Source: Desulfobulbaceae bacterium (GTDB lineage: Bacteria > Desulfobacterota > Desulfobulbia > Desulfobulbales > VMSU01). From it: a stretch of DNA of 64,000 nucleotides. The notes beneath the pieces were generated by a model that saw only the letters and a list, made by a program, of their open reading frames with translations, did no database searches and was not told the origin of the DNA. The stretch covers positions 1-64,000 of the forward strand of contig JAQUKQ010000004.1 in assembly GCA_028718985.1 (NCBI GenBank), given 5' to 3'. How positions within the stretch are numbered: the first letter of the stretch is position 1; each line of letters starts with the position of its first letter. The position numbers and the translations under genes were made by a program. This document shows, in pieces, positions 1-64,000 of this stretch.

Positions 1-2199
1 ATCAATAATGGTGGTCATACCCAGCTTGTCGAGCTTCCCTGCCCACACGCTAGGTCCGGGCATTTAATGATTCAGACTCGCATGAGTTTGTTATCTGCCG
101 GCACCGAAAAAATGTTGGTTGATTTTGGCCGTGCCAATCTTTTCAGGAAAGCTCGCCAGCAGCCAGATAAGATCAGGATGGTCTTGGAAAAGATCAAAAC
201 CGATGGCTTGTTACAGACCATTGACTCTGTGCGGAGTAAGCTTCAGCAGCCTATACCGCTCGGGTATTCTAATGTCGGTCAAGTCGTTGGGTCTAACGAT
301 TACCTGATCGTGAGTGGAGAGGAGAGCACGACTGCACCTGTTGCTGGCGCAGAACCGATTACTCGTTTTCGAGTCGGGGATCGTGTTGTTAGTAATGGGC
401 CTCATGCCGAATTCGTTAATGTCCCTCACAATCTCTGCGCGAGAATACCCGATACCGTTTCAGACCAAGCGGCGACATTCACAGTTCTTGGCGCGGTAGC
501 ATTACAAGGTCTTCGGCTAGCTCAGCCAACCCTGGGCGAATGTTTTGTCGTCACAGGTCTTGGCCTCATTGGTCTGTTGACAGTGCAGATCCTCAAGGCT
601 AACGGATGTCGGGTTCTCGGTATTGATGTCGATCCCGCACGTTGCGCCTTTGCTCAGCGGTTCGGTGCCGAAGTTGTGGATTTGAGTAGAGGGGAAGACC
701 CGCTTTGTTTTGCGCATGCATTCTCACGTGGGCAGGGGGTCGATGGTGTGTTGATTACCGCCTCGACCAAGAGTAATGAACCTGTGCAACAAGCTGCCCA
801 AATGTGCCGTAAGCGAGGCAGAATTGTCCTCATTGGCGTCACGGGCTTGGAACTGCATCGGCCAGACTTTTATAAAAAGGAATTGTCGTTTCAGGTTTCC
901 TGTTCTTATGGTCCGGGAAGGTATGATCCTGCTTATGAGGAGAAGGGACACGATTATCCAATTGGCTTCGTGCGTTGGACTGAGCAGCGGAATTTTGAAG
1001 CTGTGCTTGATCTGATGGCTTCTGGCCGATTAGATGTCGAGCCGCTTATCAGTCATATCTTTTGTCTCGATGAGGCAGAAAAAGCCTATGCCTTGATTGC
1101 CGAGAATAACGAACCTTATTTTGGGGTCCTTCTTACTTATTTGGAAAATGCTGTCGGGCAGGAAGATCTGTCCACTATTAGGCTCAAAGGCGATGATTCT
1201 CCCCGTAGCAGAAGGGGGACTCCCACCCAAAGTATCGTTGCCGCAATGATAGGCGCCGGTAACTATAGCAGCCGGATACTGATGCCTGCCTTGGCCAAAA
1301 CCGGCATAAGGGTGAAAACGGTCGCCTCATCAGGCGGACTTTCGGGCACTCTCCTAGCGAAAAAGTTTGGTGCGGATTTGTCCACCACTGACACGGATGC
1401 TATATTCTCTGACCTGGAGATCAACACGGTTTTCATTACAACTCGGCACAACAATCATGCTGATTTGGTTAGCAAGGCAATTGAGTCCGGCAAGCATGTT
1501 TTTGTTGAGAAACCGCTTTGCCTCTCCTTGCACGAACTTGCCGCTATTCAGGAAGCCATTAATTCCGCAAGGTTTCTTCCTTGTGTCATGGTTGGGTTCA
1601 ACCGTCGTTTTGCCCCTCAGGTTATCAAAGTACAACAACTTCTTTCCTCTTTGCCAACGCCGAAGTATTTTGTTATGACCGTCAATGCCGGATCCATTCC
1701 CAGTGAGCATTGGACGCAGGATATGGCTATCGGTGGAGGGCGAATTATCGGAGAGGCCTGCCATTTTGTTGATCTGTTGCGATATCTGGCGGGAGGTAAA
1801 ATCGTCTCAATCCAGGCAACTGCCATCCAGGAACATCCGGCAAAGCCCTGTCCTGATACAGTGAGTTGTACTTTGTGTTTTGCCGATGGTTCGCTCGGGA
1901 TCATCCATTATGTTGCTATCGGCCATCGGTCATTCCCGAAAGAACGGCTGGAGGTTTTTTGTGGGGGACGGGTCTTAACTCTTGATAATTTTAGAAAATT
2001 AACTGGTTGGGGATGGCCGGATTTCACAAAGATGAACTTATGGCGTCAGGATAAGGGCCAACAGGGATGTGTTGCTGCTTTTATTGAAGCAATTAACAGC
2101 GGGAAGAAGAGTCCAATCCCTTTGGAGCAGATAATAGAAGTTGCCGAAAAGACGATTGAAATGAATGAGCAGCTTTTTGTCGGTCAACGAGCCTCATAA
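1..2199 (+). CDS. Zn-dependent dehydrogenase / Gfo-Idh-MocA oxidoreductase fusion (5' partial)
   Basis: The reading frame is open to the first base of the window, and the codons before the first ATG (67) already read like the family N-terminus, so the true start lies upstream and the gene is cut. The first ~365 residues resemble a medium-chain (threonine/sorbitol-type) dehydrogenase; the conserved opening SLLSAGTEK is present. From about base 1246 a second Rossmann domain begins (IGAGNYSS) and carries the Gfo/Idh/MocA signature EKPL near base 1510. Such two-domain proteins occur in polysaccharide clusters next to heparinase II/III-like genes, and that neighbour is present here. Role by inference: NAD(P)-dependent redox step on a sugar or polyol in surface-glycan synthesis. 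The substrate cannot be read from sequence. Confidence 0.85.
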   Translation: MNNGGHTQLVELPCPHARSGHLMIQTRMSLLSAGTEKMLVDFGRANLFRKARQQPDKIRMVLEKIKTDGLLQTIDSVRSKLQQPIPLGYSNVGQVVGSNDYLIVSGEESTTAPVAGAEPITRFRVGDRVVSNGPHAEFVNVPHNLCARIPDTVSDQAATFTVLGAVALQGLRLAQPTLGECFVVTGLGLIGLLTVQILKANGCRVLGIDVDPARCAFAQRFGAEVVDLSRGEDPLCFAHAFSRGQGVDGVLITASTKSNEPVQQAAQMCRKRGRIVLIGVTGLELHRPDFYKKELSFQVSCSYGPGRYDPAYEEKGHDYPIGFVRWTEQRNFEAVLDLMASGRLDVEPLISHIFCLDEAEKAYALIAENNEPYFGVLLTYLENAVGQEDLSTIRLKGDDSPRSRRGTPTQSIVAAMIGAGNYSSRILMPALAKTGIRVKTVASSGGLSGTLLAKKFGADLSTTDTDAIFSDLEINTVFITTRHNNHADLVSKAIESGKHVFVEKPLCLSLHELAAIQEAINSARFLPCVMVGFNRRFAPQVIKVQQLLSSLPTPKYFVMTVNAGSIPSEHWTQDMAIGGGRIIGEACHFVDLLRYLAGGKIVSIQATAIQEHPAKPCPDTVSCTLCFADGSLGIIHYVAIGHRSFPKERLEVFCGGRVLTLDNFRKLTGWGWPDFTKMNLWRQDKGQQGCVAAFIEAINSGKKSPIPLEQIIEVAEKTIEMNEQLFVGQRAS

Positions 2200-2222
2200 A
2201 ATCACACTGTTTGAGAGTATAA

Positions 2223-3332
2223 ATGAAGATAGGATTGATTGATATAATAGCCGGCGCCCGTCCTAATTTTATGAAGATCGCACCCATAATCTCTGCTCTT
2301 CAGGCACGGCAAAAAGAGGGGTGTAATCTCACGTATCGGTTGGTACATACGGGACAGCACTATGATGCCAGTATGTCTGGTGATTTTTTCACCCAGTTGG
2401 GAATCCCCGAACCGGATGTCAATCTGGAGGTTGGCTCTGGTACTCAGGCGGAACAGACGGCGGCGATTATGATGCGTTATGAAAGTTTGCTGTTGGAAAA
2501 GGCCAGCGATCTCTGTTTGGTCGTTGGTGATGTTACCTCTACCATGGCCTGCTCAATTGTTGCCCAAAAGCAAGGGGTAAAGGTGGCGCATGTGGAAGCC
2601 GGGATTCGCTCTGGTGATTGGACCATGCCTGAGGAGATAAACCGGATGGTGACCGACGCCATCACAAATTATTTTTTTACAACCAGCGAGGTTGCCAACC
2701 AAAATTTGTCGAGATCAGGCGTGCCCAGGGAGAAGATATTTTTCGTCGGCAATACTATGATTGATACCTTGCTAAAGAATATGGACCAGTTGCGCGCACC
2801 ATCATTTTGGAGTGAGTTAGGATTGGAGTCGGATCAGTATTTCGTCCTGACCTTGCATAGGCCTGCGAACGTTGATAATGTTGAGGCGTTTACTGACCTG
2901 CTGCAGGCGATTGGTGAAGGGACTCGCGGCCTGCCGGTCGTATTCCCGGTCCATCCTCGCACTGCAAAGACATTGAAGGGACTCCGCAATTTGCCGACAA
3001 ACCTGTCGTTGGTTGAACCTCAGCCGTATCTTGAGTTCAACTATCTTGTAAAACATGCCAAGGCTGTGATTACCGATTCTGGTGGAATTACAGAAGAAAC
3101 AACGGTGATGGGCGTGCCGTGTATGACCCTGCGCGATACCACCGAGCGTCCCGAGACAGTGGCGATAGGGACCAATGAGCTAATTGGTACAGACCCCTTA
3201 AAACTACGACCAGCCTTGGACAAAGTTTTTGCCGGTAAATGGAAAACGGGGAGTATCCCTGAGAAGTGGGATGGGAAGTGCGGAAAACGTATTGCCGAGA
3301 TACTAGACCACATTCTTTGTAATCCTCGCTAG
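2223..3332 (+). CDS. wecB: UDP-N-acetylglucosamine 2-epimerase (non-hydrolysing)
   Basis: WecB-family epimerase of 369 residues, the usual size. It interconverts UDP-GlcNAc and UDP-ManNAc in the cytoplasm to supply ManNAc-type sugars. Visible signatures are GARPNFMKIAPI at the N-terminus, HVEAGIRSGD in the middle and DSGGITEE near residue 283, the UDP-binding element. It lies 23 bases after the dehydrogenase fusion, and its TAG stop shares one base with the GTG start of the next gene, so translation of the two is probably coupled. There is no strong Shine-Dalgarno before the ATG. The alternative hydrolysing epimerase family is less likely given the match along the full length. Confidence 0.93.
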   Translation: MKIGLIDIIAGARPNFMKIAPIISALQARQKEGCNLTYRLVHTGQHYDASMSGDFFTQLGIPEPDVNLEVGSGTQAEQTAAIMMRYESLLLEKASDLCLVVGDVTSTMACSIVAQKQGVKVAHVEAGIRSGDWTMPEEINRMVTDAITNYFFTTSEVANQNLSRSGVPREKIFFVGNTMIDTLLKNMDQLRAPSFWSELGLESDQYFVLTLHRPANVDNVEAFTDLLQAIGEGTRGLPVVFPVHPRTAKTLKGLRNLPTNLSLVEPQPYLEFNYLVKHAKAVITDSGGITEETTVMGVPCMTLRDTTERPETVAIGTNELIGTDPLKLRPALDKVFAGKWKTGSIPEKWDGKCGKRIAEILDHILCNPR

Positions 3333-4984
3333 TGATGCCCTCTGTCATGAGGTGGTTTCATACAGTTCGACACCTCCGACCTGTGCAGATATATGGTCGT
3401 GCCTGGTTCAAATTTTATCATCCCTCTGTAGATCTCTCGCCCGCCCCCGCACTGCGCCCTCTTCTCTTTGGGTGGATTGCTCCAGTTCAGCGTCAACCAA
3501 CTTTACGAGAACCTTTCGAGTTCTGTTTCCTAAACGAATTACATGGTGTTGTCAGCTCTGGGGATTGGGATGATCCCTCTATAAGCAAACTTTGGCGCTA
3601 CAATTTACATTATTTTGATGATCTGAATGCTAAGGGGGCTCAGTCGCGTATTTCTTGGCATCAAAAACTGTTGCTACGCTGGGTGCAAGAGAATACCCCA
3701 GGGCAAGGAACAGGCTGGGAGCCATATCCAACCTCATTGCGCATCGTCAATTGGATAAAGTGGGCATGGGCCGGGAATGTGTTGCCGCCAGAGTGCCTGC
3801 AGAGCTTAGCAGTTCAGGTACGGTGGGTTCTCCGACGATTGGAAATTCATCTGCAGGGGAACCATCTTATTGCCAATGCGAAAGCACTAGTTTTTGCAGG
3901 CTTGTTTTTTTCTGGGCCAGAGGCGAGGAAGTGGTTGAAGAAAGGGTTAGGACTCCTGTCCCGTCAACTGCCAGAGCAGATTTTGGGAGATGGTGGGCAG
4001 TTCGAACGGAGCACCATGTACCATGCCTTAGCGCTTGAGGATATGTTAGATTTGTGCAATGCGACCGCGACGGTTTCGCAGGAGTCGATTCCAATGCGGT
4101 GGCGGGTTATGGTGGAGGGATGGAGGGAGACAGTGACGTTGATGCGACAGTGGCTCGCGCTGATGTGCCATCCGGATGGAGAAATAGGATTGTTCAACGA
4201 TGCAGCATTCGGTATTGCACCTTCACAAGCAGAGTTGGAGTGTTACGCTAAACGTTTAGGCTTATCGTCACTGCCAGTCTCAAGGCAGAATGTAACTCAT
4301 TTGGAAAACAGCGGTTATGTGCGTGTCCAACTTGGACCGATGACAGCCTTGCTTGATGTAGCAATTGTAGGGCCAAGGCATCTGCCCGCCCATGGTCATG
4401 CCGATACCCTGTCGTTCGAACTCTCCTTGTTTGGTCAGCGGCTGTTGGTGAATTCCGGTACTTCCTGCTATGGCGCGAGTGATGAACGTTTGAGGCAGAG
4501 AGGAACTGCTGCGCATAATACAGTAGTGATTGATGGGCAAGATTCTTCTGAGGTTTGGGGGGGATTTCGTGTCGCAAGGCGAGCTCGTCCGACAGTTTCA
4601 TTAATTCAGGAAGGAGAGCGAAAGATCATTGTTGATGCGAGTCATGATGGCTACCAGCGCCTTCCTGGGGAAAATACGCACCGCCGCAGGTGGTCGTTGA
4701 GTAATGTTTCTTTAATCATTGAAGATGAAATTTTAGGCTCTTTTAGGAATGCTGAGGCGCGTTTTCACTTGCACCCACATGTGAAAAGCGATGGGCAGAA
4801 ACTCCACGAGGGACAACTTGCTTTACAACTCCCACAGGGCCAAGACGTTAATATTTATGTAATGGGTGGCGCGGTGCGTTTGGATACTAGCACATGGCAC
4901 CCACACTTTGGTATTTCTGAACATAACCTCTGTTTGGTTGTCACTTTCCAGTCTTCCCGTGTGAGGACAGAAATTAGCTGGTAG
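3332..4984 (+). CDS. Heparinase II/III-like polysaccharide lyase family protein
   Basis: A 550-residue protein with an alpha-helical N-terminal toroid (Trp-rich, residues ~60-300) and a C-terminal beta-rich heparinase II/III domain. The block HGHADTLSFEL near residue 353, followed by NSGTSCYG and AAHNTVVIDG, carries the His/Tyr region typical of alginate/heparin lyase-like enzymes. Many members of this family sit in capsule or O-antigen clusters rather than catabolic ones. No signal peptide is visible. GTG at 3332 overlaps the wecB stop by one base, and ATG at 3335 is an equally possible start. By inference it trims or modifies the polymer being made, or acts non-enzymatically; activity is not shown by sequence. 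Confidence 0.85.
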   Translation: MMPSVMRWFHTVRHLRPVQIYGRAWFKFYHPSVDLSPAPALRPLLFGWIAPVQRQPTLREPFEFCFLNELHGVVSSGDWDDPSISKLWRYNLHYFDDLNAKGAQSRISWHQKLLLRWVQENTPGQGTGWEPYPTSLRIVNWIKWAWAGNVLPPECLQSLAVQVRWVLRRLEIHLQGNHLIANAKALVFAGLFFSGPEARKWLKKGLGLLSRQLPEQILGDGGQFERSTMYHALALEDMLDLCNATATVSQESIPMRWRVMVEGWRETVTLMRQWLALMCHPDGEIGLFNDAAFGIAPSQAELECYAKRLGLSSLPVSRQNVTHLENSGYVRVQLGPMTALLDVAIVGPRHLPAHGHADTLSFELSLFGQRLLVNSGTSCYGASDERLRQRGTAAHNTVVIDGQDSSEVWGGFRVARRARPTVSLIQEGERKIIVDASHDGYQRLPGENTHRRRWSLSNVSLIIEDEILGSFRNAEARFHLHPHVKSDGQKLHEGQLALQLPQGQDVNIYVMGGAVRLDTSTWHPHFGISEHNLCLVVTFQSSRVRTEISW

Positions 4985-4999
4985 GTAGGGGAGTTACGT

Positions 5000-6184
5000 T
5001 TGAAAATATTGGTATTGAGCTTCTATTTTGAGCCAGATTTATGTGCCGGATCTTTTCGGGCAACCGCCTTAGTGAAGGCTCTTGCATCAGTGATGCCGGC
5101 AGGTTCGCATATAGATGTCGTGACCACGTTGCCAAATCGATATAGTACCTTTGTCGCAAAAGCGCCGAAAAAGGAATTCCTTCCAGGGATTACTGTCAGC
5201 AGGATTGCCTTGCCGTTGCATCAAAGCGGCATGATTGATCAATCAAGAGCCTTCCTGGCCTTTTCTCTCAAGGTTCTCCACCATATCGAGGATAGCAGTT
5301 ATGACATCGTAGTGGCAACTTCTTCACGCCTCATGACAGCAGTGCTTGGGGCCTTGGTTGCCCGGAGAAAAGAGGCATTATTATATCTGGATATCAGAGA
5401 TATTTTTGTTGACACGATTCAGGATGTGCTGCCAAGAAGTTTCGCTTGGGGGGGTACGGCCGTTTTCTCGAGGCTGGAACGTTGGGCTGTCCATCGTGCC
5501 ACGAAGATTAATCTGGTGTCAGGGGGATTTTTCGATTATTTTACCTCTCGTTATCCTGGCTGTTCTATCTCCTGTTTTACTAACGGCATAGATGAAGATT
5601 TTATTGACGCTGCTTCTCATTTGCCCTGTCAAAGAGTGATAAAAAAGCCGTTGACAGTACTTTATGCCGGGAATATAGGGGAAGGACAGGGGCTGCATGC
5701 TATTATTCCTGAACTAGCAAAAAAAATGCTGGGTAGAGTTTTTTTTAGGATTATAGGTGATGGTGGCCGTAAGGGAGCATTAAGCAAGGCCTTAATCGCC
5801 GCAGGGGTTGACAATGTCGAGCTGCTAGCTCCCCTTAATAGAAGTGAGTTAATCACGGCATATCTCGGTGCTGATATATTGTTTCTGCACCTAAACGATT
5901 ACGATTCTTTTAAGAAGGTCCTTCCGTCGAAGTTGTTCGAGTATGCGGCCATGGGAAAGCCGGTTTGGGCTGGAGTTTCTGGCTATGCGGCTGATTTTGT
6001 ACAATCAGAGATTGAAAATTCGGCTGTGTTCCATCCTTGTGATGTCTCGGAAGCAGAGGAGGCGTTTTCTTCACTAAAACTGCGTGACGTGCAGCGGGCG
6101 GATTTTATTAGAAAATACAAACGAAAGAATATCATGCAGCAAATGGCAAAAGATATTGTGAATCTTATGGTTTTGAAAAAATGA
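5000..6184 (+). CDS. Glycosyltransferase family 4 (WbuB-like)
   Basis: A 394-residue GT-B fold glycosyltransferase. The N-terminus (LVLSFYFEPDLCAGSFRA) matches WbuB-type transferases. The C-terminal donor-binding half shows LYAGNIGEGQGLHAI, then GDGG, and LPSKLFEYAAMGKPVW with the Glu that contacts the nucleotide sugar. The start is TTG at 5000, preceded by a GGTAGGGGAG stretch that can serve as ribosome-binding site; no better in-frame ATG exists nearby. It is the fourth gene in the polysaccharide run, 15 bases after the heparinase-like gene. Donor and acceptor sugars are unknown. Confidence 0.88.
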   Translation: MKILVLSFYFEPDLCAGSFRATALVKALASVMPAGSHIDVVTTLPNRYSTFVAKAPKKEFLPGITVSRIALPLHQSGMIDQSRAFLAFSLKVLHHIEDSSYDIVVATSSRLMTAVLGALVARRKEALLYLDIRDIFVDTIQDVLPRSFAWGGTAVFSRLERWAVHRATKINLVSGGFFDYFTSRYPGCSISCFTNGIDEDFIDAASHLPCQRVIKKPLTVLYAGNIGEGQGLHAIIPELAKKMLGRVFFRIIGDGGRKGALSKALIAAGVDNVELLAPLNRSELITAYLGADILFLHLNDYDSFKKVLPSKLFEYAAMGKPVWAGVSGYAADFVQSEIENSAVFHPCDVSEAEEAFSSLKLRDVQRADFIRKYKRKNIMQQMAKDIVNLMVLKK

Positions 6185-6341
6185 AATGGGTCACCTTTGC
6201 GCATGATTGGAGATTCCTCCAAAGATATTTTTCCTCTCGTCTCATAGGTTAACGTTTCTTTGAGAGGACTGGAAACTATACAAAGAAGGTCAAGTTTGGT
6301 TGTTATTGACCGATTTCTTTTGACAAAAAAATGTAGCATTT

Positions 6342-8240
6342 ATGAAAAACGCAATCAGTAGAATATTTTTTAACAAGTGGGCGGCTTTTGCCCATGATGT
6401 TCTTTGTGTGCCCGTTGCTCTGCTGCTGGCCTATTGGCTACGGTTTAATATGCTGGGAATTCCCCTCCCATATATCGACTCGGCCAGGATGTTGCTAACC
6501 ACCGTCATGCCATTGCAGTCGGCATTGTTCTGGTTTTTTGGTTTCTATCGTGGATTTTGGCGCTTTGCTTCTTTGCCTGATCTTATTCGCATTATTCAAT
6601 CTGTTGTCGTCGGTACCGTGCTTTGCGTTCTCGTTTTGATTGTTTTGTTGAGAGTGGGGCCAGTGCCTAGGTCTGTTCTTGTCCTCTATCCACTCCTGCT
6701 TATCTTTATCTTGTCTGGTTCCCGACTTCTCTATCGTTATTCAAAAGACCACCATTTCCTTCTTGAAAAAAAATCAGGTAAACGGGCGTTGATTGTTGGG
6801 GCTGGTCGGGCTGGTGACTCATTGGTTCGGGACATTCTTTTATCAAATTCTTACCAGCCCTTGGGTTTTCTTGATGATGATATCCTGAAACATGGAAGGG
6901 AAATTCGTGGGGTTAGGGTTTTGGGCAGCTTGACTGACCTGGCGACAATCGGGCAACAGTTGTCCATCGAAACCGTTCTGCTGGCCATTCCGTCAGCCCG
7001 TCGGGAATCTATCCTCAGCATGGTTAAAGAATGCTCTAGACTTGAGCTGGAGTGCAAGACCCTGCCCTCAATTTTCGAACTTACTGGCCAGCAGATTGAA
7101 ACCAGGCATCTACGGAACATCACCGTGAATGATTTTTTGGGGCGACTACCGGTCAAGCTTGATATCGGAGCTATTGACGGCTATCTGGCAGGTAAGATTG
7201 TCTTGATTACTGGTGGTGGAGGTTCGATCGGCTCGGAACTTTGTCGGCAGGTCGCTAAGGCGCAGCCTAAGCGTTTGATTGTATTTGAACATGGAGAGTT
7301 TAACCTTTACAGCATTGAGCTGGAGCTTCGGAAAAAATTCCCAGACCTCGATCTGGTTGTTGTGCTCGGTGATGTGAAGACAGAGAACCGAGTGGCCTGG
7401 GCCTTCAGGAAATTCAGGCCGGAGGTCGTATTCCATGCCGCGGCCTATAAACATGTTCCTATGCTTGAGACAAATCCGGCGGAAGGTGTTTTTAATAACG
7501 TTATCGGCACCAAGATGGTCGCTGATGCTGCGGACCGTTTTGGTGTTAAGCGATTTGTATTGGTTTCCACTGATAAAGCGGTGAATCCTGCCAATGTTAT
7601 GGGTACGACGAAGCGGATTGCCGAACTCTATTGCCAAAACTTGGCGCAACGATCGAAGACTAAATTTATTACGACTCGCTTTGGCAATGTGTTGGGCTCG
7701 GCCGGCTCAGTTGTCCCCCTTTTTGAAAGACAAATCAAGGAGGGCGGTCCGGTAACGGTGACTCATAAGGATATCAGCCGGTATTTCATGACCATACCAG
7801 AAGCAGTAGGACTTATTCTGCAGGCTGGTTCCATGGGGCGTGGCGGTGAGATCTACGTTTTGGAGATGGGCGATCCGGTATTGATTCGTGAGTTGGCGGA
7901 GCAGATGATTCTGCTCTCTGGTTTAAAGCTAGGCGAGGATATCAAAATCCAATATACAGGGCTTCGCCCTGGCGAGAAGCTTTTTGAAGAGGTTTTTCAC
8001 GCCAAGGAGGGGCTTTTGGGGACTGAGCACCCAAAATTACAGCTTGCTCAAGCTCGACTGGTTGATTGGCAGTGGTTGACTGAAGAGATCGCTATGTTGA
8101 AAGAGGCCGCTCAAGGCAGAGACCTGGGCCGCCTCTTTACCCAAATGAAGAAAATTGTCCCGGAATATTCAGGCCCCGGTGCCTCATTGGCAGAATACTC
8201 CGACGAGATGCCAGAGCCTCGGCTACGAGTGGTGGCGTGA
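6342..8240 (+). CDS. Membrane-bound nucleotide-sugar 4,6-dehydratase (WbpM/CapD/FlaA1 type)
   Basis: A 632-residue protein with four N-terminal membrane segments (~15-130), a CoA-binding-like Rossmann domain (GAGRAGDSL) and a C-terminal SDR dehydratase domain beginning at TGGGGSIGSEL near residue 290. The catalytic region reads STDKAVNP then NVMGTTKR, a Ser-Met-Lys triad in which Met replaces the usual Tyr, as in WbpM. The family converts UDP-GlcNAc to the 4-keto-6-deoxy sugar for O-antigen or capsule. No Shine-Dalgarno precedes the ATG. A 157-base gap separates it from the previous gene. Its TGA stop abuts the stop of the convergent RNase gene with no spacer. Confidence 0.92.
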   Translation: MKNAISRIFFNKWAAFAHDVLCVPVALLLAYWLRFNMLGIPLPYIDSARMLLTTVMPLQSALFWFFGFYRGFWRFASLPDLIRIIQSVVVGTVLCVLVLIVLLRVGPVPRSVLVLYPLLLIFILSGSRLLYRYSKDHHFLLEKKSGKRALIVGAGRAGDSLVRDILLSNSYQPLGFLDDDILKHGREIRGVRVLGSLTDLATIGQQLSIETVLLAIPSARRESILSMVKECSRLELECKTLPSIFELTGQQIETRHLRNITVNDFLGRLPVKLDIGAIDGYLAGKIVLITGGGGSIGSELCRQVAKAQPKRLIVFEHGEFNLYSIELELRKKFPDLDLVVVLGDVKTENRVAWAFRKFRPEVVFHAAAYKHVPMLETNPAEGVFNNVIGTKMVADAADRFGVKRFVLVSTDKAVNPANVMGTTKRIAELYCQNLAQRSKTKFITTRFGNVLGSAGSVVPLFERQIKEGGPVTVTHKDISRYFMTIPEAVGLILQAGSMGRGGEIYVLEMGDPVLIRELAEQMILLSGLKLGEDIKIQYTGLRPGEKLFEEVFHAKEGLLGTEHPKLQLAQARLVDWQWLTEEIAMLKEAAQGRDLGRLFTQMKKIVPEYSGPGASLAEYSDEMPEPRLRVVA

Positions 8241-10532
8241 TCAGCTTCTTTCCTTGACAAATTCAATCTTGGCCTGGGCCGGTTTCAGAGTGGCATCGGT
8301 TTCGACCACAATGCTGACTTTGTAGTCACGTTCCAGCTCTGCCAGGTCTGCCCGTTTCTTGTTTAAGAGGTATTGGCCCACTTCCATGGGCAGGTGGCAG
8401 TGGACGGTTGCGACATTCTTTCTGGTGACCCCCGTTTGGATCTGGCGCAGGAAAGCGAGGGCTTGGGTCTCTACCGAGCGGACAATGCCATGGCCTTCGC
8501 AGTACTCGCAGGTCTGGTAGTTGCCGGTTTGGATCGGGGCGCCCATTCGTTGTCTAGAGATCTCCATCAGGCCAAATTTGGAGATACGGGTGAAATCGAC
8601 CTTGGCCTTGTCCCGCTTCATGCTGTTTTTGACCTTCTTTTCCACCTCTTTGATGTGGCTCATCGGCCGCATATCAATGAAGTCTACGACGATTAATCCT
8701 CCCAGATCCCGAAGGCGCAGTTGACGGGCTAATTCTTCTGCGGCCTCCATGTTGGCCAGGAAGATGGTGTCTTCAAAATTTTTATCGCGACCGGTACTTC
8801 CTGAATTGACATCAATTGAGACCAGCGCCTCGGTGGGGTTGATGACGATGGAGCCACCAGAGGGCAGTTTGACCGTGGGCCGGAAGATTTGATCGATCTG
8901 CTCTTCGATGTTATGAGAATTGAGCAGCGGTCGTGGCCCTTTGTGGAGCCTTGCCCTGGTTTTTTTGCGTTGGATGGCGGGCAACAGTGCCAGGAAGCGA
9001 TCGACCTGGTCATAGGCTTCTTGGCTGTCGACAAGAATCTCCTCGATTTCGGCAGAAAAGTGGTCGCGCAAAAAGCGGTCGATAACCGACTGCTCTTTGT
9101 AGAGCAGGGCCGGGGCTGGCAGGGTCTGGGCCTTCTCTTTGATCTCCTGCCAGAGGTTAATCTGGTAACGGACATCGTTGGTCAGGGCCGCCTTGGTGAT
9201 GCCATCGCTGGCGGTGCGGATAATGTAGCCGACCCCTTCTGGGATATTGCAAGACTCAAGCATCTCCCGCAACTTTTGGCGTTCTGACTCCTTGTCGATT
9301 TTCTTGGAGATACCGTGCGAATCACTGCCTGGCATGAGCACCACATAACGGCCCGGCAGGGAGAGGTAGGTGGTCAGGCTGGCACCTTTGTTGCCGGTGA
9401 CGTCTTTGACTACCTCAACCATGACCTCCTGCCCTTCGGAAAGAACCTCTTTCATCTTGTGGCTTTTCCAGTGGCTATCCGGAGAGACCTCCTTGTTGTA
9501 GAACTCAGGATGGATTTCGCTGAAGGGCAAGAAACCATTTTTGCCGGTGCCTAAATCGACAAAGGCGGCTTGCAGGTTGGTCTCGATGGAGACGATTCGG
9601 CCCTTATAGATGTTGCCCTTGTGCTGTTCTCGTGACATGGTCTCGACATGAAACGATTCCAATTTGCCGTTTTCGAGCAGAGCCACCCGGCACTCTTCAG
9701 GTTCGTCGGCATTGATCAGCAATTTGATTGAACGAGGCTTGCTCTCTTCATCCGCAGAGGGGGTATCAGTCGATTCGATGATTTCCTCCTCTTTTTCGGG
9801 CTCAACTTGGCTAGTAGCCGTTGGCGTTGCCGTAGAGGCTTTCTTGCGTGGGCCTCTTTTGCGTTTGCGGCCAGTTTTTTTGACAGGAGTGCTGGCCGGA
9901 GGGTCATTGGCTGGTGCGGCCTGAGTTTCGGGGAGAGACTCCGCCGGGTTTTCGCTAACCTCCCGTTGGGCAGGACTATTGGTCAATATCGCAGTGGCGA
10001 CTGGGGCCTCTGGGGCGTTATTGGCAGAATCCCCCGACTCCTGGGTTTGGACAGCGGGGGTAGATTTTTTGTTACGTGAACGCCGCGAGGACGAGCGGCG
10101 CTTCTTCTTGACTTCCGGGCTGCCTGCGGCTGTCGACGTTTCTGGAGCGAGGGCTGCTTCCGTGGTGGTTTCGTTGAAGGGACCAGCGTCCGTCGGGGCG
10201 GGGATGTCGGGCGTTGCTGCTGACAGAGGTTGCTGGCTGCTAGTCTCTTTTTTCTTCGGCGGACGACGGGTGGCGGGTTTACGGGCAGGCTTGTCCGTAA
10301 CTTTGGCTGCTTGAGATTCGGTCCCTTCGGATTTGGTGTCGACGGGTGCTTTAGAGCTGTCCGTGACGGACGTGGAAGTCTCCGCTGTGATTGTGCTTTT
10401 GATGGATTTTGCCGTGGCAGGGGCTTTTTTTGCCTTTGTTGGGCGTGAGGAGGAGCGAGGCGTCTTTTTTGGATCAGTTTTGGGCGTAATTTCGGCCTCA
10501 GGCACTTGGGCCTCTGGGGTATCGGTATTCAT
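8241..10532 (-). CDS. rne: Ribonuclease E/G with long disordered N-terminal extension
   Basis: A 763-residue Rne/Rng-family endoribonuclease for RNA decay and rRNA processing. The catalytic core starts near residue 268 and shows the S1 domain (GRIVSIETNLQAAFVDLG), the metal-binding aspartates in VSIDVNSGS and IVVDFIDM, and the zinc-link CEYCEGHG near the C-terminus. The first ~265 residues are rich in Lys, Ala, Pro, Ser and Thr, with basic clusters such as KKKRRSSSRRSRNKK; this is probably disordered and RNA- or protein-binding. E. coli RNase E carries its disordered scaffold at the C-terminus, so the layout is reversed. No Met lies near the core boundary, which supports the long start. A candidate promoter lies ~300 bases upstream, implying a long leader. 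Confidence 0.92.
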   Translation of the reverse strand: MNTDTPEAQVPEAEITPKTDPKKTPRSSSRPTKAKKAPATAKSIKSTITAETSTSVTDSSKAPVDTKSEGTESQAAKVTDKPARKPATRRPPKKKETSSQQPLSAATPDIPAPTDAGPFNETTTEAALAPETSTAAGSPEVKKKRRSSSRRSRNKKSTPAVQTQESGDSANNAPEAPVATAILTNSPAQREVSENPAESLPETQAAPANDPPASTPVKKTGRKRKRGPRKKASTATPTATSQVEPEKEEEIIESTDTPSADEESKPRSIKLLINADEPEECRVALLENGKLESFHVETMSREQHKGNIYKGRIVSIETNLQAAFVDLGTGKNGFLPFSEIHPEFYNKEVSPDSHWKSHKMKEVLSEGQEVMVEVVKDVTGNKGASLTTYLSLPGRYVVLMPGSDSHGISKKIDKESERQKLREMLESCNIPEGVGYIIRTASDGITKAALTNDVRYQINLWQEIKEKAQTLPAPALLYKEQSVIDRFLRDHFSAEIEEILVDSQEAYDQVDRFLALLPAIQRKKTRARLHKGPRPLLNSHNIEEQIDQIFRPTVKLPSGGSIVINPTEALVSIDVNSGSTGRDKNFEDTIFLANMEAAEELARQLRLRDLGGLIVVDFIDMRPMSHIKEVEKKVKNSMKRDKAKVDFTRISKFGLMEISRQRMGAPIQTGNYQTCEYCEGHGIVRSVETQALAFLRQIQTGVTRKNVATVHCHLPMEVGQYLLNKKRADLAELERDYKVSIVVETDATLKPAQAKIEFVKERS

Positions 10533-10666
10533 TGGTGCTAGTCCTTAAGATGGAGTCAATTTATCTTGGTAGCCATCCCCGCTGTTTGAATAAACAAAAT
10601 CCCATGAAGTTCATGCGAATTGGGGTGGTTACCGATTAGTTCTATCAGCCAACCGACACGGTGCTG

Positions 10667-10729
10667 CGTTTGCGTGAGTTGCAGTAACAGCAGGGACGAG
10701 CAGGTGGGCATTGATGACGTTTGCGTGAG
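10667..10729. repeat. Two copies of a 12-base direct repeat in the rne leader
   Basis: CGTTTGCGTGAG occurs at 10667-10678 and again at 10718-10729, 51 bases apart start to start. Both copies are in the non-coding stretch expected to be transcribed as the rne 5' leader, in which they read CTCACGCAAACG. They may be binding sites for a protein or small RNA, or chance. Confidence 0.5.
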
Positions 10730-10831
10730 GTGTTCTGTCTGGTCAGGAGGCGCCTGCTGGTGGGGTCGGGGAACTCCTGAGGCAGACGGTATGGGGATGA
10801 GACGGACGAAAAATCACAGTAAATTGAAGCG

Positions 10832-10860
10832 AAAGTAACACTGTTTGATCGTAATGTCAA
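10832..10860 (-). promoter_or_regulatory. Candidate sigma-70 promoter for rne
   Basis: On the minus strand, TTGACA (10860-10855) is followed after 17 bases by TACTTT (10837-10832). The -35 is perfect; the -10 matches three of six. It would give a leader of almost 300 nucleotides, comparable to the long autoregulatory leader known for E. coli rne. Confidence 0.4.
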
Positions 10861-10902
10861 GAAATGACACGCGTAAAGACTTTGCGGGGCGGGAGTTTTG
10901 CC

Positions 10903-10931
10903 TTGACAGAGCACCCTGCTGAGCGTAAGTT
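10903..10931 (+). promoter_or_regulatory. Weak candidate promoter for ilvD
   Basis: TTGACA at 10903-10908 is followed after 17 bases by TAAGTT (10926-10931), a poor -10 with three matches. It is the best sigma-70-like pair found upstream of ilvD and would leave a leader of about 220 nucleotides. Confidence 0.3.
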
Positions 10932-11116
10932 TGAGGGCGGTATTGACGGTCGTGCTGGGAGGAAAAACAGCTCTCAAGTGCTCTCTTGTCATATGCTCTT
11001 CTCTTTTGCTGTGTGAAGGCATAGTGCTTCGGGAAACGGCTTGAATCCGTTAACGAAAAAGTTCTTCCTGTGTGGAATTGAGACTTGTTAAGAGGCCCCT
11101 TACGGTAAAATTATAC

Positions 11117-11140
11117 CCCTCTTTTTTTAAAAGGAGAGGG
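11117..11140 (+). promoter_or_regulatory. Hairpin in the ilvD leader just before the ribosome-binding site
   Basis: CCCTCT (11117-11122) can pair with AGAGGG (11135-11140), extended inward by U-G and U-A pairs. The stem ends six bases before AGAAGGA (11147-11153), the likely ribosome-binding site of ilvD. It could modulate translation; no leader peptide rich in branched-chain codons was recognised. Confidence 0.3.
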
Positions 11141-11160
11141 AAGGTCAGAAGGAAAAACAT

Positions 11161-12822
11161 ATGCGTAGTGATGCTATCAAAAAAGGTATGGAGCGAGCAC
11201 CGCATCGTTCGCTGTTAAAGGCTATGGGTTATACCAATGAAGAGATCAGGCGGCCATTGATCGGCATCGCCCATGCCCATAACGAAATTATTCCCGGCCA
11301 TGTTCACCTCGACAAAATTCTTGATGCCGTTAAAACGGGTGTGCGGATAGCAGGTGGAACGCCGATTGCCTTTGGCACTATCGGAGTTTGCGATGGTATT
11401 GCCATGAATCACAAGGGCATGAAGTACTCTTTAGCCAGCCGAGAGATCATCGCTGATTCGGTCGAGATCATGGCCATGGCGCACCCTTTTGATGCCTTGG
11501 TGCTGATCCCCAACTGTGATAAGGTTACCCCAGGCATGCTGATGGCGATGCTCCGGGTCAATATTCCAGCGGTTATGGTTAGCGGTGGGCCGATGCTCAC
11601 CGGTCGTTTCCAAGGTCGTGATGTTCATCTGGTTAGTGTCTTTGAAGGTGTTGGTAAGGTCAGAGCCGGCAGCATGACTGAGGAGGAACTTAGTGAGCTG
11701 GAAGACCAGGCGTGCCCGAGTTGTGGGTCCTGTGCTGGAATGTTCACGGCTAACTCGATGAATTGCTTGACTGAGGCCTTGGGCCTCGGTCTGCCTGGCA
11801 ACGGCACGATTCCGGCCGTGGCTTCGGCACGTATTCGCTTGGCCAAGGAGGCGGGGATGGCTGTGATGAACTTGCTTGCCAAAGATATCAGGCCACGCGA
11901 CATCGCCACCCGTCAAGCCTTTGAGAACGCCATGGCGGTCGATATGGCGCTTGGCTGCTCAACCAACACCGTGCTGCATGTGCCGGCGATTGCCGGTGAG
12001 GCGGGGGTCGATCTGCCGCTTGCCACCTTTAACGAGGTCAGCGTGCGAGTGCCGCATGTCTGTAGCTTGATCCCTGGCGGTCCGCACAGTCTGCAGCAGC
12101 TTGATGAGGCCGGTGGCATTCAGGCGGTGATGAGTGAACTTTGCAATACCGAGGCTGGCTTGCATCTCGATGTCATGACCGCCACCGGACAGACCTTGGG
12201 CGAGAATCTCAGCAAGATTAAAGTGCGCGATCGTGAGATCATCAAACCGGTCAGCGCTCCCTACCATAAGGTGGGTGGGATCGCTGTACTCTATGGCAAT
12301 CTGGCCCCTGACGGCGCGGTGGTTAAGCAGTCGGCAGTCAGTGACGAGATGATGGTGCATTCCGGTCCGGCCCGAGTCTATAATTCCGAGGAGGAGGCGC
12401 AAACCGCTATCATGGGAGGCCAGATCAAACCTGGTGATGTGGTGGTTATCCGCTATTGCGGCCCTAAGGGTGGGCCTGGCATGCCAGAGATGCTCTCGCC
12501 AACCTCGGCCATCATTGGCATGGGCTTAGGGAAATCGGTGGCTTTGATTACCGATGGCCGTTTTTCGGGTGGTACCCAGGGGGCCTGTATCGGGCACGTC
12601 TCCCCGGAAGCGGCGGTCGGTGGACCCATAGCCCTGGTGGAAGAGGGTGACCGCATTGTGGTTAATATTCGAGAACACGCCTTATCCCTTGATGTGCCGA
12701 AGGAGGTTTTGGCCGAGCGGCGGAAACATTGGCTGGCCCCTGCCCCGAAGATTACCACCGGGTATGCGGCGCGTTATGCAAAGATGGTCACCTCCGGCAG
12801 TACTGGTGCTGTCTTATCTTGA
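11161..12822 (+). CDS. ilvD: Dihydroxy-acid dehydratase
   Basis: IlvD, 553 residues, full length. It dehydrates 2,3-dihydroxy-3-methylbutanoate and the corresponding pentanoate in valine, leucine and isoleucine synthesis, using an Fe-S cluster. Cluster-region cysteines are visible in [23 protein letters not shown] and [19 protein letters not shown]. The C-terminal signature [19 protein letters not shown] is intact. AGAAGGA lies seven bases before the ATG. It is the only branched-chain gene here, so the remaining pathway is elsewhere. lptD follows on the same strand after 29 bases, possibly cotranscribed. Confidence 0.97.
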
Positions 12823-12851
12823 GTAAAGGAGAGGAGACGCTACGGACTCGG

Positions 12852-15167
12852 ATGAGATCGATGATGAGAGTTCCCTTTTTCGGGTGCCTTGGGACTTGTT
12901 TTCTGAGCCTTTTTTGGGTGCTGATCAGTGAAGCGGCAGAGGCACCTGCGCCTCCCTCGCCTTGGCAAATTACCGCCGATAAAATATCCCGTTTTGTCAA
13001 CCCGGCCAGTGTCATTGCCGAAGGCAACGTGGTACTGGTTCGTCAGGGGTTGACTTCGGCAGGGCAAATCACCAAACTTGATAACTCCCAGTCTACCAGC
13101 AAGCTCAAACCGCTTACCATCACCGGAGACTGGATTCGTCTTGATCCGGTTGCCAATCAGGTCAAGGTGCGTGGACACGCTGTCCTTGATTCGGAGGAGG
13201 AGCATATCACGGCTGACCTTGTTGATCTGGATACGGAGAAACAGATTGGTCATCTGCAGCACGCCACCATCTACTTTCCAAAGCGTAGTCTCTACCTTGC
13301 CGGTGAGCAGGTCGAAAAAACCGGTGATCTCACCTACCACCTCGAGAATGGCTGGGTGACCAAATGCGATCCGATCAATGGACAGGCCCCACCCTGGAGC
13401 TTCGGTTGGGGGCGAGCTGACATTACCCAGGAAGGCTTCGCTCATTTCACGCATGCCACCTTCCGGGTCAGAGATGTGCCGGTGGTCTATTCTCCCTATG
13501 TTGCTTTTCCCACTAATACGAAACGAAAGACGGGTGTGTTGTTGCCAGAGCTCTCTGCCGGCAGTCGTGATGGGGCCGGTATCTTGGTGCCGCTCTTTGT
13601 CAATATATCACCAAGCGTTGATTTGACCCTTTATGGAGGGGGGCTCTCGGAACGTGGCCCGGTTGCGGGCAGCGAGTTTCGCTATGTCAGGGATGAGGTT
13701 TCCAAGGGAATTGTTCAGCTCAATCTGTTAAATGACTCTCTTGCCGATGATGCCAGCAATGATTTCAAGTCGGACGGCATCTATCGCACCCAAACCGATC
13801 GCTATTGGCTGCGAGGTAAGGTCGATCATGATTTTGGTAATCAGGTGAATGGAAAAATCGATGTCGATGTAGTGTCCGATCAAGACTACCTTGAGGAGTA
13901 CACCAGCGGCCTGCTTGGCTACACGGAAAGTTCTGAGATGTTTGCCAAGGAGTTTGGCCGTGGTTTCGATGCTAAATCGACTCATACTCGCTCCAACAGT
14001 GCACAGCTCACTAAATTGTGGCAAACAATGACCATGGGCGGAGAGGTGCGAACCATCAATGATCCGAGTGCGGTTTCGGCCTTCGATCATCCCTGGTCGT
14101 TGCCCAGCCTCACCTTTTCAGGCGGCAAGCCGCTCGCAGCACGGACCGCATCTTCCCAACATGGTCTGAACGCATTGGCGGCAGCAACTGACCTTACATG
14201 GGACTCCAGCTATGTCTACTACTGGCGGGAAGAGGGGTTGGGCGGCCAGCGACTTGACCTGCATCCAATCCTGAAAGCGCCACTGCCGTTTAGCCCCTAT
14301 CTGGAGACCAGCGCCGAGGTTGGTATGCGGCAGACGATGGTCCAGTTAAATGAGAGGGGTGCGACGACAGGTTATGACGAGAGTGTGCAGAGTCGGACGC
14401 TGACCGGAGGAAGGCTTGCCACATCCACCATTTTTATGCGAGATTTCGATCTGGAAGGCAATTGGCTCAGGCATTTGACCCACATGGTTCGGCCGGGTGT
14501 GGACTACACCTATGCCCCGGTTCCAGATCCAGTAGACACCCCATTTTTGGATCGGGTCGAGGACCAGAACCTGTTGACCTATGGCATCAGCAACGACTTT
14601 GAGGTGGAGGGAGCCTCTGGTTCCGCTTGGAAGATGGGCTATTTCCGATTGAGCCAAGCCTATGATATCAATGAGGCGCGACGTGATCTGGAGGCGAATG
14701 ACAGGAGACGGGAATGGACGAATATTGCCTTTAAGTCGTGGTTGCAGCCAATCCAGAAGTTGAGATTTTTGTACGAGACAACGATCGATATTTACGGCGA
14801 GAAGGGGGCAAACCATCGGGTAGGAGCCCGATACGCCACTGCGAGGGGTGATAATTTTGTTGTTGAGCAGCGCTATGATTCTGCTCGGCTGATCAATCAG
14901 CTCAATCTTCGCTTTGCCGTGCATTTGTCTCGCACCCTGCAAGCCCAAGCGATTATTAACCACTCGCTGCAAATCGATGAGACATCGGACACATCACTGC
15001 GTCTGCTGTATACCCCCGCCTGCTGGGGGTTAGCCTTGCAGGCCACCACTACCCCCGATGATGCCTATCGGGTTACCCTCCTGTTCAGCCTGGAGGGGGT
15101 GGGGAATATCCTTGGCCTTAGCCAAGAGCTCTCTTCAAGTGGCGGCTTGGGAGGTGTTACCCCATGA
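12852..15167 (+). CDS. lptD: LPS-assembly outer-membrane protein LptD
   Basis: LptD/OstA of 771 residues from the ATG at 12852. It forms the outer-membrane barrel that, with LptE, inserts lipopolysaccharide into the outer leaflet. Residues ~1-30 form a signal peptide ending near ISEAAEA. An OstA/LptA-like jellyroll follows (ITADKISRF, IAEGNVVLVRQG), then a barrel rich in aromatic beta-strands. The open frame runs into ilvD, but earlier codons lack a start. AGGAGAGGAG lies 15 bases before ATG, rather far; ATGs at 12861 and 12864 are alternatives. Mature Cys residues are few (TKCDP, and one near the C-terminus), unlike the four of E. coli LptD, so disulfide-controlled assembly is probably different. 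Confidence 0.9.
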   Translation: MRSMMRVPFFGCLGTCFLSLFWVLISEAAEAPAPPSPWQITADKISRFVNPASVIAEGNVVLVRQGLTSAGQITKLDNSQSTSKLKPLTITGDWIRLDPVANQVKVRGHAVLDSEEEHITADLVDLDTEKQIGHLQHATIYFPKRSLYLAGEQVEKTGDLTYHLENGWVTKCDPINGQAPPWSFGWGRADITQEGFAHFTHATFRVRDVPVVYSPYVAFPTNTKRKTGVLLPELSAGSRDGAGILVPLFVNISPSVDLTLYGGGLSERGPVAGSEFRYVRDEVSKGIVQLNLLNDSLADDASNDFKSDGIYRTQTDRYWLRGKVDHDFGNQVNGKIDVDVVSDQDYLEEYTSGLLGYTESSEMFAKEFGRGFDAKSTHTRSNSAQLTKLWQTMTMGGEVRTINDPSAVSAFDHPWSLPSLTFSGGKPLAARTASSQHGLNALAAATDLTWDSSYVYYWREEGLGGQRLDLHPILKAPLPFSPYLETSAEVGMRQTMVQLNERGATTGYDESVQSRTLTGGRLATSTIFMRDFDLEGNWLRHLTHMVRPGVDYTYAPVPDPVDTPFLDRVEDQNLLTYGISNDFEVEGASGSAWKMGYFRLSQAYDINEARRDLEANDRRREWTNIAFKSWLQPIQKLRFLYETTIDIYGEKGANHRVGARYATARGDNFVVEQRYDSARLINQLNLRFAVHLSRTLQAQAIINHSLQIDETSDTSLRLLYTPACWGLALQATTTPDDAYRVTLLFSLEGVGNILGLSQELSSSGGLGGVTP

Positions 15168-15217
15168 TCTGCGCTCCGTTCCTTTCGATACGTTACTGAG
15201 TCCTGTCACTGACTTTC

Positions 15218-16183
15218 ATGCACTACGATATCTTTAATGGCGATGCGGATGGTATCTGCGCACTGCATCAATTACGTTTGGCCGAGCCGCAGCCAGAGGC
15301 GGAACTGGTCACCGGGGTAAAGCGCGATATCTCCTTGCTTGCCCGCTTGCAGCGACGAGCCGGGGGAGGCGATACGCTGACAGTGCTCGATATCTCGATG
15401 GACTCGAATAAGGCGGCATTGACCGATCTCCTGGCGCAAGGCTGTCGTGTTTTTTATGCCGATCACCACTTTGCGGGCGATCTGCCACCGGCCCCTGGAC
15501 TAACGGCTCATATTGACCCCAATCCAGACACTTGCACTTCGCTGATTATCGATCGTCTGTTGGAAGGACGCTATCGGCATTGGGCAATAGTGGCGGCCTT
15601 TGGCGATAACCTGCATGCTACTGCGCAGCAGCTGGCAGCCGAAATGCATCTCGATAGTGCGCAGACGGCCATGCTTCGTGAATTAGGTGAACTGTTGAAC
15701 TATAACGGCTATGGGGAGACGGTTGAGGATCTGCATTTTTCTCCAGACGTGCTCTATCAGGCGCTGCATCCCTATGCCAATCCACTTGATTTTTTCCATG
15801 ACTCCAGGGAGTTGGCAGCCTTGCGATCAGGGTTCGCTGCCGACATGAACGCTGCTCATGCCCATCAACCAATCCTTGAAGAGGCCTGTGGCAGGATCTA
15901 TCGCTTCCCGGCCCAGGCGTGGAGCCGTCGTGTTGCTGGGGTTTTTAGCAATGAAAAGGCCAGAGAACGTCCGGACTTGGCTCATGCCCTGGTGGTTGAT
16001 ACTGGCAGCGATACCGTCATGGTCAGTGTTCGTGCTCCACTTGCGAAGAAACGCGGTGCCGATACGTTGTGCCGTGCCTTTCCGACGGGTGGAGGGCGTG
16101 CTGCCGCTGCGGGCATCAACGCTTTGCCAAATGATCTGTTACAGGAATTTATGAAGCAATTTTTCGCAACCTTTGCAGGGTGA
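15218..16183 (+). CDS. DHH-family phosphoesterase-like protein
   Basis: A 321-residue protein with DHH-superfamily motifs in order: FNGDADGIC at the N-terminus, DISMDS near residue 67, YADHHF near residue 87, and a C-terminal glycine-rich segment (FPTGGGRAAAAG) typical of DHHA1 domains. Family members are Mn-dependent phosphoesterases acting on nanoRNA, pAp or cyclic dinucleotides, or are single-strand exonucleases related to RecJ. The size fits the NrnA-like group more than RecJ, but the substrate cannot be assigned. It starts 50 bases after lptD, and an MltB-like gene follows after six bases. Confidence 0.75.
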   Translation: MHYDIFNGDADGICALHQLRLAEPQPEAELVTGVKRDISLLARLQRRAGGGDTLTVLDISMDSNKAALTDLLAQGCRVFYADHHFAGDLPPAPGLTAHIDPNPDTCTSLIIDRLLEGRYRHWAIVAAFGDNLHATAQQLAAEMHLDSAQTAMLRELGELLNYNGYGETVEDLHFSPDVLYQALHPYANPLDFFHDSRELAALRSGFAADMNAAHAHQPILEEACGRIYRFPAQAWSRRVAGVFSNEKARERPDLAHALVVDTGSDTVMVSVRAPLAKKRGADTLCRAFPTGGGRAAAAGINALPNDLLQEFMKQFFATFAG

Positions 16184-16189
16184 TGACGA

Positions 16190-17269
16190 ATGACAAAAGA
16201 TAGAGACACCCGAATATGTGCTAAGCGCTCCCTCTTTGTGCTGTGTTTTGGTGCTTTGGCCGTTGTCATGGGGAGCGTTGTTCCGGTTGTGGCTGCCTTC
16301 AAGGAGGGGACTGCGCCGTTGGCTGCTGATTTGGTCGAGGATGGGCAGACGATTGATCTGTCAAGCGATCGTTACCTTGCGTTATTTGCGGAACTTCGTG
16401 AAAAGCATGGCTTCGCTCAAGAAGATCTTTTGCGGCTGTTCTATGGGGTCAGCATCCAAAAGAGGGTGCTGGAGTTGATGGACCGTCAGACCGAGGCCCT
16501 GCCGTATTACAAGTACTACCCACTTTTTATTAAAGATGCAGTGATTGCTGAGGGACGTGCGCTCCTGCAGGAGCATAAGGTTCTACTCGACGGCATTGAA
16601 AAAGAGATTGGCGTGGATAGGGAGATTGTGGTCGCCATCTGGGGGATTGAGTCCAAATTTGGGAATCATAAAGGGGCCTTTAGTATGTTTAAGACCTTGA
16701 ATACCATGTTTGATGCCTATCCCCGACGGCGTGAGTTTTACCGTCAGCAGCTTGTCGAATATCTCGTGCTTTGTAAGGAGAATGGTGTTGATCCGCTGAG
16801 CATTAACGGTTCCTACGGCGGGGCCTTTGGCCAGACGCAGTTCATCCCTTCAAGCTTTCGGCAATATGCGGTGGATTTTGATCATGACGGCAAGCGGGAT
16901 GTTTGGGAGTCGGTGCCGGATATCCTGGCCAGCATCGCCAATTATCTGCGCAGTTTTGGCTGGGTCCAGGGAGCGCCGATTACGGCGGAACTGGGCACGA
17001 CGCTCAAAGACCAGCGTTTGGTTGATGCCTATGCCAAAGGAAGGAAAGCGCTAATTCCCTGGCTTGATGTCAAGAAACTTCAGCAAGTCCCTATGCCGGA
17101 GGCCTCAGACGATAAAAAGGTCAGTATTGTCGGTCTCGAACTGGAGGACGGTGGTACACGGTACGTGGCAGGATATCCGAACTTCCAGGCGATCACAAAA
17201 TGGAATAACTCCAATCGGTATGCCATGGCGGTGACGGAACTGGCGGCGAAGTTCAAGGAGGCGAACTGA
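16190..17269 (+). CDS. MltB-family lytic murein transglycosylase
   Basis: A 359-residue lytic transglycosylase (SLT family 3, MltB-like) acting on peptidoglycan in the periplasm. The N-terminus has a basic stretch and a hydrophobic segment ending near VVAAFKEG, a probable Sec signal without an obvious lipobox. The catalytic Glu lies in AIWGIESKFGNHKG, and the substrate groove shows YGGAFGQTQFIPSSF and a DFDHDGKRD calcium-like loop. It begins six bases after the DHH gene, so the two are probably cotranscribed. Convergent with the ABC permease, 20 bases apart. Confidence 0.92.
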   Translation: MTKDRDTRICAKRSLFVLCFGALAVVMGSVVPVVAAFKEGTAPLAADLVEDGQTIDLSSDRYLALFAELREKHGFAQEDLLRLFYGVSIQKRVLELMDRQTEALPYYKYYPLFIKDAVIAEGRALLQEHKVLLDGIEKEIGVDREIVVAIWGIESKFGNHKGAFSMFKTLNTMFDAYPRRREFYRQQLVEYLVLCKENGVDPLSINGSYGGAFGQTQFIPSSFRQYAVDFDHDGKRDVWESVPDILASIANYLRSFGWVQGAPITAELGTTLKDQRLVDAYAKGRKALIPWLDVKKLQQVPMPEASDDKKVSIVGLELEDGGTRYVAGYPNFQAITKWNNSNRYAMAVTELAAKFKEAN

Positions 17270-17289
17270 TTAGCTCGGTGATGCGGGGC

Positions 17290-18066
17290 CTATTTGATCA
17301 AACGGCGGCGGAGTAGAACAGCAGCCAGCCACGATGCCCCAGCGGCCAGCAGAACAAGAATCACAATTTGCATAAGCCAGCCAGATTTCACGGTGCCATA
17401 GCAAAACATTCTCGCCAAGTCGACAACCGGTGTCAGCGGCATGATTTTCACTACTGTCATGGTGGCACGGGGCAGATTCTCAACGGCAAAGAAAATGCCA
17501 GAGAACAAGAAGAGTGGAGTGATAATTAACGAAACGAAATAATTAAAAAAATCGTAATTTGTCGCCAAGGCAGTCATGATCAGACCCAAAGCGGCAAACA
17601 GTATTCCGGCCACAAAGAGCAGCGGCGGTAGACAGGCCACCCACGGTGAAGGCCACAGGCCGAAGAGTGGCATCACTGCAATCATGACCAACCCTGACAG
17701 CAATCCCTTCAAAGCCCCCCACAGCACCTCTCCGAAGGCCAACTCCTCGACCGTAATCGGTGTCATCAAAATTCCCTCGAAGGTACTTTGCGTCGAAAGA
17801 CGAGTGTAGGAACCATAGGTAGCCTCAAAGGAGGCACTGTACATCACGGCAGAACAGGCAAGTCCCGGGGCGATGAACTGCAGATAGGTCAAACCGGCGA
17901 TGGTTTCAATTTGCTGGCCAAGGCCCAAGCCAAAGGCGAGCAGAAAAAGAAGCGGTTGGCCAAGGTTTCCAACCAGGCTGGGGATTTTGTATTTCCACCA
18001 GACTCGGGCGTTTCGTTGGACGACCCGGAACATATTTTTGGCTGACACGGAGAGTATCTTATTCAT
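17290..18066 (-). CDS. ABC-2 type transporter permease (NodJ-like)
   Basis: A 258-residue integral membrane protein with about six hydrophobic segments. It carries the NodJ-family pattern, including GLGLGQQIETI, FEATYGSYTRL and FFNYFVSLIITPLFLFSGIFF. The ATPase gene ends 10 bases upstream, so the pair forms one exporter. NodIJ relatives export lipo-oligosaccharides or serve as drug/lipid exporters. The substrate here is unknown, although a methyltransferase lies in the same transcription unit. Confidence 0.88.
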   Translation of the reverse strand: MNKILSVSAKNMFRVVQRNARVWWKYKIPSLVGNLGQPLLFLLAFGLGLGQQIETIAGLTYLQFIAPGLACSAVMYSASFEATYGSYTRLSTQSTFEGILMTPITVEELAFGEVLWGALKGLLSGLVMIAVMPLFGLWPSPWVACLPPLLFVAGILFAALGLIMTALATNYDFFNYFVSLIITPLFLFSGIFFAVENLPRATMTVVKIMPLTPVVDLARMFCYGTVKSGWLMQIVILVLLAAGASWLAAVLLRRRLIK

Positions 18067-18075
18067 GTTCTTGCC

Positions 18076-19011
18076 TTAAGATTCATGGATGGTTCGCCCG
18101 GTAAGCTTTATGAACAAATCCTCAAGATTAGCCGGGCGGCGTAGCCACTGACTGCAGGGCCTGATTGCCCGGTCAAGTTCAGCGCAATCCTTGTCGGTAT
18201 AGATGTAAATTCCGTCAGGCGTTCGTTCTGAGCGAGCCTGGCAATCTGATGCGACCGTTTGCAGGAGTAGCGCCTCTTCATCCGAGCAGATCACCTCGAA
18301 GACATCGAGACCGACCAGTTCACTCACCATCTGTTTCGGCTCGCCTTGGGCCACCACCTGCCCCTGATCCATGACCAGAATTCGATCGCTCAAGCGTGCC
18401 ACTTCGTCCATGTAGTGGCTGGTGAGCATCATCGTCACCCCTTGTTCTTTCAGCGTTTTCAGGCGTTGCCAGATCAGGTGTCGGGCTTGCGGGTCTAGAC
18501 CGACTGTGGGTTCGTCCAAGATGAGGAGCTGAGGCTGATGCATCATGGCGCGGGCCAGGAGCAGGCGGCGTCGTTGGCCGCCGGAGAGTTGCCTGATGTA
18601 CTCATGACGGCGATTGTCGAGAGCAAAAAACTGCAGAAGTTCAGTGGCGCGAACTCCTGCCTTATGGCGCGGCATTTGGTAGTAGGAGGCGTAGGTCAGG
18701 AGGTTTTCGAAGACGGTGAGGTCGGTATCCAGGTTGTCGTTTTGCGGGATGACGCCGATCTGGCGTTTGATTGCCTTCAGCTGGGCGGGAATCTTTTCTC
18801 CAAAGACCAAAAGTTCCCCAGCGCTTTTTTCGACCAGCCCCAGGATCATCTGGATGGTTGTGGTCTTGCCCGCGCCGTTTGGCCCTAAAAAGCCGAAGCA
18901 CTCGCCTTGCTGGATGGAAAAGCTGATCCCCTTGACCGCCTGTCGGTTGCCAAAGGACTTGGCGAGTTCTTTGGCTTCAACAATGATTGAGGGTTGGTTG
19001 TTTTTGTTCAA
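18076..19011 (-). CDS. ABC transporter ATP-binding protein (NodI/DrrA-like)
   Basis: A 311-residue ABC ATPase. Walker A is GPNGAGKTT, the signature motif is LSGGQRRRL, and Walker B is LLILDEPTVGLDP, with an H-loop His in LTSHYMDEVARL. A C-terminal extension of ~80 residues is usual for DrrA/NodI. It energises the permease encoded 10 bases downstream. The methyltransferase gene ends 48 bases upstream on the same strand. Confidence 0.93.
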   Translation of the reverse strand: MNKNNQPSIIVEAKELAKSFGNRQAVKGISFSIQQGECFGFLGPNGAGKTTTIQMILGLVEKSAGELLVFGEKIPAQLKAIKRQIGVIPQNDNLDTDLTVFENLLTYASYYQMPRHKAGVRATELLQFFALDNRRHEYIRQLSGGQRRRLLLARAMMHQPQLLILDEPTVGLDPQARHLIWQRLKTLKEQGVTMMLTSHYMDEVARLSDRILVMDQGQVVAQGEPKQMVSELVGLDVFEVICSDEEALLLQTVASDCQARSERTPDGIYIYTDKDCAELDRAIRPCSQWLRRPANLEDLFIKLTGRTIHES

Positions 19012-19059
19012 ATTCAGAGGGGTATCCTTTGCTGATAGGCCTGCCAGAGCGTTAAGGAA

Positions 19060-19665
19060 CTATATTGTTCGCTTCCGCATGTGGCAGATCCAGATAAGTG
19101 GGGCAGGGGAACGGTCGAAATCGAAGTGGCCGCGAGTGAGGGAGATGATTTCAAAAAAAGGCTCCACCGCCTCGATGATCTGGCTGGCAGAGAGTTGTGG
19201 CGGGCCTTCGCGATCTCCCCGGTCTTCATCCTTGTTACCGATGAGGGACAGCCATTGGCCGTTGTCTTCCAAAATATCAGCCACTCTGGACGCAAAGCGG
19301 TGCCACACAGCAGGGACTTCAAAGGTATGGAAGCAGCCCCGGTCAAAGGCAAAGGTGAAGGGCGCACCCGGCGGGGGGGATTGCATGAAATCACCCTGAT
19401 AAAAGGTGCATCTGACCTTGGCTTGTTCGGCTTTGGCCCGGGCCTGATCGAGGGCGATCTCTGATAGATCGCACCCTGTGACCCGGAACCCCTGCCCGGC
19501 CAGCCAGATGCAATTGTCGCCGGTACCGCAGCCCAAATCGATGGCCGCACCAACCGGTACCGGGAGTCCAGAGACAAAATCGATCAGGTTGTGGTCCGGC
19601 CGGTTGATCTCCCAGGGGGTGTCGTTCTCCTGGTATCGTTCGACAAAGGATTTTTTTTTGGTCAT
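19060..19665 (-). CDS. Class I SAM-dependent methyltransferase
   Basis: A 201-residue methyltransferase with the SAM-binding glycine motif IDLGCGTGDN near residue 42, an acidic residue at the end of strand 2 (VTGCDLSEIAL) and the hallmark FDRGCFHTF region. The layout resembles thiopurine/tellurite-resistance (TPMT/TehB)-like methyltransferases, which begin with a similar YQENDTPWEI segment. It sits between the FKBP gene and the ABC exporter on one strand, so methylation and export of a small molecule is a reasonable inference. The substrate is not known. Confidence 0.82.
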   Translation of the reverse strand: MTKKKSFVERYQENDTPWEINRPDHNLIDFVSGLPVPVGAAIDLGCGTGDNCIWLAGQGFRVTGCDLSEIALDQARAKAEQAKVRCTFYQGDFMQSPPPGAPFTFAFDRGCFHTFEVPAVWHRFASRVADILEDNGQWLSLIGNKDEDRGDREGPPQLSASQIIEAVEPFFEIISLTRGHFDFDRSPAPLIWICHMRKRTI

Positions 19666-19705
19666 GTGGGGTTCCTGCGAAAAACGGTGAGATATCTTCA
19701 GGGCG

Positions 19706-20134
19706 CTATTTCACGGCAGCCAGTTTAATTTCGAAGGTCAAGCTCTGACCTGCCAGGGGGTGGTTGCCATCAATGGTGACTTGATTGCCCTCGATCTTGT
19801 CGATTCTTCCCTCCACCTGACTGCCATCGGCGCGGCTAAAAGCCAGTTCAACCCCTTGCTGTAGATCGGTCCCGGACGGCAACTCCTCAATCGGCACGGT
19901 CCAGATCAGCTCCCGATCTTTCAACCCATAGGCCTCTGACGGCTTAAATGTCGCAGTCTTGGTCTGGCCCAGATCCATGCCGACCAGGGCGCTATCAAAG
20001 CCCTTGATTACCTTGCCCTTGCCCACCACAAACTCCAGTGGGGTTTTGCCGATATTGGATTCAAAGACTGTTCCGTCTTTCAGCTTGCAGGTGTAGTAGA
20101 CTTTGACTTTGCTACCTTTTTTTACGTGGGCCAT
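19706..20134 (-). CDS. SlyD/FKBP-type peptidyl-prolyl isomerase
   Basis: A 142-residue FKBP-type isomerase of the short SlpA/SlyD class. The FKBP fold opens with VKVYYTCKLKDGTVFESN, followed by an insert-in-flap domain and the C-terminal DGNHPLAGQSLTFEIKL. The cytosolic start at 20134 is chosen because AAGGA lies eight bases upstream and the 44 residues before it do not match the family. It lacks the His-rich metal-binding tail of E. coli SlyD. SlyD assists nickel insertion into hydrogenases in E. coli, so its position directly downstream of the hox operon is suggestive, but it has its own promoter-like sequence. Confidence 0.9.
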   Translation of the reverse strand: MAHVKKGSKVKVYYTCKLKDGTVFESNIGKTPLEFVVGKGKVIKGFDSALVGMDLGQTKTATFKPSEAYGLKDRELIWTVPIEELPSGTDLQQGVELAFSRADGSQVEGRIDKIEGNQVTIDGNHPLAGQSLTFEIKLAAVK

Positions 20135-20237
20135 GAGGGTGTCCTTGAGTGCCTGATATCTTTTGAGTAGGCCATCGATTGCATGTTTATTTAGCCTATT
20201 TGAGAACATAGGATTACGAACTGTTAGATCCCCAGGG

Positions 20238-20266
20238 AGCATAGCATAATTTTGTGAGCCTATCAA
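20238..20266 (-). promoter_or_regulatory. Candidate sigma-70 promoter for the FKBP gene
   Basis: Minus strand: TTGATA (20266-20261), a 17-base spacer, then TATGCT (20243-20238). The -35 matches five of six and the -10 four of six. The -35 overlaps the last codon of the hydrogenase protease gene, so FKBP, the methyltransferase and the ABC genes could be expressed independently of hox. Confidence 0.5.
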
Positions 20267-20706
20267 TTAGCGCGTAAAAAATCGGCAAGGATTTGTACGG
20301 CCTTTTCGGCCCGGAGGCGTCCCTTCGGGCTCAACTCAGTCCCGAAGTCAAAAAAATCGCCAAGAACAGTGCAGAAAAAAGCCTCAATCATTTCTCCGTA
20401 GAGTTGTTCGTACATGCGGATTAAATCCGCCGGTGTCAGATGATGGGTGGAAGGGGGGATTGCTCGCTCTGATCGACCAACTTTTTCGAAGATGATTGCT
20501 TCTCCCTTAGCTGCGGCATCGATAAAAAGAAGGCGGGAAAAGGAATGAAACTCCTCCAGGAGATCGAGAGAGAGTTGGTGCTGGGTTTGAACGACTACGC
20601 CGGAGAGATGGAGGGCTGAGAGTTGCTCCGCGATCCAAATTCCGGCGTTGTCGTCTGTTCTGATGGTGTTGCCGAAGCCAATAACCAGGGTGTTGCTCAC
20701 CGCCAC
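20263..20706 (-). CDS. NiFe-hydrogenase maturation protease
   Basis: A 147-residue endopeptidase of the HyaD/HybD/HoxW family, which removes the C-terminal tail of the large subunit after nickel insertion. It has the N-terminal signature [15 protein letters not shown] and the metal-ligand region FIDAAAKG, where the second conserved acidic residue is found. The start overlaps the end of hoxH by 10 bases, so expression is coupled to its substrate. HoxH has a cleavable tail, which agrees with this role. Confidence 0.93.
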
Positions 20707-22130
20707 ACTTCATCCAGTAATTCGTTGTCTGGTCCTACCATTTGCACATGCATCGGCATTTGGCCTGAGGCATGGGTGGAGCAGGAGAGGCAGGGGTCGT
20801 AGCAGCGGATGCCTGCTTCGACCCGGTTGAGCATGCCCTCGGTCACTTTGCCTTTGCTGCCGTCGATAAAGTGGGCTGCAATCTGTTTGACGGTTCGGTT
20901 CATGGCGATATTGTTTTGCGCCGTGGCGATAATCAGGTTCACCTTTTGCAGCACCCCATCGCCGTCTACCGTGTACTGGTGAAAGAGGACTCCGCGTGGT
21001 GCTTCGGTGCAGCCGACGCCATCAAGTCGGTTGACACCGGCAGTGGCGCGGGTGTGTGTTCCTGTAATTGTCGGGTCGCACAGGAGCAGTTCTATCTTTT
21101 CGACAGCAAAGAGGATCTCGATCAAGCGGGCGTAGTGATAATAGAATGAATTGTTGGCAACACCGACACTGCCGCCCAAGGATTTGAACAGCTTGCGTTC
21201 GGCTTCTGCCAACGGTGTTTCGATATAGTCGCAGATGTTGACTCGCGCCAGAGGCCCTACGCGATACATGCCGCCTGGATAATCTAATGGTTTGTAGTAG
21301 GGGAATTTCATGTATGACCACGGCTCTGCAGCCTCCCCGAAGTAGTCAGAGTAGTGGCGCGGGTCGAGATGATCGGCGATGGTGTTGCCGTTGCCGTCTT
21401 GGATGCGTAGTCCGCCATCATAGTACTCCAGGCCACCGTCCTTGCTTACCAAGCCGACCATCAGGGTGCGGAAATTGCCAAATTCGGGGATCTCCTTGGC
21501 AAATTTCAGGTGGATTTTCTTGAGCACCTCAAGGGCGAGCAGGGTTGTCTCCTTGGCCTCTGGGATACCGGACAGAATGTAATCTCGCTTTTCAGGTTCG
21601 AGAGGGTCTCTTACCCCGCCTGGTACTGCCAAAGTCGAATGGACTCGCCTGCCGCCAAGAATTTGAATGATCTCTTGACCAAATTTACGCAGACGAATGC
21701 CGCGTCTGGCGAACTCTTTGTCTGCCTCCATCAGGCCGAAGACATTGCGTTTGGCCGGATCCGAATCGAAGCCGAGGATGAAATCGGGGGACGATAGGTG
21801 GAAAAAACTCAAAGCGTGAGATTGCAGCCACTGGGCAAGTGTCCCCAGGCGACGAAGTTTTTCTGCCGTCTCCGGGATTGAAACGGCCAAAATCTCATCG
21901 CCCGCCTTCGAGGCAGTCAGCATGTGGCTGGCCGGGCAGATGCCGCAGGTACGGGAAGTGATGCCGGGCATCTCCCAGAGCAGGCGGCCTTCGCAAAACT
22001 TTTCGAAGCCCCTGAATTCATTAACATGGAAACGCGCGTCCAAGACATCACCGTTGTCGTCCAGTTGGATGGTGATCTTGGCATGCCCTTCGATACGGGT
22101 GACGGGGGATATGGTGAGTAGTTTTGGCAT
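20697..22130 (-). CDS. hoxH: NAD-linked NiFe hydrogenase large subunit
   Basis: HoxH, 477 residues, carrying the NiFe active site of a cytosolic group 3 hydrogenase. The nickel ligands are in [10 protein letters not shown] near the N-terminus and DPCLSCSTH near the C-terminus. After that His a tail of about 21 residues (starting ASGQMPMHV) remains for removal by the downstream protease. ATG at 22130 is chosen because [16 protein letters not shown] matches the family start and GAAGG lies just upstream; an in-frame start at 22163 would add 11 unmatched residues. It follows hoxY by 25 bases. Confidence 0.95.
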
Positions 22131-22155
22131 ATTGCCTTCTTGTCCTTTGTGAGAG

Positions 22156-22695
22156 TTACCCAAATCGTAAGTAGGCAGAGGGAAGCACTGGGGTTCGTCC
22201 CGCCAGCAGTTCAGTCACAGCAAGCCAGATCTCCTCTGCCGATGGTGGACAACCATGCAGGAAGAGATCGACGGGAATTACCTCGTGCAGAGGCAAGGCC
22301 TTTTTCATCAGGGTGGCGATGATTTCGTACGCGTTTGGCACCTTTGGATTGCGGTCCGTCAATTCAATGTACGCCCGGCGTTCGATCTCGTCGACCGTAA
22401 AGCGATTGCGCATGGCGGAGACATTGCCCGTACTGGCGCAATCGCCGAAGGCAATGACAATGCGGGAATTTTTCCGGATGGTGTGGGCCAGCTCCTCGTT
22501 TTCGGAGTTGGTGACGGCGCCTTCGACCAGTGTCACATCGACATTCTGTGGGAAATCCTTGACATCTGCGATGGGTGAGTAGACCAGGTCGATCTTGTCG
22601 GCCAGTTCGAACAGGCCCTCGTCGATGTCGAGAAAAGACATGTGGCAGCCGGAACAGCCGCTCAGCCATGCCGTTGCAACTCTAGGCTTAGTCAT
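22156..22695 (-). CDS. hoxY: NAD-linked NiFe hydrogenase small subunit
   Basis: HoxY, 179 residues. It carries the proximal [4Fe-4S] cluster next to the NiFe site. The cluster cysteines can be read in [20 protein letters not shown] and [10 protein letters not shown]. It has no Tat signal, as expected for a soluble group 3d enzyme, and is much shorter than uptake-type small subunits because it lacks the distal clusters. AAGGAAG lies seven bases before the ATG. The gene is between hoxU and hoxH, the standard order. Confidence 0.95.
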
Positions 22696-22713
22696 AATTT
22701 CTTCCTTGTTTCT

Positions 22714-23439
22714 CTATTCACCCTTGGCGACCCATTCCTTTTTGTTACGGGCCGTGACGATGTATTTCAGGAAATCTTCTCCCTTATGCATCTCCGACAC
22801 GCCGACTCCTCTCTCAATCAAGGCACCGGTTGGGCATACTCGGACGCACTTGCCGCACGAGGTGCAGGCCTCCGACTCGCCCCAGGGTTGATTCATGCCT
22901 GAGATAATCGTGCAGCCAAGGCCGCGCCCGGCAATGTCCCAGACATGGGCACCTTCGACTTCGTGGCAGACGCGGACACAGCGGTTGCAGAGCACACAGC
23001 GGTTCCGGTCGATGGCGTAGCTTTTGTGGCTGGCATCGAGCGATTTTCCTGGGAATAGATACGGAAAGCGAACGTGGGTCAACCCAACCTCCGAGGCGAG
23101 ATCCTGGAGTTCGCACGAACTGTTGACAACACAGACAGCGCAGTGGTGGTTGCCTTCGGAGATCATCATCTCGACGATCATGCGTCGGTAGCGTTGTAGT
23201 TTTTCGGTGTTGGTGTGAATGACCATGCCCTCCGCTGGCACAGTCGTACAGGCTGGCTGCAATTTGGGCGATCCTTCAATCTCGACCAGGCAGAGACGGC
23301 AGGCACCGATTGGCGATAGCCCGTCTAAGTGGCAGAGCGTCGGGATGTTGACCCCATGTTCACGGGCAATTGTGAGAATGGTGTCGTTGGCATCGGCGCT
23401 GTATTGTTCCCCATCCAGGGTAAGCGTTATGTTTGGCAT
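22714..23439 (-). CDS. hoxU: Hydrogenase diaphorase Fe-S subunit
   Basis: HoxU, 241 residues, homologous to the N-terminal part of NuoG. It has a plant-type [2Fe-2S] site (CHLDGLSPIGACRLC), a His-Cys3 [4Fe-4S] region (HHCAVCVVNSSCELQ) and two further four-Cys clusters (CVLCNRCVRVC, CTSCGKCVRVC). It passes electrons between HoxF and HoxY. The family start MPNITLTLDG at 23439 was chosen over the longer open frame; AAGGT is upstream. It begins 10 bases after the hoxF stop. Confidence 0.94.
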   Translation of the reverse strand: MPNITLTLDGEQYSADANDTILTIAREHGVNIPTLCHLDGLSPIGACRLCLVEIEGSPKLQPACTTVPAEGMVIHTNTEKLQRYRRMIVEMMISEGNHHCAVCVVNSSCELQDLASEVGLTHVRFPYLFPGKSLDASHKSYAIDRNRCVLCNRCVRVCHEVEGAHVWDIAGRGLGCTIISGMNQPWGESEACTSCGKCVRVCPTGALIERGVGVSEMHKGEDFLKYIVTARNKKEWVAKGE

Positions 23440-23449
23440 AGTCGGTACC

Positions 23450-25093
23450 TTATTGGCCGGGTTCTTTCTGAGTGGACGGGATGAAACCCTCTGCATTGCG
23501 GAGTAGTGAGGTGTACTCTTCCTCAAAGAAACGCATGGTCGAGAGTACTGGGTTTGGTGCGGACTGGCCAAGGCCGCAGAGGCTGGTCTCCTTCACCATC
23601 AGGCAGAGATCCTTCAGGAGCTCGTAGTCGTCGGTGGTCGCTTCTCCCTTCGAAATCTTATTCAGCAGGCCGTGGATGTGCTTGGTGCCAACCCGGCAGG
23701 GGACGCATTTGCCGCACGACTCATCAACGCAAAACTCCATAAAATATTTGGCGACATCAACCATGCTAGAGGTGGAGTCCATGACGATCAGTCCACCACT
23801 GCCCATGATCGAACCGACTGTGGCCAGGGACTCGTAATCAACCGGCAGGTCAAGGTGCTCCTTCGGGATACAACCTCCGGACGGGCCACCAGTTTGCGCG
23901 GCTTTGAATTCGGTACCATCGGAGGTGCCGCCGCCAATGTCGAAGATGATTTCCCGCAACGGGATCCCCATCGGCACTTCGATGAGGCCGGTATTTTTGA
24001 TCTTGCCCGCCAGGGCAAAGACCTTGGTGCCGGTGCTTTTGGCGGTGCCGATGGAGGAGAACCAGGCACTGCCCCGATTGATGATCGGCGCGATATTGGC
24101 AAAGGTTTCAACGTTATTGATTGACGTCGGCATTCCCCACAAGCCCTTTTCGGGTGGATAGGGTGGGCGTGGAGTCGGGCGACCGCGGCGCCCCATCAGC
24201 GACCGGAGGAGTGCGGTCTCCTCTCCGCATACGTAAGCGCCAGCCCCGATGCGTAAATCAATGCGGAAATTGAATCGAGTATCGAGAATGCTGCTGCCGA
24301 GCAGGCCGTTTTTTTCAGCCTGTTTGATGGCGAGATGCAGGCGTTCGATGGCCAGCGGATACTCGGCGCGGATGTAAATGTAGCCCTGATTTGCCCCAAC
24401 GGCGTAGCCCGCCACCGCCATCCCTTCCAAGACCCGGTGCGGATCGCCTTCCAGCACCGAGCGATCCATAAAGGCACCTGGATCACCTTCATCGGCATTG
24501 CAGACGATGTATTTCTGGGGAGCAGTCCCTTTGAGGACGAGAGCCCACTTTAATCCTGTCAAATAGCCCGCCCCGCCTCGACCGCGCAGGCCACTCTTGC
24601 GAACCTCTTCAACCACTTCCCCTGGAGTCATTTCGGTCAATACCTTGGCCAGCGCTTCATAGCCGCCCTGGGCGATATATTCGTTGATGCTTTCGGCATT
24701 GATGCGGCCAAGGTTTTCCAGCACGATCTTCACTTGTGAGGCAAAGAATGGGCCTGTCGTCTCGACCTCGTTCTCTTTTATTTTCTTGCCCTGAGCAATA
24801 TGCTCCACGACGATGCGTCTGGCAACGGTTGCGTCGACGCGCTGGTACAAGGTTTTGTCAGACTGCACAAAAACCATGGGACCCTCGCCGCACATGCCAA
24901 GGCAGCCGGTGCCGATGACTTCGCAACTTTGAGAGAGCCCTTTTTCTGTTAAGGTTTCGAGCAGCACGTCCTTGACGGACTCGCCGCTGCTGGGCACGCA
25001 TCCGGCCGAAGAGCAGTAGAGGATTCGATGCCTAAACGTCGCTTGGCGCTGATTCTCTTGATCGCTGAGTTCGCGAAGTTCTTCCAGGTTCAT
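23450..25093 (-). CDS. hoxF: Hydrogenase diaphorase flavoprotein (NADH-binding)
   Basis: HoxF, 547 residues. A thioredoxin-like [2Fe-2S] domain occupies the first ~110 residues ([26 protein letters not shown]). The NuoF-like part follows, with the NADH/FMN motif [16 protein letters not shown], the FMN segment [10 protein letters not shown], and the [4Fe-4S] cysteines in [12 protein letters not shown] plus a later CGLG. It exchanges electrons with NAD(H). The ATG at 25093 overlaps the hoxE stop as ATGA, which favours it over the in-frame start 10 codons earlier. Confidence 0.95.
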
Positions 25094-25617
25094 GCGGGGG
25101 CCTCGTCGGACGTGTTTTGCCACTGATCGATGCGCTCAAGCAGCTCGGCGGTGGTCATTTTTCCTTCGACATTGTTATCCAATATGGCAACAGGTGCCAG
25201 GCCGCAGGAGCCGATGCAGCGTGCCGACATCAGGGAGATCTTGCCGTCCGCGGTTGTTTCTCCCAACTTGCAGCCGCATTTGTGTTCGACAGCTTTCTGG
25301 ACTTCCGATGAACCTTTAACGTAACAGGCGGTTCCGGTGCACAGGACCAGGGAGTGTTCGCCCTGCGGCTTCAGACGAAAGAAATGATAGAAGGTGGCGA
25401 CGCCGTAAACTCGGCTGAAGGGAACCTTCAGCGCCCGTGCCACATAGATCAAAAGGTCCTGTTCGAGGTAGCCGAAAATGCCCTGCGCAACGTGCAATAT
25501 TTCGATCAGCGCATCCCCATTCGATTGGTGCTTTTTGATTGCCCGGTCAATCAGCGTAAAACGCTTGTCGCCACTGGGGTGGGATGGGGTTTCCTGTTTC
25601 TGTGTCTCGGCGGCCAT
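25090..25617 (-). CDS. hoxE: Hydrogenase diaphorase NuoE-like subunit
   Basis: HoxE, 175 residues, a NuoE-type thioredoxin-like [2Fe-2S] protein and the first gene of the hox operon. The cluster cysteines are visible in [11 protein letters not shown] and [11 protein letters not shown]. The N-terminal helical part ([22 protein letters not shown]) is typical. Its presence makes this the five-subunit HoxEFUYH enzyme known from cyanobacteria and some sulfate reducers, rather than the four-subunit HoxFUYH form. AAGG lies nine bases before ATG. Confidence 0.94.
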
Positions 25618-25682
25618 AGGTGATACCTTGTCGGAGGGGAGAGGGTTCTGCAGCTCAAGGATGAGAGAAAGATCGTATCTAA

Positions 25683-25711
25683 AAGCTTAGGTGGGGGGAG
25701 TGCGCAGGTCA
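25683..25711 (-). promoter_or_regulatory. Candidate promoter for the hox operon
   Basis: Minus strand: TTGACC, 17-base C-rich spacer, TAAGCT. The -35 matches five of six; the -10 only three. The leader to the hoxE ATG would be about 60 nucleotides. A sigma-54 site was looked for and not found. Confidence 0.35.
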
Positions 25712-25859
25712 AGGAAATTTTTTTGAAGTATCGATTCTTCTTATTTGCTGCTTTCTTGCTGGTGATTATGCGCATCCCGTGTGATATCGCAAGGCAAAAA
25801 AAACAAGGGCTTAGTAGTAAAAAAGTAATTGTTATCAAGGTGATATGGTGAAGTTGGTA

Positions 25860-25873
25860 TCGATGGCAATCGA
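25860..25873. promoter_or_regulatory. Inverted repeat, possible operator
   Basis: TCGAT-GGCA-ATCGA is a perfect inverted repeat with a four-base centre, located 45 bases upstream of the -35 of the GntR-type gene. Position suits a regulator binding site; which protein binds is unknown. Confidence 0.35.
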
Positions 25874-25918
25874 AGGCTATGAGGGTATTTTTTTTATTTT
25901 TGTCTGCACTCACAACTC

Positions 25919-25947
25919 TTGACAAAGTCATATCGTTATAATATATG
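25919..25947 (+). promoter_or_regulatory. Promoter of the GntR-type gene overlapping its first ATG
   Basis: TTGACA at 25919-25924 is perfect. At 17 bases the -10 would be TATATG (25942-25947), which includes the first in-frame ATG (25945). A perfect TATAAT at 25937-25942 has only a 12-base spacer. Either way transcription would begin close to or at the ATGs at 25954 and 25957, suggesting a leaderless message. Confidence 0.5.
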
Positions 25948-25953
25948 ACAATA

Positions 25954-26715
25954 ATGATGCAAAATGAAACGACATGGTTGCACAATAAAACGGTCGATCG
26001 ATTTAACCAGGAGAAGCTCTATCTGCAGCTTACCCGGATATTTCTCGACCAGATTCTTTCGGGGCATTGGGAGATCGATAGTCAGATCCCGACGGAGGCC
26101 GAACTGTGCCAGCAGTATGGAGTGAGCAAGATTACCGTCCGCCAGGCAATCAAGAATTTGGCTGGTGATGGCTATCTTTTGAAAATCCAGGGTAAAGGGA
26201 CTTTTGTAAAAAGCAGCGATCAGACTCATGGTTTTGCCATGAAGACTCGATTTACCGACAACATGTTTGGAAAGGAGGTGCAAGTGAAGCGAGAGGTGGT
26301 GACCCGTGGCGTTCAGTCTGCTGAAAGCCCGGCTCGCGGATACCTTAAGACCCAGGAGGATATTTACTGCATTGTCAGCCAGCGAGTTGTGGAGGGACAA
26401 CCTATCTCGATGGAAGAGTCGTATATCCCTGTTTCGATGCTGCCAGGCGCAAGTGATCTCGATTTTACCGAGCGTTCACTGCTTGCCACACTCCAGGAAC
26501 GTGGAACAAAAAAGATTGGCAAGATTATTCAGACAGTTGAAATAGCAGCCGTGCATGGCCAGAACGCCAGACATCTTGGCGTGACAGAGGGTGTGCCGGG
26601 GCTGGTGATTCATCGCCTGTTTCTAGGTTCAGATGAGACCCCTGTTGCCTACACCAAATTTTCCGGAAGAAGCGACCGCTATCAATTCCAAACAGAATTT
26701 GAGCGGATCAGATAG
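25954..26715 (+). CDS. GntR/HutC-family transcriptional regulator
   Basis: About 253 residues. The N-terminal winged helix-turn-helix reads PTEAELCQQYGVSKITVRQAI followed by the wing GDGYLLKIQGKGTFV. The C-terminal UTRA ligand domain is visible in MEESYIPVSML and GVPGLVIHRLFLG. HutC-subfamily members respond to small organic effectors. ATG at 25954 (or 25957) is preferred because the first ATG, 25945, lies inside the promoter -10. No ribosome-binding site precedes any of them. A TSUP transporter starts 27 bases downstream, and the hox operon diverges upstream; either could be the target. Confidence 0.88.
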   Translation: MMQNETTWLHNKTVDRFNQEKLYLQLTRIFLDQILSGHWEIDSQIPTEAELCQQYGVSKITVRQAIKNLAGDGYLLKIQGKGTFVKSSDQTHGFAMKTRFTDNMFGKEVQVKREVVTRGVQSAESPARGYLKTQEDIYCIVSQRVVEGQPISMEESYIPVSMLPGASDLDFTERSLLATLQERGTKKIGKIIQTVEIAAVHGQNARHLGVTEGVPGLVIHRLFLGSDETPVAYTKFSGRSDRYQFQTEFERIR

Positions 26716-26742
26716 AATTTACCTTAAGGAGGAAGTGACACA

Positions 26743-27717
26743 ATGAAAACCCATCGCCCGAAATTGCTTGCGCTGTTTGCAAGTCTTATCGCTATCACCA
26801 TTATCGCAGGGTTTGCCTGCGCCAACGACCCGGCTGCGGCGGCGGCGGTTGTTGGTAGCGGATCATCGGCTATGCCATGGTGGGGTTGGCCACTCTTGTT
26901 GTTCATCGTGACGTTTATCATGGGGATCATCGCTGTTCTCGGCGGCGTCGGTGGAGGCGTCCTCTTCGTGCCGATCATTGGCGGATTTTTCCCCTTCCAT
27001 ATTGACTTCGTCAGAGGGGCAGGTTTGCTCGTCGCCTTGGCTGGAGCCCTGGCTGCAGGGCCCGGCCTTTTGAAAAAGGGCATGGCTGATCTGCGGCTCG
27101 CCATGCCGGTTGCCCTCATCGCATCTGCCTGTGCCATCGTCGGTGCCATGATCGGCTTGGCGTTGCCGGCAAACATCATCAATATAGCGCTGGGCACGAC
27201 CATCCTCGGCATTGTCGTGATCATGCTGATCGCCAAAAAATCGGAATTCCCGGAAGTCAAACAGGCCGATGCCCTCTCTACCGCCTTGCGGATCAGTGGT
27301 ATTTACCACGAGCCAAGCAGCGGCAAGGACATCAACTGGCAGATCCATCGTACCCCACAGGGGCTGGCCACCTTTATCATCATCGGTGTCATGGCCGGCA
27401 TGTTCGGTCTGGGGGCCGGTTGGGCCAACGTTCCGGTGCTTAACTTAATGATGGGGGCACCGCTTAAGGTGTCGGTTGCCACCAGTAAGTTTCTGCTGTC
27501 GATCACCGATACCTCCGCAGCTTGGATCTACATCAACAAGGGTGCGGTGTTGCCGATGATGGTGGCTCCGTCGCTGATCGGCATCATGTTGGGCTCGATC
27601 GTTGGTGTTCGGCTGTTGGCGAAAGCCAAGCCGGTTGTCATCCGAAGGGTTGTTATCGGAATATTACTGTTCTCAGGCGCCAGGGCTTTATTGAAGGGCC
27701 TGGCCATTTGGAATTAA
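26743..27717 (+). CDS. TauE/SafE (TSUP) family anion transporter
   Basis: A 324-residue membrane protein with about eight hydrophobic segments. The paired glycine-rich repeats of the TSUP fold are visible as GVGGGVLFVPIIGGFF in the N-half and GLGAGWANVPVLNLMMG in the C-half. The family exports or imports sulfite, sulfoacetate or other sulfonates and organosulfur anions. AAGGAGG lies just upstream of the ATG. It is in an operon with the GntR gene before it and a small membrane protein after it. In a sulfate reducer a sulfur-oxyanion substrate is plausible, but not shown. Confidence 0.88.
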   Translation: MKTHRPKLLALFASLIAITIIAGFACANDPAAAAAVVGSGSSAMPWWGWPLLLFIVTFIMGIIAVLGGVGGGVLFVPIIGGFFPFHIDFVRGAGLLVALAGALAAGPGLLKKGMADLRLAMPVALIASACAIVGAMIGLALPANIINIALGTTILGIVVIMLIAKKSEFPEVKQADALSTALRISGIYHEPSSGKDINWQIHRTPQGLATFIIIGVMAGMFGLGAGWANVPVLNLMMGAPLKVSVATSKFLLSITDTSAAWIYINKGAVLPMMVAPSLIGIMLGSIVGVRLLAKAKPVVIRRVVIGILLFSGARALLKGLAIWN

Positions 27718-27730
27718 GGGGGGAATCATT

Positions 27731-28144
27731 ATGACTAAGTATACTGTGACAGAAGAGCAGATCGCCTATGCCAAGATTTTGGACCTGGGGATGAAGGTGG
27801 GGCTTCTCACGCTGGTTATCTCTTTCGGGCTCTATGTTTTCGGGGTTTTAGAACCGCACGTGCCGTTGAAGGATCTGCCCAACTACTGGAAATTGCCGGT
27901 TCACGACTACCTCGTGCAGACAAAAATAGGTCAGGGATGGTCGTGGTTGTACATGCTGAACAAAGGCGATTTTTTAAACTTTATCGGTATCGCCTTTCTG
28001 GCTGGCGTCAGCATTGTCTGTTATCTGAGAATTATCCCGATGCTGTTCCGCAAGGGCGACACCATCTACGCCTTTTTGGCAATCGCCGAAGTTACCGTCC
28101 TGGTGTTGGCAGCCTCCGGTCTTCTGAAGGCAGGCGGGCACTGA
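27731..28144 (+). CDS. Small membrane protein linked to TSUP transporter
   Basis: A 137-residue protein not assigned to a named family. Hydrophobic segments are at about residues 22-40, 80-97 and 113-130, with a loop between the first two containing Trp and Tyr (YWKLPVHDY, GWSWLYML). There is no signal peptide and no Cys pair. It starts 13 bases after the TSUP gene with a GGGGGGAA ribosome-binding site, and a terminator follows. The tight link suggests an accessory subunit of the transporter. Confidence 0.75.
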   Translation: MTKYTVTEEQIAYAKILDLGMKVGLLTLVISFGLYVFGVLEPHVPLKDLPNYWKLPVHDYLVQTKIGQGWSWLYMLNKGDFLNFIGIAFLAGVSIVCYLRIIPMLFRKGDTIYAFLAIAEVTVLVLAASGLLKAGGH

Positions 28145-28169
28145 TTACTCTTTTTCCGATGTTGATCGA

Positions 28170-28199
28170 GGGGCAAGAGAACCTTTCTTGCCCCTTTTT
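28170..28199 (+). terminator. Rho-independent terminator
   Basis: GGGGCAAGA (28170-28178) pairs perfectly with TCTTGCCCC (28186-28194) around a seven-base loop, followed by TTTTT. It lies 25 bases after the small membrane protein and ends the GntR-TSUP operon. Confidence 0.92.
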
Positions 28200-28293
28200 G
28201 ATTGAGTAATTCAGCATGTCTGCGAGATACGGCAGGGGATGCTTAGTTGGTAGGGCCAGTCAAATGGCCAGGCACTATCGCCACCTATAATCT

Positions 28294-29748
28294 ATGAAAA
28301 TCAAGAATAAATTATTGGTTGGATTTGGCTTTTACACTCTGTTGGCGGTGGCCATGGGCTGTTTTATGTACCTTGAGCTGCACACGATTATCTCAAGGCT
28401 GGCCTATGTGAAGTCTGCTGATGATATTGTGAACAACGCTCTTGAGACCAGGCGCTATGAAAAGAATCTGCTGCTTTTCAACGATAAGGGCGCCATCAAT
28501 GAGTTGGACCACTACATTACCCTGTTACGAAAAAATATTGGGGTATTAAAGAAGGAGATAGTCAAGAAGATAGGAGCGCAAGAATTTGCAAAACTTTCTG
28601 GGCAGATTGACGAATATGAGCAGAGTATCCATGCGATAGCCAGGAATCCGGCGGATAAAGGGCTGATCGAAAAAGTCAGAATCATCGCCAGAGAGATACA
28701 GGCAACGATTGATGCTGTGGCTGGAGGGGAGAGGGCGTCCATCGATTACCTGTTGGCACACCTGAATCGGTCGATGATCCTGCTTCTCTTCACGATAGCC
28801 GCTTTCATCATTGCTGGCGCGATTATCAATATGAAGCTGGCCGCCAGCATATCCAATCCGATCCGCGATCTCGAAGAGGCCACCAAGAGGGTAGGTGGCG
28901 GGGATCTTTCCTGGAGGAGTGAGTTGACAGGGAGGGATGAGATCGCCTCTCTGGGAATGTCGTTTAATCGGATGCAGGAAAGATTGTCTGCTGCCAGGCA
29001 ATCACTTGAACTGGCGATCACGGAGTTGCATGAGAAGCAGGAGCAGCTTTTGGAGTCTGAGAAATTGGCCTCGCTGGGCAGGATCGCAGCAGGGGTTGCA
29101 CATGAAATCAATAACCCGCTGGCGATAGTAAATGAAAAGGCAGGCTTGATGCAGGATATCATCGGCATCTCGGATGAGTTCCAGAACAAAGACAAGTTCA
29201 TGAGTCTGATTCAGGGCATTGTTGCCAGTGTCGACAGGTGTCGTGCGATTACCCATCACCTGTTGGGGTATGCCCGACCGACCGAATCCGTTATGGAAAC
29301 CATGAGTCTGAATGATGTTCTTGCCGACGTGAAGGGCTTTCTCCATAAGGAGTTAGAGGACAAGCGCATTGCCATGGAAACGAATTTTCCGGTCGATCTC
29401 CCCCAGATAAGGAGCGATAAAGGTCAGCTTGAACAGGTAGTTTTAAATATTGTGAGGAACGCGATTGAGGCGGTGAGCGAAGGTGGTCATATCAACATTT
29501 CATCGGGCATGAAAGATAGCAAAACAGCCCTGATCTCCATAGCGGACGATGGACCTGGAATCCCACAAGACAAGGTCAAGCATCTCTTTGAGCCTTTCTT
29601 TACGACCAAAGGCAAGAAGGGGACTGGGCTCGGACTCTTCGTTTCGTATGGGATTGTGAAAAAGTTGGGGGGCATGATAACGGCAGAGAGTAAATCTGGT
29701 CGAGGGACAACCTTTACGATTCAAATTCCGGTGGATTTTAGGCAATGA
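28294..29748 (+). CDS. Membrane sensor histidine kinase (HAMP)
   Basis: A 484-residue kinase. Membrane segments at about 8-27 and 158-180 flank a helical extracytoplasmic sensor. A HAMP domain follows (SNPIRDLEEATKRVGGGDL), then a HisKA box with His270 in AGVAHEINNPLA, and a complete HATPase domain (N-box VLNIVRNAIEAV, G1 DDGPGIP, G2 GTGLGLF). The receiver gene overlaps its end by four bases. No Shine-Dalgarno precedes the ATG; TATAAT sits immediately before it (28286-28291) and an inverted repeat GGCCA-GTCAAA-TGGCC at 28254-28269. The stimulus is unknown; flanking TSUP genes hint at sulfur anions. Confidence 0.93.
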   Translation: MKIKNKLLVGFGFYTLLAVAMGCFMYLELHTIISRLAYVKSADDIVNNALETRRYEKNLLLFNDKGAINELDHYITLLRKNIGVLKKEIVKKIGAQEFAKLSGQIDEYEQSIHAIARNPADKGLIEKVRIIAREIQATIDAVAGGERASIDYLLAHLNRSMILLLFTIAAFIIAGAIINMKLAASISNPIRDLEEATKRVGGGDLSWRSELTGRDEIASLGMSFNRMQERLSAARQSLELAITELHEKQEQLLESEKLASLGRIAAGVAHEINNPLAIVNEKAGLMQDIIGISDEFQNKDKFMSLIQGIVASVDRCRAITHHLLGYARPTESVMETMSLNDVLADVKGFLHKELEDKRIAMETNFPVDLPQIRSDKGQLEQVVLNIVRNAIEAVSEGGHINISSGMKDSKTALISIADDGPGIPQDKVKHLFEPFFTTKGKKGTGLGLFVSYGIVKKLGGMITAESKSGRGTTFTIQIPVDFRQ

Positions 29749-30155
29749 CAGAAGTTCCTCAGGAGAGAACACGTGTTTTGATTGTCGATGACGAGGTCGA
29801 GTTTGCCTCGACGCTTGCCGAGAGATTGCAACTGCGGGGGTATGACGTAACCGCGGTGTATTGTGTCGAAGATGCCTTTAATGCTATCAGGCAGTCGCCA
29901 CCGGACGTCTTGTTGCTTGATCTTATAATGCCCGGCACGAGTGGCATGGAGGCGTTGATGACCGTTAAGAGTGCTGCTCCGGAAATCTTTGTTGTACTAT
30001 TGACTGGGCATCTGGACATTGAAAAAGAGCTTGAAGGAATGGGTCTTGAGAATTGTAATTTTATCATGAAGCCTGTCGATATCTCTAAACTGATCACGAT
30101 GATCGATGGGGCAACGCGAGAGATGCCAAGCGAAAAGCGATTGGAGGCGTCATGA
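29745..30155 (+). CDS. Single-domain response regulator
   Basis: A 136-residue receiver without output domain. Acidic pocket residues are in LIVDDEVEF, the phosphoacceptor is Asp59 in LLLDLIMPG, the switch Thr is in LLTGH, and the conserved Lys is in MKPVD. It overlaps the kinase before it by four bases (ATGA) and the kinase-like gene after it by four bases, so the three proteins are probably made in fixed ratio. Without a DNA-binding domain it must signal to a protein partner or act as a phosphate relay. Confidence 0.93.
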   Translation: MTEVPQERTRVLIVDDEVEFASTLAERLQLRGYDVTAVYCVEDAFNAIRQSPPDVLLLDLIMPGTSGMEALMTVKSAAPEIFVVLLTGHLDIEKELEGMGLENCNFIMKPVDISKLITMIDGATREMPSEKRLEAS

Positions 30156-30805
30156 ATTTGGATGAAGGGTCACTTGTCAGGATCAACCAGCTGAAATTCA
30201 TAGGAAAGATCCTGTCGGTGTATACCCATGACCTGAATAACCAACTGGGAACTATTAAAGAAGCAGCTGGGCTGATGGAAGATATTATCGAGCATGGTAA
30301 CGCTAAGAATACCAGGGTTCAAGAAGAACTTGCCAAACCTCTGCACTCAATTGATCGCCGGGTCGGGGCCGCCGCATTCTTGACCAATACCCTGAGCGTC
30401 TTTGGCCGTGGGATGGCAGGAGAGACAAGTTCTCTTAATCTCAAAGACAGTGTTGGGGAACTTCTCGTATTAGTAAAAAGGATGGCAGCTCAAAGGCGGG
30501 TCGAATTTGTCACGGATTTTCAGCACGATATCCCTGCTGTGACTGCCGACCCTATAATGTTCCAATTTTTGCTGTTCTGTCTCATGGAAGAGCACTTGAT
30601 GGGACTCAAAGCCAAAGGTCGCCTGATTTTCAAGATTACGCGTGCTGGAAAGGTCTTATCGGTCGTGATCCTCCCAGAGGGGGAAGTGGATTCAGTTGAA
30701 GAAAAGCGGACCTTTCCTGAGGGGATGGCGCAATTGATTGCGAAAACTCATGGTTTCAGCATAGCCGTCAAGAGTCGTGAGAGTTGCATCATGTTTCATG
30801 TGTAA
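30152..30805 (+). CDS. Kinase-like protein with degenerate ATPase domain
   Basis: A 217-residue soluble protein. Near the N-terminus is a recognisable phosphoacceptor helix with His26 in VYTHDLNNQLG, like the H-box of AHDFNN-type kinases. The following region aligns in position with a HATPase domain, but the N-box is replaced (FCLMEEHLMGL, no Asn) and neither DxGxG nor GxGLGL is present. It should therefore not bind ATP in the usual way. By inference it works as a dimeric phosphotransfer module, in the manner of Spo0B or ChpT, between the two receivers encoded on either side. It overlaps the preceding gene by four bases. Confidence 0.75.
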   Translation: MNLDEGSLVRINQLKFIGKILSVYTHDLNNQLGTIKEAAGLMEDIIEHGNAKNTRVQEELAKPLHSIDRRVGAAAFLTNTLSVFGRGMAGETSSLNLKDSVGELLVLVKRMAAQRRVEFVTDFQHDIPAVTADPIMFQFLLFCLMEEHLMGLKAKGRLIFKITRAGKVLSVVILPEGEVDSVEEKRTFPEGMAQLIAKTHGFSIAVKSRESCIMFHV

Positions 30806-30897
30806 TTCAAGCTGCATGCCGTTAGGAAAGATATCGTCAGGATACGGGGTAATCGAGCAGTTAGGGGAACTTAAATTATTTTAAAGGGAGATTTTTT

Positions 30898-31353
30898 ATG
30901 AGTAAGAAGGAGATAAAAGTCCTTTTGGTGGATGATGAGGTTGAGTTTGTCGATACGCTTGGCCAAAGATTGAAGATGCGTGGCTTGAAGGTCGATATCG
31001 TCTATGATGGTGAGCAGGCCTTGTCCTTTGTCAAGAAGACAGCGCCCGATGTCATTGTTTTGGATCTTAAAATGCCGGGTTTGGACGGCATGGAGGTGCT
31101 TCGAGAGGTCAAGAAGTTGAAGCCTGATGTTCAGGTTATTATTCTGACCGGGCACGGTACGGATAAGGATGATGAGCAGGCTAGGAAGCTCGGCGGGTTT
31201 GATTTTATTCGGAAGCCAGCGGACATAGACCTTCTGGTGGTCAAAATAAAAGAGGCGTTTTCTGAAAAAATTGAACGTGCGATGACGGCTATTACCTTTG
31301 CCGAGGCAGGGGTTTTTGAGACGGCGGAGAGAATAATCAAGAAAGATGAATAG
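30898..31353 (+). CDS. Single-domain response regulator with C-terminal helix
   Basis: A 151-residue receiver. LLVDDEVEF, phosphoacceptor Asp56 in VLDLKMPGLDG, Thr in ILTGHG and Lys in RKPAD are intact. About 25 residues follow the receiver fold, including the segment TFAEAGVFETAERI, which probably forms an extra helix for partner binding; no DNA-binding domain is present. AAAGGGAG precedes the ATG. The 92-base gap after the kinase-like gene has no terminator, so it is probably the last gene of the signalling operon. Confidence 0.92.
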   Translation: MSKKEIKVLLVDDEVEFVDTLGQRLKMRGLKVDIVYDGEQALSFVKKTAPDVIVLDLKMPGLDGMEVLREVKKLKPDVQVIILTGHGTDKDDEQARKLGGFDFIRKPADIDLLVVKIKEAFSEKIERAMTAITFAEAGVFETAERIIKKDE

Positions 31354-31625
31354 GGCCCTCCCGGTCACAGACCAGGAATCAGCCCGATTTCTGAGAAGGT
31401 CGCATGATTTGACGCCTTCGCTAGCTCGGTTGTGATGTGGTTGGGTTCCGTCCCGCGTTTTGTTCGCAAGTCGTTTGAGCAAGGGGTGGGGCCCAACCAT
31501 CTGCCGATCCTTCACCCTCCTCCCTGATTTGAGTTCACCTGTCCTGGTATCCCTCCGCACTTTTCAAGCTCAATCTCGCGCTTCACTGTTGTCGGAACCA
31601 AAAAGAAACAGTCTCTCACTTGCCG

Positions 31626-32426
31626 TTACCCTAAAAGGCTTACCAGCATCCGAGTGCCGACGATCAGGAGCATCAAGGCGAAAACTCTTTTCAGCTTTGC
31701 CACTGGCAGGCTGTGTGCCAGGCGGACACCGAGCGGGGCAGTGAGCATGCTGGTGGAGACGATGCCAAGGAGTGCCGGCAGATAGACGTATCCCAGTGAG
31801 TAGGATGGGAGGCCTTGGGCCGACAAGCTGTTGGCGATATAGCCTATAGCGCCGGCAACGGCGATGGGGAAGCCGATGGCGGCTGAGGTGCCGATAGCAT
31901 GGTGTAGGGCCAGGTTACACCAGACCATGAAGGGGACGGAGAGCGTGCCGCCACCGATTCCCACCAGGCTAGAGATTACACCGATCCCTCCACCAACCCC
32001 AAACATGGCGACCTGTCCGGGGAACTCCCGCGAGGGGGCGGGCTTCTTGTCAAGGAGCATCTGCAAGGCGACGAAGTAGAGGAATGCAACAAAAAAACCT
32101 TTCAGGAAGGTGCTTGGCAATCGCGAGGCCAGGCAGGTGCCGAGAAATGTCCCGACCAGGATGCCGGGCACGATGCGGCGTACGATATCCCAGCGTACCG
32201 CTCCGCGCTTATGGTGGGCGCGGAAGCTTGAGATCGAGGTGAAGATGATGCTGGACATGGAGGTGGCAAGCGCAATGTGCATGATGAACTCAGGCGGGAT
32301 CATTTGTCTGTTTAAGCAAAATACGAGCATGGGTACGATCACTAAGCCCCCGCCAATGCCGAGCAGTCCGGCCAGGATGCCGGCCACCAGACCAACGCCG
32401 ATATAGGTGAGAAGAATAAGGGTCAT
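31626..32426 (-). CDS. TauE/SafE (TSUP) family transporter
   Basis: A 266-residue TSUP protein with about eight membrane segments and the two duplicated motifs GLLGIGGGLVIVPMLVF (N-half) and SLVGIGGGTLSVPFMVW (C-half). It is shorter than the TSUP at 26743 and has typical paired repeats, so it belongs to a different branch. With that gene it brackets the four-gene signalling operon, on the opposite strand. The 272 bases between it and the last receiver gene hold no gene or clear terminator. The substrate is probably an anion; not known. Confidence 0.88.
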   Translation of the reverse strand: MTLILLTYIGVGLVAGILAGLLGIGGGLVIVPMLVFCLNRQMIPPEFIMHIALATSMSSIIFTSISSFRAHHKRGAVRWDIVRRIVPGILVGTFLGTCLASRLPSTFLKGFFVAFLYFVALQMLLDKKPAPSREFPGQVAMFGVGGGIGVISSLVGIGGGTLSVPFMVWCNLALHHAIGTSAAIGFPIAVAGAIGYIANSLSAQGLPSYSLGYVYLPALLGIVSTSMLTAPLGVRLAHSLPVAKLKRVFALMLLIVGTRMLVSLLG

Positions 32427-32479
32427 GGAGTATTCCTGTTGTAATCCGTTTTTGAGGTTTGAGGAGGGTTAAGAAAAAG

Positions 32480-33676
32480 TTACGGCCGACAGTGACTTTC
32501 ATCATTCTCGATGGTCGGGTGGCGAAAGAAAAACAGCCCAACAACAATGAAGAGAACAGTCGCCGCTGCCCAAAAAGAGCGGCCATAGCCCAAGGAAGAG
32601 GCGATAACCCCGGAGAGCAGGGGCCCTGTGGTGTGACCAATATCCATGATCGAACCCAGCAGTCCCATGGCCGAACCGCGGGCCTGCTGGCTGCTCAAGT
32701 CGGCAATGAGGGCCGAGGTGGCGGAGGTGACGATGGAAAGGCATAAGCCGAAGGCAATGCTCAACAGCAGTAGGGGGAAGAAGGAGGAGAAGAGGGAAAA
32801 GGCACCGATGCAAGCTGCACCGAGTACCCCTCCGGCAACGATCTGTGGTCGTCTCCCGTGGCGGTCTGAAAATTTTCCCATGATCGGTTTGCTGAGGGCG
32901 AGGACAATGATCTGGCCGGAGAGAAAGATTCCTGCCTGGGCGGCGCTCATGCCATGCTGCAAAGCATAAAGGGGCAAAAAGGTCTCGAAGGTCCCATAGG
33001 CGAAAAGGATGGCGGCTTCCATGAAACAGGTAATCAAAATTGTCCGGTTTTGGATGACGCTTGTAAAGACTCGAAAGGTCTCGTTCCAGGTTTGCCTGGA
33101 TGCTGCCGTCTCTTCGGGAACTGGCAGCATGAAAGCCAGGAGTAACGTGAGCAGTCCTGCCCCCCCGCAGACGCTATAGACGACATGATAGCCAGACGAT
33201 GAATTGGCGCTGAACAGGCTAAGGATGCCACCGCCAACGATCGGGGCCATGAACCTTCCGGCAAGGGTCGCGGTCGAGAACCAGCCTAACTTTTCACCTC
33301 GTTCTTTGCTGGAGAGACTGGAGACGAGGGCCATGGCCACTGGCAGGAAAATTGCCGTGGCGAAGCCGTGATAGAATCTGACCAACCCCAGTTGCCAGAT
33401 GTTTGTCACGAAGAAATAGCCAAACGGCGCGGTGGCAAAGAGAAGAGACGCGATGACAATCATCCGCTTCTGGCCGAACCTGTCCGCCAGTACGCCGGCC
33501 GGGACACTGAATACGACACCGGCAAAGGCTGAGATAGAGGCGACAAAGCCTACGCCGGTCGGGCCAGCGCCCAGATGGGCGGCAAAGAGTGGCAGTACCG
33601 GACTCTTGGAGATGGTGGAGCTGAAGATTGCAAGGAGCCCGGTGGCGCAGAGAAAGATAAAAGGACTTGGCTTCAT
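32480..33676 (-). CDS. MFS transporter
   Basis: A 398-residue major facilitator with 12 predicted membrane segments. The loop 2-3 motif is DRFGQKRMIV and the corresponding C-half loop is FSDRHGRRPQI, both typical of drug:H+ antiporter-type MFS. ATG at 33676 is chosen because it places the first helix near the N-terminus; the open frame extends 22 codons further through a GAGAG pentanucleotide repeat to a TTG. No good ribosome-binding site is seen at either. The TSUP gene follows on the same strand after 53 bases. The substrate is unknown. Confidence 0.87.
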   Translation of the reverse strand: MKPSPFIFLCATGLLAIFSSTISKSPVLPLFAAHLGAGPTGVGFVASISAFAGVVFSVPAGVLADRFGQKRMIVIASLLFATAPFGYFFVTNIWQLGLVRFYHGFATAIFLPVAMALVSSLSSKERGEKLGWFSTATLAGRFMAPIVGGGILSLFSANSSSGYHVVYSVCGGAGLLTLLLAFMLPVPEETAASRQTWNETFRVFTSVIQNRTILITCFMEAAILFAYGTFETFLPLYALQHGMSAAQAGIFLSGQIIVLALSKPIMGKFSDRHGRRPQIVAGGVLGAACIGAFSLFSSFFPLLLLSIAFGLCLSIVTSATSALIADLSSQQARGSAMGLLGSIMDIGHTTGPLLSGVIASSLGYGRSFWAAATVLFIVVGLFFFRHPTIENDESHCRP

Positions 33677-33690
33677 AGAGTTTCGAGACG

Positions 33691-33720
33691 AGAAGAGAGG
33701 AGAGGAGAGGAGAGGAGAAA
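33691..33720. repeat. GAGAG pentanucleotide repeat upstream of the MFS gene
   Basis: Four perfect GAGAG units (33696-33715) are flanked by GAGAA variants on both sides. The tract lies 15-45 bases before the MFS start codon at 33676, on its 5' side. Pentanucleotide tracts can change length by slippage. Confidence 0.8.
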
Positions 33721-33867
33721 GGGGTGTTCGGGGCACACCCAATAGCTAACCCTGCAACATGAACCATAGGAATCTGAGATGCTTGGCGCTATATAAATCG
33801 AAATGGCTTGAGTATCAAGCTGTTGTAATTGTCGGTTGGCCAGCGTTGGTCAAATGTGGTATACGTA

Positions 33868-36318
33868 ATGTGGCATGAAAATACACTGGCCGTGATGATG
33901 ACCGGAGACTATCGGTCAATTATTCTTCCTTTACTCCCCCAAAACATCCCCTTGGTGAAACCACAAACAAATATTTCTCAAGCAGCATCCTCCGACGGTG
34001 TCGACCAAGAGCGGCCCGACTGCGCGGAAGAGCGGTTGCAACGACTGAGTCGCCTTAACGAGCAAATTGTCAACAGTGTTGGTGAGGGGATCATCGTCTA
34101 TGGCCCCGATCTGCGTTATTTGGCCTGGAATCCTACGATGGAGAGGATCAGCGGCAAGAAGGCCTCTGATGTCCTGGGTCGTCATCCCCTGGAGGTATTT
34201 CCTCACCTGCAGGATGTCGGCGTTATCGATCGGCTGGAGAGGACATTGCGGGGCGAGGTGTGCCCGCCTCTTGAGTTTCACGCCCTGACCGTCTCCGGGA
34301 TCGATGCCTGGTCCTCTGATTCCTGCTCGCCACTGTACAACGACAAGGGCGAAATCATTGGCGTCATTGGTATCGTCCGAGATATAACTGCCAACCGTAA
34401 GGGGGAAGAGGCCCTTCGAAAGAGTAGAGAGAAGTTCCGGACCCTCTATGATCAGACCCCCATCATGCTTCATTCCATTGACCGCTTTGGGGATTTGATC
34501 GATGTTAACAGCTATTGGTTGAAGACCATGGGCTATGAGCGAAGCGAGGTGCTGGGCCACAAGGTTATCGACTTTTACAGCGAAAGCTCGCGCCAGTACG
34601 CTTTAGAAATTATTCAGCCCGCCTTCTTTCGTGATGGTTTTTGCAAGAATGTTCCGTACCAGTTTGTCAAGAAGAACGGCGAATTGCTTGATGTCCTCTT
34701 GTCGGCCAGCAGCGAGCAGGATGCGGAGGGCAATGTTGTCCGTTCCCGGGCGGTGATCGAGAATATCACCGAGCGCAAACGGTCAGAGGAGCACCTGCGT
34801 CAAAGAGAGCAGCTTATCCGGAGCATCCTCGATAATGTTGATGAAGGGTTCGTCCTTCTCGACCGGGAGTATCGGGTTTTGTCGGCCAATAGGTCGTATT
34901 GCCGGCAGAATAAAGCTGGAGATCAGGACGTTATTGGCAGATACTGTTACGAGGTTGCTCGCCAGTACAGCCGCCCGTGTTATGAGTACGGCGAGGGTTG
35001 TGTCATTCGGCACGTTTTTGAGACCGGCAAGCCTTTCCAGTCCGTCCATACCCAAGAGGATTCTCAAGGAGAGACCCGGCATGTTGAGACCCGAGGGTTT
35101 CCGCTGTTTGATGCCGCAGGCCAGCTGACCTCCGCCATCAAGGTCATTCATGACGTGACCGACCACTACCGATTGGAGGCCGAACAGATCAAAACCGAGA
35201 AGCTTGAGGCCATCGGTGCCTTGGCGGGGGGTATTGCCCACGACTTCAACAACCTGTTGCAGGGGGTGTTCGGTTATCTCAGCATGGCGAGGCTTGCGAT
35301 CGATAATAAGGACGAGGCACTCGCCGCCCTCGAGCAGGCAGAAAAGGCCCTTGGCCTGTCGATCAAACTGACCATGCAGCTTCTGACCTTCTCAAAAGGC
35401 GGCAAGCCGGTGAAAAACCGGGCCGACATCCGCCAGGTCATCGAAAACTCGGCCAAGTTTGCCTTGAGCGGTTCGAAGTGCGGGTGGCATCTGCGGATGG
35501 CTGAAGACTTGTGGCAGGCCGAGGTAGACGAAGGCCAGATCGGTCAAGTTATCCAGAATATCGTTCTGAATGGCGTGCAGGCAATGGACGAGGGAGGGAG
35601 GATCGAGATTTCGGCCGACAATTTCCAGGCCCCTGGTCGAGACCTGCCTCCTGAACTGGCGGCAGGGGAGTATATCCGGATCATGATCAGCGATAATGGC
35701 CCTGGCATCCCCTCTCACCTGCTTGGAAAAATATTTGATCCCTACTTTACAACCAAGGCCGAAGGCAGCGGTCTCGGCCTTGCCACCTCCTACTCCATTA
35801 TCAGCAAGCACGACGGGTTGATCGATGTTCACTCCGAGACGGGACGGGGCACAACCTTCTTTGTGTATCTTCCTGCAATGCGTGGGGAGGGCCGTGGAGC
35901 ACTCTCTGCGACGGCAGCCTGTGTCGATGAAGCCGTTACTCAGAAATCAGGGAAGATCCTGGTCATGGACGACGATCAAGTCATCCGCGATTTGGCGGTA
36001 TTGATGATCAAGGCGCTCGGTCACGAGGTAGAGTCTGCCGAGCATGGAGAGGAGGCTATCAGGAGATATCGCCTGGCCATGGAGGCTGGCAAGCCTTTTG
36101 ATGTGGTCGTTCTCGACCTAACTATTCGTGGTGGCATGGGTGGTTTCGACACCGTCCGCCACCTCCAGGAGATCGATCCAAAGGTTAAGGCCGTAGTATC
36201 GAGCGGCTACTCCGATGGAAACACTCTCGCCGAATACAAGCAATTAGGCTTTGCGGCCTGTCTGCATAAACCCTATTCGCTCGCGGAGCTTAAGGGAGCG
36301 CTTAAAACCCTTGTCTGA
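33868..36318 (+). CDS. Multi-PAS hybrid histidine kinase with C-terminal receiver
   Basis: About 816 residues, no membrane segment. Three PAS domains lie in the first ~430 residues; linkers between them carry the PAC-type ITANRKGEE and ITERKRSEE. A HisKA box (GGIAHDFNNLLQG), a full HATPase (NGVQAMDEGG, DNGPGIP, GSGLGL) and a receiver (LVMDDDQ, phosphoacceptor in VVLDLTIRGG, KPYS) follow. The third PAS contains several Cys residues around YSRPCYEYGEGCVIRH, so redox or metal sensing is possible. The start is uncertain: ATGs at 33868, 33892 and 33895 and a TTG at 33829 all lack ribosome-binding sites. Confidence 0.9.
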   Translation: MWHENTLAVMMTGDYRSIILPLLPQNIPLVKPQTNISQAASSDGVDQERPDCAEERLQRLSRLNEQIVNSVGEGIIVYGPDLRYLAWNPTMERISGKKASDVLGRHPLEVFPHLQDVGVIDRLERTLRGEVCPPLEFHALTVSGIDAWSSDSCSPLYNDKGEIIGVIGIVRDITANRKGEEALRKSREKFRTLYDQTPIMLHSIDRFGDLIDVNSYWLKTMGYERSEVLGHKVIDFYSESSRQYALEIIQPAFFRDGFCKNVPYQFVKKNGELLDVLLSASSEQDAEGNVVRSRAVIENITERKRSEEHLRQREQLIRSILDNVDEGFVLLDREYRVLSANRSYCRQNKAGDQDVIGRYCYEVARQYSRPCYEYGEGCVIRHVFETGKPFQSVHTQEDSQGETRHVETRGFPLFDAAGQLTSAIKVIHDVTDHYRLEAEQIKTEKLEAIGALAGGIAHDFNNLLQGVFGYLSMARLAIDNKDEALAALEQAEKALGLSIKLTMQLLTFSKGGKPVKNRADIRQVIENSAKFALSGSKCGWHLRMAEDLWQAEVDEGQIGQVIQNIVLNGVQAMDEGGRIEISADNFQAPGRDLPPELAAGEYIRIMISDNGPGIPSHLLGKIFDPYFTTKAEGSGLGLATSYSIISKHDGLIDVHSETGRGTTFFVYLPAMRGEGRGALSATAACVDEAVTQKSGKILVMDDDQVIRDLAVLMIKALGHEVESAEHGEEAIRRYRLAMEAGKPFDVVVLDLTIRGGMGGFDTVRHLQEIDPKVKAVVSSGYSDGNTLAEYKQLGFAACLHKPYSLAELKGALKTLV

Positions 36319-36341
36319 AAAAGGCGAAAGGCGCCAGACAA
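36311..36341 (-). terminator. Possible terminator of the ATP-sulfurylase-like/APS-kinase gene
   Basis: Read on the minus strand, GGCG-CCTTT-CGCC is followed by TTTTT, within a longer inverted repeat (TTGTCT/AGACAA). It lies about 80 bases beyond the stop of the Sat-like gene and overlaps the end of the convergent kinase gene. The stem is short. Confidence 0.45.
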
Positions 36342-36419
36342 ACCATCCAACCCCACCCCCCGGCTTGCCGCACCCGCCTTCTATTCCCCCAGAAGTCCTT
36401 CCCCTCAACAAAAGTTCAG

Positions 36420-38117
36420 TTACTGGATATACCCTTGTTCGGCAAGATAGAGCAGGATCTCCTGCGCCCCTTCGGCCGGGGTGATCTGACTTGTATCGAT
36501 GGTTAGTTCCGGGTTCGAGGGGGGGATGTAGGGGTCGTTGACCCCGGTGACGCCCTTTACCAGACCGGCTCGGGCCTTGGCGTAGAGTCCTTTCCTGTCG
36601 CGTTGTTCGCAGACCTCGATCGGTGTGGAGACGTAGACCTCGATGTAGCCGCCGCAACGGCTGATCAGCTCACGATTGGCCTGGCGCGATTCCTCGTAGG
36701 GCGCGATGGGGGCGCAGAGAGCGATGCCGCCGTTTTTAGTGATTTCGCTGGCCACAAAGCCGATGCGGGTGATGTTGAGATTGCGGTGTTCTTTTGAGAA
36801 ATTGAGCTCGGAGGAGAGGTTCTTGCGGACAATATCGCCGTCCAGCAGGGTGACCGGGCGATCCCGCATCTCCATGAACTTCACCATCAGGACTTTGGCC
36901 AAGGTCGATTTGCCGGAGCCGGAGAGGCCGGTAATAAAGACCGTGAAGCCCTGCTTGGTGCGGGGCGGAAAGGCGCGTTGCAGCTCTGCCACTACCTCTG
37001 GGTAGGAGAACCACTCCGGGATGGTGAGGTTCTGCTCCAGGCGTCGTCTCAGCTCGGCCGACGAAATGGTTTTGATGGTCAGTTCGGGTCCAGCCTTCTC
37101 TTTGAGAAGGTATTGTGCCTTGTCCTCGGCGTAGACCATCTCCCGTAACGGCACCATGATGATGCCGGTTTCTTCCTCATATTGTCGGACCAGCTCTTGA
37201 GCGGCGTGGGCTGGATAAAAAAGATCGCGGCTCTGTTGACAGGCAAAGGGGTCGCCGTGACCCTCGGCCACTAGAAAGTGGCTACAGCCGAAATTCTTCT
37301 TGATGATGGCCTGCCAGAGAGCCTCCCTGGGGCCGGCCCAGCGGTTGGCCATGGCAATCAGGCAGAGCAGGGCCATGTTGTTTGGGAATTTCTTGACGAT
37401 CTCCTCATAGCAACGGACATGTGTGTAGTGGTCGATATTGCCGGGGTGATCGAGGCCGACTACCGGCTGCAGGAGGATAGTGGCGTTGGCCTCGCGGGCG
37501 GCGTTTAGGACCATCTCACGATGGGCGCAGTGCAGGTACTCATCGGTATGAAAACCCATAACTCGACGCCAGCCGTTCTGGGTAAAGCGGCGGGAGGTTT
37601 CGGCCGGAGTGAGGCGGATCTCTTTAAAGTCGTAGTGGATGGGCAGGTGTAAGCCTTCCAGGCTGCCACCGATATACCAGTCGCCGGTTTGCTGCAGGAG
37701 ATGTCTGACGCCGGGGTGGGCGGTAGGGTCATCGGTGCCGTAGACGGCCAGGGCCTCTCGTTGTTTGTCCGGCTGCCAGATATCTTCGATTTCGAGGACG
37801 GCAAGCATGAAGCCCTCTTCATCGTTCAGCGCGATTTTCTGCCCCGTGCGTAAGGATTGGGCACACTTTGTGGAAACATCGAGGCAGATGGGGATAGGCC
37901 AGACGGTGTTGTCGGCCAAGCGGAGACTCTCGACAACAGAGTTATAGTCATCCTGGTTGAGATAGCCTTTCAGGGGGTAGAAGGCTCGGTTCAAGAGGAG
38001 CTCGAGGTCGCAGAGCTGCCGCTTGTTCAGGTCGATATAGGGGTAGGTAAGTGCCTCTTTTTTAAGATCTTCCGCCCGTCGGAAATGGACGAGCAGGCTT
38101 TCTGAGTATCCCAGCAT
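36420..38117 (-). CDS. ATP-sulfurylase-like / adenylylsulfate kinase fusion
   Basis: A 565-residue fusion. Residues ~1-380 align with ATP sulfurylase (PUA-like start with LNKRQLCDLELLLNRAFYPLKGYL), and ~385-565 form an APS kinase with P-loop GLSGSGKS at 397-404 and DGDIVRKNLSSEL. The kinase makes PAPS from APS. The sulfurylase active site is abnormal: the QxRN-HxxH motif reads HTDE-YLHCAH (190-199) and GRDH reads AEGH (near 285), so both sulfate/phosphate-binding arginines are missing while the His residues remain. The domain may be inactive or act on something else. AAAAGG lies ten bases before ATG. An ArsR gene lies upstream on the same strand. Confidence 0.88.
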   Translation of the reverse strand: MLGYSESLLVHFRRAEDLKKEALTYPYIDLNKRQLCDLELLLNRAFYPLKGYLNQDDYNSVVESLRLADNTVWPIPICLDVSTKCAQSLRTGQKIALNDEEGFMLAVLEIEDIWQPDKQREALAVYGTDDPTAHPGVRHLLQQTGDWYIGGSLEGLHLPIHYDFKEIRLTPAETSRRFTQNGWRRVMGFHTDEYLHCAHREMVLNAAREANATILLQPVVGLDHPGNIDHYTHVRCYEEIVKKFPNNMALLCLIAMANRWAGPREALWQAIIKKNFGCSHFLVAEGHGDPFACQQSRDLFYPAHAAQELVRQYEEETGIIMVPLREMVYAEDKAQYLLKEKAGPELTIKTISSAELRRRLEQNLTIPEWFSYPEVVAELQRAFPPRTKQGFTVFITGLSGSGKSTLAKVLMVKFMEMRDRPVTLLDGDIVRKNLSSELNFSKEHRNLNITRIGFVASEITKNGGIALCAPIAPYEESRQANRELISRCGGYIEVYVSTPIEVCEQRDRKGLYAKARAGLVKGVTGVNDPYIPPSNPELTIDTSQITPAEGAQEILLYLAEQGYIQ

Positions 38118-38176
38118 AGGCGGCCTTTTACGGGAAGGGGAAGAAATGTTTGCTTACTGCCGTCGGCACGAATTTT

Positions 38177-38464
38177 TTACTCGTCCGGGCAAAAGATTTT
38201 TTTCATGGTGGCCATCAGCTCGATGATGCGGTTGTCTGCGATCTTGTTGAAAATAAAATTGGCGTCTTTCCTGAAGCTGATGATTCCCTTGCTCCGCAAA
38301 ATGGTAAGGTGCTGCGAGACATTGGCATTGGTGGTTTTGACTTCATCCCGGAGTTCACCGACGGTCATCTCTTTGTCTTGCAGGAGGCAGAGGATTTTCA
38401 AGCGCAGGGGATGGGCCATGGTTTTCAGCAGACTGGCAACGTTTTCTACATCGTGATCGTTCAT
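38177..38464 (-). CDS. ArsR-family transcriptional regulator
   Basis: A 95-residue winged-helix repressor. The start MAHPLRLKILCLL and recognition region TNANVSQHLTILRSKGII are typical of ArsR/SmtB proteins. The metal-sensing ELCVCDL motif is absent; Cys residues are found only near positions 25 and 92, so a redox or persulfide type of sensing, or no metal, is more likely. It lies 59 bases upstream of the ATP-sulfurylase-like gene on the same strand, which it may control. Confidence 0.9.
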   Translation of the reverse strand: MNDHDVENVASLLKTMAHPLRLKILCLLQDKEMTVGELRDEVKTTNANVSQHLTILRSKGIISFRKDANFIFNKIADNRIIELMATMKKIFCPDE

Positions 38465-38696
38465 GATTTTGTTGTCGAGGTCAAAAGGTTGTTATATCGG
38501 CCAGAGAAAAAACGACAAGCACGAGATTGCGGTGGTGCCTTCCCGGTGTGAAGCCTGAAGCAGGTACAGTTAATCCGATCGGAGTCTTTTTACCATAAAA
38601 AAATAAGGGAATGCAGAGACAACAGAGAGAATGGTTTACTCGTAGCGAGCGATAGTGACATGTTCGCGGCATCCTTGCATTTCCTGTGAAGGGGGT

Positions 38697-39668
38697 TTAG
38701 TTGACCAACTCCCGTACCGGCACCAAGGTGATCTCTTGGCGCAGGCGGGTTTGGGCGGTGCGTAGGGCCTCAAGCGTTGCCGGGTAGGGATGACCTATTG
38801 CGATGGCGCTCCCGTGTTTGCGGGCCAGGGCAATGGCCTTGCCGATTTGGGCCTGGATTTTGGTTGGCTCTTGAATGTTGTCCAAAAAGATATCCCGTTT
38901 GGCGGTCTTGACCCCGAGGTCACGGGCGATGGAGTAGCCGACGCTGTTGGTGGCAGTTTGGCTGTCGACGAAGAAAAGGCTTTTTGCCTTGATTGTGGAG
39001 AGGAACACCCGCATGGCGACCGGATTTTCGGAAAATTTGGATCCCATATGGTTATTGATACCGATGGCCCGGTAGGGGGTGTCGAGATCCTGGTTGATTG
39101 TCTCTTGTATCTCCTCTTTTGACATGGAAAGGAGGAGTGAGCCAGGGCCTGTGTGCCATTTGGGGTCGCTCGCCTCCATGGGGAGATGGAGGAGGATGTC
39201 ATGGCCCCGGGCCTTTGCCATGCTGGCTAGGTGATTGGCATGGGGGGTATGTGGTAGAATTGAAAAACTGAGCGGTAGGTCGAGAGCGATGATCTGTTCG
39301 GCGACGGTCTTGGTATTACCGATGTCGTCAATGATAATGGCGAGTCGAGGGTTGCTGAGGGGTGTGGGCTGAGGCTCGGCGGTGGCGTCTTCCTTTGGGG
39401 CAGGTTCTGGTGGAGGTGAGGGCGGGGGCGTTGCCACCCTGCTTGCTTCTGGGGTGTGAACCGTGGCCGTTTGGGCCGGTGGCTGGGCGGGGCTCGATTT
39501 TGACGGGGCTACTGTGAGTGCTGGGCCGGGCCGCAGGAAGAGAAAATAGAAGGTTGCCGCAAGGCTGAGCACGACCAAGATGATCAGCAGGGTTGAAATG
39601 ATAAAGCAACCGTTGGTGGACTTTATTTTTTTAGCTGACTTCTTTGAGGGTGTTTTACGAGAGGCCAT
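38697..39668 (-). CDS. Divergent polysaccharide deacetylase (YibQ-like)
   Basis: About 323 residues. A short Lys-rich N-terminus, one membrane anchor (~20-42), a Pro/Ala-rich linker to ~110, then the divergent polysaccharide deacetylase domain: LAIIIDDIGN, HDILLHLPMEA, INNHMGSKFSE and AIAIGHPYPATLEAL carry the Asp/His residues of the NodB-like fold. The catalytic domain should face the periplasm and act on peptidoglycan or exopolysaccharide. Start uncertain: the frame allows an ATG at 39728 overlapping the next gene, but 39668 gives a normal signal-anchor. The 232 bases before the ArsR gene hold nothing recognised. Confidence 0.85.
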   Translation of the reverse strand: MASRKTPSKKSAKKIKSTNGCFIISTLLIILVVLSLAATFYFLFLRPGPALTVAPSKSSPAQPPAQTATVHTPEASRVATPPPSPPPEPAPKEDATAEPQPTPLSNPRLAIIIDDIGNTKTVAEQIIALDLPLSFSILPHTPHANHLASMAKARGHDILLHLPMEASDPKWHTGPGSLLLSMSKEEIQETINQDLDTPYRAIGINNHMGSKFSENPVAMRVFLSTIKAKSLFFVDSQTATNSVGYSIARDLGVKTAKRDIFLDNIQEPTKIQAQIGKAIALARKHGSAIAIGHPYPATLEALRTAQTRLRQEITLVPVRELVN

Positions 39669-39705
39669 GGCGTGAATCAAATTTGTTGGGAAGGAGAAGC
39701 TGAAA

Positions 39706-40713
39706 TCACCCTTGGCGGGCGAGGACATAGCCGGCTAAGGCCGTCATGATCTCCTGCTCTTTATTTCGGGGGAAAATGGTTAAGGCGGTGAGTGCCTCGC
39801 GAACGAGACCTTTGGCCTTGTCGCGGGCCGCTTCGAAGCCGCAGGCCTTTTCGATCAGTTGGTGGGCGTGGGGCAAGTTCTTTTGTCGTTCTTCTGCAGT
39901 GTTGTCGAGCAGGTTCGTTAAGATGGTCTTGTCGTGCGGACAGGCCTGCTCCAAAGCGATGATGAGAGGCAGGGTCATTTTGCCCTCCTGGAAATCGTTT
40001 CCGATAGCCTTGCCGGTTTTTTGAGGATCTCCCTGGTAGTCAAGCAGATCGTCGACAATCTGGAAAGTGAGGCCCAGATTACGGCCAAAGGTGTGGAGCG
40101 CCTGCTGTTCGGCAAGGCTTGCGCCAGCAAAGAGGGCTCCGGTAGTGGTAGCGGCGGCAATGAGGGCGGCAGTTTTGCCTTCCAGAACTTCGAAGTAGCG
40201 GCGTTCTGAGGTCTCTTGTGTCTCGGCGTTGTCGATTTGCAGGAATTCGGACTCTACCATGGCCTCGGTGGCTGATCCTATGACCGACAGGCACTCTGCG
40301 CCGCCAATGGTGCCGGCCAAAAGCATCGCCCTGGCGTGCAAAAAATCTCCCGCAAGAATGACATGACTGTTGCCCCAGAGGCGGTTAGCTGTTGGGCGTC
40401 CCCGTCGGCTGTCCGCACGATCAATGACATCGTCATGTAAGAGGCTTGCGGCGTGGAGGTATTCGAAGCTGAGCGCCAAGCGATAGAGATTGGTTGTCAT
40501 CTCCGGGGCGATATCCTTTCCCTGGTTCTGCCAACACAGGCGTGCTGCCAAAATGGTCAGCAGGGGGCGCACCCTTTTGCCGCCGGTAAAAATGGCGTAT
40601 TCAAGCACCTCCCGCAGGCGGGGACTCTCGACAAGCGCCAAGTCGTGGCGCATGGCCTGATCAATTTTGACGGTTTCAGGTGCAAGCAGGGAGATAAGTT
40701 CACTCTGGTTCAC
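39706..40713 (-). CDS. Polyprenyl diphosphate synthase (IspB-like)
   Basis: A 335-residue trans-prenyltransferase. The first Asp-rich motif lies in LLHDDVIDRADSRRG and the second in IVDDLLDYQGD, with GKRVRP at the substrate pocket. Length and motif spacing fit long-chain (octaprenyl-type) synthases supplying the quinone side chain; chain length is not certain. Its start overlaps the stop of the DinG-type helicase gene by four bases, and the YibQ-like gene follows. Confidence 0.92.
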   Translation of the reverse strand: MNQSELISLLAPETVKIDQAMRHDLALVESPRLREVLEYAIFTGGKRVRPLLTILAARLCWQNQGKDIAPEMTTNLYRLALSFEYLHAASLLHDDVIDRADSRRGRPTANRLWGNSHVILAGDFLHARAMLLAGTIGGAECLSVIGSATEAMVESEFLQIDNAETQETSERRYFEVLEGKTAALIAAATTTGALFAGASLAEQQALHTFGRNLGLTFQIVDDLLDYQGDPQKTGKAIGNDFQEGKMTLPLIIALEQACPHDKTILTNLLDNTAEERQKNLPHAHQLIEKACGFEAARDKAKGLVREALTALTIFPRNKEQEIMTALAGYVLARQG

Positions 40714-42668
40714 TCTTCGCTCTCCATAAAGAAATGAGTGGCTTCGTCAATGTTTCTGATAATTGGGCTGGGCGGTAGGCTTTTCAGGAAGAGGCGGCCG
40801 TAGCCCTTGGTGTAGAGGCGAATATCCATGATGGCCAGCAGGCCGCGATCGTTTTTGGCACGCATCAGGCGGCCCAAGCCTTGACGAAGGGAGAGGATGG
40901 CTCGTGGCACCTGGAAATCGTAAAAAGGGTTGCCTTTCTCCTCTTTGATCCGATTGATGCGTGCCATGATAACAGGATCGCTGGGGACTTCAAAGGGAAG
41001 TTTATCGATAATGACACAACTCAGGCTCTCGCCGGGGACGTTCACTCCCTCCCAGAAGCTGGCGACGGCGAGCAGCACCGAGTCGGTCATTTCGCGGAAG
41101 GTTTCAAGTAGAGAGGCCTTGGGCGCATCGCCCTGCATCAAAAGAGGGTGGTTGAGTTTGTCATCCAAAAACTCGTGCATTTGTCGCATGGCGCTGATGC
41201 TGGTGAAGAGCAAGAGTGCCCGCCCCCGGGAAGCGGCAAGGATCGCCAGTGTTTGACGCTGGATCGCGGATGCGTAGGTTGCGGCGTTTGGTTCAGGGAA
41301 GCCTTGAGCCGGGATATAGAGCCGGCTGCGGCGGGCATAGTCGAAAGGGGTGGGCAGGCTCATGGATTCGGTATCCGAGGGCAGCCCCAATCGTTTGAAC
41401 ATGTAGCTGAAACTACCGCCTGTGGTCAGTGTGGCAGAGGTGAAGACGATACTTGCTACCTGGCTGTAGAGGTGTTTTTGCAGGGCCTGGGCAATTTCGA
41501 TTGGGGAGGCGGATAGGCTGATGGTCTTCTCCCGGCGTTCGGCCCAGTAGACAAAGGCGTGGTCAAGGTCGGTGGTGGTTTTGGCTAAGCAGTCCTGCAA
41601 CTCCTGGCAACGGCGGCGCGGGCCGTCCCAGTAATCGCTGCCGAGTGCGGTGCTGTTGAGCTGCTGACGGAGGTTGGTGATGGCTTGATCAAGACGGCTG
41701 ACCTCAACTCCCCACTCCTTGATGTTGTCGATCAGTTCCGGCAGGGGGAAGCGGCCCTTCTGACGAGGAAAGATGAGGGCGAATTCCGCTGCTTGGCTGG
41801 CCAAGGCGCGGGCGATCTGGATGGTTGCGAGCCTGGCCTCTTTCTTGAGATGCTCTTGAGCCATGGTCTCGATGTCTTTGACCAAGTCGAGGAGTTGGTA
41901 GTGGCTGAAGGTGGTGCCAAAATAGCTGGTCGCGACATTTTCCAAGTGGTGCGCTTCATCAAAAATGACGGACTGGTAGCGGGGCAGGACTTCGGCGTGA
42001 CCGAAACGGCGGATCGCTAAGTCGGAGAAAAAGAGGTGGTGATTGACAATCAGGAGTTGGGCGGTGGCGGCTTTTTTACGCAGGCGGTTGATGAAGCAGT
42101 TGGCGTTTTCCGGGCAGGTGTTACCCAAGCATTTGCTGGTTGAGGTAGAGACCTGCTCCCAGAGGGGAGAGTTGTCGGCCAGCCAGGTCAGTTCGGCCCG
42201 GTCTCCGCTATGGGTCTCTCCCAGCCAGTCATGCAGGAGTTCAATTTCATGACTTTGCGCGAAGAGCTGCATCTGCGGTGCCGAGAGAAACTGTTGGCAA
42301 CGGTGCAGACAGGCGTAGTTCTGACGCCCTTTGACGCAGATGGCCTTGAGGTCCGGTTTGATGTGCTGCCGAATAAAGGGGATCTCTTTTTTGAGGATCT
42401 GCTCCTGAAGATTCAAGGTGCCGGTTGAAATGACCACTTTCTGGCCGCTCAGCAGTGCTGGTACCAGGTAGGCAAGGGTCTTGCCGATGCCTGTTTCGGC
42501 CTCCGCCACCAGCATCTGTGCCGTAGACAGGAGGTCTGTGTCGGCAATGGCCAAGGTGTGGAGAACGGCATTCGCCATGTTGATTTGGCTGGCCCGCATT
42601 TCATAGCCGGGTAGCTTTTGGGCAAGTATACCGTGTTCTCCAAAGATCTCGTCGATGGGTGTTGGCAT
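40710..42668 (-). CDS. DinG/YoaA-type ATP-dependent helicase
   Basis: A 652-residue superfamily 2 helicase of the XPD/DinG class. Walker A is AETGIGKTLAYL, Walker B is the DEAH box in IFDEAHHLENV, and motif VI is QGLGRLMRAKNDRG. A four-Cys set consistent with the [4Fe-4S] domain is present (YACLHRC and CLGNTCPENANC). The family unwinds R-loops and repair intermediates. ATG at 42668 is preferred, giving MPTPIDEIFGEHG, over a TTG at 42734; neither has a good ribosome-binding site. Overlaps the polyprenyl synthase gene. Confidence 0.9.
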   Translation of the reverse strand: MPTPIDEIFGEHGILAQKLPGYEMRASQINMANAVLHTLAIADTDLLSTAQMLVAEAETGIGKTLAYLVPALLSGQKVVISTGTLNLQEQILKKEIPFIRQHIKPDLKAICVKGRQNYACLHRCQQFLSAPQMQLFAQSHEIELLHDWLGETHSGDRAELTWLADNSPLWEQVSTSTSKCLGNTCPENANCFINRLRKKAATAQLLIVNHHLFFSDLAIRRFGHAEVLPRYQSVIFDEAHHLENVATSYFGTTFSHYQLLDLVKDIETMAQEHLKKEARLATIQIARALASQAAEFALIFPRQKGRFPLPELIDNIKEWGVEVSRLDQAITNLRQQLNSTALGSDYWDGPRRRCQELQDCLAKTTTDLDHAFVYWAERREKTISLSASPIEIAQALQKHLYSQVASIVFTSATLTTGGSFSYMFKRLGLPSDTESMSLPTPFDYARRSRLYIPAQGFPEPNAATYASAIQRQTLAILAASRGRALLLFTSISAMRQMHEFLDDKLNHPLLMQGDAPKASLLETFREMTDSVLLAVASFWEGVNVPGESLSCVIIDKLPFEVPSDPVIMARINRIKEEKGNPFYDFQVPRAILSLRQGLGRLMRAKNDRGLLAIMDIRLYTKGYGRLFLKSLPPSPIIRNIDEATHFFMESEE

Positions 42669-42825
42669 GGGCAACGTGGAGAGGATAGACGTCAAAAAAT
42701 GGTGTGTTGAGACTGCACGGTGATCGCAATTCAAGTGAGCTTGGGCGCTGAACAGGATGGGATCTTGAGGCTCATTCGCGTAAACGACGCCATCATACGT
42801 GATTTGTCTGGATGAGGCAATCGAC

Positions 42826-42854
42826 TTGACAAGAAAAATTGACTAGTGATAGAG
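42826..42854 (+). promoter_or_regulatory. Candidate sigma-70 promoter for the UspA gene
   Basis: TTGACA (42826-42831), an 18-base spacer, then TAGAGT (42850-42855, four matches). The leader to the ATG at 42906 would be about 45 nucleotides and includes GGGAGGGA. Confidence 0.5.
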
Positions 42855-42905
42855 TAGGGCTATGAGAGTTGTTTTCTGCTAAATTTTTATCAGGGAGGGA
42901 GAGCC

Positions 42906-43355
42906 ATGCTGAACGACGTGAAGAAAATCTTGGTGCCGGTCGATTTTTCAGATAATTCGCAGAAGGTTTTCGGTGAGGCTACCACCGTTGCCCAGAAATT
43001 TGGTGCTGAATTGGTCTGCATTTTTGTGGTGCAGAGTTTTGAGGACTACTCAGGCTTTTTTGTGCCGCATATGCCTGTGATCCAGTTTCAGGAAGAGATG
43101 CAGGTCAGTGCAGAAAAGAAAATGGCAGATTTTTTAGAAGAAAATTTGCCGTCTGGCCTGGCTGCTAGCAGCAAGATCGTGGTCGGAGATGTCGGTGAGG
43201 CGATTGTGGCCTTTGCGGCGCAGGAGAAAATCGATATGATCGTCATGGGCACTCATGGCTATAAGGGCTTGGAACGGGTGCTGTTCGGCAGTGTTGCCGA
43301 GCAGGTGGTCAAAACCGCTTCGTGTCCAGTGTTGACGGTGAATCCCTGCCGTTAA
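42906..43355 (+). CDS. Universal stress protein (UspA family)
   Basis: A 149-residue single-domain USP. It opens with KKILVPVDFSDNS and carries the ATP-binding signature near the C-terminus (GTHGYKGLERVLFGS, the G-2x-G-9x-G pattern), followed by SCPVLTVNP. It should bind ATP and form a dimer. GGGAGGGA is just upstream. It is monocistronic, with its own promoter candidate, and convergent with the unknown gene that follows. Confidence 0.93.
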   Translation: MLNDVKKILVPVDFSDNSQKVFGEATTVAQKFGAELVCIFVVQSFEDYSGFFVPHMPVIQFQEEMQVSAEKKMADFLEENLPSGLAASSKIVVGDVGEAIVAFAAQEKIDMIVMGTHGYKGLERVLFGSVAEQVVKTASCPVLTVNPCR

Positions 43356-43398
43356 GTTCTCTGGAGGATATGCTGGGGTTTCTGTGGCCAGTGCAACC

Positions 43399-44466
43399 TC
43401 AGCGAAGGGGTTGGACGACGGCGACCAGACCATGGGGTAAGGGTGATTCCCCTGATTCTGGCAGTGTCACTTTGGCAATTTTCGCAAAAAGCTTGGCCAG
43501 GGAGAAGGGAAGGAGGTAGATGTCCAGCGTGGTGGAGGGCACCCCCTGCCAGGCAGGCATTTTTTTGGAATTGGCGTTCAGCTTTTCCCGAATGGACTCG
43601 CTGTTACCAAAAACGCCAGTGTTTGCTGCTTCTTTCAGGCCTAAGGCCAGCGTAGCAAGACAAACGGACATCTCTTGCCGCCAAGCCTGACGCTGTTGGA
43701 GATACTCTGCTGCTGGAAGGTCCATGATGGCCTGGCCTGGCAGCGGCAGGCGCAGGAGCCGATTTGGTTTTTCCTGTATCTGTGAAGAGGTGTGTTCGGC
43801 CAAGATAGCAAAGGTGTCTGGGGTTGTGCTGAGCAGCCAATGTCTTGGCATCTTGGTGTCGGCGAGAAAGAGATGAATCCAGGCGCGCAGACGTTTTTCA
43901 AGGGTGTCATCTCTTTGTTGTCGATCACTTTGGTGAAAGGCCAGCAGTTCGATATTTTCGTCATCCTCCTCGTCACCTTCCTCTTCGGTCAAGCCATGTA
44001 GCATGAGCTGTCTTTGGCCGTCAATTACGGCGAGTTCCCGCGCAATTTCCTGTTCTTCCTGATCACGGACTTCGGCAAGTGCCAGCAGAAGTTTTGCCTG
44101 CAGCAGGGCTTCGTGCTGGGCGTTATTAGCGTGAGTCTCTTCGGAGAGACGGCCTATCAGTCTCCAAACGCTCTCCTCATCCAAGGCACTGCTATGGGCA
44201 GAGAGGGAGGAGAGGCTCCCGCCGGAGTACTCGCCACGATTTTTGGTCATGTCGCGCAGGAGTTTTGTGAAATTTGGCAGGGCCTCGCCAAAAGGGACAG
44301 GGGCATAGTGACGCAAAAAATCGCAAAATTCTTTTGGTAGCCGGGCAGGAATCTCTTCCGTTGCCGAGTACAAAAAAATGGTTTCAAAATAAAGTAGCAG
44401 TTGACGGAATGATCCTTCTTGGGGGATAGTATCTGGCAGAATTAAGGTAGAAAAATTTAGCGGCAT
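43399..44466 (-). CDS. Hypothetical protein, 355 residues
   Basis: Not recognised. It is a soluble, Leu- and Glu-rich, mostly helical protein. A strongly acidic run (TEEEGDEEDDENIE) lies near residue 160, between two helical halves, and the N-terminal third contains LSSLSAHSSAL. No signal peptide, membrane segment, Cys cluster or nucleotide-binding motif is visible. Codon use is like its neighbours. Its start is only 17 bases from the divergent start of a small membrane protein gene. No ribosome-binding site is obvious. Confidence 0.7.
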   Translation of the reverse strand: MPLNFSTLILPDTIPQEGSFRQLLLYFETIFLYSATEEIPARLPKEFCDFLRHYAPVPFGEALPNFTKLLRDMTKNRGEYSGGSLSSLSAHSSALDEESVWRLIGRLSEETHANNAQHEALLQAKLLLALAEVRDQEEQEIARELAVIDGQRQLMLHGLTEEEGDEEDDENIELLAFHQSDRQQRDDTLEKRLRAWIHLFLADTKMPRHWLLSTTPDTFAILAEHTSSQIQEKPNRLLRLPLPGQAIMDLPAAEYLQQRQAWRQEMSVCLATLALGLKEAANTGVFGNSESIREKLNANSKKMPAWQGVPSTTLDIYLLPFSLAKLFAKIAKVTLPESGESPLPHGLVAVVQPLR

Positions 44467-44483
44467 GGTGAGTGTTAATTGGT

Positions 44484-44771
44484 ATGAAAGAGAGAAGTAA
44501 TGTATGGCCCCTGCTCTTGTTGGCGGGGGTCTATATCCTATGCAGTCTGCGCTATTTTCCGGGGAATGTCCTCAAAACAGCGGTGGAAACCGTACTGCAG
44601 ATTGTAACCATCGCCCCGATCCCTGGTGGGGCAACCCTGGTGTTGGTCAGTTTTCTTCAGAGAAGCGCTGGCGACAAGATGCCTTGGGATCGCATGGTAC
44701 GGATCTATCTGACCCTTGGCATCATGGTGGAAATCCTTTTTGGGGTTCATGATTACCTTGGTAACGGGTGA
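44484..44771 (+). CDS. Small membrane protein, 95 residues
   Basis: Not assigned to a family. Two hydrophobic segments, at about residues 8-22 and 32-55, are followed by a third weaker one (IYLTLGIMVEILFGV). The frame also allows a GTG start four codons earlier (44472). No ribosome-binding site is seen. It is divergent from the 355-residue unknown protein and not followed by a same-strand gene. Confidence 0.55.
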   Translation: MKERSNVWPLLLLAGVYILCSLRYFPGNVLKTAVETVLQIVTIAPIPGGATLVLVSFLQRSAGDKMPWDRMVRIYLTLGIMVEILFGVHDYLGNG

Positions 44772-44810
44772 ACCGGTTTCTGGCTGTTAGCTGTTACTGG
44801 TAGAACTTTG

Positions 44811-45611
44811 CTACTTGCCCTTGATCAACGAGTTTGGTGGGTGATAGCCAGAGGGTGCTGTGGTGTTCGGCATCAGCATTGTCTTTCTACCCAGGAGAGT
44901 ACCGGGATTGGTGACCGAATTGCATCCGGTTTGCACCTCATCAGCCATGATAGCCCCCAATTTTTTTAAGCCGCTGGAGATGATGCCTGTCGAGGTTCGG
45001 ATCGGCACTGCGCCACCAGTGAAGCGCAGGTTGGCCAATTTGGTGCCAGCCCCGAGGTTGACGGCGTTACCTAAGATGCTGTCGCCCAGGTAAGCGAAGT
45101 GGCCAGCCTTGGCGTCATTGAAGAAAATGGAGTGCTTGACCTCGGTAACATGGCCTATTACACAGCGTTTTCCTGTTAGGCAGTAGCCACGTAGATAGGC
45201 CCCTTGGCGGATTTCGGTGCAGTCACCGATGATGGCGGGAGATTTGATCAAGGCACCTGCTTCAATGAAAACGCCTGTGCCTATGGCGAGCTGCTCGCCG
45301 CTTAGGATAGCCCCGGCCATTAGCACTGAGGCCCCGAGCAAGATCTCTCCGTCGCGGTGGACGGTTAGTTTTCCCTTGGTGGCATCGGCGAGTTTCAGGG
45401 TGAGGCCTTTGGCAGGAAAGAGTTCTCCATTGTAAAGCACCAAGGTCTCAGGGAGTGGTTGGTCGAGCGGGAGAGAGGTGCCAAAGGAGGGATAGGCGTA
45501 TGTATCCATATACGATTTCAAGCCTTTCAGCGTTTCCCAAACCGGCCCTTGGCTCAAGAGGGTTGGGTGGTTGAAATCACTCAGGTCAAAGAAGGCAGCG
45601 GTGGTTAGCAT
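44811..45611 (-). CDS. Left-handed beta-helix acyltransferase-like protein (GlmU/UGP-type)
   Basis: About 266 residues with hexapeptide repeats over most of its length, e.g. GTGVFIEAGALIKSPAIIGDCTEIRQGAYL and the GHVTEVKHSIFF segment seen in nucleotide-sugar acyltransferases related to the C-terminal half of GlmU. No uridylyltransferase domain is present. It probably forms a trimer and uses an acyl-CoA or binds a sugar nucleotide. Homolog-like start MLTTAAFFDLSDF at 45611 is preferred; the frame runs 30 codons further to a TTG and includes an ATG at 45659. Confidence 0.78.
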   Translation of the reverse strand: MLTTAAFFDLSDFNHPTLLSQGPVWETLKGLKSYMDTYAYPSFGTSLPLDQPLPETLVLYNGELFPAKGLTLKLADATKGKLTVHRDGEILLGASVLMAGAILSGEQLAIGTGVFIEAGALIKSPAIIGDCTEIRQGAYLRGYCLTGKRCVIGHVTEVKHSIFFNDAKAGHFAYLGDSILGNAVNLGAGTKLANLRFTGGAVPIRTSTGIISSGLKKLGAIMADEVQTGCNSVTNPGTLLGRKTMLMPNTTAPSGYHPPNSLIKGK

Positions 45612-45938
45612 GAGGGTTGACAACAGAAGGTAAGGGTTAACGGCGCAGGGTGACGGCATATGAAGCCGACAAACTGTAGCCTTCCTGTTTGATTTATTCA
45701 AGAAAATTTGTCATGGTCGCTGTATTCCTGGAGGCCCTCTAGTTGGTTGCTCAATGGCCAGATCGCTATTTCATTTTCTCTGTATCGGGCGCTGTTGACT
45801 TCGCTGGAGATGATGTTTAGTGTGGCCGCAGATTTTTTCTTTTACCCGCTGACTGTTCGGCCAGATGGAGTTGGGTGGGGTCAAGGGCTGATTAGGTTTT
45901 ATGATGCGTCACCAAAATAATGTATCGGAGGTTTTATA

Positions 45939-48311
45939 GTGGAATTTAACGATTCGCTGACCACAGGGATGAGCGACTTTTTTGATATCGAGGGGCAGGA
46001 GATTCCAGGTGAACTGCCGATGATGGCGGTGCGCGATGTGGTGGTTTTCAGCTACATGATCATTCCGCTCTTTGTGGGTCGGGCCGCGTCGGTTTCTGCG
46101 ATCAACGATGCGATGATGAAGGATAAACTTCTGCTTTTGGTTACCCAAAAAGATGCCTCTTTGGATGAACCCACGGCGGATGATCTGTTTCGGGTCGGCA
46201 TGGTGTGTATGGTGATGCGGACGCTGAAATTACCGGATGGCAGATTGAAGGTGCTGGTGCAGGCCTTAAGCAAGGCTAAGGTTGAGGAGATCACTCAGCA
46301 AGAGCCTCACCTGATCGCCAAAATCACCGTGGTTAAGGATGAAGAGCTCAGTCCGGTTCCGGTCGAGGTTGAGGCCTTGATGCGTACCGCCCGCGAAAAT
46401 ACTGAAAAGATCCTCTCCCTGAAAGGGATCATGTCCTCTGACCTGATGGTCATCCTGAATAACATCGAGGAACCGGGCCGCTTGGCTGATCTGGTGGTCT
46501 CCAATTTGCGCTTGAAGACGAGTGAGTCGCAGTCCGTGCTCGAGACATTTGACCCGGTTGCCCGCTTGAAAAAGGTCTCAGAGTTCCTACGCAAGGAGCT
46601 TGAGGTCTCCACCTTGCAGGCCCAGATTGAGTCGGTGGCGCGCGAGGAGATGGGCAAGAGCCAGCGTGAGTACTACCTTCGTGAGCAAATGCACGCCTTG
46701 AAAAAGGAGTTGGGTGATGATGATGACCGCTCGGCGGAGATTGAAGAGCTGCGTGCCAAAATCGATAAGAAGCGCATGCCGCCCGCCATTCGAGCCGAGG
46801 CGGTCAAGCAGCTGAAGCGTTTTGAGATGATGCACCCCGAGGCCTCGGAGGCGACTATCGTTCGTACCTACCTGGACTGGATTCTTGATGTGCCATGGCA
46901 GCGGGGCACCAAGGATAAGCTCGATCTCAAAAACGCCAAAGAGATTTTGGATGCCGATCACTATGGCCTCGAAAAGGTGAAGGAGCGTATCCTTGAACAT
47001 TTGGCGGTGCGCAAGCTCAATAAGTCCTCCAAGGGGCCGATTCTCTGCTTTGTCGGGCCCCCAGGTGTCGGCAAGACCTCGCTTGGCAAATCGGTGGCTC
47101 GGGCGATGGGCCGTAAGTTCTATCGCCTGTCCTTGGGTGGCATGCACGATGAGGCGGAGATCCGCGGCCATCGGCGTACCTATATCGGTGCTATGCCGGG
47201 ACGGATTATTCAGGGATTGAAGTCGGTAGGGTCGAACAATCCCGTCTTCATGATGGACGAAGTGGACAAGGTTGGCTCCGACTACCGGGGCGATCCCTCG
47301 TCCGCCCTGCTCGAGGTTTTGGACCCGGAGCAGAATGCTGATTTTTCGGATCACTATCTGAATATGCCCTTCGACCTCTCCAAGGTCATGTTTATTGTTA
47401 CCGCCAACATGGTGGACACCATCCCCACTCCCTTGCTCGATCGCATGGAGGTCATTCGTCTCTCCGGCTATACCACTGAGGAGAAGATGGTGATCGCCAA
47501 ACGGTATCTCTTGCCCCGGCAGATTTCTCAAAATGGCATCACAGAGAAACAGATTATCCTCGATGATTCCATGCTCGAGGCGATGATCAGTGAGTATACC
47601 CGGGAGGCGGGCTTGCGAAATCTGGAGCGCGAGATCGGCAAGGTCTGCCGCAAGGTGGCCCGCAAGGTGGCTGAAGGTGGAAAGGGGCCATACACCATTT
47701 CGGCACGGACGTTAGCCAGCTACCTTGGACCGCCAAAATTCCTGCCGGAGTTTGAGACGGATAAGATTGATCAACCGGGACTGGCCACGGGCCTTGCTTG
47801 GACTGAGGTCGGCGGCGAGATTCTCTATATCGAGGTCGCTATTCTCAAGGGTAAGGGCAATATTACCTTGACCGGGCAGTTGGGAGAGGTGATGAAGGAA
47901 TCCGCCCAGGCGGCGTTGACCTTCTGTCGTTCTAAGCTTGAGCGTTTGAAGTTGTCCGAGGGCTATTTCGACGAGATCGACATTCATGTCCACGTGCCAG
48001 CTGGCGCGATCCCAAAAGATGGACCGTCTGCCGGGGTGACCATGGCCACGGCGCTCTATTCCGCCCTCTCCGGCAAAAAGGTGCGGCAGGACATCGCCAT
48101 GACCGGAGAGATTACCTTGCGCGGCCGGGTTCTGCCGATTGGGGGCTTGAAGGAGAAGGCCTTGGCTGCCCTGCGGGTTGGCATCAAGACGGTCATTATC
48201 CCGGATGAGAACAAGAAGGATCTGGTGGAGATTCCTAAAGATCTGCGCGACAAGATTAAATTTGTGCCGGTCAAGCACATGGACCGGATTCTCGCCATAG
48301 CCTTTGACTGA
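45939..48311 (+). CDS. lon: ATP-dependent Lon protease
   Basis: LonA, 790 residues. An N-terminal substrate-binding domain (ELPMMAVRDVVVFSYMIIPL), a coiled coil, an AAA+ module (Walker A GPPGVGKTSLGKS, Walker B VFMMDEVDKVG) and the Ser-Lys protease domain (DGPSAGVTMATAL with the catalytic Ser; TGEITLRGRVLPIGGLKEK with the Lys) are all intact. The start is GTG at 45939, with GGAGG eight bases upstream. The 237 bases before it hold no gene, and no sigma-32-type site was recognised. mltG follows directly. Confidence 0.97.
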   Translation: MEFNDSLTTGMSDFFDIEGQEIPGELPMMAVRDVVVFSYMIIPLFVGRAASVSAINDAMMKDKLLLLVTQKDASLDEPTADDLFRVGMVCMVMRTLKLPDGRLKVLVQALSKAKVEEITQQEPHLIAKITVVKDEELSPVPVEVEALMRTARENTEKILSLKGIMSSDLMVILNNIEEPGRLADLVVSNLRLKTSESQSVLETFDPVARLKKVSEFLRKELEVSTLQAQIESVAREEMGKSQREYYLREQMHALKKELGDDDDRSAEIEELRAKIDKKRMPPAIRAEAVKQLKRFEMMHPEASEATIVRTYLDWILDVPWQRGTKDKLDLKNAKEILDADHYGLEKVKERILEHLAVRKLNKSSKGPILCFVGPPGVGKTSLGKSVARAMGRKFYRLSLGGMHDEAEIRGHRRTYIGAMPGRIIQGLKSVGSNNPVFMMDEVDKVGSDYRGDPSSALLEVLDPEQNADFSDHYLNMPFDLSKVMFIVTANMVDTIPTPLLDRMEVIRLSGYTTEEKMVIAKRYLLPRQISQNGITEKQIILDDSMLEAMISEYTREAGLRNLEREIGKVCRKVARKVAEGGKGPYTISARTLASYLGPPKFLPEFETDKIDQPGLATGLAWTEVGGEILYIEVAILKGKGNITLTGQLGEVMKESAQAALTFCRSKLERLKLSEGYFDEIDIHVHVPAGAIPKDGPSAGVTMATALYSALSGKKVRQDIAMTGEITLRGRVLPIGGLKEKALAALRVGIKTVIIPDENKKDLVEIPKDLRDKIKFVPVKHMDRILAIAFD

Positions 48312-48375
48312 GACGGCGCCCCCTCTGCCAGCGGACAGCCGAGGACCTGGACAGGAGCCGCCTCCCCCGGGGGGT

Positions 48376-49434
48376 ATGGCGTTGAAAAAGTGGTGGTTGT
48401 CTTTTCTGGCCGGCCTTTTTGTCCTGTTGGCAGGCGGCGGGGTCTGGTTCTGGCTCTATCCCGATCAACCCGGGCCTGTGGCACGAAATGCCGCGGGAAC
48501 GGTTGAAATTCCTCCTGGTACGAGCCTGCTCGGCATAAAAGATATTCTGTCGCGGGCTGGGGTTATCCGTGATGACATTCGTTTTGTCTTGTTGGTGAAG
48601 TGGCAAGGGGATGCACGGCATTTACAGGCGGGAGAGTACGCCTTTGCGCCGAGGGTAAGTCCTCGGGAGGTTATTCGACAGTTAGTTTCCGGGAAAACGG
48701 TTCGTCACTCCATTACGGTGCCGGAGGGTTTTACCCTCAACCAGGTAGCAGCGGTTATTGCTGCCGGTGGCTGGGGGAGTGGTGAGGATCTTTTGCGGTT
48801 GACGGCAGATCCGCGGGTTGTTGGTGCTTTTGGTCTGCGGGCTGCGACGCTTGAGGGGTATCTTTTCCCGGACACCTATTTTTTTGCCAAGGGAACGCCT
48901 CTGCGCACGATCATCAGTGCCATGGTGCAGCGTATGCTGCGGGTCCTTGCTGAGGAGCAAGCAAAAGCGGCTCTTGGTGCGGGTAGTTTGGAGAGCAAAA
49001 AAGTTGAGCTGAGTGCTCATGAGGTGATCATCCTGGCCTCGATTGTTGAAAAAGAGACGGCCTTGGCCCGTGAGCGTCCATTAGTGGCCAGGGTTTTTTT
49101 GAATCGACTACGCTTGGGGATGAAGCTACAAACAGACCCCACGGTTATTTATGGCCTCGGAAAATTTGGCGTTTCACTAACCAGGGATGATCTTAATACC
49201 CCTTCGCCGTACAACACCTATGTCAATGATGGTTTGCCGGTCGGCCCAATCTGCAATCCCGGTCGGGCCGCAATCTCTGCGGTGTTGAATCCGGCCACGG
49301 TTGATTACACCTATTTTGTCTCGCAGAATGACGGGAGTCATTATTTCTCGAAGAGTTTGAATGAGCATAACCGGGCAGTGGCACGGTATCGTACAAAAAA
49401 AGAGGCCGCACAGGCGGCGGAACAAAAAAAGTAG
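48376..49434 (+). CDS. mltG: Endolytic murein transglycosylase MltG
   Basis: YceG/MltG of about 352 residues. One N-terminal membrane anchor (WWLSFLAGLFVLLAGGGVW), a LysM-like segment, then the YceG catalytic domain with the active Glu in IVEKETALARER and conserved LQTDPTVIYGLG, SPYNTY and NPGRAAI. It cuts nascent glycan strands at the inner membrane. The frame allows a TTG at 48304 overlapping lon, giving a Pro-rich extension; ATG at 48376 is more normal. Confidence 0.93.
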   Translation: MALKKWWLSFLAGLFVLLAGGGVWFWLYPDQPGPVARNAAGTVEIPPGTSLLGIKDILSRAGVIRDDIRFVLLVKWQGDARHLQAGEYAFAPRVSPREVIRQLVSGKTVRHSITVPEGFTLNQVAAVIAAGGWGSGEDLLRLTADPRVVGAFGLRAATLEGYLFPDTYFFAKGTPLRTIISAMVQRMLRVLAEEQAKAALGAGSLESKKVELSAHEVIILASIVEKETALARERPLVARVFLNRLRLGMKLQTDPTVIYGLGKFGVSLTRDDLNTPSPYNTYVNDGLPVGPICNPGRAAISAVLNPATVDYTYFVSQNDGSHYFSKSLNEHNRAVARYRTKKEAAQAAEQKK

Positions 49435-49541
49435 GGTGCGGAGAATTTTGTGATGCCGCATTAGGCAAAACAGAATTCTATAATACATACGTGAGTTGAT
49501 CGAACTCTCTTCACTCATAATTTTTCTACAAGGTGTGTCTT

Positions 49542-49976
49542 ATGAAAAAGTCGGCTCGAGTTGGTTTGTTAGCGCAGGAGGGTGGTTTTTCCTTGATTGA
49601 ATTGTTGATTGTCATGGTCATCTTGGGGCTTTTGGCCTCGTTGGTTGGGCCGAAAATGTTTGGCAAATTGGGAATGGCAAAACAGAAGACGGCCAAGACG
49701 CAGATTGAGATGTTGATGGCAGGACTTGACTCGTACCGTCTTGATATCGGCAGATACCCTTCTTCGCAGGAGGGACTTGAGGCGTTGGTTTCCAACAGCG
49801 GGTCAGATAAGTGGCACGGGCCATACCTGGCCAAAGGCATTCCAAATGATCCGTGGGATAACCCCTATAATTACCAGAACCCTGGCGAGCATGGTGAGGT
49901 AGACATCTTTTCATACGGTGCCGATGGCCAAGCTGGCGGTGAGGGCGAGGATGCCGATATTGGTAGTTGGGAGTAA
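49542..49976 (+). CDS. gspG: Type II secretion major pseudopilin GspG (orphan)
   Basis: A 144-residue class III prepilin. The leader ends in GG with the mature N-terminus FSLIELLIVMVILGLLASL: Phe at +1 and Glu at +5, processed by a prepilin peptidase. The GspG C-terminal region follows, with YPSSQEGLEAL, WDNPY and the closing SYGADGQAGGEGEDADIGSWE whose acidic residues match the calcium site of GspG. AAGG is nine bases before ATG. No other secretion gene is adjacent; a terminator follows, so it is transcribed alone. A lone TATAAT at 49479-49484 lacks a good -35. Confidence 0.93.
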   Translation: MKKSARVGLLAQEGGFSLIELLIVMVILGLLASLVGPKMFGKLGMAKQKTAKTQIEMLMAGLDSYRLDIGRYPSSQEGLEALVSNSGSDKWHGPYLAKGIPNDPWDNPYNYQNPGEHGEVDIFSYGADGQAGGEGEDADIGSWE

Positions 49977-50044
49977 GGCTGTTCGGCCGGAGAGTGTTGA
50001 CGAAGAATAGTGTTGAAAGAAGTGCCGCCACGGTGGCAGATGCG

Positions 50045-50079
50045 AAGAGGAACCCCATTTACGGATGGAGTTCCTCTTT
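50045..50079 (+). terminator. Rho-independent-like terminator after gspG
   Basis: AAGAGGAAC (50045-50053) pairs with GTTCCTCTT (50070-50078), with an inner CCAT/ATGG extension, followed by a short T-rich tail. It lies about 70 bases past the gspG stop and before the next gene. Confidence 0.7.
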
Positions 50080-50124
50080 GTCGTTGGTGGGCAGTAATTG
50101 AGGGTATTCAAGGGAGAAGGTTCC

Positions 50125-51156
50125 GTGGAGGCAAGTAATGTGCGGTGTGCACAGACGAGCACGTCTGATGGTTCCTCCGCTGGGGCAAGGGTGCTGGTGA
50201 CTGGTGCGAGCGGCTTTGTGGGCGGAAAGCTCTGCCAGCGCTTGCATGATGCAGGGCAGTTACTCAGGAAGGTTATTCGAACGAAGTCGCCTAGTGAGGA
50301 TTGCTCGGATGATATTGTTACTGTCGATGATATCGGCCTGCAAACGGATTGGAGTGTGGCACTGCGCTCGGTTGACATCGTTGTCCATCTTGCCGCCCAT
50401 GTTCACCAGATGGTGAACAGCAAAGAGAGCGATGCCCGTTACTGGCAGGTGAACACCATGGGGACTGAACGTTTGGCGCAAGCAGCGGCAAAGGCAGGGG
50501 TTAAGCGCTTTGTCTATCTGAGTTCGATCAAGGTGAATGGGGAGCAAACGCTTGGCGGGAGTCGATTCACCGAAGAGCTCTCCTCGCAGGCCCTGGGGCA
50601 ACTCAAAGATCCATACGCGCTCTCCAAATACGAGGCGGAGAAGCGTCTGCGAAGGATTGAGGCGACTACCGCTATGGAGGTCGTGATCATTCGGCCACCG
50701 TTGGTCTATGGGCCCGGGGTGGCGGCTAATTTTGAACGGTTGTTGTCGGCGGTCAGGCGCGGTGTGCCTCTGCCTCTGGCTTGGATTCGTAACTCCAGAA
50801 GCCTTGTTTTTCTGGATAATCTGGTTGATTGTATCCTTTGTTGCCTCCACCATCCCGCGGCGGCGGGGCAAACCTTCTTGGTCTCGGATGCCGAAGACCT
50901 GTCGACGCCGGACTTGATTCGGAGAATTGCTGGTGCGATGGGGAGGTCTGCCAAGCTTTGGCCCTGTCCAGAGGCACTTTTGCATGCGGTCGGCAGCTTG
51001 CTGGGGTGTTCAGCCTTGGTTAGTCGGCTCACTGATTCATTGTTGGTAGATTGCCGGAAGGCCCAATCACTCTTGGGCTGGCAGCCTCCATACACTGTTG
51101 ATCAAGGGGTTCAGGCGACGGTCGACTGGTATTTGCGTGAGCGCCATGGGTGTTGA
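50125..51156 (+). CDS. NAD-dependent nucleotide-sugar epimerase/dehydratase (SDR)
   Basis: An extended SDR of about 343 residues. NAD-binding GASGFVGGKL, the VVHLAAHVHQ strand, SSIKVNGE with the catalytic Ser, and the YALSKYEAE Tyr-Lys pair are in order. This matches the WbpV/GalE-like group used for O-antigen sugars. The start is taken as GTG at 50125 because AGGGAGAAGG lies just before it; the frame extends nine codons to a TTG. The WecA-like transferase gene overlaps its end by 11 bases. Confidence 0.87.
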   Translation: MEASNVRCAQTSTSDGSSAGARVLVTGASGFVGGKLCQRLHDAGQLLRKVIRTKSPSEDCSDDIVTVDDIGLQTDWSVALRSVDIVVHLAAHVHQMVNSKESDARYWQVNTMGTERLAQAAAKAGVKRFVYLSSIKVNGEQTLGGSRFTEELSSQALGQLKDPYALSKYEAEKRLRRIEATTAMEVVIIRPPLVYGPGVAANFERLLSAVRRGVPLPLAWIRNSRSLVFLDNLVDCILCCLHHPAAAGQTFLVSDAEDLSTPDLIRRIAGAMGRSAKLWPCPEALLHAVGSLLGCSALVSRLTDSLLVDCRKAQSLLGWQPPYTVDQGVQATVDWYLRERHGC

Positions 51157-52165
51157 TCTCGTGGCCGCTGGCCTGATCTTTTCGATCGCACTTCTGTTGA
51201 CCGGGGTGATTCGTGCCTATGCCATCAAGCGTAGTTTGCTTGATCACCCAAACCATCGCAGTTCCCATACCCTGCCAACACCAAGAGGTGGCGGCCTTGC
51301 CATTGTTGTCGTCTTCCTCTCCTCTCTATTGCTTTGGCAACAGGGCTTGAATGGCGCCCTTTGTTGGGCCATGATTGTCGGTGGAAGCTTAATTGCTGCG
51401 GTAGGTTGGTTGGATGATTGCCGACATGTTTCGGTTGTCCTGCGGCTTGCTGTTCATGTGCTTGCGGTGGCGATGGGCCTCTATTGGTTGGGCGGGGTGC
51501 CGAGCTCGCCGTTGGTTGGTTGGTTGATTCCTGTTGGCGTCCTGCTCACTGCTATGACCGGGTTGTGGTTGGTATGGCTGCTCAATCTGTTTAATTTTAT
51601 GGATGGGATTGATGGACTTGCCGCGATGGAGGCATCGTTTGTGGCCTTGGCGGCGGCACTGCTCCTGTCGGGTCATGGGGGCTGGAGCCATGAGGCTAAG
51701 ATGTTGATCTTTTTTGCTTTGTCTTGCCTTGGCTTTTTGGTATGGAACTGGCCGCGGGCCAAGGTCTTTATGGGCGATGTGGGGAGTGGTTTTTTAGGCT
51801 ATGTGCTTGGCATGGCGGCTGTCGTGACGGTGCAGGCCGGGACCTTGATTCTGCCTGCTTGGCTAATTCTGCTGGCCGCCTTTTGGATTGATGCCACGAT
51901 AACCTTGCTCGGACGGATGGTGAATGGGGAGCGCTGGTGGGCCGCGCACTGCAGTCATGCCTATCAGGGTGCGGCACGGCGCTATGGCAGTCATAAAAAG
52001 GTGACAGTCGCGGTGCTCTGCCTTAACTGTCTCTGGTTGCTGCCACTTGCCTATTGGGCGAACGAATCGCCTGCCATCGCTTGGTGGCTCCTGCTGGTCG
52101 CGGCGTTGCCACTGTCGTTTTTGGTGTTACGAGAGCGGCATCTGGATGCTAAGGGTGTGGCGTAG
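51146..52165 (+). CDS. Undecaprenyl-phosphate sugar-1-phosphate transferase (WecA/WbpL-like)
   Basis: A 339-residue polytopic membrane enzyme with about ten segments. The polyprenyl-phosphate N-acetylhexosamine-1-P transferase motifs are visible: GWLDD, NLFNFMDGIDGLA, the catalytic KVFMGDVGSGFLG and the cytosolic CSHAYQGAARRYGSH loop. It starts O-antigen or exopolysaccharide synthesis on the lipid carrier. With the SDR before it, the pair resembles WbpV-WbpL. ATG at 51146 overlaps the SDR gene by 11 bases; the Lig E-type gene overlaps its end by 20 bases. Confidence 0.9.
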   Translation: MGVDLVAAGLIFSIALLLTGVIRAYAIKRSLLDHPNHRSSHTLPTPRGGGLAIVVVFLSSLLLWQQGLNGALCWAMIVGGSLIAAVGWLDDCRHVSVVLRLAVHVLAVAMGLYWLGGVPSSPLVGWLIPVGVLLTAMTGLWLVWLLNLFNFMDGIDGLAAMEASFVALAAALLLSGHGGWSHEAKMLIFFALSCLGFLVWNWPRAKVFMGDVGSGFLGYVLGMAAVVTVQAGTLILPAWLILLAAFWIDATITLLGRMVNGERWWAAHCSHAYQGAARRYGSHKKVTVAVLCLNCLWLLPLAYWANESPAIAWWLLLVAALPLSFLVLRERHLDAKGVA

Positions 52166-53018
52166 ATTTTTCGTAATAACTCTAGCTCTTGGGCTCCTGT
52201 TGCGCGGTTGTCCCGGGGTTTGTGCGACGGAGGCAGAGAAGAGGCCGGATCTTCTGTTGGCTGGGGTCTATGGCTGGGATGAGCGGCAGAACCCCTCGGA
52301 CTATTGGGTTAGCGAAAAATACGATGGGGTTCGCGCTACTTGGGATGGGGAGAGGTTACGTTTTCGGAGTGGTCGCCTGGTTGCGGCACCTCGTTGGTTT
52401 GTCGAAGGCTTGCCGCTCTGTGCCCTTGATGGCGAGTTGTGGCTGGGACGGCAGGGGTTTGCGCGCTTGGCTGGTATTGTCAAGAAAAAGGTGCCAGTAG
52501 ATGATGAGTGGCGGCAGGTGCGCTTTATGGTCTTCGAGCTTCCCGGTGCTGAGGGGACGTTTACCGAGAGGATTGAGCAACTGCGACGGCGTATCGATGC
52601 TGCCGGGTTGCCGTGGCTCAAAATGGTCGAACAGTTCCGGGTGGCTGACAACAAAGAGTTGCGGCAGCGCTTAGACGAAACGGTACGTCTGGGTGGTGAG
52701 GGATTGATGCTCCACCGAGCCGAGGCGCTGTATCATGGCGGCAGAAGCCAGGACCTTCTGAAAGTCAAGCAGTGGTTGGACAGTGAGGCCAGGGTCATTG
52801 CCTACCGTTCAGGAAGCGGCAAATTTGAGGGGGTTTTGGGTGCCTTGGAGGTGGAAACATCGGAGGGAAGGCGATTTTTTCTTGGCACCGGTTTCAGTGC
52901 TGCCGAGCGCCGCCAACCGCCAGCCCTTGGCAGCACTGTTACCTATCGCTACACAGGGTTGACGGCAAGCGGCTTGCCACGGTTTCCCGCCTTCGTGAGG
53001 GTTCGCCAGGAGTTTTGA
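52146..53018 (+). CDS. Exported ATP-dependent DNA ligase (Lig E type)
   Basis: A 290-residue minimal ligase. A signal peptide (residues ~1-28: WRRFFVITLALGLLLRG, then CATE) precedes the nucleotidyltransferase domain. The adenylated Lys is Lys58 in EKYDGVRA; other motifs are DGELWLG, EGLMLH and the LLKVKQW of motif V. A small OB-fold closes the protein (RYTGLTASGLPRFP). There is no DNA-binding domain. Lig E proteins are periplasmic and join nicks in DNA outside the cytoplasm. ATG at 52146 lies within the last codons of the WecA-like gene. Confidence 0.88.
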   Translation: MLRVWRRFFVITLALGLLLRGCPGVCATEAEKRPDLLLAGVYGWDERQNPSDYWVSEKYDGVRATWDGERLRFRSGRLVAAPRWFVEGLPLCALDGELWLGRQGFARLAGIVKKKVPVDDEWRQVRFMVFELPGAEGTFTERIEQLRRRIDAAGLPWLKMVEQFRVADNKELRQRLDETVRLGGEGLMLHRAEALYHGGRSQDLLKVKQWLDSEARVIAYRSGSGKFEGVLGALEVETSEGRRFFLGTGFSAAERRQPPALGSTVTYRYTGLTASGLPRFPAFVRVRQEF

Positions 53019-53347
53019 TGCCGACAGGGTATTGGGGTGTTGGTCGTGGCTCTTGTCTCTGGGAGAAAGTGTTTGCGTGCGGTTGGCCTTTCCGCTACCA
53101 TAACAATCGATGAACTATCCATGCCACAGCATCTTGCGCTGATAGAGGCGACTGACAGAGACGGGCTATGTATCGCCACTTGCTCTCTGCAATCTGCGAT
53201 ACGACTGAATCGTTATGATGTTTCAATAGGAACTTCCTTTTGACAGGAGCTGGAGAGTTGCAAATTCGGGATGACTCATGCGACGTGTATGCGTTTGTTT
53301 TGTCATTGAAATCAATTGAAACTTATCATCTGACAGGGATACCTACT
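53019..53347 (+). other. 329-base intergenic region before the HPt gene
   Basis: No gene is supported. Short open frames lack start signals and typical protein composition. The main recognisable element is the sigma-70 promoter at 53300-53329. No terminator for the polysaccharide/ligase operon was identified. Confidence 0.55.
53300..53329 (+). promoter_or_regulatory. Sigma-70 promoter of the HPt-HDOD-kinase operon
   Basis: TTGTCA (53300-53305), 18-base spacer, TATCAT (53324-53329); both hexamers match five of six. The start of transcription would be only about 12 bases before the ATG at 53348, with AGGGA between. Confidence 0.6.
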
Positions 53348-53671
53348 ATGAGTGATCTACAATGGGACAGAGAGTTTGCCAAAGAGCAGGCGGGGGAGGA
53401 CTCGGAGCTTTTGGTGGAATTACTTGGATTATTGAGTGAGTCGTCCAAGAGTGATCTGCAAAAAATTAGGGATGGTTTGGCGGCTGGCGATGCGGCAGCA
53501 GTGGCAGACGCAGCCCACAGCATTAAAGGTGCCGCGGCCAGCCTTGGGGTCGAGGGGCTTCGGGTGGTTGCCCATGATATTGAGAAAAAAGGCAGGGCCG
53601 GACAACTTGATGCGATCGATGTCGCTGCTATCAGCGAACTGGTGGGGGAGTTGGAGACATTGAAGCCATAA
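53348..53671 (+). CDS. Histidine phosphotransfer (HPt) protein
   Basis: A 107-residue stand-alone HPt domain. The phosphorylated residue is His57 in AHSIKGAAASLG, with the usual helical spacing. It carries phosphate between receivers. The start MSDLQWDREFA is supported by AGGGA upstream and by the promoter. An HDOD gene follows 37 bases later and then a hybrid kinase, so the HPt most likely serves that kinase. Confidence 0.93.
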   Translation: MSDLQWDREFAKEQAGEDSELLVELLGLLSESSKSDLQKIRDGLAAGDAAAVADAAHSIKGAAASLGVEGLRVVAHDIEKKGRAGQLDAIDVAAISELVGELETLKP

Positions 53672-53708
53672 GCGTTTTCGAGCTGTTGTCCGGCCGAAAG
53701 GGAATATT

Positions 53709-54554
53709 ATGTTGACCGCAGATAAGATTGCCGAAAAATTTAACAATTCGAAGACGTTGCCCCATGTGGCGATTCGTGTCACGCAGATGGCCAATGATGA
53801 GAAGAGCACAATGCGGGATTTTGAAGAGATTATCCAGATGGATCCAGTCTTGGTCTCCAGGTTGCTCAAGTTGGTTAACAGCCCGTTCTTTGGCTTGAAG
53901 GATAAGGTCGACTCCATCTCCAGGGCGGTGGTCTATGTTGGCATGAAGAACTTGCGAAACCTGGTGGCGGTCGAAGGGTTGCGCAATATATTCAAGGATG
54001 AGAGAGACGACGGTTTTTCCCGCCAGCGGCTGTGGCTGCACTCTGCAACTGTTGCGATCTTGTCGGACATGATTGGCAAACGTATCTTTGGTGACGCACG
54101 GGAAGACCTGTTTCTTGCCGGAATTATTCACGACATCGGTTTAATCGCGATCGACCAAGTGGCGGGGGAAGAACTTCGGGCGGCGTGTCGGCTCTATAAT
54201 GCAGAGAAAAAGTCGCTGATCGAGTGCGAACGGGAGCTGGTAGGTGCCGATCATGCCGAGGTGGGGTTTAAGCTTGCCAAGGAGTGGAAAATGCCTGCTG
54301 ATGTAGTTAACGCCATCCGTTTCCATCATAATGCCGAAAAAAGTCAGCAGCCGTCATCTGTCTCGGGCATTGTGCAGTTGGCCGAGTATATTGCCGCGAA
54401 AATGAAATTTGGGGTGATGCCAGAGAAGATGGAGCCGTTGTTCAACCATCTGGTGCCCCATGTCAAGTCGATGATGGAGAACTATAAGGTCATCGTCCGC
54501 GACCTGCCGGCCGAGATGGAGAAAGCTAAGAGCTTGTATTCGCCAGAGGGATGA
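53709..54554 (+). CDS. HDOD-domain signalling protein
   Basis: A 281-residue HDOD protein. [15 protein letters not shown] opens the domain; [21 protein letters not shown] and [11 protein letters not shown] are typical, the latter retaining a His-Asp pair. HDOD proteins act as protein-binding hubs in signalling and, in some species, chemotaxis or twitching. It is between the HPt gene and the hybrid kinase, whose ATG overlaps its stop (ATGA). AAAGGGA precedes its start. Confidence 0.92.
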
Positions 54555-56311
54555 GCACCATGTTTGATGTCGATATTGATAATCTCTTTGGCGAACTTGA
54601 AGAGAGGGATGCCCGTGAGCTGAAATTCATGGGGCTGCTGAGCCAGGTGTTTCCCCATATCTATTTTCAGCTCCATAAGGCCGGCGGGCGGGTGTTCTGT
54701 GCACAAGGAGAAGAGACCCCTCGGTTGATTGTCCCAGAGCAGTTGCTGGACCAGGTGCGGCAGCAGGGATGCTTTCCAGAGGGGCAGGCAGTTTCTGGAG
54801 TCTGCCCGGTCGTACTCGAGCATCTCGACTCGGTTTTGTTGTGCTGGCTTGATGAATCATTAGCTGGATTTGCCGCCGACCCCTTTATGTTGGAGTTGGT
54901 GGCTGCGGCGGTTGGTCAAGTGCAAGTGAGGATGGCGGCCGATGAGATGGGAATCCAAAATGAGCAATTGACCAAGCAAATTGGCGCCTTGAATAAGCAG
55001 CACTTTGAGATGATTGAAGATAATCATCGGCAATACCTTTTGATTCAGAAAAAAGATAAAGACTACGCAGCCAACTTGGAGGCCGAGATTGCCGAGCGCA
55101 CGGTGGAGCTTCGACTTGCCAATGAGGAGTTGATTAAGGCTAGTCAGTTGAAGAGCGAGTTTTTAGCCAATATGAGCCATGAGCTGCGGACACCGATGAA
55201 TGCCATTATCGGCTTTTCCGATCTGTTGTGCGACTCGACCCTTGATCCGCAGTCGGCTGATTATGCGCGGACAATTAAGCAGTCCGGCGATGGTCTCCTA
55301 AGTCTGATCAATGATATTCTCGATTTTTCAAAAATCGAGGCTGGAAAACTCGATATCTCGCACGACCCTTTCTGCCTGCCGGATATTGTCAAGAATGTGG
55401 CGTCCATGTTCATGAAGGCGGCTAAGGACAAGGGGGTTTTGTTTCGGACTGAGATCGCCGAAGATGTGCCACCAGATCTTGTCGGTGATGGACACCGGCT
55501 GAAGCAGGTGTTGATCAATTTGGCTGGCAACGCCATGAAGTTTACCAAGGAGGGTGAGGTGGTGATTGAGGTCGGTGTGCTGCGCAGTAGCAGGGGTGGG
55601 CTCATCGCTCGCTTCTTGGTGAGTGACACCGGCATTGGCATCCCCTTTGACAAGCAGAACAGTATCTTTGAAAAATTTACCCAGGCAGATGGTTCGATTA
55701 CCAGAAATTATGGCGGAACCGGCTTAGGTTTGGCGATTACCTGTCAACTGGTGGGCTTGATGGGTGGCAATGTCACGATCTGCAGTGAGGTCGGCAAGGG
55801 GAGCACCTTTGGCTTTGCCATTCCGATTGAGGTGGCGGCACCGGTTGAGAAGAAGGCGGCAGAAAATGTCTCGCAAACGGTGATGTCCGATAGCTTTTTT
55901 CGGATTCTGCTGGTTGAGGATAACCTGGTCAATCAGAAATTGGCCACGGCACTGATCAAACGGGAAGGGTGTGAGGTGGTCGTTGCAGGTGATGGGCTCA
56001 AGGCGCTGGAAGCCTTGCAGAGAGAAGCCTTTGACCTGGTGCTGATGGATCTGCAAATGCCGAATATGGACGGCATGGAGGCGACCCGGCAGATACGGGC
56101 CCTGGAGGGGTGCGGCGGCAAGGAGGACTACCTCGGCCTGCAGGGGCGCACAAGCCCTCTGCCGATTGTCGGGCTGAGCGCCCATGCCCGCAAGGAAGAT
56201 GCCGATGACGCCAAGGAAGTGGGGATGAACGATTTCCTGACCAAGCCGATTATCAGGGCCAAGCTGGTCGAGGTGATCAATCGGGTAAAGGGCGGGGATT
56301 TTTCAGGCTGA
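54551..56311 (+). CDS. Soluble hybrid histidine kinase with receiver
   Basis: A 586-residue kinase. The first ~140 residues are a novel-looking N-terminal domain without PAS or membrane segment; a coiled coil (~140-195) follows. The HisKA box is [19 protein letters not shown], the HATPase is complete (DTGIGIP, GTGLGLA), and the receiver shows LLVEDN and [13 protein letters not shown] with the KPI Lys. BarA-like architecture without HPt; that part is supplied by the HPt gene two genes upstream. Its 3' end overlaps the convergent tsaE by nine bases. Confidence 0.92.
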
Positions 56312-56788
56312 GGACTTGGGCGGGAAATCCTTGCTTCTTGTCCGCATCCTGCCGTGCCAGGAAAGATGAGCGGTGCGGGATGTCTCTGAGGTCATGCTGA
56401 TTTCGATCTGCAAGCGATCATGCGGCATGATCTCTTCGAGTCGGTCGGGCCACTCCACTACCGACAGGCCCTCGCCGTAGAGGTAATCCTCGAAGCCGAG
56501 TTCGATGATTTCGTCACAGCTCAGGCGATAGAGATCCATGTGGTAGAGAGGGATACGCCCGGGGTATTCGTGCAGCAGGCTGAAGGTTGGGCTGGTGATG
56601 TAGCAGGCGGCGGGAACCTTTAGCCCCAAGCCGATACTTTGGGTGAGGGTTGTTTTGCCAACTCCCAACTCCCCGGCCAGGGTAAAGATGTCCCCCTCGA
56701 CAGCGATGGAGCCAAGCCATTCGCCAAAACGGGCGGTCTCTTCCAGGTTGGCTAAGACGATGGTTTGAGTGCTTTGTGGGTCGGGCAT
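56303..56788 (-). CDS. tsaE: tRNA t6A synthesis ATPase TsaE
   Basis: TsaE/YjeE, 161 residues. The P-loop is [12 protein letters not shown], followed by the conserved [10 protein letters not shown] and [10 protein letters not shown]. It helps the TsaB-TsaD complex to make threonylcarbamoyladenosine at position 37 of ANN-decoding tRNAs. The other tsa genes are not here. It overlaps the kinase gene by nine bases at the 3' end. The cytochrome gene lies 18 bases upstream on the same strand. Confidence 0.93.
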
Positions 56789-56806
56789 CTTTGGGCAGCG
56801 CTGGGT

Positions 56807-57076
56807 CTACTTTTTGATTTGCTTATGGCAGAAGAGGCAGCGATATTTTGGCGGATGTTTTTTAGGAAGAGGGACGTCGCCGTCTGGATTGTGGCACTCT
56901 TCACAGAATTTTTCGGCGGCCTTCTTTTCCATGGTATGAAATTTCAGGTGGATGTCGTCTTGCGGCAGTTTCTTGGTGGTCTCGGCTGGCGCTCTCCAGA
57001 GGAAAATCAGTATGCTTGCCCCACCGAGAATGAATAAGGTATTGTAAAGAAAAGTTTTTTTCTTGTCGTATTGCAT
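56807..57076 (-). CDS. Membrane-anchored diheme c-type cytochrome
   Basis: An 89-residue protein. One N-terminal membrane segment (~10-27) is followed by a periplasmic part with two CxxCH haem-binding sites, CEECH at 58-62 and CLFCH at 80-84. His43, His47 and His74 are candidate sixth ligands, so both haems could be bis-His and low potential. The start MQYDKKK and size fit a small electron-transfer protein. It stands between tsaE and a flavoprotein gene; no oxidoreductase partner is adjacent. Confidence 0.8.
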   Translation of the reverse strand: MQYDKKKTFLYNTLFILGGASILIFLWRAPAETTKKLPQDDIHLKFHTMEKKAAEKFCEECHNPDGDVPLPKKHPPKYRCLFCHKQIKK

Positions 57077-57112
57077 AGGTTGCCTCCTGCACGTCCCTTC
57101 GGTTCTACCCCT

Positions 57113-58129
57113 CTAGTACATCTCCAAGACCTCAAACCCGATGACCTTCAAACGGATGGCTAAGACTAGCATCTCTAGGCTGATTTGGCAAAGCACTTTA
57201 TTGCCGCTGTAGAACTTTTGCAGGCGGTTGTGCATCCTCTGCCTTCGTAACAGGCGAGTTAAGAGGATCGGCTGGTAACACGGGTCGAGGATGGTCCGAG
57301 CGACGGTTTCGCCGGAGACGATGGCCGGAAAGATCCCCTCCCCGGTGAAGCCAGAGGCCAGCCCCGCCGCGTCTCCCACCAGATAGACGGGAGCGAAATT
57401 CCAACCTTGATAATCGAAATTGATGAGGGCCGCTTTGGCCTTGGCCGCGGAGAGGTCGATGCCTCGTATCTTGGCCCAGGCCAACAAGCGGTGATGCAGA
57501 GTGGAGGCATCCAGATCATTGCGGCAGGCGTAGGCCCCGACCGAGGTCGTCCGTCGATGCGGGAATATCCAGGCGTAGCCACTGTTGAAGCGCTTTGGAT
57601 CGAGGTGCCACTCCATCGCAGGCCAGGGTTCGGGGAGTTGATAGTTGATGCCGACCCCGATATGCTGTGAGCCCAGACCAAGATGACGGCGAACTATGGA
57701 GGCACTGCCATCGGCTCCAATCAGAGAGTGGTAGGCGATCTCGCCATGCGTGGTCGTTAGGTGTGCGCCGCTGATTGCGGTGACGGCACTCGCCGTTCGG
57801 ATAATAGCACCGGCCTTGCATGCCTCGTCCAATTGCCAGGCAGCAAAGCGCTCACGATTGACGGTGGTGATCACTGGTTCTTTGAAGTGAACCTTTGCCT
57901 GCTGCCATGGGCTTTGGATGATTTGGGTGGGAAAGCTTGCCTCATGCAGATCGTCTGGCACGTGCAGTTTTGCCAAGGCGTGGAAGGGGATGCCTCCCGC
58001 GCATACCTTGGGGCCGACCTCTGTTTTGCGCTCCAGAACAAGGGTTTTTAGCCCATGGCTGGCCAGTATCGTCGCGCAGCGTAAGCCGCCGGGTCCGGCT
58101 CCAATGATGATTGCGTCAAAAGTTTCCAT
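57113..58129 (-). CDS. Geranylgeranyl-reductase-type FAD oxidoreductase
   Basis: About 338 residues. The FAD-binding dinucleotide fold opens with IIIGAGPGGLRCATILA, and the second FAD motif is YLVGDAAGLASGFTGEGI. This pattern is typical of the geranylgeranyl reductase/PHBH-like family, which saturates isoprenoid chains of lipids or quinones or acts on other substrates. The start at 58129 puts the Rossmann motif at the N-terminus; 12 further codons are open. The substrate is unknown. Confidence 0.85.
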   Translation of the reverse strand: METFDAIIIGAGPGGLRCATILASHGLKTLVLERKTEVGPKVCAGGIPFHALAKLHVPDDLHEASFPTQIIQSPWQQAKVHFKEPVITTVNRERFAAWQLDEACKAGAIIRTASAVTAISGAHLTTTHGEIAYHSLIGADGSASIVRRHLGLGSQHIGVGINYQLPEPWPAMEWHLDPKRFNSGYAWIFPHRRTTSVGAYACRNDLDASTLHHRLLAWAKIRGIDLSAAKAKAALINFDYQGWNFAPVYLVGDAAGLASGFTGEGIFPAIVSGETVARTILDPCYQPILLTRLLRRQRMHNRLQKFYSGNKVLCQISLEMLVLAIRLKVIGFEVLEMY

Positions 58130-58330
58130 GCGTCCAGATATAGAGGGAGATGGGGGGCCTGTCAAGAGGCAGCTGTGAGGGGAAAAGTGATCATTGGCTT
58201 CCCTGTAGTCCCTTCAATCCCTTTGGTTTCGGCGGCAGCTTACGGCGAGGCCTTGTGACTAATGTCGTTTGACGATCCTTCGCTAAACAGACTGAAGGGA
58301 ACTCTTTGCGCGATAGGGAGAGACTTTCTT

Positions 58331-58359
58331 CTGACATTTTTTGGTGAACATGGTAGATT
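58331..58359 (+). promoter_or_regulatory. Candidate sigma-70 promoter for the M23 peptidase gene
   Basis: CTGACA (58331-58336), 17-base spacer, TAGATT (58354-58359); five and four matches. A perfect hairpin, CCCTGT-ATC-ACAGGG (58375-58389), lies in the expected leader, followed by AAAGGAGA before the ATG at 58428. Confidence 0.5.
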
Positions 58360-58427
58360 TGTCGCACTTTGTAGCCCTGTATCACAGGGATGGTTTTAAA
58401 TGTGCGAAATGGTAAAAGGAGATTGGC

Positions 58428-59831
58428 ATGACTGCTGAAGCGAGTGAGAGAAGAATACGGCAGAGCTCAAATAAAATGGGGCTCTTGGCGTTGCTTATGA
58501 TTGTAGCTGTTGTTCTGGCGGGGCTGACATTTGCCATGTTCCGGCTTTTTGAATGGCAGAAACCGACGATTGCCCTGGAAAAAGAGGTGACGGTGCTTGG
58601 TCGGAAGAGCACGATTACGGTGTCGGTCAGTGACCAACAGAGTGGCTTGAGGGAGCTTCTGGCCCTTGTCCGTCAGGGCCAGAAGGAGATGGTTGTGCTT
58701 GACCGGCAGTTGGGGCGGGCGAATTTTTGGTCCAAGGGGGTGCCGTCGTTGCGGGAGACTATTGAGGTCGATACGGTGGCCTTAGGGGTGCATGATGGCC
58801 CGGCAGAGTTTGTCATCAGCGTTCGCGATTTGTCTTTTTGGCAGTGGTCGCGTGGAAATCTTACCGAGATCGTCTGTCCGGTGACGGTTGACAGCAAGCC
58901 ACCTCTGCTGCGTATGATTGACTCCCCCGCCGCTGGATTCAAGCCCGGTGGTTCAGGGATCATCGTCTACGGAGCTAACAAAGAGATCCTGCAGCACGGT
59001 GTCACCATTGATGGAATTTTCCATCCAGGTTTCCCGATTCCAACCCGAAAAGATGGTGCTTATGGGGCAATGGTAGGCATCCCTTACGATACCGAAGCCA
59101 TCAAAGAGGCAGTCATCACCGGCATCGATCGAGCTGGCAACCAGGCCCGTCTGCCAATCACTCTCAAATTCCGGCCGGTCAAGAAGAAGATCGACTCCAT
59201 CAAGCTGTCGGATAGTTTTTTAAATAGCAAGATCCCTGAGTTCGCCCAATACTATCCTGAAATGAGCAAGAAGGGTGGACTGATTGAGCAGTTTCTCTAT
59301 GTCAACAACGATGTGAGAAAAGAGAACGCCAATCGCATCAAGGAGATCTGTAGTCACACCGATGCCGAGCGTTACTGGCAGGGCCGTTTTATTCGCATGG
59401 ATCGAAGTTCACCGATGGCAGGCTTTGCCCAGTATCGTACCTACTTCTATCAAGATAAAGAGGTTGATAACCAAGTCCATCTAGGTGTCGATCTGGCCTC
59501 ACTGCAACGGGCCGAGGTCGGGGCGGCCAATAATGGCAAGGTGGTCTTTGCCGATTACATGGGGATTTACGGCAATATGGTTATCATCGACCACGGGCAG
59601 GGCGTTTTCAGCCTATACTCCCATCTGAGCGAAATTCGCGTTCAAAGCGGTGCGATGGTGAAGACCGGCGATGTGATCGGACTGACCGGGACCACGGGTA
59701 TGGCCGGAGGCGACCATCTTCATTTCTCCATGTTGATCAACGGTGTCTTTGTAACGCCAGTTGAGTGGTGGGATGAACACTGGATCCAAGATAACGTACT
59801 TTTGTTTTTACAAGACGCTAAAGCCAACTGA
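58428..59831 (+). CDS. M23-family (LytM) metallopeptidase, membrane-anchored
   Basis: A 467-residue protein. One N-terminal membrane segment (~18-38), a ~250-residue beta-rich periplasmic region (Ig-like, starting KPTIALEKEVTVLG), then the M23 peptidase domain. The zinc ligands are in VHLGVDLA (His, Asp) and HLHFSM (two His), so it should be active, unlike EnvC-type regulators. It should cut peptidoglycan cross-links. AAAGGAGA is a good ribosome-binding site. mutL follows after 54 bases. Confidence 0.92.
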   Translation: MTAEASERRIRQSSNKMGLLALLMIVAVVLAGLTFAMFRLFEWQKPTIALEKEVTVLGRKSTITVSVSDQQSGLRELLALVRQGQKEMVVLDRQLGRANFWSKGVPSLRETIEVDTVALGVHDGPAEFVISVRDLSFWQWSRGNLTEIVCPVTVDSKPPLLRMIDSPAAGFKPGGSGIIVYGANKEILQHGVTIDGIFHPGFPIPTRKDGAYGAMVGIPYDTEAIKEAVITGIDRAGNQARLPITLKFRPVKKKIDSIKLSDSFLNSKIPEFAQYYPEMSKKGGLIEQFLYVNNDVRKENANRIKEICSHTDAERYWQGRFIRMDRSSPMAGFAQYRTYFYQDKEVDNQVHLGVDLASLQRAEVGAANNGKVVFADYMGIYGNMVIIDHGQGVFSLYSHLSEIRVQSGAMVKTGDVIGLTGTTGMAGGDHLHFSMLINGVFVTPVEWWDEHWIQDNVLLFLQDAKAN

Positions 59832-59885
59832 GGTGTGCAGCGTCCCTTTTACCCTTGACCACTTGCCTTTGCCCACTTTGCTCTT

Positions 59886-61778
59886 ATGTCGCAAATCCGG
59901 ATCTTAGCCGAAAACCTAGCCAATCAGATTGCCGCGGGCGAGGTTGTGGAGCGTCCGGCCTCAGTGGTCAAGGAGCTGCTTGAAAACGCCCTTGATGCCG
60001 GGGCAAGCCATATCTCGGTACAGGTCGAGGGGGCTGGGACGCGGCTGCTCAGGGTGATTGATAATGGTTGCGGCATGGACCCAGACGATGCCCTGCTGTG
60101 TTTGGAGCGGCACGCGACCAGTAAACTGCGGAACGTAGATGATCTTGTTCACCTGCAGACCTTGGGGTTTCGCGGGGAGGCGATCCCCAGCATCGCGTCG
60201 GTGTCACGCCTGACCCTGACCTCTCGTCCGGCCGGGGCGACTTTTGGTTGCCGGGTCGATGTCCGTTTTGGCTCGGTGCTTAAGGTGCACGAGATGGGTT
60301 GCAGCCAGGGGACGGTGGTCGAGGTGGCCGATCTCTTCGCCAATGTGCCGGCTCGCCGCAAATTTCTGAAATCGGCCAATACCGAACTGGCCCATATCGA
60401 TGAGGTGGTTCGCTCTTATGCCTTGGTCAGCTTCCAGACAGGCTTTACCTATCAGGTTAATGGCCGGGAGATGCTCGATCTGCCCGCCGGGGAGGAATCC
60501 GCCGAACGGCGGATCAAGCAGGTGTTGGGGGCGGATGGCCTTATCCCGCTCGTGCCTGATGAGGCTGCTGCCCGGACGGACATTGAGGTGAGCGGCTACC
60601 TCTTGCCGCCAGACCAGGTTGGCGGCCGGGCAGGCCGGCTGTGGACCTTTGTCAATGGTCGTTATGTTAAGGACAGGATGGTGAACCATGCCGTGGCCGA
60701 GGGACTGCAGGGATTTTTGATGCGAGGTGGCCGGACGGCTGGAGTTCTGTTTATCCGTTTGCCGCCAGAGGGGGTGGATGTCAATGTCCATCCTACCAAG
60801 CAGGAGGTTCGTTTCAGCGAGAGCAACCTCATTCACAATAAAATTGTGGCGGCTGTTTGGCGGAGCATGGAGGCGTATCAGGAGCAGGTAAAGGCGCAAA
60901 TTTTTGGTCCCCCCAAAGCGGAGGCAGTTGCACCCGCAGCATCGCCAACTGTCGGGGCAAATGTGCGACCGGAGGCGAAAAGCACCCCCTTATTTGAGCT
61001 CAGAGAGCCTGAGCCGCAGGCGTTGCCGATCAGTGGGGGGCGGCGATCGGCCGATTGTTTGCGGCGCGAACAAGTGCCTGCTCCCTTTTCAGCTGAGACC
61101 GGCAGTGCTTTCCGGATTGAGGAACGGACGGAGCCTCCGTCTCCAGAGTCGTCCTCGCCCGATCCGGAGGAGAGCGATTTCGAATCGTCCATGCCACAGG
61201 AAGCAGTTCCACCGCGGTACCTTGGCCAACTGTTGGATAGCTATATCCTTTGCCAGGTGGAGGATGGCCTGGTGGCAATTGATCAGCACGCGGTGCAAGA
61301 GCGACTTATTTTTGAGGAGTTGAGGCAGTATTACGACGCCAATTCGATGCCCAGCCAGATCTTGATGTTTCCGGAGATGGTCGAGTTGACACCGCCGGAG
61401 GTGCAGGCGCTTGAGCACTATCAGGATGAGATACAGAGGCTTGGCCTGGAGTTGCAGAATTTCGGTGGAGATACCGTGTTGATCAAGGCTATCCCTGCCG
61501 GTTTGAGCCATCTCCCTGCGATCGACATCCTGGACGGCATTCTAAGTCGTTTTGTTGACGAGCAGCTTCCGGCACATGGAGCTGCAAAGTTGCACGATGT
61601 CCTAGCCGGCATGGCGTGCAAGGCAGCGATTAAGGCGGGCCACACCTTGACGCCACTGGAGGCGCAGCACCTGTTGGAGAGGATGCAGCGGGCAGGTATT
61701 TTTTCGCATTGTCCACACGGGCGACCAGTGGTCAAGAGATTTTCCAGGTATGACATTGAAAGGTGGTTCCAACGCTAA
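59886..61778 (+). CDS. mutL: DNA mismatch repair protein MutL (endonuclease type)
   Basis: MutL, 630 residues. The GHKL ATPase motifs are present at the N-terminus (ELLENALDAGA, DNGCGM, TLGFRGEA). A variable linker (~335-450) follows. The C-terminal domain has the endonuclease motif DQHAVQERLIFEE, matching DQHA-x2-E-x4-E, plus the zinc-binding ACKAAIKAG and CPHGRP. This form nicks DNA itself and is typical of bacteria without MutH. No Shine-Dalgarno precedes the ATG. Confidence 0.96.
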   Translation: MSQIRILAENLANQIAAGEVVERPASVVKELLENALDAGASHISVQVEGAGTRLLRVIDNGCGMDPDDALLCLERHATSKLRNVDDLVHLQTLGFRGEAIPSIASVSRLTLTSRPAGATFGCRVDVRFGSVLKVHEMGCSQGTVVEVADLFANVPARRKFLKSANTELAHIDEVVRSYALVSFQTGFTYQVNGREMLDLPAGEESAERRIKQVLGADGLIPLVPDEAAARTDIEVSGYLLPPDQVGGRAGRLWTFVNGRYVKDRMVNHAVAEGLQGFLMRGGRTAGVLFIRLPPEGVDVNVHPTKQEVRFSESNLIHNKIVAAVWRSMEAYQEQVKAQIFGPPKAEAVAPAASPTVGANVRPEAKSTPLFELREPEPQALPISGGRRSADCLRREQVPAPFSAETGSAFRIEERTEPPSPESSSPDPEESDFESSMPQEAVPPRYLGQLLDSYILCQVEDGLVAIDQHAVQERLIFEELRQYYDANSMPSQILMFPEMVELTPPEVQALEHYQDEIQRLGLELQNFGGDTVLIKAIPAGLSHLPAIDILDGILSRFVDEQLPAHGAAKLHDVLAGMACKAAIKAGHTLTPLEAQHLLERMQRAGIFSHCPHGRPVVKRFSRYDIERWFQR

Positions 61779-61813
61779 GCGCGTTGCGTTGCGTGGCCCG
61801 TTTGTGCTGGGAA

Positions 61814-61826
61814 TGCCAATTTGGCA
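61814..61826. promoter_or_regulatory. Inverted repeat upstream of purC
   Basis: TGCCAA-T-TTGGCA, a perfect six-base inverted repeat around one base, lies 128 bases before purC. It does not match the E. coli PUR box. It may be an operator or chance. Confidence 0.25.
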
Positions 61827-61953
61827 AGAGGTGAGGCTGTGGCTCGACGATCGATCTTTTCTTTGCAATCTCAGGCACGGTAAGGTAGATCGAAAAAAGA
61901 TAAAACGTGACAGACAAGATGGTCCATATCCCTAAACATCAAGGAATAGCATT

Positions 61954-62850
61954 ATGAACACTCAAGCAGTGACCGAGACAAATTTTCCAGGACTTACCTT
62001 AATCCATCGCGGCAAGGTTCGTGATTTATATGATTTGGGCGACTGTCTGCTGATGGTGGCTACAGACCGGATTTCGGCCTTCGATGTGGTCATGGCCGAT
62101 CCAATCCCCTCGAAAGGTGCTGTCTTGACTCAAGTATCACTCTTCTGGTTTGAGTACTTGAAGGATATCGTGCCCAATCACCTGCTCACCGCAGATGTTA
62201 ACCACTATCCGGCAGCCTGTGCTCCATACCGAGAACAGTTGGCTGGACGCAGCATGCTGGTGCGGAAGGCTGAGCCGCTAACGGTTGAGTGTATCGTCCG
62301 GGGGTACATCTCCGGATCGTTTTGGAAGGCGTATCAGAAAGACCCGGTGGTCTGTGGCTTCAAATTGCCAGCGGGCCTGAAGGAGTCTGAGAAACTGCCA
62401 CAGACTCTTTTTACACCATCAACGAAAGCGGCCTTGGGGGCGCATGATGAGAACATCTCGCTGGAGAGGATGAGGGAGATTGTCGGCGTGGCAGAAACCG
62501 ATAAAATTGCGGATGTCTGTGTGCGGTTGTACGAGAAGGCGGCAGCTTACGCCAGGCAACGTGGCATCATCATTGCTGATACCAAATTTGAGCTTGGCTG
62601 GTTTGATGGAGAATTGATCTTGATTGACGAGGTGCTGACCCCAGATTCATCTCGTTTCTGGCCGGTGGACGATTACCAAACGGGCCGGGGGCAGGCGAGT
62701 TTTGATAAGCAATTTCTGCGCGACTATTTACTCTCTCTTGATTGGCCACAGACACCGCCACCGCCACCACTACCAGCGCATATTGTCGAAAAGACCAGGG
62801 CACGCTATTTGGAAGCACTCGAAAAAATCAGTGGAGCTGGCCTCCCGTGA
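61954..62850 (+). CDS. purC: Phosphoribosylaminoimidazole-succinocarboxamide synthase
   Basis: PurC (SAICAR synthase), 298 residues, of the longer eukaryote/proteobacteria-type form. [24 protein letters not shown] and [14 protein letters not shown] are the conserved ATP- and substrate-binding segments. It joins aspartate to CAIR in purine synthesis. AAGGAA lies nine bases before ATG. The 175 bases between mutL and purC contain a TGCCAA-T-TTGGCA inverted repeat (61814-61826). It is convergent with the J-protein gene. Confidence 0.96.
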
Positions 62851-62881
62851 GCAAGGAGAAGAGGAAGAGAGGGAGAAGGGC

Positions 62882-63829
62882 TTAGAGGCCAAGCGCCTGC
62901 AGCTTACCAAGCAACTCTTTTTGGGCTGCGGTGATCTCTTTTGGGATGTCGGCCATGAAGCGGACGAGGAGATCGCCTCGGGGGCCTAAGGGCCCATTCG
63001 GGAGTCCGTGACCTTTGAGGCGTAGTTTGGCTTGTGGTTGAATGCCGGCTGGTACCTTAACATTCAAGGTTTTACCTTCCAAGGTAGGAACGGCGACGGT
63101 GCCGCCCAGGGTTGCGGTGGAGAAGGGGACCAGGCTTTCGCAGATCAAGTCGCTGCCGTCGCGGCTGAAATTTGGATCGGGCAGGATGTTGACCAGGAGA
63201 TAGAGGTCGCCGCTTGGCCCGCCGTTTGGTGAGTCCGATCCCTTGCCCGTTACCCGTAGTTTTTTACCGGATTCGATGCCTGCCGGGATTTTGACCGAGA
63301 CCTTGTCGGCGTTGGCGCCCCGCCCCAGCGAGATAGTCTTTTCTGTGCCGGAGAGGACTTCACTCAAGGTGATGCCGAGTTCCAAAGTGGCGTCGGCACC
63401 CTTGACGGGCTGGGTGGTTTGGTAGCCTCTGCTGTGAGATTGAAAGGGGTTGCCGCCACCCATGCCGCCGCCTTGGGTGAAAAAAGCTTCAAAGGGGGAG
63501 CCTCCTCGAGCACGGCCCCCTGCTTGGGAGAATCCGCCGGTGTTGATGCCGAACTCTCTGAAGATCGATCCCAGGTCGGCACTGCGGAAGATGTCCTCTT
63601 GGCTATAGCGTTTTTGAAAGGTGTCGGAGCCATAGGTGTCATACTGCTGCCGTTTTTCCGGGTCGGAGAGTACGGCATAGGCTTCGTTGGCCTGCTTGAA
63701 CTTCTCCTCAGCCTTCTTGTCACCTTTCGTGCGGTCAGGGTGGTACTTGAGGGCGAGCTTGCGGTAGGCCTTTTTAAGGTCGTCTTTACTTACGTTTTTG
63801 TCGACGCCCAGTATTTTATAGTAGTCCAT
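62882..63829 (-). CDS. Class II J-domain co-chaperone (CbpA-like)
   Basis: A 315-residue DnaJ-family protein. J-domain residues ~1-68 with the HPD motif in KYHPDRTKG, a Gly/Phe-rich linker to ~150, then two C-terminal substrate-binding beta domains. The cysteine zinc-finger of DnaJ is missing, which makes it a CbpA-type protein that stimulates DnaK. The start at 63829 gives [13 protein letters not shown]; the frame extends 34 codons further without family match. A strong promoter candidate is upstream. Confidence 0.94.
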
Positions 63830-63896
63830 AGGGAAAAAGAGTTGTCGTTTAAGAGAAAAGCCGCTTAGGTTCGGCGAGCGATTTTTATGTGCCGCT

Positions 63897-63925
63897 AATA
63901 TAAGTACAGTGGTAGGGTTTGGCAA
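63897..63925 (-). promoter_or_regulatory. Sigma-70 promoter of the J-protein gene
   Basis: Minus strand: TTGCCA (63925-63920), 17-base spacer, TATATT (63902-63897). Both hexamers match five of six. The leader would be about 60 nucleotides. Confidence 0.6.
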
Positions 63926-63966
63926 GCGCAAACCTTGGCAGGCACGGCATGACGCAGGGAGTGATG

Positions 63967-64000
63967 ATGGAAGTAGTGCTGATTGCAGCCATGTCTACCA
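63967..64000 (+). CDS. Start of a probable dihydrofolate reductase (3' cut)
   Basis: Only 11 codons are in the window: an AGGGAG ribosome-binding site, two consecutive ATGs (63964 and 63967) and a reading [11 protein letters not shown]. This fits the first strand of dihydrofolate reductases, which begin with a similar hydrophobic LIAAM segment. The evidence is short, so the assignment is tentative. Confidence 0.4.

Follow-up and report, generated by a model that had tools for sequence, protein, structure and literature searches.

What can a protein do that has kept the phosphoacceptor histidine of a sensor kinase, has lost the boxes with which a kinase handles ATP and is encoded between two receivers? 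This question is raised by SHORT, a candidate ATP-dead, kinase-derived histidine phosphotransferase of 217 amino acids (30152..30805, + strand) in a 64,000-nucleotide stretch of a Desulfobulbaceae contig (JAQUKQ010000004.1), hereafter the window. Upstream of SHORT are a membrane sensor histidine kinase (28294..29748, +), which Pfam describes as HAMP-HisKA-HATPase_c and in which our alignment finds every ATP box intact, and REC1 (29745..30155, +), a single-domain receiver of 136 amino acids in a Spo0F-like position (Response_reg, E 3.4e-22) with its phosphorylation-site residues intact. Downstream is REC2 (30898..31353, +), a single-domain receiver of 151 amino acids with no output domain (Response_reg, E 1e-28) and a REC1-type alpha1 signature, which is likely the terminal or the next receiver. 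The kinase and REC1 overlap by four bases, an ATGA stop/start overlap of the same length joins REC1 to SHORT, and REC2 starts 92 bases downstream of the end of SHORT. The open reading frame and its neighbours confirm the original prediction of a kinase-like protein with a retained H-box, placed between two receivers and overlapping the preceding one by four bases; the H-box residues are His26, Asp27 and Asn30.

A Pfam search of the window's SHORT matched no domain, and NCBIfam kinase models matched it weakly and far below their cut-offs (AtoS, E 7e-7, residues 8-167). The profiles of SHORT and of the neighbouring kinases nevertheless align over 209 columns (E 1.9e-39), so that SHORT is a kinase core and not a convergent helical protein, which upholds the proposed kinase ancestry. 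We aligned 56 SHORT proteins (55 relatives and that of the window) with 44 neighbouring kinases. The phosphoacceptor His is found in 55 of the 56, an acid (E or D) at H+1 in 54 and Asn at H+4 in 55, as compared with 44/44 kinases at each of these positions. The N-box Asn is present in 0/56 and GxGxG in 0/56 (the proteins of loci L063 and L075 end at contig ends, so that at most 55/56 could show the former and at most 54/56 the latter), and the first Asp of DxGxG in 1/56, against all 44 kinases in each case. One SHORT protein (L040) does contain a loose DxGxG string, but away from the G1 position. Pro at H+5, universal in the 44 kinases, is absent from all 56 SHORT proteins, 50 of which have His instead. 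In the window, the H-box reads T-H-D-L-N-N-Q-L, with His26 as the putative phosphoacceptor (codon 30227..30229, +), and alignment with the neighbouring kinase shows no N-box Asn, F-box or ATP lid and neither of the G-boxes; the absence of the N-box Asn, DxGxG and GxGLGL had been noticed at the outset. Of the features of active HisKA kinases, SHORT thus shows the H-box His in a DHp domain and lacks the N, G1, F and G2 boxes. Among our alignments, A1 was made without L016, A2 without L052, L053, L063, L074, L075, L078 and L081, and A3 comprises 35 of the 42 listed neighbour-kinase references together with the window.

A single-chain model of SHORT, built from a 46-row alignment and of high confidence by both pLDDT and pTM, consists of a DHp helical hairpin (residues 5-89; 30164..30418, +) with predicted helices at residues 5-48, where His26 lies in the phosphoacceptor helix as expected, and 54-89, followed by a Bergerat-like alpha/beta domain (residues 93-216; 30428..30799, +) that lacks the N-box, G-boxes and lid. 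Between the G1 strand (ending at 176) and the last helix (starting at 192), the model has 15 residues and no lid, whereas a control model of the window's own kinase core, with a good pLDDT and an intermediate pTM, has 26 poorly ordered residues there, including the F-box helix; the final helix measures 13 residues in the control and 8 in SHORT. An intact ATP pocket was not seen in the SHORT model. One could still suppose that SHORT is a functional, highly divergent kinase with an unusual mode of nucleotide binding, as a Bergerat-like fold is retained under purifying selection, but every copy long enough to cover that region lacks the ATP-contact boxes and the lid, and the SHORT model has none of the lid seen in the control, making such a kinase extremely improbable.

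The best structural matches of the SHORT model include WalK/YycG, HK853, NtrB, DivL, ZraS and ThkA (Z 13.6-15.2 for the best 14 rows), many of these 14 covering mainly the C-terminal domain with an rmsd of about 2-3 angstrom. Neither ChpT nor Spo0B appears in the 50 chains that the structural comparison listed, or among the Foldseek matches listed. That DivL (4q20) and RetS appear among the matches of Foldseek and the structural comparison brings up another reading, in which SHORT is a pseudokinase that tunes the neighbouring kinase by forming a DHp-bundle heterodimer, like RetS on GacS and DivL on CckA. The homology of SHORT to the DHp-CA core of its cognate kinase, with which it shares an operon, is consistent with such tuning. 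DivL has Tyr at the phosphoacceptor site. The near-absolute conservation of the His, the H+1 acid and the H+4 Asn in SHORT, and its conserved placement after a receiver gene, argue instead for phosphochemistry, and we regard the tuning role as improbable.

Relatives in many genomes led us to reject the idea that SHORT is confined to the window. Among 96 related genomes, the best relative shares 68% identity (genome G039) and the others 24-34%, and H26, N30, L32, I35, E37, G40, L41, D44, R70 and E103 are invariant in 22 aligned members. Scanning this 22-member alignment against named genomes gave 54 loci, 52 of them with at least one SHORT (55 SHORT ORFs in total), while at L077 and L080 the match lay only in a kinase. 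The hosts are Desulfobulbaceae, Desulfocapsaceae, Desulfurivibrionaceae, Nitrospirae/Thermodesulfovibrionia and a few others. Within the window's order, Desulfobulbales, a high-scoring SHORT is found in 53 of 257 genomes (54 rows of at least 156 bits, counted from the listing). Another subfamily, more remote in sequence (115-135 bits), likewise has the HK-REC-SHORT arrangement, and none of seven of its proteins inspected by eye (from seven genomes, one of them of the window's genus) contains DxGxG/GxGxG. A plasmid search gave no match. The profile search for related pseudo-kinases proposed at the outset thus returned 55 relatives, and SHORT is no isolated degenerate kinase. Among the open-access papers listed in our literature searches, none described a family of this kind from these organisms.

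SHORT is under purifying selection, with dN/dS over nine pairs of 0.18-0.40 for the whole gene. The values for the C-terminal domain (0.17-0.48) indicate a continuing need for the dead ATPase domain. This constraint refutes the reading of SHORT as a decaying pseudogene of a duplicated kinase, to which we had assigned next to no probability. What might suggest decay is the closest relative, in G039 (L110:3973-6247), where SHORT and REC2 are kept, the kinase and REC1 are lost (about 30 bases of the end of REC1 still align) and a transposase-like ORF is inserted between SHORT and REC2. Even so, dN/dS between the SHORT genes of the window and G039 is 0.19, and open frames and a conserved His are maintained across two phyla.

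The history of the locus appears to involve more than one phylum. A rapidly built tree with 105 rows (without L063 and L075, which are cut by contig ends, and without the second copies of L074 and L078) places all 52 SHORT rows to one side of a single branch, with low support for the split (12), and the SHORT of the window among 19 SHORT rows (SH-aLRT 95) that are Nitrospirota wherever a phylum is shown. The gene block of the window begins with a GntR/UTRA transcription regulator (25945..26715, +; Pfam), followed by a TauE/SafE (TSUP) permease (26743..27717, +; Pfam) and a 137-amino-acid protein of unassigned family (27731..28144, +; no Pfam match). In L031, on a Nitrospirota contig, the entire block GntR-TauE-137aa-HK-REC1-SHORT-REC2-REC2b is syntenic with window positions 25945-31353 and nearest to it in sequence; the permease and the 137-amino-acid protein are also syntenic in L035, an unplaced Hainich locus. 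The best matches of the window's kinase, REC1, SHORT, REC2, TauE, 137-amino-acid protein and GntR regulator all fall in Nitrospirota or in L035, and the block 25945-31353 was therefore likely acquired by horizontal transfer into this Desulfobulbales genome. Beyond the block, a second TauE/SafE permease (31626-32426, -) converges on REC2, and a multi-PAS hybrid kinase (33829-36318, +) lies further on.

The gene order around SHORT is conserved. The arrangement HK-REC-SHORT accompanies 45 of the 55 SHORT genes, with three more cut by contig ends and seven that differ. At L053 (4035-6651), the kinase and SHORT are found without a receiver between them, and the leader resembles that of REC1 in L057; REC1 seems to have been deleted there. 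L074 and L078 have the variant order HK-SHORT-REC-REC-SHORT, and in their later SHORT copies Ser replaces the phosphoacceptor His (L074) or the H+4 Asn is lost (L078). The phosphorylation site of REC1 is intact throughout (phospho-Asp, Thr/Ser and Lys each 50/50), and the phospho-Asp of REC2 is kept in 38/39. Within 1.2 kb of SHORT, 24/55 cases have an additional receiver on the same strand, and 14 have two or more. Of the 31 loci with 4 kb or more of sequence to either side, 23 have another single-domain receiver and 8 have none. The C-terminal end of REC2 in the window (31270-31350) carries a motif like TAITFAEAGVFETAERII, which also ends many downstream receivers at SHORT loci and is repeated in a small stand-alone ORF adjoining SHORT at L003:2484-2804.

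The 8 of 31 well-covered loci that have no second receiver nearby would be expected if SHORT were a phosphatase or phosphate sink for phosphorylated REC1 (perhaps also REC2), acting through H-[D/E]-x-x-N with no downstream receiver phosphorylated. In HisKA kinases this motif serves phosphatase activity, and SHORT keeps its H, the D/E at H+1 and the N at H+4. There is also a precedent, as PhyP/PhyT was initially proposed as a phosphatase (PMC5898713). Such a role leaves aside, however, the one or two more receivers found directly downstream at many loci (one in the window), and REC2 carries the docking signature of REC1; we consider it unlikely, though less so than the kinase-tuning role.

This docking signature emerged from a comparison of the interacting surfaces. 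According to the account of kinase-receiver complexes in the ChpT paper (PMC3433190), receivers bind to the face of DHp helix 1 below the His. In the corresponding segment (H+7 to H+20), SHORT is 52% identical to its cognate kinase (44 pairs) and 15% identical to 22 other kinases encoded by the window's genome (26 own-genome loci, of which 21 yielded the segment, plus the PAS kinase of the window). Gly at H+14, Leu at H+15 and Asp at H+18 are present in 44/44 kinases each and in 55/56, 52/56 and 55/56 SHORT proteins, respectively. We sought co-variation of these docking residues within a locus and found none, the SHORT-kinase identity being 0.518 at the same locus and 0.511 between different loci; part of the likeness may come from common ancestry. 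On the receiver side, an alpha1 signature that follows the acidic pair, with F/Y at +4 and R at both +11 and +15, is complete in 46/48 REC1 and 30/37 REC2. In 21 control receivers of the window's genome (20 high-scoring of 116 own-genome matches, one with an internal stop being skipped, plus the receiver of the PAS kinase), the three residues never occur together, F at +4 being found once, R at +11 twice and R at +15 once. Within the window, the alpha1 helices of REC1 and REC2 share 56% identity, and their average identity to those of the controls is 24% and 22%. A relay requires receivers of overlapping specificity and a phosphotransferase within that overlap (PMC6136694).

The conserved gene order, the intact receivers and the shared docking residues favour a phosphotransferase, and we consider it likely that SHORT serves a relay of four proteins as a Spo0B/ChpT-like phosphotransferase. 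With the His kept, the ATP parts lost and a position between two receivers, the passing of phosphate from receiver to receiver is its most likely activity. In the model that we propose, SHORT would go back to a duplicated DHp-CA core of the neighbouring kinase. The membrane kinase would autophosphorylate with ATP and phosphorylate REC1, whose phosphoryl group would then be handed to His26 of a presumed SHORT dimer; phosphorylated SHORT would in turn phosphorylate REC2, the putative acceptor. Both the homodimer and the direction of transfer are part of this proposal. The signature common to REC1 and REC2 would mean that the kinase could also phosphorylate both directly.

Because both receivers are without an output domain, the output of the cassette is probably protein-protein control. 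Its neighbours at L031-L084 (names resting on one example each) are often transporters and their regulators, with CitMHS and Na-sulfate symporter types at 16 loci each, and also CBS proteins, DUF1538 and P-II; a Nitro_FeMo-Co-like small gene directly precedes the kinase in 26 loci. In Desulfovibrio, the cluster DVU0251-DVU0245 is described as comprising a TauE permease, a conserved hypothetical protein, a histidine kinase and a single receiver (PMC4001038). It affects nitrate resistance, and its authors suggested thiosulfate transport (PMC4001038). That description lists no phosphotransferase or second receiver, and the likeness to the window is one of gene content as described; by this analogy, the cluster may offer a clue to what enters or leaves the cassette as input or output. 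A broader and tentative reading, which we think rather doubtful as a whole, is that of a widespread, uncharacterised phosphorelay cassette of Desulfobacterota and Nitrospirota, made of four proteins, with a kinase-derived and independently evolved phosphotransferase and with terminal receivers that, lacking an output domain, would act directly on membrane transport and not on transcription. The transport neighbours behind it are of the TSUP, Na+/H+ antiporter and Na+-symporter types. The SHORT lineage extends over dozens of sulfate-reducing and Nitrospirota genomes. Our results offer a candidate function for an ORF family without a Pfam domain, as is the case in the window, and the compact cassette is well suited to phosphotransfer profiling in vitro.

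To our knowledge, phosphotransferases derived from kinases have been described in a small number of pathways (Spo0B, ChpT, PhyT). Spo0B of Bacillus subtilis, for which a kinase-like origin has been proposed, acts in a relay of four proteins, where it links Spo0F, a single-domain receiver, to a second receiver, Spo0A (PMC6136694, PMC12826061). SHORT would resemble it in its placement between a single-domain receiver and a second receiver and in the number of proteins. The Spo0 genes, however, are dispersed, whereas the kinase, REC1, SHORT and REC2 adjoin; Spo0A has a DNA-binding output, unlike REC2; and Spo0B is encoded near L21, L27 and Obg, SHORT near TauE, the kinase and receivers. The 18 families that 22 SHORT members matched do not include SPOB_a/SPOB_ab, and SPOB_ab matched one of 46 members (E 0.042; best 25 of 36 families listed). 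Neither was found in the window's own genome by a search that recovers B. subtilis as a control. ChpT of Caulobacter crescentus has, like the SHORT model, a DHp and a Bergerat-like domain with the lid lost. It is described as dimeric, without ATP binding, with its lid replaced and its His phosphorylated from a receiver (PMC3433190). In that system the phosphate comes from the receiver of the hybrid kinase CckA, whereas here REC1 is a separate gene and the kinase at 28294-29748 has no receiver domain. ChpT also retains Pro38 at H+5, where the SHORT of the window has Gln and its relatives mostly His. PF10090 (HPTransfase) was likewise absent from the 18 families with matches in the 22 members, and in the window's own genome it matched another ORF and not SHORT, in a search whose control finds Caulobacter. 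PhyT/PhyP of Sphingomonas melonis is a degenerate kinase reported to transfer phosphate from the single-domain receiver SdrG to another regulator (PMC5898713). SHORT is likewise a degenerate kinase and a candidate phosphotransferase from a single-domain receiver, but PhyT has the HRxxN motif (HWE/HisKA_2) and a membrane sensor part, whereas SHORT has HDxxN (H26-D27-L28-N29-N30) and begins with the DHp.

As the family features tested were not found in SHORT, we reject its membership in the Spo0B, ChpT or PhyT families; what is supported of the original prediction is that it works like Spo0B/ChpT, and strict membership in those families is not. A monomeric HPt domain (PF01627) was also rejected, the window's SHORT having no Pfam match and a fold of DHp plus alpha/beta domain. 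Relays in which HK, RR1, HPt and RR2 are independent proteins have been classified as architecture M1 (PMC8199921), and the examples in a 2025 review include Spo0 and CckA-ChpT-CtrA (PMC12471899). The cassette differs from M1 relays in that its phosphotransferase is kinase-derived and without a Pfam domain match, so that domain-based surveys would miss it. The novelty seems to lie in this phosphotransferase lineage, in how often it occurs in Desulfobulbales and Nitrospirota, in its sharing an operon with the parent kinase and in the receivers without outputs. Because the features tested exclude Spo0B, ChpT and PhyT membership, SHORT looks like a further lineage of kinase-derived phosphotransferases of this type, and, if so, a lineage still encoded beside its parent kinase would give a direct view of a two-component system growing into a phosphorelay.
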